This document shows positions 1-64,000 of a stretch of DNA of 64,000 nucleotides, piece after piece. Below the pieces are notes generated by a model. The model did no database searches. It was not told the DNA's origin and was given only the letters and a program-made list of their open reading frames with translations. Position 1 is the stretch's first letter; each line of letters opens with the position of its first letter. The DNA lies in contig KB445799.1 in NCBI GenBank assembly GCA_000320605.2, forward strand, positions 667,234-731,233, read 5' to 3'. Position numbers and translations under genes: made by a program. The stretch comes from Gelatoporia subvermispora B. Taxonomy: Eukaryota; Basidiomycota; Agaricomycetes; Polyporales; Gelatoporiaceae.

Positions 1-186
1 TGTACAATCGGGATCCGCCGAGAAGCTTGGACCAATTAAGGCCTTGCTGACCTGATAGATCTGAAGATCCGATTGCTGCGGCTCAATACTCCAAGCTGCA
101 TCCTGGAGGGCACCATTGTCGAATCGTCAATATCTGAACGCCCGATCCCGAAGCAACAAGCACGCCCGTTGACGCTGCACTTCGTC

Positions 187-1786
187 ATGCATCACTGTCT
201 TGAATCTCCCGACATCGTGCCTTTGATCGTTCAGCATCTAGATCGCCGCGGTTTGGTCGTGCTTGCGAGGGTCTGTCGCAGCCTTAGCGATTACGCCCTC
301 GACAACCTATGGAGGAAGCAGAGCGGCCTAACCAACCTGGTGAAATGCTTTCCCCAGAATTCGTGGGAGATTACGTTCTCTGATACTCGTCCACATTTTC
401 ACTATTGGCTCTTTGTGAGTATTTGCCAGCTTGATCAATAGCTTGGGCGATCTTGATCTTCATTGGAAGCGCTTCACCAGGTGCCTTGAACCTGACGACT
501 GGGAAAGATTTCATCACTATGCACATCGAATTAAGGAGTTGACATATCCAAACTTTCGCGGCGCTTCAAGCTCCGACCGCCTTCAGTACGATGCCCTCGA
601 CCTTACTGCCCTCAACGTGCTGGCAGCGACTCGGCTTTCGATACCAATGCTGCCATCTCTACACACGCTGAATCTGTCGCTTCGAGAATTCCCAGAAGAG
701 CAGCAACATATCATTTTCAATATCCTCTTTGGGGAGAAGCTTAAGACTCTGCGAGTGGTCGCTAGTGTCAATTTCCCCATCAAGCTCTTAGCCTATGTCC
801 CGTTCCTCTCACCCAACGTCGATAACTTGACAATCAGCGGCCAAACACATGACACATGGGATGTCGAGAAGCTTAGTCGTATCTTCACGCCTGCCTTCAA
901 TCTGCGGCAGTGCGATATGAAGATGCCAGATTTAGCTAACAAAGCCCTGGAGGTATTGAGGTGGTTGGCATTATTCCCCAATATCTCTACCCTGGGGTTA
1001 TCATTGGGAGAGTCTTTCAGTCTGGCCCTCTCCACGAAGGATTATGAGGCGTGGGGACCGGCATTCCAGTCTGTTAAGGAACTCCTTATCCAAGCCGATT
1101 ACACTACCTTCATATCACCATTGCTGCGACTCTTTTCTTCGGCGCCCCTCACGAGTTTTGATATACAGATATCGGCGATCATCCCTGACACAGACCTCTC
1201 TGGCCTCATCTTAACGCTGACACGCCTTTTCGATCGTAACCTTTTGAAACGATTCCATCTTTCTGCCATCGGGGTCTATGAGATAGGGCCTCTCCTCTCA
1301 TTAAGCAATCTAGAGGACGTGTCACTCGACCCTACTCCACCAGAAATGGACAACACCCGGCTGAGGGACATGATCTCCTCTTGGCCTCGCCTACGTCGAC
1401 TCAAACTTTGCTGCGAGGAGTGGGAGCAGTCTAACCTGACTTTGCAGGCCCTCATTCTCCTGGCAGATGCCTATCCTGGTCTGCTATACGTCAACATGGA
1501 TTTGAATGCAGCAGAGGTACCTGCCAACCCCCCTCAGCAGTCAAGACGTCCCGCGCGATTCAGGTCGCTGGATGAGATATTCCTACAATTCTCCGTCATG
1601 GAGCATCCGCGTGACGTAGCGGCATTCCTTCACGAGCTGGTGCCTGAGCATACCGCCGTCCGGGCCTGGATGTCCGATCGCTCGAATCCTGCGGCAGGCG
1701 AGATGATGGCGGCGCTTGCAAGCTTGCGCTCTGCACAGCGAGAGGGCTCGGCTGACTCTCACTTGAACACCGAGGCGGTTGATTAA
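187..1786 (+). CDS. F-box/leucine-rich-type protein, intact
   Basis: Two exons, 187-414 and 470-1786, flank a 55-nt intron (GTGAGT donor; acceptor before CGCTTCACCAG) and give about 514 residues. The ATG at 187 was chosen because the paralogue at 5653 has the same MHHCLES-type start. Residues about 5-47 look like an F-box (PDIVPLIVQHL..VARVCRSL-like helices, then LDNLWRKQ). The rest has irregular Leu-rich segments such as WPRLRRLKL, typical of fungal F-box proteins with degenerate leucine-rich repeats. F-box proteins of this kind are substrate adaptors of SCF ubiquitin ligases; the substrate here is unknown. The reading frame is open throughout, whereas paralogues at 5.7 and 48.7 kb are broken. 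The gene lies tail to tail with the hydrophobin at 3.0 kb, an arrangement repeated 5 kb further on. Confidence 0.85.
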
Positions 1787-3039
1787 CGTGAATGGTGAGT
1801 CGTGAACACTGCGTATATGTGTACACCTCGGCTAACGGAGTCGAATGTCGACTTAGGTCGCCTATTCACTGCGCCAAGTCTTCTGTTACTTGCTTCGTTG
1901 CTCATATGAACTTCCTGGCGCGGGATGGACGCGAATACGACTAGCTAGTTAGTGCTGATATGGTCCATATAAAGCCACGGTTCGCGCTAAGGTGCCTCTT
2001 CTTGACGTCGCGTCTTCCAGTCCTTGTTTCATTGCTCACGGAGCACATTGATGAGTAATAAAGGTAGACATTACGAACTATTTAGCGATGATATGTACGG
2101 TCCGTACGAAGGTCTGTTTCGCATTTAGGCACCTCAAGCATCGTCTGTGATGCGTGGACGATCCTTTATTCCAAAATACGATGATCCACCATGTTCAAAT
2201 AATACGAACAAAGAGTTGCCTATATGCACGAAGAATATATGTCTGTCACTGCTGCTATAGCTCGCATATCTATTTCGGCGTCTTGTGCACGACATGAAAG
2301 GTCGGTCACAGCTCTCTGATCTGAGGTTGGGAGTCGGCTCTTCATGCAAACTGAGCAGACTGGACATCTCCACCGCATGGCACGTACAGAAAATCATGCT
2401 TCAAGCTTGAACGGTAAATCCCAACCGTCATCGTCATCCTTCGCGAACTTGATCGATCATCGGTCAACGTCAACACGAGCATCGTGCGCGAGCTAAGGGC
2501 CTTGCTAACCGCACGGCATCACGATGGATCATGCTTGCCATCTCCTGCTGCGTTAAGTCAAACTTATGAACCCCAGCCGCCCTCACTGAGAGCCCGATCC
2601 ATCAAAGCGCGACACCGATAATAGCAGCGACCAACGAGCGACCCTCGGTGATGCATCGCGACAGTCCACGCTCGTCGTCTTCGGCTTCGCCGAATTGAAA
2701 CTCTGAGCCCTAGCTCTCGTCGCCCGATTACACCGTAAGCACGAGCATGATAGTAACCACGACCAACGAGCGGCCTCCATTACGCAAAGCACCTGATGGG
2801 CGCGGACATGCGAACATGTATATGCTAGTATGAACACCCGTAACAACTCGACACTTCGACTCCAACCAAGCAAGTCCGTATGCACCACCACGCGGTGAGA
2901 ATGTACGTGGGATATCCTGCGGCACGTAAGCGTCAGGAACGGGATGTGGGGGCGGAGAGGAGAAGAGGACGTACCAAGAAGTTTTCCATCATAGCCAGGA
3001 GCCAGAGCGGCGCGTCCTGGGCGGGGGCGCAAGGAGCGC
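1787..3039. other. Intergenic, no gene seen
   Basis: No supported reading frame. From about 2730 to 2950 the sequence is clearly related to 7860-8090, so this spacer belongs to the duplicated F-box plus hydrophobin block. Confidence 0.6.
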
Positions 3040-3495
3040 CTAGACGTTGACGGGGATGGAAGCGCAGCCGATACCGATGAGACCTGCGTGGCGGATGCGA
3101 TTCAGTCGCGGGATCCAGAAAATAATGAGTTGAGACTAACCAAAGGAGTTGCCCTCGCAGCACACGGGGATCGACGAGCTTCATTCACAAATACCCATCA
3201 ATCAGTTTCCAGCCAATCCGATCAGGCGGAAACGAGCGCACCAGGATACGCCACCGCCGACGTTGACGGGGTTCGCAGACGAGCACCCGGTCGCGTACAT
3301 CTTGTCGTCAACCAAGTCCATCTTGAGCGCGCTGCCGACCGCACGCATGTACGTCGAGTTGCCCGAGCTGGTCGCGTCGCAGCAGTAGAGCGAGTCGGGG
3401 TCGCATTGGCTGGACCCGTCGTCCTGCGGCGCGGGGATGGCGAGCGCGGCAAGCGCGAGGGCGGTCAGGGCGAGGAAGGGCTTGAGGGCGAACAT
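3040..3495 (-). CDS. Class I hydrophobin, eight cysteines
   Basis: Three exons on the minus strand: 3495-3242, 3178-3141 and 3083-3040, giving 111 residues. A signal peptide (MFALKPFLAL, then an Ala/Leu-rich core ending near AIPAPQ) is followed by the full hydrophobin pattern: C1, six residues, C2C3, 31 residues, C4, 13 residues, C5, five residues, C6C7, 11 residues, C8. These spacings fit class I. Intron 1 splits the C5 codon (TG/C), and intron 2 lies just before the GLIGIGC end. The first donor is GTGCGC, weaker than the GTAAGC of its relatives. Class I hydrophobins are secreted and self-assemble into amphipathic layers on hyphae and fruit bodies. A close paralogue with the same exon lengths lies at 8157-8619. 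Confidence 0.92.
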
Positions 3496-3605
3496 CGCGA
3501 TTGATCTGATGGTGGGTGGTGTAGTGCGAGGAGAGTGGAGGTGGGTGAAGGCGAGTGAGTGGAAGTGAACGCGTTGTCCGATGAGAAGGTGGAACCGGGC
3601 GGGGG

Positions 3606-3613
3606 TCTTATAT
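3606..3613 (-). promoter_or_regulatory. TATA-like box of the 3.0-kb hydrophobin
   Basis: Reads ATATAAGA on the minus strand, about 110 bp before the ATG; all hydrophobin copies have a similar box at a similar distance. Confidence 0.6.
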
Positions 3614-5652
3614 GGGTGGTGAGCTATAGTCACGGAGACGAAAATGCACCAGAGACTATGAGGCTGGTGTGCAGACTCTGTAGACTGGGGCGCGTAGTTC
3701 GGAGCGGGACGTCAGGCGGGGAAGATCTGTGAACGGGCGGGATGCACGCGTGTGCGTGCGTACATTGCACAGAATGAACATGGTAGCTAGCGCGCTCGCT
3801 CAGACGTCGAGTATACACTGTGAATGTCCTATTCCGAGAAGCTGCAGCGCGGCCCTGAGCTAGAAAGCCCGTCGGAGAAGCCACTCAAGCGGGACCCTGA
3901 GACAGAGTAGTGCCCGAGTAGCCTCGACTTCCGAATGTATTGAGGGTTATCTTTGGCGCTCCGGAAGTTCACCGTTAGATCCGACTTTCTCTACAGAGTC
4001 GCGGACTCGCGGAAATCCATCCGATGGAACGCAAAGGATGTGTATGGGGCAACAAGAGTGCGGCATGCTGGATTCTTGCGTCGGGAAGACGTCAAATGAT
4101 GCATCGCAAGGATTTCCACGGCGTACGGGACGCGATCTACGCGCACGTTCGGCGGACACGGCGCGTCCTGCGCGCCCCAAAAATCACACGCAGACACAGC
4201 TGTTGCAATGCCACAGGATGCTCGGAGATGTGTCACAGGATACTCGGAGCTGCGCCAGCATACAAGTTCTTCGCGCTCTTCTAAAGTCTTGGAAGACAAG
4301 TCCCAAGGCGCGCGTAACAAGTTCGCCGTCCGTCTGGCACATGGCATAGTCGCTAGGGTGTATGAGGGGCCGATCAAGACACCGGACAGAATCAGCAGCT
4401 TAAGCTCGGGATCAAGGACAGACGCTGGGGTCTACTCGCTAGCGCGCCTCAAGGTGAACTAGATATCAGCGTCGAAAGAGACGGGGCCGAGGCGGACAGT
4501 CTACAGATGGTATGCACGTTCCGGGAGAAAGGAGAGAAAGGAGAGAAGGCGACACGAGAGGCGCCTGGGCTGGAGCGTACACGTGACCTCGGCGTCTGTC
4601 GAAACGCAGCCCTCCTCCCCCTCCTCCTCCGCCGCCTTCTGGCTGCTGGCCGATCGAACAGCAACTAAGACTGCAGTACCATTCATCCAAAGCCTGAACG
4701 TTGCCGAATTCGTGCATTACCAGTGACACCCGTCACCTCGGCCCTCAGCGCAGTGAGATAGCGCCGAGCGTAGAATCGCTGTGGTGGGAAGCTTCTGGGT
4801 CGCACTCGGTCGAATCGGCTCTGCAACGATGACCTGTGCGGTACAAAGTGCAGACCGTCAAGCTCCCCGAAGTGTATCTGTATGGTTGTTCGAGGTTTGT
4901 TCCCGGAGTGCTAGTGGATCGTCCGACATCTGCACACGGATCAGCGCTCACCAGCGCCACGACTCCCGTGTTAAATCTTACGACGTTGATTACACATCCA
5001 TCCCCGTCGATTTGCGAGAGCACGTTGTTTTGTGCAGGTCGTCTTCGTGTGTTCCGATTCATCTCCTGTGAGTGTAGTACTTTTACGGGGCATCAGACCG
5101 CGGCCAACCTCTTACCAGGGCTTCACTAAACTTGCTCTCAGCCCTTCCTCGTAGAGATATGTTCGACATTGATACTCTTGTGGGACCTCGCACTTGTTAA
5201 TGCACAGTAGGATGTTTTCGCTGCAATGCGAATATACATGCATTAGTACGGATAAACGTCCGCACCACGGAAAACACCAATGCGTGGTACAACAAAGATT
5301 TCGAACTACGTAGTGACGGTATGGTCCGCTGCGTCTGCACAGTACGCTCGATTCGCGCCTAAGTAAACACCTCAGCTTGGGCATGTATGGCGGTTTCTTG
5401 TTGTGATGCATTATGCTGTAAGCATGCAGATAAGAAACGAGAACTTGTTTCACTGCACGAGCAATCCACATGTGTGCTACTAAGTACTGTCACAGGTCGC
5501 GTAGCGATTGCAGAGCTGCTCCGGAGACGCTCACTCATGACCGGAGCCTCGGCGCTTGTTGCGGTTCAACGTCTTGCAAGAAGAACAACATTGTCGATAT
5601 CCGATCGCCCGATCCTGAAGCAACACCACGCTCATCGACGCTGCACCTCGCC
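3614..5652. other. Intergenic, duplicated spacer
   Basis: No supported gene. About 4120-4290 resembles 9280-9440 (both contain the CACACGCAG and TGTCACAGGATxCTCGGAG strings), so the duplication reaches past the hydrophobin promoter. About 5250-5400 is weakly similar to 1930-2150. Confidence 0.5.
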
Positions 5653-7222
5653 ATGCATTACTGCCTTGAATCGCCCGACATCGTACCTCTGATTTTCAAC
5701 ATCTAGATTGTTACAGCTTGACCGTGCTTGCGAGGGTCTCCCGCAGCCTCGGCGATTATGCTCTTGAGAATCTGTGGAGGAAGCAAGACGGCCTCATCGA
5801 TCTGGTAAAATTCTTTCCACAGGATTCATGGGAACTTCGAACAAATGAGGAACGATCGGATCATTGGCTCTTAGTGGATCTTCTTCCAAAGATGGTCCGG
5901 ATATTCATCAGCTCCTTACCCTTGTCAAAAGCGCTTCATTAGACCCCTTCAACCTGACGATTGGAGCAGAGTTGATCATTATTCGCATCGGGTCAAAGAG
6001 TTGAAGTATCCTGGGCAACCTAGCTTCTCCGACGATACGTTTGATGCTTTCGTCGATATCGATATCACTACCCTCACTGTATTGGCAGTTAGCCGGATAT
6101 CGACGCCCTGCTTCTATCCCTGCGCAAGCTGGATGTATTCCTTCCCAGAACGCCGAAAAAGAGTGAACACATCGTCCATAGAATCTTCTTCGGAGCAAAG
6201 CTCAGCTCTCTGGCTGTGTTGTACTCTAGCTATCTCCCCCTCAGGCTTTTGACCTATATTCCAACCATCTCACCAAGTCTCGATGACCTAGCGATCAGAT
6301 GTCAAACGTATGGTACATTGGAGGTCGAGGAGCTCGCTCGCATCTTTCCCCCTACTTTCGACTTGCGGCGATGCGAGATGACGATCTCACAGTTTAGTAG
6401 CGGAGGCCTAGAGGCATTGAGATGGCTGGCATCACTCCATACTCTCTCTACACTGGTTCTAACGCTATGCTCCAACTTGGACCCTTCCATGGACTACGAT
6501 GCGTGGAGACTGGCATTCCGGTCGGTCCACACTCTCCGTATAACAGCCGATGATACTGCCTCCACGCTGTCAATACTGCGATTCTTCGCCCCTTCACCCG
6601 TCACCCATCTCGACATCCATGTATTCTCACGTTTTACCGAACCGTGCCTCACTGGCCTCATCACGACGCTGAACGCGTTTTTGACCATAGTCTCCTGACA
6701 CGGCTTCATTTACGGGGGAAAGGAGACTGCGACTTCGGACCCTTCCTCTCATTCCATAATCTGGAAGATGTCTCGCTTATGCCCACATCACCGGATGTGG
6801 ACGACACCTGGCTTGGAGACTTGATCGTTTCCTGGCCTCGCCTTCGTCGGCTTCGACTCATCTGTGAGACCTATATCAAGCAAAATAGGTTAACACTGCG
6901 GGCCGCCGTCCTGCTCGCAGAAGCGTTTCCCGCGATACGACATCTCAGCATCACCTTGAACGCAGAAGTACCCCCCCATCCTGCTCGACAACCAGGACAG
7001 CCCGCCCAGTTTCAATCGGTGGGAATACTCTCGCTCAAGCTTTTCGCCATAGAACATCCCCGTGACGTAGCCGCATTCCTTCACGAGCTCGTCCCCGAGG
7101 ATACCACAGTCGTGTTTGCGACGTCATGGTCCCCAATCACTGCAGCGGACGAGATGACGGTTGCGTTCGCAAGCTTGCGCTCTGCACAACAAAGGAGGGC
7201 TGCCCCCCCTCACACGCTCTGA
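5653..7222 (+). pseudogene. F-box/leucine-rich pseudogene
   Basis: This is a paralogue of the gene at 187-1786. It starts with a matching ATG (MHYCLESPDIVPL) but meets in-frame stops at about 5704 and 5718. The F-box remainder resumes as LARVSRSLGDYALENLWRKQ. Later the frame changes at about 6200 (entering the 6216 frame) and at about 6690 (entering the 6644 frame). The C-terminal part, including WPRLRRLRLIC and HPRDVAAFLHELVPE, is still readable to a stop at 7220-7222. Nonsense plus at least two frameshifts make it non-functional. It is followed tail to tail by the hydrophobin at 8.2 kb, as in the first block. Confidence 0.85.
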
Positions 7223-8156
7223 TATCTGCTCTGCGCGAACACCGTAAGTGGCGAGCACCATACACGTATATGCATATCTCGGCTAACGGTTTGGAAAGTC
7301 GGTCCAGGTGAAAGTGGAATTAGTCGTTCAGAGCTTCTGTCGCTGCTCGTGAGAGACGTCGACTAGTGTTTTGGAAAGAAGGTGTGGGCTACTAAGCGAA
7401 ACAGGTCCGCACATAGTCTCAGATTTGGGGTCAGGTGCCTATTTAGACTACACGGACTATCTCGCATAAACGCTTTCGTCGCTGTTGGGATAGCTCGTAT
7501 TACTACACTTTAGCCTTGCTTCCAATACTTGAAGTTATCATCGTTGAGCAATATCACTCCCGGGGCGCATCAGGAGAGCGTACTCGCTTCGTTCTTCGCC
7601 CACCTACCGACTAAAGTGGTACGGGTGAAATGTCCCTGATATGCTGCAGACATGCTTGCGGCTGATAGACTGCGCATTTTCGTCGCCGGGCACGTACACC
7701 ACGCATTCAGCTGAAGCAAACCTGGAGCTGACGTTGCACGAGTCCGAATTCGGGATGACGCGACGTCAACCGCCGAATGTCGAACCTCAAAGGCCATATC
7801 GTCGACCATATAAGCTCGACCGATCACACCGCAAGCACTCGCAAGCACGATCTCAATATAAGTAACGACCAACGAGTGGCCTCAATTACGCAAACGATCG
7901 CCAAACGCGCCACGCATCACGATGCGGACGCGCGAACAGGGGTATGCTAATACGACTCCAAACGTCCGTGATAACTCGGCACTCCGCCTCCAACCAGGCA
8001 AGTCCGTGCGCCCAACGACCGTGCAGCGAGAATGAACGTGGGTTATCCTGCGGTGCGTGCGCGTCAGATCGCGATGCGCGGTGTGTGGTAAATGCGGGGA
8101 GGGACGCACCAAGAAAAATTTCCATCATAGCCAGGAGCGGCGAATCCTGAGTGCGT
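7223..8156. other. Intergenic, duplicated spacer
   Basis: No supported gene. From 7860 to 8090 it is homologous to 2730-2950. Confidence 0.55.
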
Positions 8157-8619
8157 CTAAACGCTGACGGGGATGGAAGCGCAGCCGACGCCGATGAGGC
8201 CTGCGGGGCGGAAGCGGATCAGTCGCTTGTCCGGGAGCCAAACAAGAGTGAAATAGGACTGACCGAAGTAGTTGTCCTCGCAGCACACGGGGATCGACGA
8301 GCTTCAGGCACGCGCACAATCCATCATCAACGACCGTGCAAAATGCGACGCGAAACCAGACGTACCAGGACACGCCGCCGCCGACGTTGACGGGGTTCGC
8401 GGACGAGCACCCGGTTGCGTACATCTTGTCGTCGACCAGGTCCATCTTGAGCGCGCTGCCGACCGAGCGCATGTACGTCGAGTTGCCCGCGCTGGTCGCG
8501 TCGCAGCAGTAGATCGAGTCGGGGTTGCACTGGCTCGACTCGCCGTCCTGAGGGGCGGGGATGGCGAGCGCGGCGAGCGCGAGGGCGGTCAGGGCGAGGA
8601 GGGGCTTGAGGGCGAACAT
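8157..8619 (-). CDS. Class I hydrophobin, eight cysteines
   Basis: Exons 8619-8366, 8301-8264 and 8200-8157 have exactly the exon lengths of the 3.0-kb gene (254, 38 and 44 nt), again giving 111 residues. The signal peptide begins MFALKPLLALTAL. Cysteine order and spacing are the full class I pattern, with C5 encoded across intron 1 (TG/C, then SSIPVCCEDNYFG) and the end GLIGVGCASIPVSV. Donors are GTACGT and GTCAGT. The high similarity to the 3.0-kb gene and the shared F-box neighbour show a block duplication of about 5.1 kb. The frame is intact, although the adjacent F-box copy has decayed. Confidence 0.92.
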
Positions 8620-8727
8620 CGTGATTGATTGAGTGAAGGGAGGTGCGAAGGGAGCGGAGGCGAGTGAGTGAATGAGCGAGTGGAGGCGAACGCGGTGTCC
8701 GATGAGGATGGCGGATCCGCGCGGGGG

Positions 8728-8735
8728 CCTTATAT
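8728..8735 (-). promoter_or_regulatory. TATA-like box of the 8.2-kb hydrophobin
   Basis: ATATAAGG on the minus strand, about 110 bp before the ATG. Confidence 0.6.
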
Positions 8736-10601
8736 CGTGCTGAGCCCCCGCAGAAGCCTTGGGCGCAGAGACGGCGTTGCGTGAGGTGGGCACGGGGACT
8801 CTGCGCTGGGCGTTCGTGGTTCGTGGTTCGGGGCGGGACGTCAGGCGGGGCCGAGCTGCGCGGAGGGAATACACGGGATTGCGTGCGTGCATACGGTGCG
8901 CGCAATGAATAACATGGTGCGCTAGTGCGCTCGCTGGAACGGCGCGCACGCAGTCCGTCCGTCCGGGAAGCCCCAAGCGGCTCTGTGATAGAGTATAGCC
9001 CGTGCGTGCAGCCCTGCATGCCGGATCCGTCTCGAATACTGGACTTCGCGATGCAAAAGTTCGCCGTTGGACTCGGCGCTCCCTATGTGGTCACGGAGTG
9101 CAGACACCTATCTGATGGAAGGCCAGAGCACCTGCGTGGGGCGCGCGGTCTGCGTATTGGTGCCCGCCCTGTTCGGACGAACGCTACGTGCTGCATGTTC
9201 TGCGTCGGGAGGGCTCCAAACTTCGCTCGCATGCATCATGAACGACGTCGTTGCGGAGAAATCACGAGAGAACGGGGCGTGATTTACGCGCACGCCCGCG
9301 TCCTGCACGCACTTTTCGGCTCTGGCGCGCCCCAAATCACACGCAGGACGCAGGCGCAGCAGGCCAGCTGCCAGTGGTGTCACAGGATTCTCGGAGCAGT
9401 GCCAGCGTCGACACGTCCTTCGCGTTCCTCTAGGACTACTCCTCAGCAGCTTCTCGAGACGCGTCGTAAGCTCGCGCCCGTCCAGTGCCCACAAGACGTA
9501 GTGGAGCGCGCCCAGCGTGCAAAGCTAATCACGCACGCGGCACCAGTAAGACAGAATCAGCAGTTTAAGCTCAAGCTTCAAGCACAGGCAAAAGACCGGG
9601 TGCACTAGCGCGTCACAGGCAGACCAGAAGCCAGCAGCGAAGGAGACCGGGTCGAGGGAGACAGGCGGCATGGAGCACGTCCGGGAGGGGGCGGCGCGAG
9701 GCGCCCGCGCTGATCTCCGCCCGATCGAGCAGCGATTGGCTGCGCCGGTGGACCTGCCGTGCGCGAGCCGAGCGGCTTCCGTTCCTTCGTCCATCTCCTG
9801 TGCAGCTCTCTTTTCCTTGAAGGTCTTGCTGAGGGCGACTTTCGGCGATGCCTACCTGCCTGACTCTAGGGCCAGCCTGCCAGGGACTCGTTCACTTGAC
9901 GAACGCGAATTTGCACCTTCTGTCTGGCACACTACTTGGTCCGTCAAGACGACAGTTTCGCGACGTAGTGAAATGGCTGAGTTTGGGTTAATCGCGATGC
10001 TGAGAAGCTGCTCGATGGCACTCGATCGAAGTGGTTCTAACGCAACGCCCTGCACGGCTCGAAGAATGCAGGACCCTCTTCGTATCAGCACGGTTCTCCT
10101 GTTCTCTTCTAGAAGTGAACCGTCCGGCACCGCAGCGTTGCCGTCAATCACGCGGAGCAGGACTATCCGGCGGGGGCTGAGACCGAAGGGCTGCACGCCC
10201 GTGGATCCCGCTGCTCTAGGTCTTGCGCAAGTGCTAGGAGTCGCACCTCACAGGGCGTGCATTCTGCACGGTTCCCTTCGTGCGCTCACAGCTCTCGACG
10301 GTGGAGATGCACGACACCAATGGGCTCCCATCGACGCCCCTCTCAACGAGCAGGACGCTTTTCTCCTCCGGGTTGCCACAACCGAACAGGACCTCGATGT
10401 TAGGACCTGTCGATTGACGTCCGCCGTAGCTCTGCGCCCTGGGCTCCTGCGACTCCGCCCGCGACGATCTGCTCTCGGCGCGTCTGACAATCAGCGCGCT
10501 CCGCCGCTCGTCGGTCCTCTCGCTCTTCGCGCGCCGCTACCTACCGCTGCCCTTGCTGTCCATTGGCCGACGCGTTCGTCATCTGCAACACCATGGCTCT
10601 G
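8736..10601. other. Intergenic, repeat-rich
   Basis: No gene supported. From 9060 to 9440 it resembles 3960-4290. From 9545 to 9690 it holds a dispersed cluster repeat (AATCAGCAGTTTAAGCTCAAGC followed by a GAGCACGTCC-like string) also seen near 12.4, 14.5, 17.9 and 22.3 kb, and inverted near 29.5, 30.2, 34.6, 36.8 and 41.6 kb. From 9840 to 10560 it matches 15040-15760. A long open frame from 9670 to 10914 is not coding. Confidence 0.5.
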
Positions 10602-10609
10602 TACAAAAG
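10602..10609 (+). promoter_or_regulatory. TATA-like box TACAAAAG
   Basis: TACAAAAGCTGC lies 126 bp before the ATG at 10728. The same octamer recurs before most plus-strand copies. Confidence 0.55.
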
Positions 10610-10727
10610 CTGCGTGTCGCCGAGACTCATTCTCCAGCATCCTCGTCGATCGCACTCGCTCGTTCGTTCATCCACACGCTCCCTCACTCTCGTTCTTCGA
10701 CTCTCCGCAACAACTCAACAAGCAACC

Positions 10728-11220
10728 ATGTTCGCCCTCAAGTCCATCATCGCCCTCGCCCTCCTCTCCGCGCCCGCATTCGTCCTCGCACGCCCGCAGG
10801 GCAGCAGCAGCGGCAGCGGTGGCCAGTGCAGCCCCGCGCAGATCCAGTGCTGCGACAATGTCGCCTCGGGCGACTCGGACCACATGCGCGCGGTCGCCAA
10901 GGCGCTCAACATGAACATCGACCCGAACATGACGTACGGCACGGGCTGCGCGGCGGGCGGGATGCCGGGTGCTGGCGGCATGCCGAATGCTGGCGGCATG
11001 GTTGGCGTCGGTGGCGGCACCACTTGGTAAGCGTGTTGATGTTGATTCGAGGGAGCGTTGTGCTGAAGTTTGGGACGTAGCACGTCAGCCCCCATGTGTT
11101 GCGAGGACAACAGTTTTGGAGGTACGAGTCAGAATAGAGAGCGTATGGATGGTTGCTGATCGCCCTTGCGGTTTAGGTCTCATCGGCATTGGCTGCGCGC
11201 CCATCCCCGTCAATGCGTAA
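10728..11220 (+). CDS. Class I hydrophobin with Gly/Met-rich C4-C5 loop
   Basis: Exons 10728-11026, 11081-11121 and 11177-11220 give 127 residues. The signal peptide starts MFALKSIIALALL and ends near FVLARPQ. All eight cysteines are present: C1, QCC, TGC, C5 split by intron 1, MCC and GIGC. The C4-C5 loop is about 25 residues because of a repeated GGMPGA/GGMPNA segment absent from the sister gene at 15950. This makes it the longest loop of the cluster and slightly longer than usual for class I. Donors are GTAAGC and GTACGA. A further intron is predicted in the 3' UTR at about 11274-11324. The upstream region is shared with the 15.9-kb gene. Confidence 0.92.
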
Positions 11221-12949
11221 AGACCGTTTCTCTCGGAGGACGCAAATCGCGTTGCTACATTCGTTTATCTTGCGTAAGTTTGTCGGTCTACAAACATCTC
11301 AGGAGACGGCTAATCTCCTGCTAGAGTTCCACCGGGACGTGTTTTGCGGCTTTGAGCCCACTGTTTACAAATGCCGATGTGTTACTCGCGTCGGGCGTCT
11401 TGTTTTTCTTACTGCATCGCGCTGTGTTCGTTCTCTATATACGCAGCAAATGTTCTTAATTGATCTCGCGATGGGATGTGTGTTTTTGTTGAAGGACAAT
11501 TCATCATCATGGTCTAAACTCTATGAGCCGAGTGCCACACACGCGTTCAGCAGTCACGCTCACGTGCTTGTTACCGATCGCGTCACGATCGAACCACGAC
11601 ACATAGGCGCCCGAGTCGCAGAGTTTTCCAGGTCTTGCTGGGGAGCTAGCTTGAGCGACTTTCAGCGATACGATACTAGGTCTTGTTCATACAACAAATG
11701 TGGATATGCACCCTCGGGCCAGGGCCTACGTATCTATCTTCAGTATTACTTGGTCCGCCAAGGCGACAGTCCCGTCCCCCGACGTAGTCAAAAACAGCTG
11801 AGTTTGGGATCGTGCTGAGAGAGGCTTCTGGACGGCACTCTATCGAACGTGTAGTGGGTAATCCAGGGCCGCAACTTCGCCGTCAATCATGCGGAGCAGT
11901 GCTATCCGGCCGGGACCGATGTCGGGAGGTGGTATGCTCATTGAAGACATGAATCAACGTCCAAGTGCTCTACATCTCGCGAGACCTGCTAGAAGCTACA
12001 GACTTGCAGGACTACCCCGGATCCCGTTGTGCACTCGCTGGTCGGCGTCGAAGATGCACGACATCTGCGGACTTACGTCCGGCAGGACGCCTCCCTCCTC
12101 CGGCTTGCCATGGCTGAGGAGGACGACGTCCACAACAGCTCCAAGACCTATCGATCAACGTCCACTGTGGCCCTGCACCCTGGGCCTCTGCGACGCTGAC
12201 CGCGCCTCCGTTCTCTGTGCATCTGGCGATCAGCGCTCCCCGCCACTCGTCGGTCCTCGCGAGTCGCTCATGGCACACTATGCCGCAAACGCGTTCAAGA
12301 GTCTCACTCGCGCCCTTCACTGATCTTGTCGCAATCGAACCATGGGGGATCCCTGGCGAAGTCAGATTCACCTACTCATCTCCCGGATAGGCTATCCACG
12401 AAGGCGGGGCGCCATCGGGAGCTTAACCTCAAGCGCAAAGAGAGAAACTAGGGCACTAACGAGGGCAAACGAGACCTGTGCGAGACAGATGGAAGGCATA
12501 AAGCACTCTCATTGGAGGAGGCTGTATCGGGGCGCGAGGGACGCCGACGCTGGCGCTCATCGATCATCTCCCGCCCGATTAAGCAGCGATTCGGAGGGCC
12601 GACGTATTTGGCGTGCGAACCTGTGCTGCTTCCGTTCCCTCCTTCATCGATCATCACCTGATCAGCTTCATCAAGATCGCTCCTGGTACTGCCCACGGTG
12701 ACTTTCTAGGACGGCCTTGGTCTCGGTCTTGTTCGAATGCGTGTCTGTACCTGCTAGGCGACGTAGCCCTTACTGTCGACAGTACTATGTCCGTCACTCG
12801 CCAATGCAAAGAACAAGGTCTGAGCTCAGGATCATCTGAGCGGCACTTACTTCTTGAGGGGCTGTGACACAGAGAAGCTCTGGGCGACACGAAGAATGGG
12901 CCTTCTCACACCTTCTTTATACAGTCCTTCGACTTCTTTTCCATAACAG
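11221..12949. other. Intergenic with a truncated hydrophobin upstream region
   Basis: It begins with the 3' UTR of the preceding gene. From about 11740 to 12300 it resembles the region upstream of the 10.7- and 15.9-kb hydrophobins, but no hydrophobin exon follows, so that copy lost its gene. About 11550-11600 carries the dispersed CACGTG/palindrome repeat. From about 12620 it resembles 22490-22600. Confidence 0.5.
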
Positions 12950-13190
12950 GACGTCCGGCCCTTCAGCACTGCGGTCTCTTGGAGCCTCTCAGACTCTCAT
13001 ATGGCTCTGAGAGTTCTCGGCTAGAGGTGAGTCTTCCAGCCGAACAGCACTTCCGCCATTCACGCTCTCGGGAGAGGGTACCTTGAGCCGCCTCAGACCC
13101 TCATACGGGTCAAAGAGTTCTCTGCTAGAAATGAGTCGTCCGGCCCCACAACAATGCCGCCATTCACGCTCTCGCCGCGCTCGTCGGGCT
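12950..13190 (+). repeat. Upstream minisatellite with dyad, copy 1
   Basis: Imperfect tandem units of about 100 bp. Each contains GTCCGGCCC..ACAAC, CCGCCATTCACGCTCTCG and a dyad of the form CTCAGACCC-TCATAC-GGGTC. The array lies 180-420 bp before the derived hydrophobin at 13371. Confidence 0.7.
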
Positions 13191-13248
13191 GTCCACGAAC
13201 GTGGGCGGTGGGCCCGACGTGAGCGCCCTCCGCCAGGCCACGGTCTCC

Positions 13249-13256
13249 TACAAAAG
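13249..13256 (+). promoter_or_regulatory. TATA-like box TACAAAAG
   Basis: Located 122 bp before the ATG at 13371, in the context CTCCTACAAAAGCTGCAC shared by the derived hydrophobins. Confidence 0.55.
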
Positions 13257-13370
13257 CTGCACCCGCTCGCACTTAGTCTTCATCAGCCTCATCGTTCGCA
13301 GTTACTTGTTCATCTACTCATCCTCACTCTTCCGCCCTCTTCACCCTCCGTAACAACACAACAAGCAAAA

Positions 13371-14043
13371 ATGGTCTCCTTCAAGTCCATCGTCGTCTTC
13401 GCCCTCCTCTTTGCGCCCATGTTCGTCCTTGCGGCCCCGCACCCGCAGGGCAATGGCGGCAGTGGCGGCAACGGCAATGGCGGCACCGGCGGTAACGGCG
13501 GTAGCGGCAGCAGTGGCGGCAACAACGGCGGCAACAGCGGCAGCGGTAACAGTGGAAACAGCGGAAACAGTGGCAGCGGCAATAATGGTGGCAGCAACAA
13601 CAATGGAGGGAACAACGGCGGCAACAATGGGGGCAACAACGGCGGCAACAGCGGCAGCGGTAACAGTGGAGGCGGAAACAGCGGAAACAGCGGAGGCAAC
13701 AACGGCGGCAACGGCGGCAGTGGCGGGAACGGCGGCGGCGGCGGCAGTGGCGGTAACGGCGGTAACGGCAGGCGCAGCGACAGTGAGTGCAGTCCCGCCC
13801 AGATCCAGTTCTGCAACAACGCCGTCTTCGGTGACTCATACCGCATTCCCGCAGTCGACGCAAGGAACATCTATGGCACAGTCTACTCGAGGGACTCCGG
13901 CCTGACGAGTGCTTCGACCACGATATGCGACGAGAGCAGCGAGTCTGGAGGTACGAGGCAGATTAAGGAGCGTATGGGAGGTTGCTAATGCTGGACGCTT
14001 TTCAGATCTGATTAGCCTTGCCTGCACGCCCATTGATCTGTGA
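13371..14043 (+). CDS. Derived hydrophobin with Gly/Asn/Ser-rich insert
   Basis: Exons 13371-13950 and 14006-14043 give 205 residues. After a signal peptide (MVSFKSIVVFALL, cleavage near VLA-APHPQ) come about 107 residues (27-133) made almost only of Gly, Asn and Ser, then an Arg-Arg pair (134-135) and a reduced hydrophobin core. Retained cysteines are C1 (SEC), C3 (QFC; C2 is Phe), C6 (TIC) and C8 (SLAC). C4, C5 and C7 are lost. The intron that splits C5 in normal hydrophobins is absent here, apparently deleted with that codon, while the last intron (GTACGA donor) is kept and gives the DLISLACTPIDL end. A 3' UTR intron is predicted at 14093-14141. Secretion is expected; surface assembly like a normal hydrophobin is doubtful. 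Confidence 0.85.
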
Positions 14044-15797
14044 ATAGCGCTCCGTCGCGTGCACCTCGCATTCATACATTTGTTTATCTAGCGTGAGTCT
14101 GTTGGCCCACATATATCTGACGATGACTAACCTCTCAATAGAGCATCACCGAACGGTTTTTGAGGACTTTGGTATATATATGAACTGTCATACCTTTGAA
14201 TTAATGCTCGTGTCGTACGGCTTGTATGTTAATGCGTAGCATTCTCTACACGCGCAAACATTGGTTCCAATTGATTCAGCGATGCGATCCGCGAATTTGC
14301 TTGGTGATGGAAAAGTCCTTCATCATGACGATGTTCCGGACTACGCCTCGAGCCGTGTGTCACGAACGCGTTCAATATTCACGCTCACGTGCCCGTGATC
14401 GATCGCGTCGCGATCGAACCACGGGCTCAGGCGTCCTTGGCAAAGGTTATTCACGAAGATCGAGGGATCAGTAGCTTCAGCTCGAGCACAAGGTGAGAAA
14501 CTAGAGTGCTAAACAAATGCCAGGAGCGAAAGACATCGTATCAAGGCAGACAGATGGTACTATCCTTCTCGGGATTCTCCAAACACCATAAATTTGGGAA
14601 ACTACAGACTGCTCCCCTGAATTCCACACACAATCTCTTGAGCCAAGTCTTTTTGTAATATTCAGAGTCTGTCTGGATGATAATATGTTTCAAACACATG
14701 AGTAAAAACGACAGATCAATAATGGCTGCCTTTCAAGCTTCCACCATCTCAGACCGCTGCGAGTAACTTATAAGTAAATCAGTAGATCTGTGTGCATAGA
14801 CCCTGCGCGCCCTTATTTTCTTGCTTGTGGTATCACAAAGCAGTACCCTGGAGCCGTTTCCACCAACACGATTTGTTTCCAGTGCGCTGTGTCACCTTTC
14901 ACTTGCACCCCTTTGTGTTACGAGCATTGAATGTTGAGGCGTGACAACGTCAGCCACATCTTTAAGCTCCGCCAATACGCGTGCACGTGCCACGCACGCA
15001 ACGGCCCTCGTCGCAGAGTCGCAACGCAACGCTGTAAAGCTAAAGCTTGCACTCATTACGATGACTTTTGGCGCTATCTGTTTGTGCCAGGGACTTGTTC
15101 GAGCACCAAGCTCTCTCTGACATGTTACTTGACCAGTCAAGATGACAGCTCCCTGGCATAGTGGAAAAGGGCTGGATTTGGTAAATCGCTCGGATGCTGA
15201 GAAACTGCTCGATGGCACTCGACCGGATTGGTTCTGGCGTGCGGCACAAAGAATGTAGGACCCTCTTCGTATCAGCGTGGTCATTCGGTTCTTATCCAGA
15301 AGTGGACCGTCCGGCACCGCAGCGTTGCCGCCAATCACTTGGAGCAGGGCTATCCAGCTGCGGAGACTGACACCGAAGGTCTGCATGCTCGTGGATCCCG
15401 CTGCTCCAGGTCTCGCGCAAGTGCTGGAAGTCGCAACCTCGCAGGGCGCATATCCTGTTGGGCTCCCTTCGTACGCTCACTGCTATCGACATCGGAGATG
15501 CACGACACCAATGGGCTCCCATCGACACACTTCCCAACGAGCAGGACGCTTTTCTCCTCCGGATCGCTCAAACCGAACAGGACCCCGCCGTCGATGTTAG
15601 GACCTGTCGATTGACGTCCGCCGTAGTTCTGCGGCCCTGGGCCCCCGCGACTCTGCCTGCGATTCTGCTATCTCTGCGTCTGACAATCAGCGCGCCCCGC
15701 CGCTCGTCGGCCCTCTCACTCTTCGCGCGCTGCTACTTGCCGTTGCCCTCGCTGTCCATGGGCCGACCCATTCGTCATCCGCAACATCACGATCTTC
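14044..15797. other. Intergenic
   Basis: It holds the 3' UTR of the preceding gene, dispersed repeats to about 14560, an AT-richer stretch at 14560-14890 without recognisable content, and from 15040 a copy of the region upstream of the 10.7-kb hydrophobin. Confidence 0.5.
14380..14425 (+). repeat. Dispersed repeat with CACGTG and GATCGCG palindrome
   Basis: The core reads TCACGCTCACGTG, then about ten bases, then GATCGCGTCGCGATCGAACC. Related copies lie near 11550-11600 and 19785-19835 (plus), and near 29610-29660, 30000-30050, 30335-30390 and 34745-34795 (minus). More diverged copies lie near 17105, 21465, 26850, 43250 and 45455. Confidence 0.7.
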
Positions 15798-15805
15798 TAC
15801 AAAAG
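15798..15805 (+). promoter_or_regulatory. TATA-like box TACAAAAG
   Basis: Located 152 bp before the ATG at 15950, the largest spacing in the cluster. Confidence 0.5.
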
Positions 15806-15949
15806 CAGCATGCGGCATAAACTGTGTCTCCAGCATCCTCGTCGACTGCACTCACCCACTCGTTCGTTCGTCCATCCTCACACTCGCTCAAGTCTCACAC
15901 TCTCGTTCGCCGCAGTCTCCGCAACAACCCGGCAATCCACCACGCAATA

Positions 15950-16398
15950 ATGTTCGCCCTCAAATCCATCGTCACCCTCGCCCTCCTCTCCGCACCTGCG
16001 TTCGTCCTCGCACGCCCGCAGGACAGCAGCAGCGGCCAGTGCAGCACCGCCCAGATCCAGTGCTGCGATACAATGGCGTCGGGCGACTCGGACCACATGC
16101 GCGCGGTCGGCAAGGCGCTCAAGATGGACATCGACCCGGGCAAGACGTACGGCACGGGCTGCACGGCTGGCGGCATGGCTGGCGTCGGTGGTGGCACTAC
16201 TTGGTAAGCGTGCTAGTGTTGATCCGAGGGAGCGTTGTTCTAATTTGGAACGTAGCACGTCGGCCCCGATGTGCTGCGAGAACAACGATTTTGGAGGTAC
16301 GAGGAGTTACAACAAGGAGCCCGTGGGAGGTTGGCTGATGATCACTGCATTTAGGTCTCATTGGCCTCGGCTGTATGTCCATCCCCATCAACCTGTAG
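15950..16398 (+). CDS. Class I hydrophobin, eight cysteines
   Basis: Exons 15950-16203, 16256-16296 and 16355-16398 give 112 residues. The signal peptide starts MFALKSIVTLALL and ends near FVLARPQ. The core has C1, QCC, TGC, a split C5 codon (TG/C), PMCC and GLGCMSIPINL, which fits class I. It is the sister of the 10.7-kb gene: about 0.9 kb of upstream sequence is also shared. It lacks the extra GGMP repeats in the C4-C5 loop. Donors are GTAAGC and GTACGA. A 3' UTR intron with a GTAAGT donor is predicted at 16441-16491. Confidence 0.92.
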
Positions 16399-18299
16399 AG
16401 AGGAGCGTGCAAGTCGCTTTCATGCGTTCATTCATCTTGCGTAAGTATGTCGTTATAAGGACGTTTCAGGCGATGATTGATCCCATGCCAGGGCTCCATC
16501 GAACCTGTCTTATGCCCAATACTTTATAAATACCGATGTGATACTCTGAACTCGCGGCGGTTGTCTTGCTTTCCTTGTTGCATCGCGCTGCAGTTCTTGA
16601 TGCATGCAAAAAAATAATTTGAATCGATCTCGCTTGTTGAAGGATAGTCCACCATCATGGTGTTCTGGCGTCTGGACTGCGTACGCCTCAAGCCGTGTGC
16701 CACAAATGCTCCCAATAGTCACACTCATGTGCCTATCGACTCAATGTGCGACTGAGGCTAACCCGCGAGGTACTGACCACAATTTTTGCAATTGTCGTAA
16801 CACTGGCGATGGGCCCGGGCCGTCAGAGGATGCCAGCTATTCTGCGGTTGCGGGGCGCACTGCTAGGGGCTGGCCAGGAGCTGCGCTGGCAGGCCGCATG
16901 ATCCGATGACCACGTAGGTGCGTCCTACAATATCTGAAGCGGCCATGGTGTTATACAACCGAAGTTCTGAGAGTGCGTATTCCAAGAACAGACTATGCAG
17001 AGACCTGGCTTGCAGCAATACCGGGAACAGCTGCCATTCGGCCGCGCGCACAGTTCACATGCACCTTTCTCCAAGACTCTCGTAGCAACTCCAGCATACA
17101 CGCACTTGTCACGCTCACGTGCTCGTCATCAGACGCGTTTCCCGGGCGAACAGGACGGTCGGATCACCTGAGGCGACTCAGTCGTTGCTCGGCTCTACTT
17201 AGACTATCGCTCTTAAGCACCACGATGCACGGAACTCTTAGCCGTCCGCTGGCCTGGGAAGTGCGACCTTCCTTGCGTTACTGCGTATACCGTACGAAGA
17301 ACCACCCAGCGCGCCGTTCTACGCACCAAGCATGCTCCGTCGCGAGATTCTATTCTCTATTCGCCGCATTGGGAAAGGGATCATCGCGTTCCGCGGACCG
17401 CCATCTGGCTATCCTCGGCGCTCGCCGGTGCGTCTCTCGGGTCTAAGTGCACTAACGAAGAAGAACTAGCTGGGACGTCTTTGGCTGCTATCGGCATGTA
17501 CGCGAAGGATGCCTTTCTTGCATCTCAAGGAATGCAAGAACTCACGCAGAAGTCCGCTATCTGGCAGCACGACTGAACTCCCCTCAGACTGGTATCTCTC
17601 CCTGTTGGACACGCGTACTGGCAACCAGAACGTCTAGCCCGCGCGTGTTTCTCCGCTAGCCTATGCCTGGACAGCAATTGCTCGGGACCGCAGACGGGAT
17701 GTACGCACAAGCCGATTGCTGAGTGCTCGGACATGCCGCCTTTCATCGTGTCTGCATTCGGGTCGTTGCACAGAGAGTGGAACGACCTCACGATTGCACA
17801 TCTACAACATCAGGCGCAACGCCAACATTATTCGCAGAATACTAGTCGTTCGCCCTCGCTCCTTGCAGCCCCTCACCGGGCGGAATCAGCAGCTGGAGCT
17901 CAAGCGCAAGGAGAGAACCTATGGTACTGACCAGAAGCGAAATAGATCGGGCCGACGCAGACAGATGGTATAGAGCACGTCCAAAGAGGACTTTGGACTC
18001 AGGGACATCGGAACTGATGATGAATCGTCTGTCAACAAGCAAAATCAAGCATTGCATCGCTAGATCGATTGAAGTCATTTTTTTACGTGGAGAGACAATG
18101 CTACGCATTAACGAATACAAGACGTCCAACGCGAGCATTACTTCGAAGGTAGGTGATCCCTATATCAAAAAAAGTCCTGAAAACCCATTTGGTGACGCGC
18201 TGTTGAGATGTTAGTCATCGTCGAGTTTATACGCGGTGCAACAAACTTACACTAGACAAACAAATATGTGAACGCAAGGTGCGCGCGTCAAAGCGCTCT
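16399..18299. other. Intergenic
   Basis: No gene supported. Diverged dispersed repeats near 17105 and 17880-17960. Around 18060-18200 it matches hydrophobin 3'-flank sequence, inverted, belonging to the minus-strand gene that follows. Confidence 0.45.
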
Positions 18300-18957
18300 T
18301 CACAGATTAATGGGCGCGCAGCCAAGGCTATTCAGATCTAAATTATGTCCGCCATTAGCAACCTCACATACAATCGTTAATCTGACTCGTACCTCCAGAA
18401 TCGTGGCCCTCGCCGCATGTCGTCAGGCTGGAGTCCCTCGAGTAGATTGTGCCATAGATGTTCCTTGCATCGACTGCGGGAATGTGGTATGAGTCACCCG
18501 AGACGGCGATGTTACAACAACGTATCTGGGCGGGGCTGCACTCACTGTCGCTGCGCCTGCCGTTGCCGCCGTTACCGCCGTTTCCTCCGCCGCCGCCATT
18601 GCCGCCACTGCCGCCGTTCCCGCCGTTGTTGCCTCCGCTGTTGCCGCTGTTGCCGCCTCCACTGTTGCCGCTGCCGCTGTTACCGCCGTTGTTGCCCCCA
18701 TTGTTGCCGCCGTTGTTCCCTCCATTGTTGTTGCTGCCACCGTTGTTGCCGCTGCCGCTGTTTCCACTGTTTCCGCTGTTGCCGCTACCGCTGTTGCCGC
18801 CATTGTTGCCGCCACTGCTGCCGCTACCGCCGTTACCGCCGGTGCCGCCATTGCCGTTGCCGCCACTGCCGCCATTGCCCTGCGGGTGCGGAGCCGCAAG
18901 GACGAACATGGGCGCGAACAGGAGGGCGAAGACGATGATGGATCTGAAGGAGACCAT
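18300..18957 (-). CDS. Derived hydrophobin with Gly/Asn/Ser-rich insert
   Basis: Exons 18957-18393 and 18337-18300 give 200 residues. Signal peptide MVSFRSIIVFALL. The Gly/Asn/Ser block has the same length and order as in the 13.4-kb gene, with only one residue difference noted (S to N near its end), and then Arg-Arg. The core retains C1 (SEC), both C2 and C3 (IRCC), C6 (TTC) and C8 (SLGC). C4 is Tyr, and C5 and C7 are lost, leaving five cysteines. Intron 1 is absent. The last intron has a GTACGA donor and leads to DLNSLGCAPINL. A 3' UTR intron (GTAAGT, CTAAC branch-like site, CAG) is predicted at 18250-18200. The gene is inverted relative to its relatives at 13.4 and 23.3 kb. Confidence 0.85.
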
Positions 18958-19072
18958 TTTCGCTTGTTGGGTTGTTACGGAGAGTGAAGAGGGCGGAAGA
19001 GTGAGGATGAGCAGATGAACAAGTAATTGCGAACGACGAGGTTGCTGAAGACCAAGTGCGAGTGACGTGCAG

Positions 19073-19080
19073 GTTTTATA
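19073..19080 (-). promoter_or_regulatory. TATA box of the 18.3-kb gene
   Basis: Reads TATAAAAC on the minus strand, 116-123 bp before the ATG. Confidence 0.6.
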
Positions 19081-19149
19081 GGAAACCGTGGCCTTGCGGA
19101 GGGCGATCACGTTCGCCCACGTTCGTGAACAACCCCGACGAGCGCGGCG

Positions 19150-19400
19150 TGAGCGTGAATGGCGGCAATGTTGTAGAACCGGACCATTCAGTCCCAGTAG
19201 TGAATTCTCAGAGCCACATGAAGGTCTGAGAGGGTCCAAGCGACCCTCTCCCGAGAGCGTGAATCGAGGCACTGTTGCCGGGCCGGAAGAGACATAGTTC
19301 TAGTAGGGAATTCTCCGAGCCATATCAGGGTCTGAGAGGATCCACTGCATCGCAGAGTCGTAGGGCCGGACGGACTCTTGAGGTATACACGTCGAGGACT
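19150..19400 (-). repeat. Upstream minisatellite with dyad, copy 2
   Basis: Inverted copy of the roughly 100-bp units found before the 13.4-kb gene, including the strings CTCTCCCGAGAGCGTGAAT and CATATCAGGGTCTGAGAG. Confidence 0.65.
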
Positions 19401-20454
19401 GTATACACAGGCTTGAGAAGGCCCATTCTTCGTGTCGCACAGAGCTTCTCAGTACCACAGCCCCTTCAAGCAAGTGTAATTCAGACGCTTGTCTGCATGG
19501 CAATTCTGAACTTGACCTTGTTCTCTGCGCCGCCAAGTGACAGACACAATATCGTCGACAACAAGAGCGACGTCGTCCAGCAGGTACAGACACGTATCCT
19601 ACTAGAACCAGAGCCGCAATACATCCTCACAAATCGCTGTGGGCAATACTGGGAACGACCTTCACGGAGCTGACCAAGACATGATCGACAATCGATGAAG
19701 GAAAGAACGGAAGCAGCACAGGTTCGCGCGTGACAGCATCGTCGCTCGCTCCCCGGGCCGACAACCCTCCCGCTCGCCTACAACAGACGCGTCAGCCATG
19801 CTCACGTGCCCATCACTGATCGCGGCGCGATCGAACCACAAGTCCATAGCCTTGGACCATTGGTCTCCATGAATACGTGTCTGTACTTACTCAGTCACTG
19901 GGTGACATCTTTCAACTATGTGCAACTGGTATTGAAGTCGACAGTGTTAGATCTAGCACATCATCGACTTAGTGGGTTGAAGAGGCTAAGTTCAGAACTA
20001 TCATGCCGACTAAATTCAGAATGACATTCGATCAAAAGGGCACTGACGCAAAGCTCTATGTGGCACGAAGAATGTACCATCTCAGACTCTCCCCATGCAT
20101 CTTTTTGACTTCTCTTCCATGAATGGGTCGTCCAGCCCCGCAACTCTCCCCCCGATCACGCGGAGCGGAGGTAGACGCAACCGGTAGTGCTAGAGGGCTG
20201 GACACAGTATCCGACTGCTCGTGGAATAACTTCTGATTTCACAGAGACCCCTGGGAGCTATGACGAGTAAGAGTCAAGTTCTCGGACAGACTCCTTCGAA
20301 ACCCGTATATTCGCCGCCTTTACGGGTAGAGATACTCTCCAACTCGGATTGCAAACACTGGAAAGGACTCCGACGTTAAGACCCGTTTTCCTCCACACTC
20401 CCTCAAAGTCTTATTCTCATTCCCACACGCTTCTCCGCACCTACTGCGGCCCCC
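19401..20454. other. Intergenic
   Basis: No gene. From 19400 to 19750 it matches the distal upstream region of the other derived hydrophobins, inverted (AAGCAGCACAGGTTCGC and related strings). About 19785-19835 carries the CACGTG/palindrome repeat. Confidence 0.45.
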
Positions 20455-20893
20455 ATGCCAAAGTTCCCAAGTCCGCCGCCCTCCTCGCGTGCCGGCGCTC
20501 GTCTTCGCACTCCCCCAGCGGCAGCAGCGAGTGCGAGCCCGCGCCGATCCGGTGATGCGACCCGATGGACTCTGACTCAACCACATGTGCGCGGTCACCA
20601 AGGCACACAAGAGGAATGATGACGAGAGCAAGTACTACGCAGCCGGCTGCGCGACCGACTCGGGTCTGCTTGGGTTCAGTGGCGGCACACCTTGAAAGGT
20701 TCCCAGTTGTATTGGATGGGAATCAGGATCTAACCTCATGACTCATGAGTTCGTATTACGTCCCCAATGTGCTGCGAGAGAAATTATGTTAGAGGTAAGC
20801 AGAGGTTGATAATATGCATACAAGGTTCCTGACGGCGAACATGATTCTGCTCTCATTCGACTCGGCTGCCTGTATAATTCCATCGAGCTGTAA
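20455..20893 (+). pseudogene. Decayed class I hydrophobin
   Basis: An ATG at 20455 begins a weak match to the signal-peptide exon, then SSECEPAPIR precedes an in-frame TGA where C2C3 should be. In another frame the next piece reads HMCAVTKA then KYYAAGC (the C3-C4 region), followed by GLLGFSGGTP and a stop. An exon 2 relic (PMCCERNYV, near 20775-20810) and an exon 3 relic (LIRLGCLYNSIEL, ending 20893) are still recognisable with an intervening GTAAGC donor. Frameshift and nonsense make it non-functional. It sits between two intact derived genes. Confidence 0.8.
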
Positions 20894-22799
20894 AGAACAT
20901 CCCTCTGCGCAAAAGTCGCTTTCGTGCGTTCGTTTCGTCTTGCGCGAGTCGGTCATCTGGGTACGCGTTACACAACGAATGAGCCACTGACCTTGCACCG
21001 GGACTTCATCACCCTTTTCTGAGTGCATACGTGGATAACGCATGCTTCTGAGCTACTCGCACGGGCCATCCGCCACGCACGAGTGACGAGACAGTTGATT
21101 GTTGCGTTGTCGGATGCATCAATAATTTAATCTCGCGTTGTTATTTGCCACAGTGAGATTCTGTTTACTGAGCTGCAAATTTGCGAGTCCCATCATACAA
21201 ATTTGGCATGACTGGAGACGGGTTCGTGGCCTCCTCGGTCTGCACACACGATTGTCGATATGGCTGGCAAGCGATGAACATTCAACAATGCTCCCGCACA
21301 AAAACACCGAACATGCTTCGCGAAATTCCATTCCCCACGCATATAAAATTGTATCTCACGCGATCTGCATCGTCGTTTTGCACAAGGACGACCAGCACTC
21401 GAAAACAACGACGCTGCGGGCGTCGGCAGGACTCCAGGAGCCGTATGCCATATACGTGTCTGTCACGCTCACGTGCCCATTACCGGTCGCGTCGACCAGT
21501 TACCACGGTTTTTCCGGGTGTCAGGCTTGTCTGTGCAGTGCGCGCTCACTCTTATCTGCCATGATGCTCGGGACTCTCTGCTGTTTACGGAGCTGAACAT
21601 GGTGACCTCGGCGTGTGGACTGGCACACTCAGACGAAGGACCCTTCACCCCGCCGTTCTGCACACCAGCGTGCCATGCCACGTAATTTGCCTTGCCGCAC
21701 TGGGATGATGGGAAGCTGATCATCATGATCTACCATCTGGCTTTCCTTCCGAGCGCGTCTGCAGGCGTCTGCCGACCCAAGCACACCAAAGAATAGCACC
21801 AACTAGGACGTCCTTGGATGGGAACGGCATGTCCGTGAAGGACGTCTTCTCTGCACTCTGAGGAATGGAAAGTATCGCGCACAAGCCCGCTATTCGGAAG
21901 ACGACTGAACTCCCCTTTAGCACGCTCTCGCGCCGGGCACTGTGTTCCTGTTCATTGACAACGAGATCCTCTAGTCTGTGCACGTTTCTTTACTGGCCTG
22001 TGCATGGACACCAACTGCTCGGGCCCGCGAACGGGATGTGCGCACTAGGGGCCGCTGGGAGTCGGACACGGAGCCGTGCAGCATGTCAGATTCTCCGCAC
22101 TCTGCACCGCGCACAATTGAATAGATCTCGGAACGGGTTTTTTCTGGGCATCAGACCATGTCAAACCTCTGACCAGGGCTTTAGTGAAGTCCCTTCGAGC
22201 ACGTTTCTCCAGAGTTGCTGACGTGATACCCGCGCTGGTCGTCTTGTGTTCATTCATATATGGGACTGATCTCTGGAGTGGACTAGACACAGTCAGCAAT
22301 TCAAACTCAAGAGCAGCCAGAGAGACTAGGGCACCCACTAGACGCAAAAGGGACCGGTTCGAGGCGGACGGCTCGTCTGAAGCACGTTCATCGGAGGAGC
22401 CTGAGTGTCGGGGCGCGAGAGACGCCGACGCCTCCCGATTGAGCAGCAATAGGTTGCGCCAGCGGACGTCCCGCGTGCGAACCTGTGCTGCTTCCGTTCC
22501 CTCCTTCATCGACCATCACTTGATCAGCCTCATCGATGTCGTTCCTGGCATTGCCCACGACGACTTTCGAGGATTGCGTGGGTCTCAGTCTCAGTCTTGG
22601 TAAGATGCATGTCTCCAGCTGCACCTGCTAGACGACGTCGCCCTTGTTATTGACGATACTATATCCGTCACTCACGGGTACAGAGAACAAGATGCGAGTT
22701 CGGGATCATCGTGCCGAAGGGCTTCTAAATGACCAATGGCACTTGCTTGAAAGGGGCTGCGATTCAAAGAAGCTCTGTGCGACACCAAGAATGGCCTTT
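20894..22799. other. Intergenic
   Basis: No gene supported. A diverged dispersed repeat lies near 21460. From 22490 to 22600 it is closely similar to 12610-12720. The stretch 21600-22080 shows nothing recognisable. Confidence 0.45.
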
Positions 22800-23060
22800 C
22801 TATACAGTCCTCGACTTCGTTTCCATAAGAGTCCGTCCGGCTCTACGACTTTGCGGTCCCTTAGACCCTCTCAGACCCTTATATGGCCCTGAGAGTTCTT
22901 CAATCGCCGGAAGTGAGTCTGCCAGCCATACAGCACTGCCGCCATTCACGCTGTCGGGAGAAGGTGCCTTGGACCGCCTCAGACCCTCATACGGGTCTGA
23001 GAGTTCTCTGCTCGAAGTGAGCAGTCCGGTCCTACAACATTGCCGCCATTCACGCTCACG
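22800..23060 (+). repeat. Upstream minisatellite with dyad, copy 3
   Basis: Contains the best-preserved dyad of the window: CTCAGACCC (22978-22986), loop TCATAC, GGGTCTGAG (22993-23001). Less perfect units precede it near 22866. Confidence 0.75.
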
Positions 23061-23132
23061 CCGCGCTCGTCGGGCTGTCCACCAACGTGGGCGGTGGGCG
23101 GACGCGACCCCCTCTGCAAAGCCACGGTCTCC

Positions 23133-23140
23133 TACAAAAG
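23133..23140 (+). promoter_or_regulatory. TATA-like box TACAAAAG
   Basis: Located 124 bp before the ATG at 23257. Confidence 0.55.
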
Positions 23141-23256
23141 CTGCACATCACTCACACTTGGTCTTCAGCAACCTCGTCATTCGCAGCTACTTGGTCATCT
23201 GCTCGTCCGAACTCTCCTGCCCTCTTCACTCTTCGTAACAACTCAACAAGCAAAAA

Positions 23257-23920
23257 ATGGTCTCATTCAAATCCATCATCGTCTTCGCCCTCCTGTTCGC
23301 GCCCATGTTCGTCCTTGCGGCTCCGCACCCGCAGGGTGATGGCGGCAATGGCGGCAACGGCAATGGCGGTACTGGCGGTAACGGCGGCAGTGGCAGCAAT
23401 GGCGGCAACAACGGCGGCAACAGCGGCAGCGGTAACAGTGGAAACAGCGGCAACAGCGGCAGCGGCAACAACGGTGGCAGCAACAACAATGGAGGGAACA
23501 ACGGCGGCAACAATGGGGGCAACAACGGCGGTAACAGCGGCAGCGGCAACAGTGGAGGCGGCAACAGCGGCAACAGCGGAGGCAACAACGGCGGGAACGG
23601 CGGCAGTGGCGGCAATGGCGGCGGCGGCGGCAGTGGCGGCAACGGCGGCAACGGCAGGCGCAGCGAGGGTGAGTGCAGCGCAGCCTTAATCCAGTTCTGT
23701 GACAACGCCGTCTCCGGTGACTCATACCACGTTCCCGCAGCTATCTCATGGAACGACTACAGCACGGCCTGTTCGACGAACTCCGGCCTGCCGAGTGCTG
23801 GCGGCGAGGGCACCGGTTCTGGAGGTACGAGAAACCAGATCATGGAGCGTATGGGAGGTTGCTGACGGGGAATGCATTTCAGGACCCATTAGCCTTGGCT
23901 GCACGCCCATTGCTTTGTGA
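23257..23920 (+). CDS. Derived hydrophobin with Gly/Asn/Ser-rich insert
   Basis: Exons 23257-23824 and 23883-23920 give 201 residues. Signal peptide MVSFKSIIVFALL, then a Gly/Asn/Ser block collinear with the other copies with few replacements (for example S to N), Arg-Arg, then a core with C1 (GEC), C3 (QFC), C4 (TAC) and C8 (SLGC). C2, C5, C6 and C7 are gone, so this copy keeps C4 and loses C6, the opposite of the 13.4-kb gene. The core has changed much more than the Gly/Asn/Ser block. Intron 1 is absent. The last intron ends TTTCAG and gives GPISLGCTPIAL. A 3' UTR intron is predicted at 23970-24019. Confidence 0.85.
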
Positions 23921-25110
23921 AGAACGCTCTGTCGCGCGCACGTCACGTTCACACATTCGTTTGTCTTGTGTAAGCTTACTATTTTGTTAAGCATCGGACT
24001 AAATCTGACCTCTTACCAGGGCTTCCGTGAACATGTTTTACCCCCAGTTTTCCAGAATTGTCAAAGTGCTACTCGCGTCGGACTTTTAGCACTCATTAAT
24101 GTATGACACTGTTTCCGTTCTCCATACACGCAAAAATATTACTAGTCGATCTCGCGATGCGCTCCGATGTTATGTACGATTTTGCTCGTTGACGGATAGT
24201 CTCTGGCTTTCGTGGCGCCTGAAGCAGTCTGCCGTACACTGTACGCGCCGGGATCGGACTATAGCGCGAATCGCGGAGTCGTCGACTCACCGATCTCTTG
24301 TCTGGGATCGACGGTCACATGGGACTTCCTGCAGTATGTGCATGTCGCCAACGTGCCCTAGCCAATAGGTGGACCTCGGGCCGTGTCTTGAAACCGCCTC
24401 AGCCAACCCCACGATGTGCTAGGGTTGATTGAATTGCTTTAGATGTCTATAAGTCACGACACGGAATATCCAGCCACTGCTGCTTGCTACGCAATGCAAA
24501 TAGCGCATCGGGTTGTACGAGTAGAGTATATGACTTCATCAGAATTCGGGATTCAAATAAGAATCAACTGCTCACGAAATTCGGCATCGAAGAGGGTCTT
24601 GCCCCGCTAGACCAGGGTTGGTGTTCAAATATGGCGCCCATCAGGTCGGCATGCAAGTCTCCGTCTTTCCGCATATTCTTTCACAATGTTTCGAATTCCC
24701 CGTCACCGCCTAATTTTGAGCTCACATCGGAGCACTAGAGGGATGCATGGCACTTGATCGAACACTTGTTCATCAGTCGCGAAACGCTGTTCACGCTATC
24801 TGTCCAGAGTCCTCGTCCCAAAAATAAACGAACGATCGCGAGGTAGTGCGGATTTTGCAAAACATGCTGAGCCCAAAAAGTACATGTCACAAGCACACCC
24901 GCGCGGAACTGATCTGAAGGGCAAATATCATTCGCAACCACTCCTGTCCGCCCCGAACACCGACAGAATGCAGAACGCAGCCTTAAACTTGAGGGTTATT
25001 AAGGTATATTGAACGAGCGGGTGGACTGTACAAGAACGTCAGCAAGGCGCCGGGACGTGTAAGAGAGACAGTACCTGGGCTCCTGCAGTGCGCGAGGCGC
25101 AAGAGGCGGC
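23921..25110. other. Intergenic
   Basis: Contains the 3' UTR of the preceding gene and about 1 kb without recognisable coding potential. Part of 24080-24330 resembles 39640-39850. Confidence 0.45.
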
Positions 25111-25562
25111 TTAGACACCAACGGGGATAGTGGTGCATCCAACACCAACGAGGAGGCCTGCGCACGGAATGCCACTATCAGCCTCCTATTCTACACTCGC
25201 CCACCTCAAACAATAGCACACTCACCAAAGTAATTATCCTCGCAGCAAACCGGCGCGGCCGTGCTGCAAACAAAATCAGCCCCTTCCTTCATCATCGATC
25301 AGAACGAAGTCACATACCACTCCGTGCCCCCGCCCACGTTGATCGGGTTGTACTCCGAGCACCCCGTCGCGTACATCTTGGCGGGGTCGACCTCCATGTG
25401 GAGCGCGCTGCCGACCGCGCGCATCTCGTCGGAGCCGCCCGCGCCGGAGTAGGTGCAGCACAGCAGCGGCGCGTCGTCGCACTGCGTGCTGTTCGAGCTC
25501 GAGCTCTGCGCGGCCGCGGAGGCGACGAGGAGGGAGAGGAGGGCGAGCTTGAGGCTGAACAT
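25111..25562 (-). CDS. Class I hydrophobin, eight cysteines
   Basis: Exons 25562-25318, 25263-25226 and 25157-25111 give 109 residues. Signal peptide MFSLKLALLSLLVASAAAQ, then a short Ser-rich spacer. The core is C1 (TQC), LLCC, ATGC, a split C5 codon (TG/C), PVCC and GVGCTTIPVGV, the full class I pattern. Donors are GTATGT and GTGAGT. It is more diverged in sequence than the other five ordinary copies, but its exon phases and C5-splitting intron are the same. Its flanks do not show the minisatellite. Confidence 0.92.
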
Positions 25563-25682
25563 CCTGATTGCTGGTGCTGGTTTTGGCTGCGAAGGAGCGA
25601 GGGAGTGTGTGTGTGGCGAGGGCTGCAAGGAGCGAGGGCGAACGATGAGTGTTCTGCGGAACGATGCTGGCGCCCCGCTTGG

Positions 25683-25690
25683 CTTTATAC
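25683..25690 (-). promoter_or_regulatory. TATA box of the 25.1-kb hydrophobin
   Basis: Reads GTATAAAG on the minus strand, about 121-128 bp before the ATG. Confidence 0.6.
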
Positions 25691-27526
25691 GTTTGCGATC
25701 ATAAGCCCGTTCCAAGCTCTATGCGCCAGCCCGAACGCGGTGCAGAGTGCAGAGAAGCAGACGTGGTGAACAGCGGCACGTCCGAGCCCCAGCAGCCCGC
25801 TAGTGCATACATCCCGTCTACGGGTCCGAGCAAATGATGTCCGTGCACGGGCCAGCGGAGAAGCACGCGCGAGCCAGAAGATGCATGCACCACTGGACAA
25901 AAACACAGCGTTCGGCGCGGAAAGATGAGAAGATGCCAGAGGGGTCCAGTCGTGCTCCCGAATAGCGGGCTTTTGCGTGTGTTTCCTCTATTCCTTGGGG
26001 TACAAAGGAGACTCTTCGCAGACATGCCAATCTCAGCTAAAGACGCCATGGTTGGTTCTCTTGTTTTGGGGTGCTTGGGCTCGGGAGATGCGCTCGAGAG
26101 GATAGCCGGATGGCAGAACGTGATAATTAGCGTTGCAACGTCCGAGTCCCAGCGCAAGTCAAGGTTCACGACGGGGCTAAGTGGTTCTTCGTCTGATTAT
26201 ACCCAGTCCAGGACCCGGGCAGCTCCCTATTAGGTAAGGCCCCAGTTAGCATATTTGACCCCCCCGAAATCACGAAATCCTTGTCCATTTTTAGCATATT
26301 TGAGGCCAAAAATCCGGAAGCCTATGGCCCCCGTTGCATATTTTCGGGTCAGGTGACTGGCACGACGCGTCTTGCAGGCACTGGTGACCACTCGCCACAC
26401 GGCTACCGCACACCACAAGTGGCACTGTTCCGCTCTGTGGCTCGTGCAAATGCTTTTCTTTTGTGTACCGTTCTGTGGCTTTGACATTTGTAATATAGCT
26501 TCACAGAAACATGAGCTGCAAGCACGAATTCTACGCTTGGGAGGGGCGTGACAAAGCGTGACCGAGTGCGTCATATCCGAGCACGTGATGTGACTCCGTG
26601 ACTAGCCTAGGGCACCCGTAGCATATTTTGCACCCAAATCGTTGCATATTTGAGGCTATTTTAGGGTCTCGCCGGGGCCTTACCTACAGGGGAGCTGCCC
26701 GGGTCCTCCCAGTCCGCATTCCGAAGTCGCAGTGTCCAGCTCAGTAAATAACTGATAGTTCCGAGCATCATGGCGGTGCACGTACGCTGCAGAGACGACT
26801 CTGACACCCCGAAACCGTGCGGCGTCGTTCGACTGCGACGCGTCCGGTAATGAACACGTGAGCGTGACAGACGCGTGTGTGGCACACGGCTCCTGCCGAT
26901 GCCCGCAGCGCCCGGGCCGTTGTTCAACGTTCAACTACTGCGCGTCCTGACTCCTTGTACAAAGAGGCCAAGCAGATCGCGTGGAATACAATCTCTCTAG
27001 GCGTAGGTAAACATCGACAATCGCGTGTGTAGGCCAACGAGATTTCCGTGCCCAGTCATGCATGCTAAGTCCGTATGTAGGATTCGCACTCTACAGCTCA
27101 GTACACAGGTAGAGTCCCGTTCATCGTAGCAAGTAAAAGCGAGATCTCACACATCGATGCGCAATGCGCTCGACAATGTAACTATCATGTGTGCTCCAGA
27201 TGGCCCGTGCCAACCTGCCAGGAGCTCAAAACTCTGAGCTATCCAGCATACACGCCCGACGCGTCGCAAAATCTGGTTCAAAAGCGGATATTTACAATTT
27301 TCTGCGTGTATCGAGGACGAAAACAGCGCTACAAATCATATCAAGGAGTACAAAAGGCCCGGCGCGCGTATCGCCGTGCCGGGGGTTTGCGAACAAAGAG
27401 TTTCAGAACACGCTCGACGAAGTCCTGATACACAGTTATTTGCTGCGGGCGCGCACACGAAATATAAGCAGACTTACGCAGGGCGAAGGAATGTATGAAA
27501 GCGACTTTCGCGCACAGGGATGTTCT
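25691..27526. other. Intergenic, interrupted by a transposable element
   Basis: No gene outside the element at 26210-26707. A diverged copy of the CACGTG repeat lies near 26850 on the minus strand. From about 27210 to 27480 it is the 3' flank of the minus-strand hydrophobin that follows, including a probable 3' UTR intron with its donor at 27477. Confidence 0.5.
26210..26707. mobile_element. Non-autonomous hAT-like element (MITE), 498 bp
   Basis: The ends are inverted repeats: AGGACCCGGGCAGCTCCC, a 3-bp mismatch, then TAGGTAAGGCCCC on the left, mirrored on the right by GGGGCCTTACCTA and GGGAGCTGCCCGGGTCCT. The whole is flanked by a direct 8-bp duplication CCCAGTCC at 26202-26209 and 26708-26715. 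Eight-bp target duplications are characteristic of hAT transposons. The interior has no transposase frame but carries several subterminal GCATATTT motifs, possible transposase-binding sites. The perfect target duplication and nearly perfect termini suggest a fairly recent insertion. Confidence 0.85.
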
Positions 27527-27974
27527 TCACAAATCGATGGAGATGGGCAGACAACCGAGGCCAATGAGACCTAAAGCACATTCACCATCAGTAACCTCCT
27601 TGTATGCGTACCATCCCGACTTTGCTTACCTCCAAAATCGTTGCCCTCGCAGCACATGGGGGATGTAGTGCTGATCCACCAAATCAGAACATCGCGTCCC
27701 AACGACCACTAGAAAGCACCTACCAAGACGTGCCGCCACCAAGACCAAGCAAGCCGCTTTGGGAGCAGCCGGTGCCGTACCACTTGCTCTCGTCGACGTT
27801 CATCTTGAGCGCCTTGCCGACCGCGCGCATGTGGTCCGAGTCGCCCGGCGCCATCGTGTCGCAGCACTGGACCTGCGCGGGCTGGCACTCGCTGCCGCTG
27901 CTCTGGGGGAGCGCAACGACGAGGGCGGGGGCAGCGAGGAGGGCGGCGGCGACGGCGGACTTGAGGGCGAACAT
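27527..27974 (-). CDS. Class I hydrophobin, eight cysteines
   Basis: Exons 27974-27724, 27670-27630 and 27570-27527 give 111 residues. Signal peptide MFALKSAVAAALL, cleavage near VVALPQ. Cysteines: ECQ, VQCC, GTGC, C5 split by intron 1 (TG/C), SPMCC and GLGCLPISIDL. The exon 2 length of 41 nt and the GTAAGC donor place it with the 10.7/15.9-kb pair rather than the 3.0/8.2-kb pair. A TATA-like CATAAG lies on the minus strand near 28110. A 3' UTR intron with a GTAAGT donor starts at 27477. Confidence 0.92.
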
Positions 27975-28309
27975 CTTGTATTGTTGAGCTGTGGTGCGAA
28001 AAACGAGGAGAGCGGCGTGAAGACGAGAGGGACCTTGAGGGAGTGTGAGGATAAACGAGCGGGCGCAGACGACGAGGTTGCTGGGGCCCGAGTCTGGGCG
28101 GTTGGCAGCTTATGTAGACGATCGCGGGACTGGGGATGCGCCGTCCACGGGCACGCCGGCCATCGGCAGCGAGGGCAGCGGGAGACTGGTGATGTCACCC
28201 GGGCGCAATGCGTCAAGGGCGGGAGGGCCATGGAGCGGGAGGGCGCGTCGGTTTCCAGAACGAGCAGAATCTGCGTTGGAAGTGGCGAAGAGCCAGGGGG
28301 GAAGAACTA

Positions 28310-28995
28310 CGGCGGACGTCGATCGACAGGTCTTGACGTCGAGGTTATCTTGCATAGCCCTTGGCCTCCCTTGGCAGCCCGAGTAGGGGAACTACTTGCT
28401 CATTGAAAATCCGTCGGAGCAGGGCATCTCCAACGATGTCGAGGTGGGTAGCGAGCGTGCGAGGGGATCCGTACGAGAACCTGATCCCAGCGAGTGACGA
28501 GTCTGCAACTTCTTTTGAAACCAAGAGTCGTTCCATCAGTAAACAGTATGCCGGCGCTCGCTGTTGCCGGTACCACCACTCCGCGTGATTAGTGGCAGAG
28601 CTGCAAGGCCGGACGAGACAGCTCTGCAAGAAGACTCGGTGAAGCGTAACAGGAGGGTCTGAAGAACTACGGCAGAGGTCGATTGACAGGTCTTGACGTC
28701 GACGTCGAGATGATTCTGCCTAGTCCTTGGCAACCAGAGTGGGACCAGGGAGACCGTCCTGCTTGTTGAGTGCCCTTGCGCGTAGTGTATCTCCACAGCG
28801 GAGACGGCGGGAGAACGAGCCTCTAGGGGATCTGTACGAGAACCTGAGCCCTACGAGCGACGAGTCTGCAACTTCTGTTGAAACTAATAGTCGTTAGGAG
28901 TATCCAGCTCCCCGGCACTTGCTGTTGCCGGTAGCCCTGTTCCGCGTGATTGGTGGCAGAGCTGCGGGGCCGGATGATGCTCTTCCGGAAGAGAA
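28310..28995. repeat. Tandem duplication, about 359-bp period
   Basis: Two adjacent units share GGTCTTGACGTCGA (28330 and 28689), GTACGAGAACCTGA, GACGAGTCTGCAACTTCT, GCTGTTGCCGGTA and GTGGCAGAGCTGC in the same order. The sequence resembles the upstream region of the 10.7- and 15.9-kb hydrophobins, inverted. It lies upstream of the minus-strand hydrophobin at 27.5 kb. Confidence 0.75.
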
Positions 28996-29689
28996 GTCGA
29001 AGAACCATATGAAGAGGGTTTAGAGGGTCCCTTCTTCGTGCCGCACAGATTTCTTTGCGTCAGCACCCCTTCGATCACGATCAAGTGTTGCTCAGAAGTT
29101 CCTCGGCATGATGAATCTAAACTCAAACCTTCTTCACTGCGCCGGCGACCAGTACCGTCGACACCGAGTGGTACGTAGATGGACGGCCTTGTTCAATAGT
29201 AGGCACAGACGCGCGTTGACGTTCAGCGAGACGATCGTTCCCAAGTCGCCGTGGCCAATGTCGGGAGGGATCTTGACGAAAGTGAACAAGAGATGAATCA
29301 CGAAGGAGGGAAAGGAAGGCGCAGACTCGCCCGCGCCACACCCGCCGGCGCACCCAATCGGGAGATCAGCGTCGGCGTCTCTCGCTCCCCGACCCTCGAG
29401 TGACGAGTCTCGCTCGTCTCCAGTGGACATGCTCCATACCATCTGTCCGCCTCGACGCGATCTCTTTCGCTTCAGGTCAGTGCCCTATTTTCTCCTCTTG
29501 CACCCGAAGCTTGAGCTTCAGCTGCTGATTCTGTCCGGTCCTCGTGGTTAGCATACTCCGGAGTTCGAAGATGAGTGGGTGACTCTGCCTCCGCCAAGGA
29601 CTCCCATGGTTCGATCGCGACGCGATCGGTAACGGGCACGTGAGTGTGACTGGCACGTCTGTGCCAGACGGCTTCGGAGGCTGAACTCC

Positions 29690-29810
29690 GCCACCACTGT
29701 TCCCGCTGTTGTCGGCGCCGCCGTTGTCTGCGCCGCCGTTGCCGCAAGGACGAACATGGGCGCGAAGAGGAGGCCGAGGACGACGACACGCGCGGTACTC
29801 AGGTGAGTGT
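29690..29810 (-). pseudogene. Derived hydrophobin fragment
   Basis: The minus strand reads VVVLGLLFAPMFVLAA then a short Thr/Ala-rich tail, matching the signal peptide of the derived hydrophobins. There is no start Met in place, no Gly/Asn/Ser block of normal length and no core; the match stops at the dispersed repeat. Confidence 0.7.
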
Positions 29811-30409
29811 AGATACTGCCTGCTGTGGCTGACAAGTGACACGTCTTGGATGCCAGCTGGAATTGACACTGTATGGGCGGCTCTTTGGATATGCTGGATG
29901 GACACTAATCGCGCCGACTAGGCCGTTTCGAACTTTTGACGCTGCAATGCATCGTTCTCGCAATGGCCATGCATGCTGTGCCAAGGACGCCTGAATCCAT
30001 GGTTCGATCGCGACGCGATCGGTAACGGGCACGTGAGCGTGAATATTGAACGCGTTCGTGACAAACGGCTCGAGACGTAGTCCGGAACACCGTCATGACG
30101 AAGGATTGTCCGTCACCAGCCAAACTCACACATCGCATCGCTAGATCAATCGAAACCCTCCACACCATCTGTCCGCCTGGACGCGATCTCCTTCGCTTCT
30201 GGTCAGTACCTTATTTTCTCCGCTTGCGCTTGAACCTTGAGCTTAATCTGCTGATTCTGTCCGGCCTTCGTGATTAGCCTACTCCGGAGATGAGTGACTC
30301 TGGCTCCGCCAAGGACGCCTGAGGAGTCAGCACGCCCATGGTTCGATCGCGATGCGATCAGTAACGGACACGTGAGCGCGACTGGCGCGTCGATGACATC
30401 GGACTCCGC

Positions 30410-30500
30410 CGCCACTGTTGCCGCTACGCTGTTCTCGCCGTTGCCGCAGGGCCCACGGACATGGGCGCGAAGAGGAGGGCGAAGACGGCGACACGCGTGT
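30410..30500 (-). pseudogene. Derived hydrophobin fragment
   Basis: The minus strand reads VAVFALLFAPMSVGPAAT-like, a second truncated signal-peptide exon in the tandem unit that also carries the 29.7-kb fragment. No cysteine core follows. Confidence 0.65.
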
Positions 30501-30751
30501 GCAGCGGGGTACTCAGGTAAGTCTAGACACTGTCTGCTGCGGGCCCGGGTGGCTGACAAGTGACACGTCTTGAATGCCAGCTGGGATCGACACTGTATGA
30601 GCGGCTCTTTCGATATTCTGGATTGACCCTAATTGTAATCCGTCATAGACGACGACTACAATGGCTATCTGATACCAGAAAGTCCGTGATTGTGATAAAT
30701 ACTTGGTTTGTCAACATGTGTATAGGTTATGATTGTCGCTGATGCGGCTTA

Positions 30752-31000
30752 GGGCAATGCTACACGGCCATGTGCGCTATCCGGACCCTGGGGACTTCAT
30801 CCCGGAACGTTATAGGAAACACGGAGACTTCAACGATGAGGCCGCAGAGCATACTTACATTACGTTTGGGGCCGGCCGGAGGTAGGCAGGAATCTGCTCG
30901 TTCGTGTGACCCCATTGGCTAAGTAGTCCGCCGTCATTAGAGTGTGCCCCGGAGACGCTTTGCTGAGGACGCGCTCTTCCAGCCGTTTCCGTATCTCTAG
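30752..31000 (+). pseudogene. Cytochrome P450 3'-end relic
   Basis: The stretch from 30754 reads AMLHG..YPDPGDFIPERY and ends TFGAGRR, the exon before the heme cysteine in fungal P450s. After a GTAGGC donor and a TTAG acceptor (30940) comes VCPGD, then, one frame away, RFAEDALFQPF, which is the expected continuation of the heme-binding helix. The upstream two thirds of the gene are missing and the frame is shifted, so it is a relic. It is about 1.3 kb upstream of the intact P450, and its intron position matches that gene. Confidence 0.75.
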
Positions 31001-32335
31001 GACTAAGCCGTAAAGCTCGCACACAGGCGGACTCCCAACTCAAGATCCCGAGATACGCACAATTGGAAAGTGAGATATCAGGATCTCGAGGACGTGTGCT
31101 GGTCGCGATAGCGCGAAACTGTCAGGTCAGACTGTCTAATTATATCACACCTATCTTACACGCTAAAGCACCCTGCCTTCGTCCAGATAGCACACACAGA
31201 ACTTTCAGAGGATACCACGTTGCTGCCACATGCCACCATATTATCCATGTTAGGTCAAGACTCAAGCGCCGAATCAACCCGACTGCACGCGATTTTGTAC
31301 AGCTTAGGCCTAGAGATACGAAAACAGCTGTCATCAGCATGGCTTCTTAAACATGTTCAACACTCCCCCTCCCGCGAATGCTCAAGGGGAACCACTAAGC
31401 CTTGAACCGACGATGATGCCAGGCATCTTGTCGTACGTTGATATGGTCTTCTCTCGGTAACGTCCAACTTAGTTGTGCTAGATTCCCGTACGCGTACAAA
31501 TGCACCATCAACCTCGCTCACGAGGTGCCGTGTCACTGATACCGGGAGCCAGTAATACAAAGCCAGAGCTCATGAGGCCAACTCGTCTACCGGATGCAGT
31601 TTCCGATCTATAGGCTTGAAGAGTGTTATAAGTATTTACGTATTCAGCCGGATGCATCGTTCCATGTGTCTCGTTCGGGTTTCCGTGTTTGTGTCTGCGG
31701 TCGTCACCTGACAACCTGGGAAACATCGTGGACTATCTGCCGAAGCGCTGAAGTCCCATGCCAGCATTGTCTTCATTTCAAACGGCAGTTTGGCAACCTC
31801 AGGAAGTAGCGGAGTATGACTTCCGCAAGACTTCTATAGTCGGCGCGTGGATATGACCAAATTGTCCGCTCGTACGATATGCTCTGAATAGCTTTCCGAT
31901 CGAGTGCACGCCAAGGTATGCCGTCTTGGTATTCAACTGCATTGTTTCGCTGAAGCAATGTTGCAGATTTACGGTTCCACTTACGAGGCTCAGATTGACG
32001 ACTTTGGTCAAGATCCAACATAATCTGTAAACAGCTTTACTTGGCCGGCATGCCGACACCCATATGTTCAAGCCCTCTTGACCCTCGTGGTAAATAGAGG
32101 GCGGATTTACCCTTGTCTCTGTCGCACGAGGCACACAGATGATTGATTTGCTCTCATTCCATATGCGAATACATGTCAGGCGTCCGATCGTGGCCATACT
32201 CTGGAGTAGGAACCGGAAAGAAGTATGATGCATGTCCTACACATGGCAGGCGCTCAAGAGTGTACGTGGGGGCCGAGCTGCCTCCATTGTTATTTAAGAC
32301 GTTACGATGTCTGCCCGTTCTCACTGATTACTAGC
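31001..32335. other. Intergenic
   Basis: No gene supported between the P450 relic and the P450 gene. TATTTAAG at about 32290 may be the TATA box of the latter. Confidence 0.5.
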
Positions 32336-34260
32336 ATGACGCTCAGCGTTGCACTTGCGATATCTTTCCTAACGCTACTCCTGGTGTTCCTGCGAAAGCG
32401 CACTAAACAACAACTGCCTACATATCGCGACTTGCCTCTACCTCCAGGACCAAGGCCACTACCCTTCCTCGGAAATGTGTTTGATATACCCAAGGACACG
32501 GAGTATCTCTGGAGGACGTACGCAAAGTGGGCACAAACTCATGGTGAGTCGTACAGTACCGTGATGGCTAGCAATGTTGCGTGATCTCCGATGTCCCGAA
32601 GGCGACATCGTACATATTCAAGTCCTGGGAAAACATATCATTGTTCTCCATTCGCTCGACGCCGTTCATGATTTGCTTGACAAGAGGTCGTCGATCTATG
32701 CGGACAGAGAAATTACCGAAGTCATCGCATTGTACGCAAAGCCATCCCTGTTGAGTCCTTCGTGCTGACTATGTGCTAGAACTGGATGGGACTGGAATCT
32801 AGCTATGATGAAATACGGACAACAATGGCGAGATCATAGGCAACTGTTTCATCAATACATGAACGAACGGGTTATCCATACCTATGATCCGTACATTCGT
32901 GACGGGACAAGGCGCTTGTTGAAGGGTTTGCATTGTGATCCAAAGAACTACACGCACCATCTCCGCTAGTCAGTATCAACCTATCTATACCTTGTCATCG
33001 TCGACTAATATGATATCAGCGCACTTGGAGAAATCGTGCTTTCATTGATATATGGTATCCGAATTGAAGAGAATAATGATTACTACGTCGAATTGCTTGC
33101 AGCCGCCATGAAGGCAGTCGAAGAAGCTGTCTTACCGGGCTCTTTGTGGGTGGACTTCCTGCCATATCTGAAATATGTGCCCCATTGGGTACCCGGAACG
33201 GGATGGCAGAAGAAAGTCGAGAACTGGAGGGCAGAGTCCAACGCAATAAGAAATGCTCCATGGGAAAATATGGTGGTGAGTTGCACGGTTTCGCGTACTG
33301 TTGCATGGTCCACAGTTGTCCAATTCATGAATTCAAACGCATAACCAGAAAGATAGAACAAGTCCACCCATCGCCGCTCAGATGTCAGAACAAATCTCCG
33401 ACATGGATGATGACGGTGCTCGTGAGATGAAGCACACAGCACAGAACGTATGTGCAGTTATGCACGCAGGTAGAACAACTCTTGCCCCGACTACAATTTC
33501 CAGTTATTGATGCTTTACCTGCATAACTGGCAGGCGCCATCGACACGGTAAGCAGAGTTACCCATGACGTTGGTCTTCTTTACCAACTTCAGAGCAGACC
33601 TTGTCAGCGCTGCAGACGTTCATTCTTGCAATGGTATTACATCCTGAGGCTCAAAGATCGGCACAGAGAGAACTGGACACTGTGGTTGGCCGCAGGAGAC
33701 TGCCAAATTCATCAGACCTTTCTGCTCTGCCTTACACAAGGGCGCTGCTGAAGGAATGCATGAGATGGCAACCGGTGGCACCGCTGAGCTTTGCCCGCAG
33801 ATGCACCACCGACAACGAGTACAGAGGGTGTTTAATCCCGGAGGGCGCTCTTATATTCCAGAATTCTTGGTCAGCACTCCTCTGTTTCCGAGTTTTCTTC
33901 CTCACCCGATTATTGCGAACTCAGGTTCATTTTGCACGACCCGGGAATCTTTCCTGAACCCGAAGGGTTCAAGCCAGAACGTTATCTCAAAGACGGAGTC
34001 CTAAACCCTGACATACTAGATCCCACAGTGGTCACATTTGGTGCAGGCAGAAGGTGTGCAATCATGTCTAGTGCGACGTCACGTCCAGTGTTTGTGACCA
34101 TCAATGTGTCAGAATATGTCCAGGACGGCACTTAGCAGAATCGATGCTCTTTCTGACAATTGCCCGTATCCTTCATACTTTCGAGATAACCCCGGTACTC
34201 GACGCCAAGGGAACCCCAATCAATCCCGAGGTGAAGATGACGTCTGGACTTCTGTCGTAA
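32336..34260 (+). CDS. Cytochrome P450 monooxygenase
   Basis: Nine exons join in frame: 32336-32543, 32602-32731, 32780-32968, 33020-33275, 33349-33469, 33534-33547, 33598-33869, 33925-34053 and 34113-34260, giving 488 residues. An N-terminal membrane anchor (MTLSVALAISFLTLLLVFL) and a proline hinge (LPLPPGPRPLPFLGN) point to the endoplasmic reticulum. The catalytic signatures are present: WRDHRQLFHQ (helix C), AGAIDTT (helix I, one residue longer than the usual AGxDTT), ECMR (ExxR), FKPERYL, and the heme loop FGAGRRICPGRHLA, which is recovered only when the intron 34054-34112 is removed. It resembles fungal CYP64/CYP5144-like enzymes, but the substrate cannot be inferred. The 14-nt exon 6 is the least certain boundary. 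Confidence 0.85.
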
Positions 34261-35130
34261 GCGTATGACCTCTTGTCCAGTGAAAGTGCCCTTGAGTTCA
34301 TTGTGTACACAGATATCCTACCCCTTTTGAATGCTCAATCAGCTCACGGGGCGCATGGGCGGAAGCACTGATCAACGAAGAATATACCAGGGAAACCTAA
34401 CTGTGAGCGACTGCCGGTGCATATTGTAGGACATTCCCGGAGTCGAAAGTTTGTCAAACGTGCCCTGCTGCAACTGGGAAATCCTCTGTATATCATTGTA
34501 CTTTGACCTAATGAGCACTTGGCTCGATCTTCGATGGGCAGTGTTAAGACTGTTTATTATTTGATGACTCGCGGCATTTTCTGTCCGCCTCGACGCGATC
34601 CCTTCGGCTTCTGTCTAGTGCCCTATATTCTCTTGTGCTTGATGCTTGAGCTTAAGCTTAAGCTGCTGATGCCGTCCGGTCCTCGTGGTTAGCCTACTTA
34701 GGAGATGAGTAGGCGACTTTGGCTTCGCCAAGCCTGAGGACGCCCATGGTTCGATCGCGACGCGATCGATAACGGGCACGTGAGCGTGACTGGCGCGTCT
34801 GTGGCAGACGGCTTTGAAGTTTGGACTTTTGGACATCGTACTTATGATAGACCGTCCGTCAACAAGCACACTCCCATTCATGGCAAGATTCATTATCAAC
34901 GGTTTCCGCGTGTATAGAGAACGAAAACAGCGCTACGCATAAACGAATACAAGATGTCCGACGCGAGCATCCCTTCGATGTTCGGTAATCCCTAAGAAAA
35001 TTGAACTCAAAGCAGGTTTAGTGATGCCCTGTTGAGAGAGGTTAGTTATTGTCAGATATCTATGTGGAGCCATAGACTTACGCAAGACGAACGAATGTAT
35101 GAACGCGAGGTACACGCGACAAAGCGCTCT
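34261..35130. other. Intergenic with dispersed repeat and hydrophobin 3' flank
   Basis: From 34580 to 34810 it is a copy of the unit seen at 29.4 and 30.2 kb, including the CACGTG/palindrome repeat. From about 34900 it is the 3' flank of the following minus-strand gene, including its 3' UTR intron (35081-35029). Confidence 0.6.
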
Positions 35131-35875
35131 TCACAAAGCAACGGGCGTGCAGTCAAGGCTAATGAGATCTAAGACACATCCACCATCAGCAACCTCCGAT
35201 ACGCTTCCTAATATAACTCGTACCTCCAGACTCGCTGCTCTCGCCGCATATCGGGACCGGAGCGCTGCAACCCAAGAATCAGAACAACGCCCTCCTGCAA
35301 ATCCACACTAACACTCACTGAGACGCGCTGCGAGCTTTCGTCAGGCCGGAGTCCCGCGCGTAGGCCGTACCGTAGATGCTCCTCGCGTCGACTGGGGGTA
35401 TGTGGTCTGAGCGGCCGGAGACGGCGATGTCGCAGAACTCGATAAGGGCTGTGTTGCACTCACCGCCGCCGGTGCTACTGCCGTTACCGCCGTTGCCGCC
35501 ATTGCCTCCGCCACCGCCATTGCCGCCACTGCCGCCGTTGCCGCCGTTGTTGCCTCCACTGTTGCCGCTGTTGCCGCCTCCACTGTTGCCGCTGCCGCTG
35601 TTCCCGCCATTGTTTCCACCGTTGTTTCCGCCGTTGTTCCCGCCGTTGTTGTTGCTGCCGCCGTTGTTGCCGCTGCCGCTGTTACCGCTGTTTCCACTGT
35701 TGCCGCTGCCGCTGTTACCGCCGTTGTTGCCGCCACTGCTGCCGCTGCCGCCGTTACCGCCGGTACCGCCGTTGCCGGCGCCGCCATTGCCTCCATTGCC
35801 GCCCTGCGGGGCTGCAAGGACGAACATGGGCGCGAAGAGGAGTGCAAAGACGATGATGGACTTGAAAGAGACCAT
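35131..35875 (-). CDS. Derived hydrophobin that keeps intron 1
   Basis: Exons 35875-35319, 35264-35224 and 35168-35131 give 211 residues. Signal peptide MVSFKSIIVFALL, then the usual Gly/Asn/Ser block. The junction reads NGSSTGGGEC, so this is the only intact copy without Arg-Arg. Cysteines are C1, C3 (EFC), C6 (PIC) and C8 (SLDC); C4 is Tyr and C7 is Gly. Intron 1 is present at the ancestral place but splits CA/C, so the residue at C5 is His. The other intact derived genes lack intron 1 altogether, so this copy appears to be an intermediate. The end is DLISLDCTPVAL. A reader using only unspliced frames would stop early at SASQ. Confidence 0.82.
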
Positions 35876-35993
35876 TTTGGTTTATGGGGTTGTTACGGAG
35901 CGGAGTGAAGAGAACGAGAGAGTGAGGATGATCAGGTGAACAAGTAGCTGCAAACGACGAGGACGCTGCAGACTGAGTGCGAGCGACGCGCAG

Positions 35994-36001
35994 CTTTTGT
36001 A
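35994..36001 (-). promoter_or_regulatory. TATA-like box TACAAAAG
   Basis: On the minus strand, 119-126 bp before the ATG at 35875. Confidence 0.55.
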
Positions 36002-36099
36002 GGAGACCGTGGTCTTGCGGAGGGCGATCGCGTCCGCCCACGTTCGTAAACAGCCCGACACCCGACGAGCACGGCGAGAGCGTAAATGGCGGCAATGTT

Positions 36100-36320
36100 G
36101 TAGGACCAGACGTTTCACTTCGAGCAGAGAAGTCTCAGACCCATACGAGGGTCTGAGGCGGTCCAAAGGGCTCTCTCCCGAGAGCGTGAATGGCGGCAGT
36201 GTTGTACGGCTGGAAGATCCACTTCTAGCCGAGAACTCTCAGAGCCATATAAGGGTCTGAAAGGGTCCAAGGGACCGCAATGTCGTAGGGCCGGATGGAC
36301 TCTTATGGGAAAGAAGTCGA
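36100..36320 (-). repeat. Upstream minisatellite with dyad, copy 4
   Basis: At least two units, with CTCAGACCCATACGAGGGTCTGAG near 36136 and a weaker dyad near 36239, each followed by GAGAGCGTGAATGGCGGCA-like strings. Confidence 0.7.
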
Positions 36321-37159
36321 GGACTGTATAACGAGGGTCTGAGAAGGCCCATTCTTCGTGTCGCCCAGAGCTTCTTTGCATCACAGCCCCTGCAAGTAAG
36401 TGTCAATCAGAAGCCCCTCGGCACGGTGATCCCGAAGTCACGCCCTGTTCTCTGCGTTGGCGAGTGGCGCACACAGTACCGTCGACAATAAGGGCTACAT
36501 CGTCTCGCAGGTACAGACAGATATCCTACCAAGACCCAGACTCAGACCCAAACCCAGACAATCCTCGAACGTCGTTGAGAGCGATACCAGGAGTGACCGG
36601 TGACCTTGACGAAGCTAATCTGAGATAATCCATGAAGGAGGGAACGGAAGTAGCACAGCTTGGCCGCGTCCGCCGGCGCGCCCAATCGCTGCTCAATCGG
36701 GTGGAAGGAGATCAGCATCGGCGTCTCTCGCGTCCCGACACTCAGTCTCCTCCGATGAATGTGCTTCATGCCATTCGTCCGCCTCGCACAGGTCTCTTCT
36801 GCTTCCAGTGAGCTGCCAGGTTTCTCTGCTCGCGCTTGCGCTTGAGCTGCTGATTTCGTCCAACCTGTGTCAGTGTGGATAGCCTACCCCGGAGATGTCT
36901 ACAGAATAATCGTCGCCAGATGGTAGACGTTGCATACAAGATCGGAGTCATAGCAACCATGTAGAGAGCGTGATGGTGAGGAAACATGGTATCGGTGGAA
37001 TAGAAGGAGTACAAAGATAGGTTGACCGCCGGAGACTCGGTTTGACAATCCACCACAGGTAAGATTGCATGATAAGGGCGGTGTAGGCGATAGATGGATA
37101 GACAGTCCATAAACATAGCCTCATTGGCGATACCGGAGTCACCCGATGTCTGCATTATA
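36321..37159. other. Intergenic, duplicated at 41.1-42.0 kb
   Basis: No gene. It holds dispersed cluster repeats to about 36870, then from 36890 a segment resembling the region around 51660-51840 downstream of the F-box gene, inherited with the F-box relic. Confidence 0.5.
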
Positions 37160-37890
37160 GCGGATCGAAGACAAGGTGCTTCGGCAGGTCTGCAGGAGGT
37201 TCTTGCACCTCTCCCCACTTTCGTTTTTGCCCAGTTTGGGGATGGGAGTGAGCGAGAGTTCATCGGAGTCAAGTCGATTGATATGCCATGCCACATCTTC
37301 TTGCAGCATCTGAACGGTAATTTGCCCAGAGAGGGTGCGTGTGCAGCGTTACAATTGATGCACATCCAGGCACGCGGAGGTTCATACACATGATCCACCT
37401 TGCGATACGATCCGCTTTTCCGGACTATTTTATCGTAAATTCGGTGAGTCGAGCGAGGGTGCCGATAGCTTGGTCAAGTTCCGGTACATCACGAAACACC
37501 CTGTCTAAAAGTGTCATTTATAGGACCTCGAGGAATGGCATTGAGACAGCGCACGGGTTCTCTTCCTTGTGAGCGAAGGCTTGGCGAGCATGATACCCAA
37601 CGTCCGGAGATGTCTGAGATAGTCAGAGCTGTTCAGCATAAAGGTCATGAACGGTTCCACCCGAAAATAGTGGAGTGGAGTGTAGGCGCAGACTTGTAGC
37701 AAGCGTCTTATCCCAGTACAATGCAGCGCACGGCATGTCAACATGGCGACAGGCAGTTCCGCCTTGGGCTAAGAGGGAGAGAATTCGGAGTAGCACATCT
37801 GAGCTGAGAAATGGTCCATCGCATCGTGCATGGAACAGCATGAGGTATCCATAAGTGTCGTGGGTCACTGCAGGCTCTGGATTTGCCTCC
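37160..37890 (-). pseudogene. Internally deleted F-box relic
   Basis: The minus strand keeps CDGPFLSSDVLLRILSLL and parts of the following helix region, homologous to CDGPVLNPDVIFYILSFL of the gene at 51.9-53.4 kb, but with stops and frameshifts. Most of the leucine-rich middle is missing, and the remnant of the C-terminal exon (DMAWHINR-like, near 37270) follows within about 150 bp. A second copy with the same deletion is at 42000-42800, so the deletion preceded the block duplication. Confidence 0.7.
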
Positions 37891-38329
37891 AAAGCTCTCT
37901 AGACCTCGAAACCATACCTTTCAGGAGATCTCTCCGCCGAGCACTCGCCACCAGCTATTCGGAGTCCTGGGCTTGGGGACATAGGGGCCGTGTTGTAGAT
38001 GATCCAAGACAAAAACTCGGTATAGAGTGTTCGGTTAAAATTACTTGCAATGACAGCGATGGTCGATGAGATCGAATACGGTCTGTCACTTCTCGCGACG
38101 AGCATAACCTTTGACACGTCGCGACACGTGCGCTCGAGTGACACGTCTTTGGGCGCCTCTAGTTCTCGACCATACCGACACCCACTAAGTACTGGAGAAT
38201 TGCAGTTATCTTTCACTTTCATCTTCCGAGGTTGCTGCACGGAATTAGGTCATCCCTGGCCGTTGTATTACCTATCGTACACTCGCAACACAAGTCACAG
38301 TCATGCTTGCACACCCTCAAGAACCAAAA

Positions 38330-39306
38330 ACTCCATCGAAATCCCAGCCAAGGTTTTGCTGCCCCTACGCGCATCCAGCCCAGCCTATCCGCTGTTAGGG
38401 CCGCCACGCACACAAATAGTCTCACATCCAGGTGTTTCGCGTCCTCTAGCCTTGCTCCTGGGTCCAGCAGCTCCATGAACTGGCGGAATAGCACCCTGCA
38501 CCGCGCGCCGAACAACACGGCAAAGTGCGCGAGCGCGCGTTGGGGCTTGCTGAGGTGGCCGTCGGGGTGCAGTATGGGCAGAAATGGATTGGGCGAGATG
38601 TCCGTCAGCACAAGCCCGTCCGCACTTGGCTTCACGTGCGGTGCGCCATGCTTGGTGGGTGTGGGTGTGGCTGAGGTCTCGCCCTCTACCTCGTGAGCGT
38701 TGGTCTCGTCGATGGCCCACGTGTCTGCCCATGACAAGCGCATTCCCTTCGCGCTTTATGACAAGGTCGAGCGCCTCCTCTCCGTCATCGTCTGCGGGGA
38801 TTGACAACCCAGTCACCTTCGAAGTGAAACGATCATTTTGCAGAATGTGCGCTACGATGGTCAGCGCGGGAACTCCTGCAACCGAATTGAGAGCCTTCTC
38901 GTGAACATTTTGTAAGCTTAGCGAGGGCAGAAGGTACGTCATATAGGACACGGTCGCATGCGCAATTTTCCCCGACGTTGTAGTCACGTACTAGAAGATC
39001 GACTCCGGCACCAGGTCGGTGCCTCGGGCTTATGCACAGTAGCTTGCGCAAGCCCTACGTTCATAATGTTATTGGAATGTCTCTCTTGCTGAGCGAATGG
39101 CTTGTCTTCGGCTACCGTCTCGAGAAAACCAAATTCGACGTTATATCCGGTATGTATCAATGGCAGATGCAGCCAGAAAACAACTTTGCATCTGTATGGT
39201 GGCTTCCCTGGCGCTGGTTCCTCGACGTTCGCTTGCGGGGAGAAGATGCATTTCTCGATCGTAGCTGCTGCGCCTTCCTCCGGGAAGATACTCGAGAAAA
39301 ACTCGA
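38330..39306 (-). pseudogene. Questin-oxidase-like relic
   Basis: Three pieces on the minus strand match the 55.6- and 58.8-kb genes in order: LEFFSSIFPEEGAA and ..IFSPQANVEEP with HTGYNVEFGFLE (about 39306-39100, with a frame change), then VPALTIVAHILQNDRF (about 38880), then SPNPFLPIL..QRALAHFAVLFGARC and AALTADRLGWMR (38620-38340). The Gly-Trp-Gly/hydrophobic segment between the last two is missing. Deletion and frameshifts make it non-functional. Confidence 0.75.
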
Positions 39307-40017
39307 GGTATGCGCTTCAATCACTAAACAATCCGAGTCAACCCGAGATCCAGATGTAGGTCATAACGCGAATATAACAAGTTTCCGTCTCGCAAGCACC
39401 TCGTTGGATATCGGCAGACTAAGCCGTATATGGGATGCGAAAAGACCTTGATTAGATGCGGATACAAAGGGCAGAGAACCATAGTGCTCCCGGTTCTCAT
39501 CCAACTCGGCTTCCAGGATACGAGAGACTAGATTTGCGCAAGCCAGCTCGCCTGTTGCTTGCTGAATGCCTGGGATTATAGCTAGTCCCAGACACTTGGC
39601 AGAACACTGGGGCCTGGAACTTACTATGTCCGTATGAGTCACGGACCAGAGATCGGTGAGTCAACAACTCCACGATTCGCGCCATGGTCCGATCGCGGCG
39701 CGTACGGTGTGCGGCAGACCGCTTCAGGCGTCACGACAGCTAGATGTTATCCGCCAACAAGCAAAATCGCGTGTCGCATCGCGAGATCAACTAGTAGCAT
39801 CTTTTGCGTGTACGGAGAACGGAAACAGTGTCATACATTAGTGAATGCAAAAAGTCCGACGCGAGTAGTATTTCGACAATTCTGGAGAAACGTGCGCAAA
39901 GCAAGTTCACGGAAGTCCTGGTAAGAGGTCAGCTATGGTCTAATGCGTAGAGAAAATGCTAAACTTACACAAGACAAACGAATGTGTGAACGCGAGGTGC
40001 ACGAGACAGAGTGTCCT
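39307..40017. other. Intergenic
   Basis: No gene supported. From 39640 to 39850 it resembles 24080-24330. From 39860 it is the 3' flank of the next minus-strand gene, with a 3' UTR intron predicted at 39968-39918. Confidence 0.45.
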
Positions 40018-40681
40018 TCACAACGCGATGGGCGTGCAGCCAAGACTAATGGGTCCTAAAACGCAGCCGCCATCAGCAAACTCCTATACAGTCCCTGATC
40101 TGACCCCTCGTACCTCCAGAAACGGTGCCCTTGCCGCCAGCACTCGGCAGGCCGGAGTCTGTCGAGCAGGCTGTGCTGTAGATGTCCCTTGCGTCGACTG
40201 TGGGGATGTGGTATGAGTCACCCGAGACGAGGTTGTTGCAGAACTGGATCTGGACGGGACTACACTTACCAACGCTGCGCCTGCCGTTGCCGCCGTTGCC
40301 TCCACTGCCGCCACCGCCGCCGTTACCGCCACTGCCGCCGTTCCCGCCGTTGTTGCCGCCGCTGTTGCCGCTGTTGCCTCCGCCACTGTTGCCGCTGCCG
40401 CTGTTCCCGCCGTTGTTGCCGCCATTGTTGCCGCCATTGTTGCCGCCATTGTTGTTGCTGCCACCGTTGTTGCCGCTACCACTGTTACCGCTGTTGCCGC
40501 TGTTACCGCTGCCGCTGTTGCCGCCGTTGTTGCCGCCACTGCTACCGCTGCCGCCATTACCGCCGGTCCCGCCGTTGCCGTTGCCGCCACTGCCGCCATC
40601 GCCCTGCGGGTGCGGGGCCGCAAGGACAAACATGGGCGCGAAGAGGAGGGCGAAGACGATGATGGACTTGAAAGAGACCAT
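40018..40681 (-). CDS. Derived hydrophobin with Gly/Asn/Ser-rich insert
   Basis: Exons 40681-40114 and 40055-40018 give 201 residues. Signal peptide MVSFKSIIVFALL, a Gly/Asn/Ser block collinear with the other copies (starting with Asp instead of Asn after PQG), Arg-Arg, then C1 (GKC), C3 (QFC), C4 (TAC) and C8 (SLGC). C2, C5, C6 and C7 are lost, as in the 23.3-kb gene, whose GLPSAGG sequence it also shares. The two are therefore sisters although on opposite strands. Intron 1 is absent. The end is GPISLGCTPIAL. A 3' UTR intron is predicted at 39968-39918. Confidence 0.85.
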
Positions 40682-40796
40682 TTTTGCTTGTTGGGATGTT
40701 ACGGAGAGTGAAGAGGGCGGAAGAGTGAAGATGAGCAGATGAACAAGTAACTGCGAACAATGGAGTTGCTGAAGACTAAATGTGAGCGACGTGCAG

Positions 40797-40804
40797 CTTT
40801 TGTA
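40797..40804 (-). promoter_or_regulatory. TATA-like box TACAAAAG
   Basis: On the minus strand, 116-123 bp before the ATG at 40681. Confidence 0.55.
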
Positions 40805-40899
40805 GGAAACCGTGGCCTTGCGCAGGGCGATTACGTCGGGCCCGCCGCCCACGTTCGTGGACAGCCCGACGAGCGCGGCGAGAGCGTGAATGGCGGAAA

Positions 40900-41120
40900 T
40901 GTTGTAGAACCGGACCATTCACTTCCAGTAGTGAACTCTCAGACCCGTATGAGGGTCTCAGAGGCGGTCCAAGGCACCCTCTCCCGAGAGCGTGAATGGC
41001 GGCAGTGCTGTATGGCTGGAACACTCACTTCCAGGACTCGGAGAACTCTCAGGGCCATATGAGGGTCTGAGAGGGCCCAAGGGACCGCAAAGTCGTAGAG
41101 CCGGATGGACGTTTATGGAA
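40900..41120 (-). repeat. Upstream minisatellite with dyad, copy 5
   Basis: Two clear units, with CTCAGACCCGTATGAGGGTCTCAGAG near 40939 and CTCAGGGCCATATGAGGGTCTGAGAG near 41047. Confidence 0.7.
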
Positions 41121-41999
41121 AAGAAGTCGAGGACTGTATAACGAGGGTCTGAGAAGGCCCATTCTTCGTGTCGCCCAGAGCTTCTTTGCATCACAGCCCC
41201 TTCCAGCGAGTGTCATTGAGAAGCACCTCGGCACGGTGATCCCGAACCCACGCCTTGTTCCACGCGCCCGCGAGTGACGGACACAGTACCGTCGACAATA
41301 AGGGCTGCATCGTCTTGCAGGTACATACACGCCTCTTAACAAGACCCAGGCCCAGATCCAGACCCAGACAATCCTCGAAAATAGTCGAGAGTGATACTAG
41401 GAGTGACCGGTGACCTTGACGAAGCTCAAGAGATGATCGATGAAGGGAGGAACGGAAGTAGCACAGCTTGACCTCGCACGCGCCGCGTCCGCTGGCGCGC
41501 CCAATCGCTGCTCAATCGGGTGGGAGGAGATCAGCGCCGGCGTCTCTCGCGTCCCGACACTCAAGTCTCCTCCGATGAATGTGCTCCATGCCATTCGTCC
41601 GCCTCGCACAGGTCTCTTCTGCTTCCAGTGAGTGCCCTGATTTCTCTGCTTGTGCTTGAGCTTGAGCTGCTAATTTCGTCGCGCCTTCGTGGATAGCCTA
41701 CCCCGGAGATGTCTACAGAACACTCGTTGGCAGATGGTGGACGTTGCATACAAAATCGGAGTCATAGCAATCATGTAGAGCGTGATGGTGAGGAAACATG
41801 GTATCGGTGGAATAGAAGAGATAAACAGATAGGTTGACCGCCGAAGACTCAGATTGACGATTCATCACAGGTGAATCTGGATGATGAAGGGCGGTGTAGG
41901 CGATAGATGGATAGACAATCCGTAAACGTAGCCTCATTGGAGATACAGGAGTCACCCAATGATTACGTTATAGCTGATCGAGGACAAGGCGCTTCGACA
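41121..41999. other. Intergenic, duplicate of 36.3-37.2 kb
   Basis: No gene. Nearly the same order of dispersed repeats and F-box downstream sequence as at 36321-37159. Confidence 0.5.
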
Positions 42000-42800
42000 G
42001 GTCTGCAGGAGGTTCTTGCACCTCTCCCAACGTTCGTTTTTGTTCAGTTTGGTTGGGGATGGGAGTGAGCGAGAGCCCATCGGCGTCAAGTCGATTGGTA
42101 TTCCATGCCAGAGTTTCTTCTTCCAGCCTCTGAATGGTAATTTGCCGAGAGAGGATGCTTATGCATCGATACTATACCCCAATTGATGCGCATCGAGGGC
42201 ACACGACGGTTCATATACGTGATCCACCTTGCGATACGATTCGCTTTCACGACTCCTTTATCGTAAGTTCGGTGAGTCGAGCGAGGGTGCCGATAGCTTG
42301 GTCAAGTTCCGGTACATCACGAAACACCCTGTCAAAAGTGTCATTTATAGGACCTCGAGGAATGGCATTGAGACAGCGCACGGGTTCTCTTCCTTGCGAG
42401 CGAAGGTTTGGCGAGCATGATACCCAGCAGCCTCCGGACTCAGGAGAAATGCCTGAGATAGTCGGGGCTGTTCAGCATACACCTCAAGAACGGTTCTACC
42501 CGGTCATAGTGGAGTGAGGTATAGGCGCAGACTTGTAGCAAGTGTCTTGTCCCAGTAGAATGCAGCACACGTCATGTCAACATGGCGACAAGTAGTTCCG
42601 CCTTGGGCTAAGAGGGAGAGAATTTGGAGTAGCACATCTGAGCTGAGAAATGGTCCATCACATCGTGCATGGAACAGCATGAAGTATCTATACGTGTCAT
42701 GAGTAACTGCAGGCTCTGGCTTCGCCTCTAAAGCCACCAGACTATCGGAACTGTACCTTCTATAGGAGATTCTTCCGCCGAGCACTCGCTACCAGCTATT
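42000..42800 (-). pseudogene. Internally deleted F-box relic, second copy
   Basis: Same structure as the relic at 37160-37890: CDGPFLSSDVLLQILSLL on the minus strand, broken frames after it, and the same internal deletion. The copies differ by scattered substitutions and small indels, consistent with a duplicated block of about 4.8 kb that also includes the derived hydrophobin. Confidence 0.7.
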
Positions 42801-42915
42801 TGGAGTTTTGGGCTTGTGGACATATGGGCCGTGTTGTGAATGATCCAAGACAAAACTGAGGCATAGAATTTTCAGCTAGGATCACTTGCAATGACACCGA
42901 TGGTCCATGGGTTCG

Positions 42916-43199
42916 AATTCCCACTACGACTAGTAGTGGGTCTTGGGAAACTAATTGTCCGCGAAAAGACTACAAACAACTCCGATCGTGCTTGTAATGC
43001 CCAAAAACCTTTTCGGAGATTGAAACAGTCACGTGTATGTCCCACGGTTACAATTCGCGGCGTCTAATGCTCGCGACCTACAGGCGCGCCGAGGGGGAGT
43101 CGAGAAGCTGTCTGACTGCCTGAGCTTCTCTGTAATGGTCCTCGGGGGCGCGAAACTTGGTCGTAATGGGCCCTGCCGCGCTTGCGCGGCATTATGCGA
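42916..43199. other. About 280-bp segment absent from the sister block
   Basis: The sister block at 38068-38090 runs directly from ATCGAA to TACGGTCTGTCACTTC. Here about 280 bp lie between these points. They contain two perfect 8-bp hairpins, CCCACTAC-GACTA-GTAGTGGG (42920-42940) and TGCCGCGC-TT-GCGCGGCA (43174-43191). No coding frame, terminal repeat or target duplication could be identified. Confidence 0.5.
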
Positions 43200-43439
43200 G
43201 GTACGGTCTGTCACTTCTAAGTTCTCGCGACGAGCAGACGCGACACGTGTTCGTCACGCTCACGTGCTCGTTACACGCGTCGCCTCGTCGGGGTGTGAAG
43301 AGCATTCCGTTGCGTGCGGGTTGCTTTTTACGTTCTCGGATTCTTTCTGGAACCAGACAGTACGACTAACCTCCTACCAGTGCTTCAGTGAACTTCCTTC
43401 GAATAGTTTTCTTCAGAGTTACCAATGTGATACTCGTGT

Positions 43440-44350
43440 TGTGTCGGACCTCTTTGATTTCTCTTCTGGGAGTGAGTCGCCCGGTCGTACAACTTTGCTA
43501 CCGACCACGCTTTCAAGAGAGGGTCACCTGGACCCTCTCAGACCCTCATATGGCTCCTCGAGGGGTGAGTCGCCCGGCCCTACAACTCTGCCGCCATTCA
43601 CGCTCTCGGAGCACGAGCTGGTCCTCTCAGTCTTAGTACGTTGTGGGCGGGTCACGGGAGTTCGACCATTCACGAGAGAGGCAATTATTATCGCAGAGCG
43701 CTCAGAAAGCGGACACGACAGGTAAAAGTTACCACATCAGGAAGCTGACTGACTGAATATGGAAGTTGAAGACACCAATGCAGGAACATAAAGCACGTCC
43801 AGATAGGAGCGGGAGAAGTGTCCGACGCTGATCTCCCAATTGGGTGTGCCGCGCGCGAATTTATCACTGCTGCTCCCTCTTTCGTCTCTTGTCCAGCTTT
43901 GTTGACGCCCCTGCTAGTATTCAAGTTACCCATGACGACTTTCAACGGCGCTCTCGGCGAATATGAACGCGTGTCTGTACATACTGGACAACATTGTCTG
44001 TCTATGCGGAACTAGACATGGTGTCGACAGCACTGCATCCGTCACGCCGCCGACGTAGTGAACAAGGGCCAGGTTGGGGACCACATGTTGTCAAGCTTTG
44101 CACGGCATACAATCGAAGGGCACCGACGCAAAGCCCTGTACAGCACCACGAGGACCCCCTCGACCCTCACACAGCTCTTCGAGTTCTCTTCTAGGAGCGA
44201 GTCGTCCGGCCCTACAACTCTGCCTTAAACCTCTCTTTTGGGAGAAGGACCTTCTCATACACTCATATGGGGTGATGGCTCTTGCGTTCTCTTCTAGGAG
44301 TGAGTCGTTCGGCCCTACAACTCTGCCGCCAATCACGCTCTCGGAGAGCT
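43440..44350 (+). repeat. Upstream minisatellite arrays, copy 6
   Basis: Two separated arrays (about 43440-43620 and 44160-44350) of units with GAGTCG-CCGGCCCTACAACTCTGCCGCC and CTCTCGGAGAG. About 500 bp of other sequence between them contains the hydrophobin cluster string CGACTTTCAACGGCGC. They precede the derived hydrophobin at 44572. Confidence 0.65.
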
Positions 44351-44448
44351 CGTCGGGTCTCACTTGCGCACAGGTGGCACCACACGCTGCCCTCGCTGTC
44401 CACGGGCATGGGCTGACTACGTTCGCCCTCCGCATCATGACGGTCTCC

Positions 44449-44456
44449 TACAAAAG
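44449..44456 (+). promoter_or_regulatory. TATA-like box TACAAAAG
   Basis: Located 123 bp before the ATG at 44572. Confidence 0.55.
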
Positions 44457-44571
44457 CTGCACGTCGCTCGCACTCAGTCTCCAGCAACCTCGTCATTCGC
44501 ACTTGCTCGGTTATTTGTTCATCCTCACTCTTCCGCCCTCCGCACTCTCCGTAACATCCGAATAAGCAAAG

Positions 44572-45118
44572 ATGCTCACTTTCAGGTCCATCATCGTCTT
44601 TGCCCTCCTCTTCGCCCCAACGCTCGTTCTTGCGGCCCCGGCCCCGCAGGGCGGCAGTAACAACGGCAACAACGCTGGCAACAGCAACAACAGCAATGGC
44701 AACAATGGCAACGGCAACAATGGCAGTGGTACTGGCGGCAACAGCGGCAACGGCGGCAGCAGCGGCAACAACGGCAGCAGCGGCAACAACGGCAGCGGCG
44801 GCAACAGCGGCAACAGCGGCGGCAACAGCGGTAATGGCGGTAACGGCAGGCGCAGCAACGGTGAGTGCAACACAGCCCAGGTCCAGTCCTGCAACAACGC
44901 CGTTCCGGGTGACTCAGACCCCATGTCCGCAGTCGACGCGAGCAAGATATACGGCACGGCCTGCTCGATGGGCTCTGGCCTGATGAATGCCGGCGGCGAG
45001 CGCAGCGATTTCAGAGGTACGAGGAGTCTGATTAGGCAGTATGTGGGCTTGGAGATTGCTAATGGCGGATGCGATTTTAGGTCTTATCAGCCTTGACTGC
45101 TCGCCCATTGCTTTGTGA
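44572..45118 (+). CDS. Derived hydrophobin with shorter Gly/Asn/Ser insert
   Basis: Exons 44572-45016 and 45081-45118 give 160 residues. Signal peptide MLTFRSIIVFALL, cleavage near VLA-APAPQ. The low-complexity block is about 66 residues (27-92), with a different, Asn-richer order than the other copies, followed by Arg-Arg at 93-94. Cysteines are C1 (GEC), C3 (QSC), C4 (TAC) and C8 (SLDC), so this copy belongs to the C4-keeping group. Intron 1 is absent. The end is GLISLDCSPIAL. A 3' UTR intron of 48 nt (GTAAGT, GACTAAC, CAG) is predicted at 45168-45215. A close but broken relative lies at 47226. Confidence 0.85.
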
Positions 45119-46689
45119 AGAGTGGTCTGTCGCCCGCAGCTCACGTTCATACATTTGTTTGTCTTGCGTAAGTCTGTAGCTCCACGTAGCCAGACGATGA
45201 CTAACCTCTCAGCAGGGTATTACCAAACAGGTTTTGAGCACTTTCGAACATAGGAATTACCGAGCTTCGAAGTAATGCTTGTATGAGACGGCTTGCATTT
45301 GTTGATGTCTAGCATTCTCTATACACGCAATAAATAGTTTACATTGATCTAGTGATGCAATGCGTGATTTTACTTATTCACAGACAATTCATCATCAGTA
45401 GGCCGATGTCCCAGAAGTGCAAAGCCAAATCCCGTCTGCCACGGACGCATTAGTCATGCTCTTGTGCCTGTTACCGGACGTGTGTCGCGGTCGAACCACG
45501 GTATTTGTGAACACGGCGTCCGCATGTCGGACTCGCCTCTGCAGCGCACGCAGCATTCACACTGTACAATGGCGACGACGACTAGGTGCGCCGCATCGCA
45601 AACAAGTAAGCACAATCCGATCAAACCTAGCACGTTGTCGTATTTTACAGACAGATCATGCAGAAGCTTGACTCGCAGCAACGCCAGGAACAGCTCTTCG
45701 GCCGTCCACGCTCCTCTGTGCAGTTCACGTCCACCTTTCTCTACAGCTCTTGTCGCGCGCCTGCCATACACGCGTTCGTCACGCTCACGTGCTTGTTACC
45801 GAACGTGTCGCCCCGTCAATGTGTGAAGAGCGTGCGAGTTGCTTTCTACGTTCACGTATCTGGCCTAAGTTCGGTTCTTTCTGGGAACCAGACTACGACT
45901 AACCCCTGCCAGTGCCTCAGTGAATTTCCTCCGGGCACATCTCTTCAAAGTTTCCAGCGTGATACTCGTGTCGGACCTCTTCGATTTCTCTTCTAGTAGT
46001 GAGTCGCCCGGTCATACAACTCTGCCGCCGACCACGCTTTCAAGAGAGGGTCACTTGAACCCTCACAGATCCTGATATGAGTCGCCCGGCCCTACAACTC
46101 TGCCGCCATTCACGCTCTCGGCACACGAGTTGGTCCTCTCAGTCTTGGACGAGTCACGGGAGTTCGACCATATTCGCGAGAGGGGCAATCATTCAAATTG
46201 CAGAGCGTTCGGGAAGCGGACATGACAGGTAAAATTTTACGGATCAGGAAGCTGACTGACTGAATATGGAATTTGAAGACACCGATGCGGGAGTATACAG
46301 CACGTCCAGAGAGGAGCGGGAGAAGTGTCCGACGCTGATCTCCCGATTGGGTGCGCCGGCGAGTGCGCCCCGCGCGGATTTACAGCTGCTGTTCCCTCCT
46401 TCGTCTCTTGTCCAGCTTCATTTAGGCCCCTGCTAGTACTCAAACTGCCCATGACGACTTTCGACGGCGCTCTCGGCGAGTATGAACGCGCGTCTGCGCA
46501 TACTGGACAACGTCGTCTACCTACGCGCAACTAGACTTGGTGTCGATAGTATTGCATCCATCACGCCGCCGACGTAACGAACAAGGGCTAGGTTGGGGAC
46601 TACATGCTGTGAATCTTCAAACGGCATACAATCGAAAGGGCGCCGATGCAAAGAAGCTCTGCACAGCACCACGAGGACCCCCTCGACCT
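45119..46689. other. Intergenic, start of a duplicated block
   Basis: 3' UTR of the preceding gene, then diverged dispersed repeats (near 45455 and 45780). From about 45890 the sequence repeats 43380-44200, including a minisatellite piece at 45975-46130. Confidence 0.5.
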
Positions 46690-47000
46690 TCATACAGCTC
46701 TACGAGTTCTCTTCTAGGAGCGAGTCGTCCGGCCCTACAACTCTGCCGTAGATCTCTCTCTTGGGAGAAGGTCTCTCGGATGGGACCTTCTCAGACATTC
46801 ACATGGATGATGGCTCTTTGAGTTCTCTTCTAGGAGTGAGTCGTACGGCCTCACAACTCTGCCACCAACCACGCTCTCGGGAGAGGGTCCCTTGGACCCT
46901 CATGGACCCTTGTATGGCTCTTTGACTCCCCCTTCAGAAGTGAGTCGTCCGGCCCCACAACTCTGCCGCCAGTCACGCTCTCAGAGAGCTCAACGGGTTT
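46690..47000 (+). repeat. Upstream minisatellite, copy 7
   Basis: At least three units with GAGTCGT-CGGCC and ACAACTCTGCC, and a GGGAGAGGGTCCCTTGGACCC segment that is itself a dyad. It precedes the broken gene at 47226. Confidence 0.65.
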
Positions 47001-47093
47001 CTCACTTGCGCGCAGGTGGCACCACCTGCTGCCCCTACTGTTTACGGACATCATGAGGCCGACATGTTAACCCTTCGCAACACCACAATCTCC

Positions 47094-47101
47094 TATAAAA
47101 G
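47094..47101 (+). promoter_or_regulatory. TATA box TATAAAAG
   Basis: Canonical TATAAAAG 132 bp before the ATG at 47226, where the other copies have TACAAAAG. Confidence 0.6.
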
Positions 47102-47225
47102 CTGCACATCGCTCGCACGAGTCGCACTCAGTCTCCAGCAACCTCGTCGTTCGCACTTGCTTGGTCATTTGTTCATCCTCACTCTCTCGCCATCTGTACT
47201 TTCCGTAACATCCCAATAAGCAAAG

Positions 47226-47833
47226 ATGCTCACTTTTCAAGTCCATCATCGTCCTTGCCCTCCTCCTTGCGCCCACGCTCGTCCTTGCGGCCCCGCAGGG
47301 CGGCATTAACAGCGGCAGCAGCGGCAACGGTGGCAGCGGCAACAGTGGTAACAGTGGTAACAGTGGCAGCAGCGGCAACGGCGGCAACAGCGGTAACGGC
47401 GATAATGGCAGCAGCGGCAGCAACAGTGGCAACAGTGGTAACAGCGGCAACAGCGGCAACAGCAGTAATACCAGGCGCACCGGCGGTGAGTGCTACGTAG
47501 CCCATGTCTATTTCTGCAACAACACCGTCCCGGGTGACTGAGACCACATTCCCGCAGTCGACGCGAGCAAGATATACGACACGCCCTGCTCGATGGGCTC
47601 CGGTATGATGAGTGCCGGCGACGGGTCTTGGTGGGTGCCGGTGTAGATTCGCAGAAGGGCATTGTTCTGATTCTTGTGATGCAGCACTTCTGTCCCTATT
47701 TGCGATGAGGCTAATGGATTTGGCAGTACGAGGCATCAGATTAGGGAGCGTGTTGAAGGTCGCTGAGGGTGGCTGCATTCTAGGTCTCATTCACCTTGGC
47801 TGCACGCCCATCCTCGGGCCTGTCAATGTGTGA
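47226..47833 (+). pseudogene. Derived hydrophobin broken by frameshift and nonsense
   Basis: A close relative of the 44.6-kb gene. One extra T after codon 3 (ACTTTTCAAGTCC instead of ACTTTCAAGTCC) throws the frame off within the signal peptide. In the restored reading the Gly/Asn/Ser block, Arg-Arg and C1 (GEC) can be followed, but GTGACTGAG gives a stop right after TVPGD. Downstream, the C4 region (TPCSMGSG), intron 1 splitting a TG/C cysteine codon (C5), CTSVPICDEANGFG with C6 but not C7, and the LIHLGCTPI end are still present. This copy therefore preserves C5 and intron 1, which the other derived genes except the 35.1-kb one have lost. Confidence 0.82.
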
Positions 47834-48717
47834 AGAGTCAATCTTTGCGTACGAATTGCTTCCAATACGACTATCCATCTTTCGTAAGTGTGACATTTTT
47901 TCTGGGCATCGGACCATGGCTGATCTCCTACCAGGACCTCTGTGAATTTGCCTTGTGCATGTCTCCTCAGGATTCGTTGGAGTGCTGTTCGCGTCGAACT
48001 TTTTGCATTCCCTAGAGCGTGACGCTGGTTCCCTTGTCTGTACACGCAGAGAATGTTTTGGGTTAATCTCGTGACGCGATGCATGATTTTGCTTGTTGAG
48101 AATAATCTCCGCCTGTCGTGACGCCTGAAGCGGTCCGCCACACGCCGTAGGCATCGCGATTGAACCATGATGCATTGGCCCCCGAATTGTGGAGTTGTTG
48201 ACTCAGTGATCTTCGCAATAGGCTAACCATGGAGAACGAACACAATCGGCAGCTTAAAGTCATGCTGCCCTAGCATAATCAGAGGAACTAGGGCGCTGAC
48301 CAGATGCGAAAGAGACCGGTTCGAGACGGACATATCGCAGATGGTACTGATAGAGTACGTCCACGGGGAAACTCTTGAGTAATACCGTGATCTCATCTCG
48401 ACCCACAAGCTATCAATATGATCCTTTGATCGCCTTAACACTCAGAACCGCGTCACACGCATGCCGGGACTGCAAGCTAGCTAGCATACAAGTTGTTACA
48501 ACTGAAAAAGTCGCCTCATAGACTATCACTGACACCCTCCGACAGTTCGCCTACTCGTTCTATATGACCTTAACGAGCAAGATCGTATCAATCCTGGTAC
48601 GCTCCGAGAACGCAACTATCCGAGTACGATCTGAGGCCCACACACAGGCTAATATCCGTTAGTGGCGTGTGCAGCCCGTGAAAAGTCCAACGTAGCCGTC
48701 ATCTTCCTCCGCCGGAG
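47834..48717. other. Intergenic
   Basis: 3' flank of the broken hydrophobin with a recognisable 3' UTR intron (GTAAGTG near 47885, CCAG near 47935), then sequence without recognisable content between the hydrophobin cluster and the F-box pseudogene. Confidence 0.45.
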
Positions 48718-50222
48718 TCAGAGTCGCCGGAGCGGTTTAGTCCGGATTTCTAGAGAGTCAGACCAGCGTTCGTGTAGGTGCTCAGTCAAGCCATCCAGAT
48801 CCTCCATTGTGGGATATGTGAGGTAGATCTCCTCCAGCGATTTGAACCGGGACGAGCGTTCCGCCTGACGGGACAGGTACAAGGACACGTCCCGGGTATC
48901 CGATGTAACATAGAGGTACCGCAGGCCGGGGCCGGTTTGGGCGAGGGATGTGAGTGTTTCCAGTGTTATATTAATGTGAGAGGCGGGTGGTGCCTGAGTA
49001 CTAATTCGAGTCGGCGTAGGCGAGGCCACCCAGTGATAAGCTCTTTCGAGCGGGTGTCGTGGATTGTCCATGCGGGGCTGCCCGAAAGCGAGACGTCCTG
49101 TAGATTGCGAAAGCGAACGAAGTCACTAATGCCCGCTTTTACGAACATCATGGGGCGTAGCTTCCGCAGGAAGTCGGGATTACAGGCACGCGTTAATGTT
49201 GCGATGAATTCGGAAATTTCTGTGTCAGACCCGGGCCGCGTTGGCTCGTGTGTATCGACATCAGTGATGGGAGAAGATACGAAACAATGGAGTATCGAAA
49301 ACAAAACAGCAGCAGAGAACACCTGAGTTGAGGAGTTCTTCTCGGACCTGAAATGCGGGAGTATTACGTCCTGTTCGAGACGATGTCCAGATGGATTCGC
49401 TATTGTTTCCGAGCGCGATGTCGATAGATTAGGGAATGACGCCAGCAACGTCAATTCTTCGACGACTTCGCAGGATGACAGGACCAGATTTTCCATACAG
49501 TTTCGTAGGACGGCATCCGTGAATATGCGGGCCAGTTTTGTGAGCTCCGATGTGCCGCCGTGATAGCCAATCGTCAAATCGTAAACATTTGGAGAGGGGC
49601 GTAGAGCATATGCAAGAAGCTGGTCTGGAGTGGCAACTTCTGCTACTGCCAACCTCCTGAGTCCCGGACTGAAGAGGACCTGATGCATGACCTGACGCTC
49701 TACCTCATTAGCGTGGTAAAGACCGGGAGGGAGCTCCCACAAAGACGGGAACAGTGAGGTCTATGCTGCTAATGTGACGAGGGCACCGTCATCGAGGAAA
49801 TCGTACTTCCTGAAATTAGGATTAAACGCGATCCACGTGTTCTTTTGGATATGAGGATACGTCAGCTCCTTTCCGCCGCGCGAGTGAATGCTGAACCGAT
49901 CCCAATCGTTGGGCTCGAGGCTTCTGGTGAAGCGCTACATACAGAAGTCAATCAACCGAAGTAGTCAAGCCAGTCATGAACGAATTCTAACGACTAGCGA
50001 TTCATCCCGCGTACTGAATTCCCCGTCCACTGTTGCGATCTGCCATGCGTCCTGAGGAAAGCACTTTGCAAGGTTTGTAAGGTCGTCTTGTTTTCTCCAG
50101 AGGTCGTCCAGAGCGTATTCGTTGAGAGTGTGGCACACCCTCGCGACTGCGGCTAGATTGTCCGGTCCTAGATGTTGTAGGATTTGCGGGAAGAGGTCGG
50201 AAGAACATAGGACAGAATGCGT
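48718..50222 (-). pseudogene. F-box/leucine-rich pseudogene
   Basis: A minus-strand paralogue of the 0.2-kb gene. The expected ATG at 50222 reads ACG. The F-box is clear (DLFPQILQHL, VARVCHTLNEYALDDLWRKQ). After an intron, RFTRSLEPNDWDRF begins exon 2 as in the intact gene. An in-frame TAG falls in LAA*TSLFPSLWELPPG near 49764, and the frame changes near 48975 between HHPPLTL and NITLETLTSLAQ. The end RTKPLRRL stops at 48718. Start loss, nonsense and frameshift together make function very unlikely. Confidence 0.82.
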
Positions 50223-50977
50223 AAAGTAGATAAGTGTCGCTCAAAACATCTGTAAGTTGAAATGAGCGTAATATCATTGAGTAGGAGCTTGTACCTAGTA
50301 CCACCTTTCTTTTAGGCGTTCAAAGCCTATCGAAATGATAGATCGCAGCAGAAACCACTGTGCAGCTCCAGCGTTAACCCTCAAGTTCTAGAGTAAACTG
50401 CGATGATGCCGGAGAACAAGTACCGCCAAACCATGGTGATGGTCTGGCATGGCCGTCGCGAAGTGGATAAAAGACTCGGGACTCGCTGTCAAGCGCTCAA
50501 CGTAGAACTTGTGATCTCGCTGCAACTCCACAGGGTGTAAGCATCATCTTCTACTTAATTGTCTCAATACATTACTTCGCATCGCAGGTATCTAGAGACC
50601 ATGAGCTATTTACGCCACACTCGTCGGGAGGATAGGATGTTCGCTTTTGCTGCAGTACTATCATGGCTTTTCTAGTCGATATGCGTCCCGCAAGCAGAAT
50701 TAGGTGTGTCCAATTCTGTACACAGTGTCCACCAGCTAGTATCGTGTATGTATAGATCCCCGACCCAACGGATGTAACCTCCACGAGTGAGGGAGCTGAA
50801 AGGCGGCAAAAAACTGCGTTGTACATCGACGTTCATCGCTCATTTCCTGAACATACAGACCTCGGTTCAAATATTATATTTGAGGTCATGTGGCTCAGTA
50901 GACGCGCATCGCATCGACATGGCATTTGATGGCATGCACGTTTAACTGTTTATTCGCACTGTATAGCAGGCAGTCAG
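50223..50977. other. Intergenic
   Basis: No gene supported. A near-perfect palindrome, GACCTCGGTTCAAATATTATATTTGAGGTC, lies at about 50858-50887. Confidence 0.45.
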
Positions 50978-51661
50978 TTACGCCATGCACATTCCATGCA
51001 TAAATCTTGGCCCACCTCCTGCAAGAAACACAGACAACATGGCGCGCAAAGATGTCTCGTCGGGAGCACTAATTCCGTAAGCATCACCGACGGCGACTAA
51101 CCCGTCGACTACGAGGGTTACGCAGTCGCGTAAATGATCGTCAGAATGAACATCGCATCGACACTCACATCTCATCTCTCGCAAACTCCAATTGCTAGTG
51201 GGGAATTTGATGCGGTCCTCGGGAAAGGGATCACCTGAAGCAAGGGGAAGTGGGCGCCAAATTCCACAGGTGCCATTGCACGCCCGTATTTCGCTGCTCC
51301 GAAGGGTTCGTGTGACGTACATGCAGCAGTAAAAATCAGAATACGGGATATATTCAGTATTGTGGTTAGCGGAACGCAACGAGTGCAAGACCGATTCACG
51401 ATCGCGATGAAGGACGAATGACGAAGGCAGAAAAGTAACTCACGCCCGGACTGCTGTGACCGCAATGATGCGCTGCTGCTCGATAAGGGCGGCTTGCTGG
51501 GTAAAAATCAAGTGCTGTTGCTCGAGGAGGGCAGCTTGCTGGGTAGCGACAACGCGCTGGTGCTCGACAAGAGAACGCTGGTGCTGCTCGAGTTGTTGGA
51601 GCACTTGCACAGCGATGGAGAGAAGAGCAGGTCCGGTGGTGGGGGCGGCTGGGTCAGACAT
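50978..51661 (-). CDS. Possible Gln-rich coiled-coil protein, unrecognised
   Basis: An ATG at 51661 (MSDPAAPTTGPALL) opens about 72 residues, mostly a Gln/Leu-rich amphipathic stretch with a 14-residue period (EHQRVVATQQAALL, EQQHLIFTQQAALI, EQQRIIAV), equal to two heptads, as in a coiled coil. A GTGAGT donor at 51443 suggests splicing to a downstream exon. The frame ending at 50978 (CRCDVHSDDHL..GISAPDE..GMCMA) is a candidate, but its boundaries are unproven. An in-frame ATG upstream at 51781 is possible. Related sequence from the promoter side recurs near 36.9-37.05 and 41.7-41.9 kb. The family is unknown. Confidence 0.4.
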
Positions 51662-51924
51662 GCGTGGTATCGTAGCAATTGTGTAGAGAATCGTGAGGCT
51701 AGAGGAACAGAATTCTGGTGGAATAAAAAGGATCGTAAAAATAGGCTGACGGCTAGATTGACAATCCGCCATAGCTGACATTGATTGATGAAGGATGGGA
51801 TAAACGACAGATGGTCCGTAAACATAGCTTCACAGGCGAACCACGAGTTAACCAGAGACTCGACCTGGCCTTAAAAGATTTGAGGTGCTACGCAAGAGTT
51901 TCCGGATATCCTTTCGCTCTTCCC

Positions 51925-53379
51925 CTAAAGATCGTTTCTGCCCGGTTGTTGGGAAGGAATGAGTGATAGGCCTTCGCAGTCGTGCCGGCTGATATCCCAT
52001 GCTAAGTCGAATTCCCTTCCCGGCAATCGAATAATGATTTGCGTCATAGACAGTACTTGCTCAGCAATCTTGTGCGCTAAAGCGTGCGCATCTAGCGCAT
52101 GGACTGCACGTGCCAATTCGAAGGCCTCCCGTTCGTCCTCGTCCTCCAGTTCTTCGGCTTCCAGACCTTCAACATAGAGTAATTCTTCCATGTCTTGACT
52201 AAACTCATCTAAGGCGAATCCTACCGTAACAGACCGTGTTCTCAGTGGTTGGAGCGCCCTAGGGAGGTGAATCTGAGAAAGACGTCAGTCGCATAACTAT
52301 GATGGCAACGAACAATGTTAATGACTACTTACCATGATTTCTTCAGAGAGATTGGTCACATAGGTACGAAATTCGATGCGGATAGTGAGCTCATTGACAC
52401 TGGTAGCTTGTTGTAATAGTTTGAAAAGAAGCTGGCATTCTTGAGGAAGGAGTTCAATGCGCAGCTCGAGTACGCGAGGGCGGAGATCGGTGAGTACAAT
52501 GGAAAGTCGTTCAGCGTGATATATATTGAGATCGCCGCAGCACAGACGGTGCACATCGCAGATTGGCGCTGCTGAGTATATGCTGAGGAAGTGACCTTCG
52601 ATAGCCTCCATCCGAGGCCAGCGGTTTGTAGATCGACGGTTCTCGTTCTTTCTACGCACTTCGTCCCACAATCCGTATTCCCATGGCATTGCGTCACTGA
52701 GTCCTACTCTTAAGAAGCAGAGGTTTGTCATAGCAGGGAACCAGTGGAGCAGGACTCTTGTATCGTGATTGAACTCGCCAAATATGACAGCCGCCGATCG
52801 GATCCGTGGTAGTCTTAGCCCCATGTTCAGAAAGGAAAGACCACATATATCCAGTGCTTCCAGGTGCTCCGATAAAGGGTGTAGCGCAGTCTGAGCATCT
52901 TGATACGTCTTCTCGTAAAACCGCGTACACAGGAATTTGAGTGGGCATCTGATGCGCGAAAACCACCTCGTACAACGATCCGCGACCTCACTTCCTGATA
53001 TTATGAGATCTGTGAGTCGAGGGAGAGAACAAATAGCTTCATCGAGCTCTGGTGTATCCGGAGCTGCACGTCCATAAAACGAGATGTCCATATACTCAAG
53101 CCAGTGACACTGGGACAGCCCTTGAGCTGTGATCTTTCCGGGCGTACGGTCATTGAGCATGATCTCCAGCCTCCGGAGGTGCTTGAAGTATCCGAGGTTG
53201 CTCAGCATGAACCTCATGAATGGCTCTACTTCGCCAAAACCAAGTGGCATGTGTCCACAGAGGTGTAGTAGGTGCTTGATCCCAGCGGAATGCAGCGCTC
53301 GGCACGTCGACATGGCGGCGAGTAGATCTGTCTTCGGTAAGAAAGATAGAATGTAGAATATCACATCCGGGTTGAGCAC
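51925..53379 (-). CDS. F-box-type/leucine-rich protein, probably intact
   Basis: Exon 53379-52333 joins in phase 0 to 52272-51925 through a GTAAGT..CAG intron, giving at least 464 residues. The N-terminal LNPDVIFYILSFLPKTDLLAAMSTCRALHSAG is an F-box-like two-helix motif, followed by a long region of leucine-rich segments (HLRRLEIML, SLPRLTDLII, HLEALDICGL, PRVLELRIELL). The second exon adds an acidic helix (ELEDEDEREAFEL) and the end SQQPGRNDL. The true start is unclear: homology with relics (CDGPVLNPD) extends upstream to about 53455 in the same frame without an ATG, so a further 5' exon is likely. Two relics at 37 and 42 kb derive from this gene or a sister. Confidence 0.75.
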
Positions 53380-53779
53380 TGGCCCATCGCATTGTCCATG
53401 AAACGAGATAGCGTGTCTAGATAGGTGGTAAGTACTAGAAAGACCTTATGTCGTCTCCGGCACATTGTGGAATGACCTTTCTTCCACGAGGGAATCACTA
53501 TCACTGGCCAGTTCAACGACTCCTGCGTTTGAAGACATGCAGATCGTCTCGCAAGAGTGCTAGAAGACAAAGAGATACTGCTGAGTGCTGAGAGCTAGGA
53601 TAAATGCAGCGATGGCGGTTGGATCAAGTCGGACGTTAAACACGTGTAGTACAAGTCAGTCCTTCAGCGCTTCGACCGCAACGACATCCAGACATCAGAG
53701 TGCATCGATATGCAATGTCTAACACTACTGTAATTCGATGGAACAGCGCACTAACTGTACAGCTGAAAGTCGTTGATCG

Positions 53780-54731
53780 CTATGATGCCAGGTATAATTG
53801 TACATTCGTAGTTGTTAAAAAAATCGATACAGAACTCTCCCAATACTGTCGAGCATGCTTTAGATAGATCTCACGAACACCTGCACATATTACTTGTGTC
53901 GCCTTCACGAACTTGCCGATTTGGTGCCAGAATAGATGCTCTTCAGGTTCACCCTCCTGTGTCCAAACCTTGTCCACCTCCCAGTTCGTCGCCTTGCGTA
54001 CCCATACGTACGTCGGCCGATCGAGGCGGCACCCATCAAACGCCTTGCTCCAGATCGGCGACCAGAACCACTGCCACCACGCGACATCCGCGCACGGGCT
54101 CAGCACATGCTCATACAAGAGGAAAACACCGCCTGGGTTCAGCAGTTCGTTACTTATTCGGTTGATAGTTTCCTCGGGCGACGGGACGGTGCAGAGTGAG
54201 AGGACGCAGACGACGGTATCGACGCTGAGAGGGCCCCGAGTGCGGATGAGATTGCTGAGGTGTGTTCAGCGCCGTAAGGGAGGATAAGTAGGGTACCAGC
54301 CTCTTCGGTCCACCCGGCCTTGTTCGCGATCTTGCGGATCTCCTCGTGCATGTGGGTGTTGGGCTCTAGAGCGACATATTTTGTGACACGGTTGATGTCC
54401 AGGTAGTTCGCAGTATGACCATGCCCTGAAGAGCACCTTATTACTACATACGATCATAATTGAAGACGAGTAGACGCACCTGCACCAATATCCAATACCA
54501 TGCCGTATGCATTTTGCGTAATCAACGGGCCTGTGACATCTCGTGAATTCTCATCGATACCGTCTCCCATACCAGAGCTCCATATATGGCTCTAAAGATG
54601 CGCGAGATCTCGCGACTCGAGTGGAAGAGTAAGGATGGTTTGTGCCAAATGACCCTGAGCGTCGGTCCGAGGGCGATGCCCATGACCCATCGCAACTGTA
54701 AAATAAGTTCCAGAGAAATGGAAGGTTTCAT
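53780..54731 (-). pseudogene. SAM-dependent methyltransferase, two frameshifts
   Basis: The minus strand starts MKPSISLELILQLRWVMGIA, then HKPSLLFHSSREISRIF. A 1-nt shift near 54595 leads to MGDGIDENSRDVTGPLITQNAYGMVLDIGAG, the SAM-binding motif I. After a short intron come HGHTANYLDINRVTKYVALEPNTHMHEEI, then a second shift near 54235 into LSVDTVVCVLSLCTVPSPEET, and finally LLNPGGVFLLYEHVL, WWQWFWSPIW and EEHLFWHQIGKFVKA. The order is that of fungal class I (type 11, METTL7-like) methyltransferases. The two frameshifts suggest a pseudogene, although sequencing error is an alternative. Confidence 0.7.
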
Positions 54732-55638
54732 GACGCTGCACCCACGAACGACTGTAACTCAAGTCTCAATCGAGTACAGCCCCTGCTCGAGATGCGAGTT
54801 CGCCGTGTACAGATGCGGCGGCAGAGAGGCCGCCGTGGACTAGCTCTCACTTCGGTGGCTGACTCGGAGGTGTGGGTGACATAGCGTCCATGAGGTCGAT
54901 ATGAGTCCTATACTAAGCTCTGGAAGCGTCGCGATAGCTGATTCTTCTCAGTCGGCTATATCAGAAGGTAAAGCATCAAACTGACCTTGACCACTTCAGA
55001 GCTTCCACATTCGAAGACTCGCTGTCTGGGTTCAAGTCGTCGTCCGCGCCCTCCTAGTCGAACATACCGCCAGGACGCGCAAGCTCGTGAGACGCCCGCT
55101 GTGAATCTCCACGGTCGCGGTTCCGAGAAAGCCGGGCTGAGATAGTTGCTTCTTTCGGCGAGCATAGATATCACGCACGTGGTCTTGCCGACATGCCGTC
55201 CCTCTCATGTGTCTCTCATGGCGCTTTGTTTAGCTGGCCCGGAGACTCGACGACGACATGCCAGTGTATGACACAGATTGACAGTACCACCCGCAACGTG
55301 TTCCAACCCTCTCCCAAGGCCTGAGCAACGCACAACTCTCATGCTTGTCAAACTGTGGAATTTGTGTGTGATGTCGATCGAACTGTGAGTCATATTTCTT
55401 CGTCATTTCAACTGAGACCTCTTCCAGGACCTTCCACCAAAGCGCAATGACTCGAGCTTGTCGCTCTCTCGGCTCTCCCGCAGTGAGGCTGACATGTTTA
55501 GCGGGCTTCAATGACCGTCGCAATGGCCTGGCTGTGCTGTGCGCCGAGCCTGAAATTTCGTATGAAAGCCTAGCTGTATCCTGCCTCTTCTGCATCCCAC
55601 AACGTACATTCTTCCGCTGCCATACGACCCTTCACAGC
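54732..55638. other. Intergenic, divergent promoter region
   Basis: Separates the minus-strand methyltransferase from the plus-strand questin-oxidase-like gene. No gene or clear motif seen. Confidence 0.5.
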
Positions 55639-57541
55639 ATGCAGATCGACAACAAGAAGCTTTCCCTTCTCTTTAATGCACCCACTATGGGTCCGTCCCT
55701 ATTATCTCCTGCCCGTCTACCGGGCATCACTCGCGAAAGCAATGATGCCTTGGTCAAGATCCTGAAGGACGACTATCGTCGCTGGCACTGCTTCTTCAAC
55801 GACGAAGGCATGCACAAGTATGCGTCTCTTTTCTTTTGTATTCATGACTCTGCTGATCCTTTGTCTCCAGCCATGCCTCCCACCACATGGTTGCCATCCA
55901 CGCCATGGGCGCCAGTGCACCTCTCCTCGAAGCTGCGTACCAGACCCATGTTGTGTACATGCGCCCTGCGTTTTCTTCTCCAGGTTCCATCAACGAAGGC
56001 AACTTTCACGCTTATTTGGGGGATGAGAAGTAAGTATTACCTGACGACGTGTTCCTGAATTCTTGCTGATAGCAGTTTGCAGATACTATACAGCTTATCT
56101 CGAGTTCTTCACGGCCAAATTATTGGCCGATGGTGTATCTAGTACCCTGGATAAATACATCTTTTCTCGTTCCGCCAATGTCGGTTCCGGAGACGTCGAG
56201 CCTCCCTTCATGTTGGCCCGCTTCCACGCCACCGTGTTCCACCCCATGATCCACGCAGGTAACGGTGTAGAGTTCGGCTTTCTTGGTCTCGTTGCAGAAG
56301 GTAATATCTCTTTCTCTCATTTGCGCTCTATTCTCTCTCTCCTTTGATCATCACATGTGATAGCTACATCTGTTGCTCTAACTCATGTGTCTCGTCCATT
56401 CTTGTTGTCGATGTTACCATGTTCCACCTCATGTATCGCATCTCATGCATGTTGCTTGGGGCTAATGTACGATACTTCCAGGCCTTGCTCAGACGGCCAT
56501 TCATCCTCCTCACCTTGCAGGCCTCTATCCCCTCTCCATGTGGGATGAGACTGGACAGAGCGACAAGGCTGTCGACGCCGTGGTTCGGCGCCTCAGCTCT
56601 CTCACTTCGTCCGTCGTGCTCGATAAGGTAGAGCTTGCCCAGGTCAAGGATGAACAGCCGGTCAAAGGCGGCACGCACGCTTTCACCATCCTCGCTCGCA
56701 TCCTGAACGACGCGCGCTTCTCTCCGTCCGCCATCGGGTTGCCCATTCCAGACGGAGAGCATGATCATGAGTTGACGCGTACCGAACGGGTTGTGGGAGA
56801 TCTCATCGTCAAGTACGTCGAGCAGTGGACCGTCGATGGGGGCGACGCCCGCGACGTGGCGCGCAAGATCGAAGAGCTCTCCTGGGTGAACGTGCTCTTC
56901 TACGGCGTCGGCGGCTGGGGAGGCAGAGCCACCTCAGAAACCGGCAAGTTCAAGGCCGACTTCTTCCTGTACGTCATCCTATTTCCTCTCGCTCACGAAC
57001 TTCGCTAACAATTGTCTGTTCCAGGATGCACCTCGTCACGTCGTCCATCTTCCTCCCCTCCCTCGCGGCGTACCTCGCGCCGCACGGCACCACCCTCCTC
57101 CTGCGCACCTACTTCACCGCGTGCCTCACCTGGTGGGTCGCCGTCGGGCGCCCCGCGCTCCCCATCCGCGACTTCTTCGCCTCCGTCCCCGCCACCGTGC
57201 GCGCGCCCGTCGAGCCCCCCGTCGCCCCCGTCGAGGGCACGCTCACCCCCGCGGACCCCGCGCCGAACCCGTGGCTCGCGATCACGCAGACGACGCTCGT
57301 CCACCCCGGCGAGCACGTCTGCAAGGTGCAGCGCGCGCTGATGCACTTTGCGCAGCTCTACGGGACGCGCGCCAAGGGCCACTTTGCCAATCTCACTGCG
57401 GCTGCGGGCCTGGAGGGCGCGGAGGAGCTGGATGGCACGCTCTTCATACGCGTTGCTGGGTTGACCGCGGATCGCGTCGGGTGGATGAAGGAGGGCCAGG
57501 AGGCTGGGGATTGGGACCGGGATGGTTTTTACAAGGATTGA
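55639..57541 (+). CDS. Questin-oxidase-like protein
   Basis: Five exons join in frame: 55639-55817, 55871-56029, 56083-56300, 56482-56968 and 57025-57541, giving 519 residues. Features in order: LPGITRES near the start, the His-rich NHASHHMVAIHAMGA, YLEFF..HPMIHAGNGVEFGF, GLAQTAIHP, HAFTILARILND, the Gly/Trp segment FYGVGGWGG, and LVHPGEHVCKVQRAL near the C-terminus with LTADRVGWM. This order matches the fungal questin-oxidase-like (DUF4243) family, whose member GedK acts in geodin biosynthesis by oxidative ring opening of questin. The substrate here is unknown. The downstream paralogue has the same exon 2 and exon 5 lengths (159 and 517 nt), indicating tandem duplication. Confidence 0.88.
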
Positions 57542-58768
57542 GATTGGGATGGGGAGTCAGGGCGAAGTTCTCAACAACCTCGTTCGTCGGCAGTTCTGCC
57601 GTCTGGTTTCAACAGCAGTAGGTGGGTAGTACTCGGGCTCTGCGAAGGTAGGTACATCGGTGATGCGATAGGTCCGTAGCCCAAGGTAGGTTAGTTTTGA
57701 TATGATGCAATTGGCGATCGATCATCAGTTTGAAAGCGAAAGGCGGTGCGAAACTCTGGTCGCAATCTCGATCACCCGCAGTACGTAGTGAAAAACCATA
57801 TCACCTCTTAGCGTCGCCACAGTGCATTCCTGGAAGCACTCATATCATTGCGTTCAATTCGATTTATTTATGGAGTGAATACTTGAGAACGGATGAGTAT
57901 CGAAAATTCAAGCCTTATTCATGTAAATGAGATTCATTTCAATCGTCACAGCTCGATATCACAAGAGCTGCAAGCTGCGGCCGTCGAAACTCGTACTGTG
58001 GGCGTTCGATCGCCGTCAAGCCGCGCGTCCACAACCTCGGAAGCGCTTGTGATCGACCACTCCGAATTCTACCCCCGCCACCACACGGTCTCGCATGGTC
58101 TCGCTGCTTACCGACCGAGCTCAAGATTCTGGACGAACTAATAGCTCAAGCTATGCTGCGGTGATTATCCAGGGAGAAGACTGCGCCGTCATGTTCTGCT
58201 GAATTGCGCGTTCCGCACCTGAGCTATGTTCTTGGCTGTAAGGGACGATACCACGTCGCCAATTCCTCATGACAGGAGTAGCTTCGTGCCCAATTGGATC
58301 CCTGCATTCAAGACATTTGGAATACAATTTACAAGTAACCTTTAATTTTGGACCCCAGCCTACGGTACGACGCACGTCGGCAGAAGACAGACTCAACTCC
58401 AAATGGCGTATGCCGCCGGTCCCAGTCAGTCGAGCGCTGTCGCGTAGTCTGTGGAGGCACGTCGCTTTGCCAATCATCTACGCAATGCTCGTTTTGGATG
58501 CAAAGTGCCGAGTTATCCCGCCGAACATGCTCAGAGGTGACGCGTCTGCTCGCTTTTGCACTGGAGGTCGCTCGTCTGAGTGCTGCGCTTCCGCAGACCG
58601 ACGCGTATGACAGTACGCAGGACGTGGTCAAAGCTGCGAATGCACTGACAGTATATAATGACCTGATGGAGACTCGGGAATTATCGCTCTCTACATCACT
58701 CGTATACTCAGTCTCTCCAACTAGCGCATTTCTTAGTCAACTGTCTCGCCACGGATCACTAGCATACA
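57542..58768. other. Intergenic
   Basis: Spacer between the two questin-oxidase-like copies; no gene or repeat recognised. Confidence 0.5.
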
Positions 58769-60540
58769 ATGACTTCCAACACTGCTGTACTTGACATGCT
58801 GTTCCCCCTCCCTTCTAGAGCTCCTTCCTCTGATGGGCCGGAGCGCTTTCCGGGTATTACTCACGAGTCACGAATCCAAGCTGGCTGTGACGCGTGCACT
58901 CAAGGAGAACCACGTCAAATGGCATGCGTTCCTCAACGACTTGGGCTTTCACAAGTGAGTCTCTGGATCTTCTTCGGCTCTTGCAGACTTGTAACGCGTG
59001 CAAAAGTCACATGTCCCACCATCTCCTTGCTGTCTTTGCGCTCAGTGGTGGCGAACCACTGATCCAGGCGATTTATGAACGGCACGCGGTGGCCATGCGT
59101 CCCGCCTTCGCTTCGCCGGAACTTGCCAATGGAGAGAACTTCGGGGATCATCTCGGGAAGACGGAGTATGTCAATTACACCATCTTCTGATAATTCTGTG
59201 CTCACAGTTGCATCCGTCGCACAGTTTTTATGACTCGTACTTGGAGTTCTTCGCCGGACTCCTTCGCGAAAAATCGGTCCCGGAGGTTCTGGAAGAGTAC
59301 GTGTTCTCTGCCAGGGCCAATGTCGAGTCTTCCGCCGGTGGCAAGGCTCAAGGGATGCTTGTACGCCTCATGGCCGGATTGGTGCATCCATTCATCCATG
59401 CTGGTTACGGCCTCGAGTTTGGGGTGCCTGGCCTGATCGCCGAGGGTGAGCGTCACTCGTCTTCAGAAACAAACTCTGAGCTAGTCTGACGCTCTCAATC
59501 GTAGGCCTTGCCCAGGCCGCAGTGCATCCGCTGGACGGAGCCCTTCTCACTCCCGCGTCGCTTTTCGAAGGCGACGGCGAAACCGGTGTGGCCCGTCTGG
59601 TTGGCGAGTTGCCCAAGCTGGCACTAAAAGAGACGAAGGCGCCCGGCGCGGATCAGGGGCCGGGAAACGCCGACGTGCACGCCCTGTCTATTCTCGCGCG
59701 CATCCTGCACGACCCTCGATTTGCTCCGTCGTCGTTCAGCGTGCAAGGCATCAAGGATCCTAGGGTTGTTGTCGAGATTATTTTGGCCGCCGTTGGAGAA
59801 AGCGTCGTGCAATGCTCGCAGGAATGGCTGCCTGATGGCACCGACTCGACGGACTTCCCTCGCAAGATCGAAGAGCTTGTCTGGGTGAACGTAATGTTCT
59901 ACGGCATCGGCGGCTGGGCTGGGCGCGAGGCATCGATAATGAACGCAGACTTTTTCCTGTACGTTCTCGATGCTGCTGCCCGCCGTTCTTCACCTCGGCG
60001 CGCGCGCTCACGCTCTTCGCCAGCATGCACCTGATCACGTCGCTGCTCTTTGTCCCGTCTTACGTCGCGCAGCTGTCGCACCGGTCGCGCATCATCCTGC
60101 TTCGCTCGTACTTCGCGACGTGCGTCGCGTGGTACGTCGCGCGCGGCCGGCCCGCGCTGCCGATCCGCGTCTTCTATGCTGCTGTCACGCCGACACCCGT
60201 CGAGCATGGCGCGCCCCACGCCACGCCCGCGAAGGGCACGCTCGTTCCCGAGAACCCCTCGCCGAATCCGTGGCTGCCCCTCCTGCAGAGCGCGATGGTC
60301 CACCCGGACGACCACCTGTGCAAGCTGCAGCGGGCCCTCGTGCACTTCGCTGCATTGTACGGCGCGCGCCCGGCAGGACATTTCGCCGCGTTCGCGAGCT
60401 CCGCGCCCGCGCTGGAAGGCGCGGAGGCTTTGGACGGGACCCTCTTCGTGCGCGTTGCGGGCTTGACGGCGGATAGGCTAGGGTGGATGCGCGAAGGCCA
60501 GGACGACATGGGCTGGGATCGTCGCGGTTTCTTCTTCTAA
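58769..60540 (+). pseudogene. Questin-oxidase-like paralogue with a frameshift in exon 1
   Basis: Exons 58769-58954, 59007-59165, 59225-59445, 59505-59958 and 60024-60540. From exon 2 on the frame is open and complete (NHMSHHLLAVFAL, FYDSYLEFF, HPFIHAGYGLEFG, GLAQAAVHP, ALSILARILHD, FYGIGGWAG, LTADRLGWM). In exon 1 the frame of the ATG (MTSNTAVLDMLF..FPGITHES) changes by one nucleotide near 58880 before ESKLAVTRALKENHVKWHAF. No upstream ATG is seen in the second frame. Everything else looks functional, so this is either a very young pseudogene, a sequencing error or an unrecognised intron. Confidence 0.72.
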
Positions 60541-63500
60541 GTGTTCTGCTTTCTGTGGAGTATCATACTGCACCTGTATGCGCATGACCTGTTCAACAAT
60601 GTGTGCGCGGAGCCTGGAGGGGCCGGAACATTTCGATCCCGCAGGATGAAGTGATTGGATCCTGTTCTCGGTCTATGCTTTGAGCTACCTCGGTATCTCA
60701 ACGCTGGAATAGATGTGCCCTGATGCTCATGGCGAAGCGGCCATTAAGCAGCTGCGCCCACCACCGGGCGTCTGCGAGCTAAAAGTATGACAGGCTATAG
60801 TTATATGTCTTCCTGTATGAGAAAAACGACAGGTACATGAGTACATTTTCGATATTTGTTGCTCCACAGTACGCCTTCTGAGTGCTAATTATATTGACGG
60901 CCGAAGCTCTGGAGATGTCTGAGTAGGGGGCGAAGATCAAAGAAGTTGTAGTCTATTCGACAGCTTCTCTCGTGCGAGTAGGACACAGGACACAGGTACC
61001 GCAGCTCAGGAGGCTGAGATAGCGGCTTCTGCTCCACAAACTGAAGTAGCAAGGGAATAGGGCCTTTACGGCTTAACCTCGTGCTATGTCGCGCGGAAAC
61101 CACCCGTAGAAAATCAGGGAATATTTGTGTTCGCTTGTGGCTACGTAAAACGTGCCCCGAGCCCTGCTTTAGTGGACATCAGAAATGCGTATGGGTTCTT
61201 GATATCGAATAAATGACGCATAAGCATCTACAAATCTAGGCATCGAAGAAGCTCGAAGCATTTGTGCATGCAGAGGTTTTCGAGGGATACCGGTCTCGAA
61301 CACATGACGGCATAGCCCGGATGAGGGGACCGTGTTCCTGACAATTATTAACAATAGTGTTTTCTTATCTGATACAGAAGGAACATGGACGGAGACGATT
61401 ATAGCTGCGGCACCGGATGTTTTGTGGAAAGGCATAAACGGGCTGGCTTCTCAGGTTGATTTGCGTTAGGAATGCGCCGCCATCCGAGATGAACGAATGC
61501 TGATGTTGAGGAAGTGCCTGAGGGTTCCTTGAAGTATACGTGAGGAATTAAGCGCAGATTAGAACGACCATGACACCTTGTGCTCATCAACGCATGGAAC
61601 CATGCATGCACCGCAGGAGAGCTTTCGCGTCAAAAGCGCACCTTTGGGGCATGGCGGAGATTATGCTGCTCCGATTCGCAACAATCCCTTGGGATCAGAA
61701 AGCTCTGTACACGCCTCGAGTCTAGCGGACTGTGATCACATCACCTCCGCAGAGCATGGAGTGCCAGTATTCATGGGAACGAGGGTACTAGTTCTCCTAC
61801 CGGGCTCAGAGGCCGACGAGCCATCAGCCCAAATGGCTCCGACGCCGACGCCGACGCCGATTTCGTCGGATACATTAAAGATGGCCTATCGCGGCTCCCA
61901 TACCATATTCTGGGCGTCGTGCTCGTGGCATTTGTGTCTGGGCGGTCAGCCTACAGGCGCAGTTACAGTTCAATAGCTATATGATGCATCAGTCCGGACT
62001 TTCAAATGTGGTAGTGCGTGTGGGGCTCACTTGGTGTGATCTGAGGAATCCCCTGGTTATTCCTATGCAATGAGCCCGACTTCCGGCGCTCCGATATAAT
62101 CGTATGTAAAAGGCGAAAGAAATTGAATATGCCTGATGCGCACAGACTACAGCAACACCTCAGTTCGCGAGGAGCAGAGAGGTCGTAATATTTCTGTTTG
62201 TCAGATAGGAGATAGTGAGGCCCGAGTCCTATGACCGGTGACAAGATTTCGCACCGTTGACTGATGGATGACATGTTCGGGCGTGTCTGACAGAGGACAG
62301 ATTCGGTCTGTATCAGCACGTTGCAGTTGATCTTGCGTATAAAGAGCAGATTGGGGCTCGACATCTCGATCGTCTACCGTCTAATGAGGAGATTAACTTC
62401 AGGAGAGCCATCTCATTGCGTTGGAACAGGTGATGGAATGTCGGAGGAGGAGGAGCAACTCAATCAGGCATCAGCGCCACATAATCTGTTCCCACGAGGC
62501 CTGGCAGGTGCACCAGCTGCACGGGCTCTGGACGGTTACGCGCCATCCGACGCTGTCCCGCTCGATCCATGTCACTTCTAGCGATGGGAACGGTGATTAT
62601 AGAACCGAACTTGTTCTCATATGCTGCACATCCACGTCTCAAGCATACATTGCCATTTGCCCCCCGTTTTGAGCCAAGCCGATGCAGGTCGGCCGTCAAC
62701 TGTCAGTGGAAGAATTTCAACCATGCAAAGAGTGCCATTTAGCGAGATCGCGTCCGAGATCATGCTGTGAGCCCCAGCCATGTGTACTTGTGTAATTTTA
62801 ACAACCTTGCAAGGATATCGGTCCTCGTCCGGGGCCGTGACCAACTGAGGCGCACATGTGGCCAGCGCGCAACAGACGTAATTTGAGATTGCAGCGGATG
62901 GCAGGATTACTCCTCCGGGCGCGCGGCGGATCCGACAGAGATCTAGGGGAAATCTTCTCTGCACCCAATCTGAGAAATTCTATCATAACTTACTTCAGGT
63001 CAGTTTCATCTCTAACATGAGCGAATCCGCGCTTTATCTATCACAGACACGTTCATTTGGCGTGTCTGGCAACAGATTGCAGACCATGGCCGGTCTCTGA
63101 GTGTTGTCGGAGGCTTAAAGAGTGGGCTGTAGATCGCGAGGACATCACAAATGTACCTGCACAATTCCAACACGGAGTCGATATGTTTGCGTTATGCCGA
63201 CCTCCGATTGTGGCCACCCCAGCGTCCGCACCGCCTGGGCCCGAGAATTCGTCAATCCTTCTACAGACAGTACTGTGGTTCCGTTAGAAGGAATCCGGGC
63301 GTGACGTTGACGCTGAAGGAACCAATAGTGAGTCGAACCGCCGTATTCGTTCCTCGTGCGAGAGATACGTATCTGCTGGGAACGAACAGTGCAACGGCGT
63401 CGAAGAGATGCGGCGAGCGCATTCGGAGCGCAGCTGTGCCCTCAAAGACGCTGATGCATCGGCACGCTGTGCACTCCCAGCACGCTGCTCGAGCTTCCAT

Positions 63501-63786
63501 GAGAACGTTGTGCTCCCGGAAGCCGCTCACGAGGCCCCGGAACGGCCAAATGGTCGGTTGGGCAGTTACACGGACATCTTCACGAAGTTTCGCCTCGCCC
63601 GCATCATATGCCGTATGCGTACCACATCTCTTCTGCTGCGTGATGTGCCGAAAACATGCGACGGGGACGGCCGGATGTACCCACCATGCTGCACATCTTG
63701 CACAGGATAAAAGGCAGCACTCGTCCCCAGATGCATCCCCAGTGAGCACTCCTGAGCGTGTTCGATCTTCCCCCTCCGCCTCCTCG
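60541..63786. other. Gene-poor region
   Basis: No supported gene in 3.2 kb. Open frames such as 63151-63912 have no recognisable domain. A short (CGACGC)n tract lies near 61840-61860. Confidence 0.5.
63706..63713 (+). promoter_or_regulatory. TATA-like box GATAAAAG
   Basis: Located 81 bp before the ATG at 63787, supporting a gene start there. Confidence 0.4.
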
Positions 63787-64000
63787 ATGACTATGGAATC
63801 TGTCACGCGGACCGACTATCCTGCCACCAAGTGCTTGCCGTCATCATCCACCCCCTCCTTGACGTTAAGCATCCCGCCAACTCGGTCCTGGCTCGTCGCA
63901 TTTGGTACGTAAATATATGTCTAACGTTAGTCTCTATGCTGACCCCCCGCCCGGCAGCGCGGTCGTCAATCCTTGCGACCCTGGAGGGCGCTGTCAAGAC
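63787..64000 (+). CDS. Possible gene start, runs off the window
   Basis: The ATG at 63787 opens MTMESVTRTDYPATKCLPSS and ends exon 1 at 63904 before a GTACGT donor. A CTAAC branch-like site and a CGGCAG acceptor precede a second exon from 63958 (ARSSILATLEGAVK) that is open to the window end. Splice signals, phase and a TATA-like box fit a real gene, but there is too little to name the product. Confidence 0.4.

Follow-up and report, generated by a model that had tools for sequence, protein, structure and literature searches.

Hydrophobin-derived paralogues of Gelatoporia subvermispora B join a residue-conserved Gly/Asn/Ser block to a degenerate cysteine core

The low-complexity tails found on secreted proteins tend to be regarded as linkers that change quickly. 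Several hydrophobins with tails of this kind have been described: QID3 of Trichoderma harzianum, a class II pseudohydrophobin, bears a Gly/Asn-rich extended N-terminus and has one conserved Cys replaced by Ser (PMC2253510), and wall binding was proposed for its tail by Lora et al. (as cited in PMC2253510). A survey of hydrophobins with an extended N-terminus (70 or more residues ahead of the first Cys) includes Gly/Ser/Asn-rich tails and reports that extended tails are poorly conserved and cores better conserved; phase separation has been suggested for these tails (PMC12375992). In CFTH1 and CPPH1 of Claviceps and HCF6 of Passalora fulva, Gly/Asn repeats adjoin hydrophobin units, and such GN repeats have been likened to prion-type assembly and proposed as recombination targets (PMC2253510).

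Here we describe genes from the wood-rotting polypore G. subvermispora B (Gelatoporiaceae) in a window of 64 000 nucleotides, the whole stretch of DNA that was analysed (C9:667234–731233). Five genes of the window encode a signal-peptide-like N-terminus, a Gly/Asn/Ser block and a degenerate hydrophobin core: g13 (13371..14043, + strand; exons 13371–13950 and 14006–14043; block of 106 residues at 13452–13769; four core cysteines), g18 (18300..18957, − strand; block 18559–18876; five core cysteines), g23 (23257..23920, + strand; block 23338–23655; four), g35 (35131..35875, − strand; three exons with intron 1 kept; block 35480–35800; four; without a dibasic site) and g40 (40018..40681, − strand; block 40283–40600; four). 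A sixth full-length copy, L029, lies ∼4 kb beyond the window at C9:662859–663458. The interval 13371–14043, to which a previous sequence-only reading of the window had assigned the block, is exactly the g13 gene including exon 3, the block proper covering only 13452–13769. A relative with a different, shorter block of 65 residues, g44, is found at 44572..45118 (+ strand; block 44653–44847), and two distant relatives, L031 and L032, at C9:757.6–758.5 kb and C9:752.2–753.0 kb, respectively. Two relatives are pseudogenes: g47 (47226..47800, + strand, the end being approximate) with a frameshift near its start and an in-frame TGA at 47539, and the related L033 (C10:989861). Both have short blocks and a frameshift near the start or the block, and the TGA seemingly falls at one shared core codon. 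The window also holds intact class I hydrophobin genes, among them h16 (15950..16398, + strand; eight cysteines, three exons; product CERSUDRAFT_96121), h10 with a related core (10728..11220, + strand; product CERSUDRAFT_84984) and h27 (27.9 kb, − strand; product CERSUDRAFT_96125).

The block proteins resemble QID3 in combining a Gly/Asn-rich N-terminal tail with a hydrophobin-type core short of cysteine. However, QID3 is an ascomycete class II protein that lost one Cys, whereas the present proteins come from a basidiomycete, derive from class I and usually retain four of the eight cysteines; their tail, moreover, is composed of Gly, Asn and Ser and is conserved residue by residue among paralogues. 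With 106–107 Gly/Asn/Ser residues they exceed the ∼64–70 Gly/Asn-rich residues before C1 by which an extended N-terminus is recognized, and, as in the extended-tail hydrophobins, their first Cys is preceded by at least 70 residues; unlike in the surveyed proteins (PMC12375992) the constraint is inverted here, the tail being more conserved than the core. A complete eight-Cys core behind the tail was not found in the block genes, and QID3 itself is one Cys short. CFTH1, CPPH1 and HCF6 likewise carry a Gly/Asn stretch beside a hydrophobin-type unit, but are set apart by their description as class II (for Claviceps according to PMC12375992) and, in the case of the Claviceps multi-unit proteins, by three or five hydrophobin units. 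The Ustilago maydis proteins Hum3/Rep1, also compared by description, have 31–55-residue repeats with many Kex2 sites; Hum3 resembles the block proteins in linking its repeats, which have putative Kex2 sites, to a hydrophobin domain (PMC4617103). The earlier remark that no named hydrophobin class with such an insert is known is not tenable, since Gly/Asn-rich extended N-termini are on record in QID3, HCF6 and the Claviceps polyhydrophobins (PMC2253510, PMC12375992). As far as the literature was compared, novelty lies in the class I basidiomycete lineage, in how many cysteines are lost and, most of all, in the inverted constraint. Searches of open-licence PMC papers listed none on these block genes, although one may exist.

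Gene structure ties the block genes to the intact hydrophobins. Spliced at equivalent canonical sites, h10, h16 and h27 yield the annotated G. subvermispora B proteins letter for letter, which supports the splice sites of the block genes. Gene models cover nine genes (the six block genes, g44, L031 and L032; the pseudogenes g47 and L033 were left out): all nine have a donor G/GTACGA with an acceptor 55–64 nt downstream, and in all nine, just as in the intact genes, exon 3 closes with L-x-C-x-P-[IV]-x-L-stop. Because intron 2 and the exon 3 ending are kept throughout, the nine modelled genes look live. Intron 1 is retained only in g35 and L031, with 54 nt in each. In some copies the reading frame continues beyond the intron-2 donor; the conserved pattern is that of two or three exons. 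CERSUDRAFT_96121, 84984 and 96125 share with the block genes the core start C-x-x-A-Q-[IV]-Q, the position of intron 2 and exon 3, but in them only a short spacer separates the signal peptide from C1, and all eight cysteines are present. A TATA-like element, TACAAAAGC, common to block genes and the intact h10 and h16, is present 122–126 nt upstream of the ATG in four of the five window block genes (not g18) and also lies upstream of g44; it was not found near h3, h8, h25 and h27, where the start positions of h3, h8 and h27 are inexact. The shared core sequence, together with the position of the intron and with exon 3, thus indicates common descent with intact class I members, and an h16-type gene is the kind of ancestor from which the block genes derive.

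Canonical hydrophobins form the disulfides C1–C6, C2–C5, C3–C4 and C7–C8. The eight-Cys pattern C-CC-C-C-CC-C of class I hydrophobins (PF01185) is present in none of the nine modelled genes. Four core cysteines are left in five of the six full-length copies and five in g18, L029 having one additional Cys inside the block; g44 and L031 have four and L032 three, so that seven of nine cores contain four. In comparison to the eight-Cys neighbours, C2 is replaced by Phe in seven of the nine genes and by Ser in g44, and is retained in g18; C5 and C7 are lost in all of them. C4 and C6 are mutually exclusive throughout: g13, g18, g35, L029 and L031 carry C6, whereas g23, g40, g44 and L032 carry C4, and L032 is also devoid of C1. 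The pseudogene g47 seemingly retains both C4 and C6. Four core cysteines would suffice for two disulfides; in the canonical pairing one native pair would be left and the two orphans could re-pair. None of three full-length block proteins (g13, g40 and g35) gave a Pfam match at E ≤ 1. Searched alone against PF01185, three of eight cores scored below the cut-off (15.3, 17.5 and 20.3 bits versus 23) and five were unmatched, while the h16 control reached 64.6 bits (1.3e-17). A genome search with the class II family PF06766 returned no match, although its controls matched nothing either, and AlphaFold models of the unspliced exon-1 products of the five window genes had a mean pLDDT of 38, giving no confident structure and no information on the fold. 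The 'adjacent hydrophobin core' of the sequence-only reading is thus hydrophobin-derived, but degenerate, with about half of its cysteines lost: the block proteins are hydrophobin descendants, not hydrophobins by the defining features.

The block behaves very differently. Its length is 106, 106, 106, 107, 106 and 106 residues in g13, g18, g23, g35, g40 and L029, respectively, and its order is identical, so the earlier description of a same-length, same-order block in five genes stands and extends to the sixth copy. Composition ranges from 51 to 53% Gly, 25 to 30% Asn and 15 to 19% Ser in the six full-length blocks, and across g13 residues 54–132 the five window copies differ at a single position, 126 (S or N). 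Among the 106 codon columns of the six copies, 44 are invariant, 52 differ by silent changes only and 10 change the residue, without gaps; both the few replacements and the synonymous excess noticed earlier are real, as is the quoted difference between CACCGGCGGT and TACTGGCGGT, which is seen in the codon alignment of g13 and g23. Seven of the ten residue changes lie within the first 26 block positions, and five are unique to L029. In the core, which was correctly said to differ at many residues, 9 columns are invariant, 9 are silent-only, 47 change the residue and 14 contain gaps. The ratio of silent-only to residue-changing columns therefore differs strongly between block and core (52/10 versus 9/47, Fisher P = 6e-14), and less clearly between the block and the 27-codon signal segment (9/6, P = 0.07).

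Substitution rates, all of which compare paralogues of a single genome, were determined separately for block and core, as had been suggested earlier, and proved unequal. Pooled over six copies (Nei–Gojobori), the block has a dS of 0.465, a dN of 0.020 and a dN/dS of 0.044, which falls to 0.016 in its last 82 codons; pairwise values are 0.22–0.84 for dS and 0.004–0.046 for dN. The signal peptide with APHPQG gave a pooled dN/dS of 0.145, and the core 0.62 (C1–C4 0.43; C4 to the end 1.09, within which exon 3 has 0.47). A crude neutral simulation with matched silent change yielded ∼78 nonsynonymous differences per pair versus 4.9 observed. We compared codon models in IQ-TREE (GY, omega free versus held at 1, taking GY{1.0} as omega 1; only likelihoods were used): both the block (2dlnL 144) and a module of 37 codons taken from eight genes (2dlnL 144.6) depart from neutrality, the signal peptide gave 15.3, and for the core neutrality was not clearly rejected (2dlnL 2.6, P 0.11). 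A neutral core is not a firm conclusion, because 2dlnL is 6.5 for two parameters when kappa is also held at 2. Given the tiny dN/dS, the deep silent divergence and the rejection of neutrality by maximum likelihood, strong purifying selection on the block protein sequence is well supported. The rate of the core, on the other hand, is not special among hydrophobin paralogues: 21 pairs of intact cores gave dN/dS values from 0.16 (h3–h8) to well above 1 in several cases, with 0.22–0.24 for h10 and h16 versus L019 and 0.57 for h10–h16, several of the dS values being low or unstable and h27 being cut to 35 codons. Since intact hydrophobin cores here also diverge fast, the case for core decay rests on the lost cysteines.

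Part of the block is shared with the distant relatives, whose blocks measure 201 (L031) and 169 (L032) residues. A 59-residue stretch of L031 is one residue off five of the six copies and three off L029, with a dS of 0.70–1.16 and a dN of 0.007–0.022 against the six; for a 52-residue stretch of L032 the values are 0.58–0.84 and 0.008–0.050, the upper end being L029. The constancy of length proposed by the sequence-only reading hence applies within the group of six but not to the relatives with 65, 169 and 201 residues: block length varies in the family, as L031 and L032 are longer and g44 is shorter, and conservation concerns a module and, within the six, the block as a whole. N-glycosylation sequons are absent from all six blocks, compared with 5.0–5.6 per shuffled block (plain shuffling of non-independent paralogues), whereas g44, L031 and L032 contain four, nine and two. 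When two block proteins were searched against the genome, at least 16 and at least 19 matches resulted, all of them at sites of the family except one at h10. C9 and other contigs carry further hydrophobin loci (L001–L022), clusters among them; wherever a first exon was visible, only a short spacer separates the signal peptide from the core and the Gly/Asn/Ser block is lacking.

Of the two causes offered earlier for the likeness of the blocks, selection is the one supported by the rates (dN/dS 0.044, 2dlnL 144). Gene conversion confined to the block, instead of selection on its residues, would be a very improbable explanation, even though some exchange between copies probably occurred. The longest identical run of g18 and g23 spans gene nucleotides 200–368 and includes 33 polymorphic sites (P = 0.0005 by permutation, with no correction for the 15 pairs), and the two group together in the signal-plus-block tree (68/72), a clade rejected by the core, intron 2 and 3′ flank data (P-AU 9e-6), whose own tree has three well-supported inner branches (g18 with L029, then g13; g23 with g40). 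Such exchange would fit the proposal of GN repeats as recombination targets (PMC2253510). However, the signal-plus-block tree is poorly resolved and its data are compatible with the flank clades (P-AU 0.083, 0.21 and 0.23), and block third positions differ by 0.13–0.35, much as intron 2 (0.11–0.35) and the next 250 bases of 3′ flank (0.15–0.40). The flank sisters g18 and L029 are silently even more diverged in the block (dS 0.51) than in the core (0.18), and the module common to L031 has a dS of 0.70–1.16; as conversion cannot spare residues and yet leave silent differences, it is not the sole cause. Equally improbable is that the genes are functionless, decaying hydrophobin duplicates and that their conservation merely reflects a recent common origin: the pseudogenes g47 and L033, fragments at 29.7 and 30.4 kb and a core dN/dS not clearly distinct from 1 would agree with it, but block dS of 0.22–0.84 with dN of 0.004–0.046, the rejection of block neutrality and open frames with splice sites in nine genes speak against it. 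A constraint at the level of DNA or RNA, or on an antisense Pro/Leu frame, in place of one on the sense protein is hardly credible at all. Each of the five window blocks is indeed spanned by a long open antisense frame (e.g. 13310–13870, − strand), which follows from the codons CCN, CTN and TTN, as these cannot be stops; yet block silent sites vary freely, and 12 of 18 variable third sites before Asn switch antisense Leu/Phe, the same kind of base switch being found in 10 of 18 Gly sites not before Asn. As the Leu/Phe switches are as common as the control switches, we rejected an antisense-frame constraint.

With selection on the protein as the preferred reading, we lean, by a small margin of confidence, towards secreted, hydrophobin-derived proteins in which the selected function resides in the N-terminal Gly/Asn/Ser tail rather than in the cysteine core. 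Judged from the sequence, the tail may be an unglycosylated, extended and flexible exported chain that would bind or assemble in the fungal wall or extracellular matrix via backbone and Asn/Ser hydrogen bonds, a role which would need a fixed residue order and would be close to the wall binding suggested for the QID3 tail. The shrunken core with about two disulfides might then serve as a small anchor or carrier; it keeps the hydrophobin gene structure (intron 2, exon 3), has lost cysteines and evolves at a rate close to neutral. That the chain, although it looks disordered, is the residue-exact functional part of a protein whose hydrophobin fold is being discarded, with a specific role that depends on its sequence (as a wall ligand, as a peptide set free or in an ordered polyglycine-like assembly), is a tentative possibility. 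Rather unlikely, in our estimate, is the variant in which the block is the product, a Kex2-like cut at Arg-Arg freeing an exact Gly/Asn/Ser peptide of ∼110 residues from a core that is a discarded carrier. Arg-Arg is less favoured by Kex2 than Lys-Arg. It stands directly between block and core in five of the six full-length copies, in g44 and L032 and also in the pseudogenes g47 and L033, but Ser-Ser replaces it in g35 and L031, and the block of g35 is nevertheless the same. There are no dibasic sites inside the block; the lone Arg-Arg follows it in five of six copies, unlike the many-site Kex2 repeats. Such a release would account for the unlike evolution of block and core, and a precedent exists in Ustilago, where Kex2 cuts Rep1 and Hum3 combines repeats with putative Kex2 sites and a hydrophobin domain (PMC4617103), whereas the open core frames with four cysteines in most copies suggest that the core is still used.

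For a secreted protein with selection on its tail, these data suggest that a 'filler' Gly/Asn/Ser stretch is what natural selection keeps. The reverse of the usual relation between tail and core constraint is measurable here, and one of the comparisons involves heavy silent divergence (dS about 1). Should orthologues show it as well, the family would offer a natural, alignable case of a Gly/Asn/Ser chain whose individual residues matter, and with it a route to asking what such chains do in cell walls or surface films. There is also a warning in this: genes of this kind can escape a search for hydrophobins that relies on the cysteine pattern or on Pfam. A relative of g13, the sole block query, was not found in a collection of 5.8 billion proteins that holds the intact cluster neighbours, nor was any protein combining the insert with a hydrophobin core, a search for which had been proposed earlier; the block genes may therefore be missing from the published gene set, being either unannotated or not expressed. 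The g13 core (residues 134–205) had four candidates in this collection, none at E ≤ 0.01. Whole g13 had eight matches at E ≤ 0.001, all Gly/Asn/Ser-rich and five of them named Mesorhizobium proteins, which we took as low-complexity matches because none has a hydrophobin-like core. The five matches of h16 were three G. subvermispora hydrophobins, one Obba rivulosa hydrophobin and one metagenome protein. Among solved structures, nine distinct sequences appeared at E ≤ 1 (best 0.0018) and were dropped as molecules unrelated by name.

Further remnants are scattered through the cluster. Truncated fragments at 29732–29773 and 30438–30478 (− strand) contain the signal-peptide end (LLFAPM...) and a few block-like codons and then run into other sequence. 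The cluster also contains three copies of an element around CACGCTCACGTGCCCGT, at 14380 (+ strand) and at 30025 and 34772 (− strand); this repeat may be a small mobile one or may be related to recombination.
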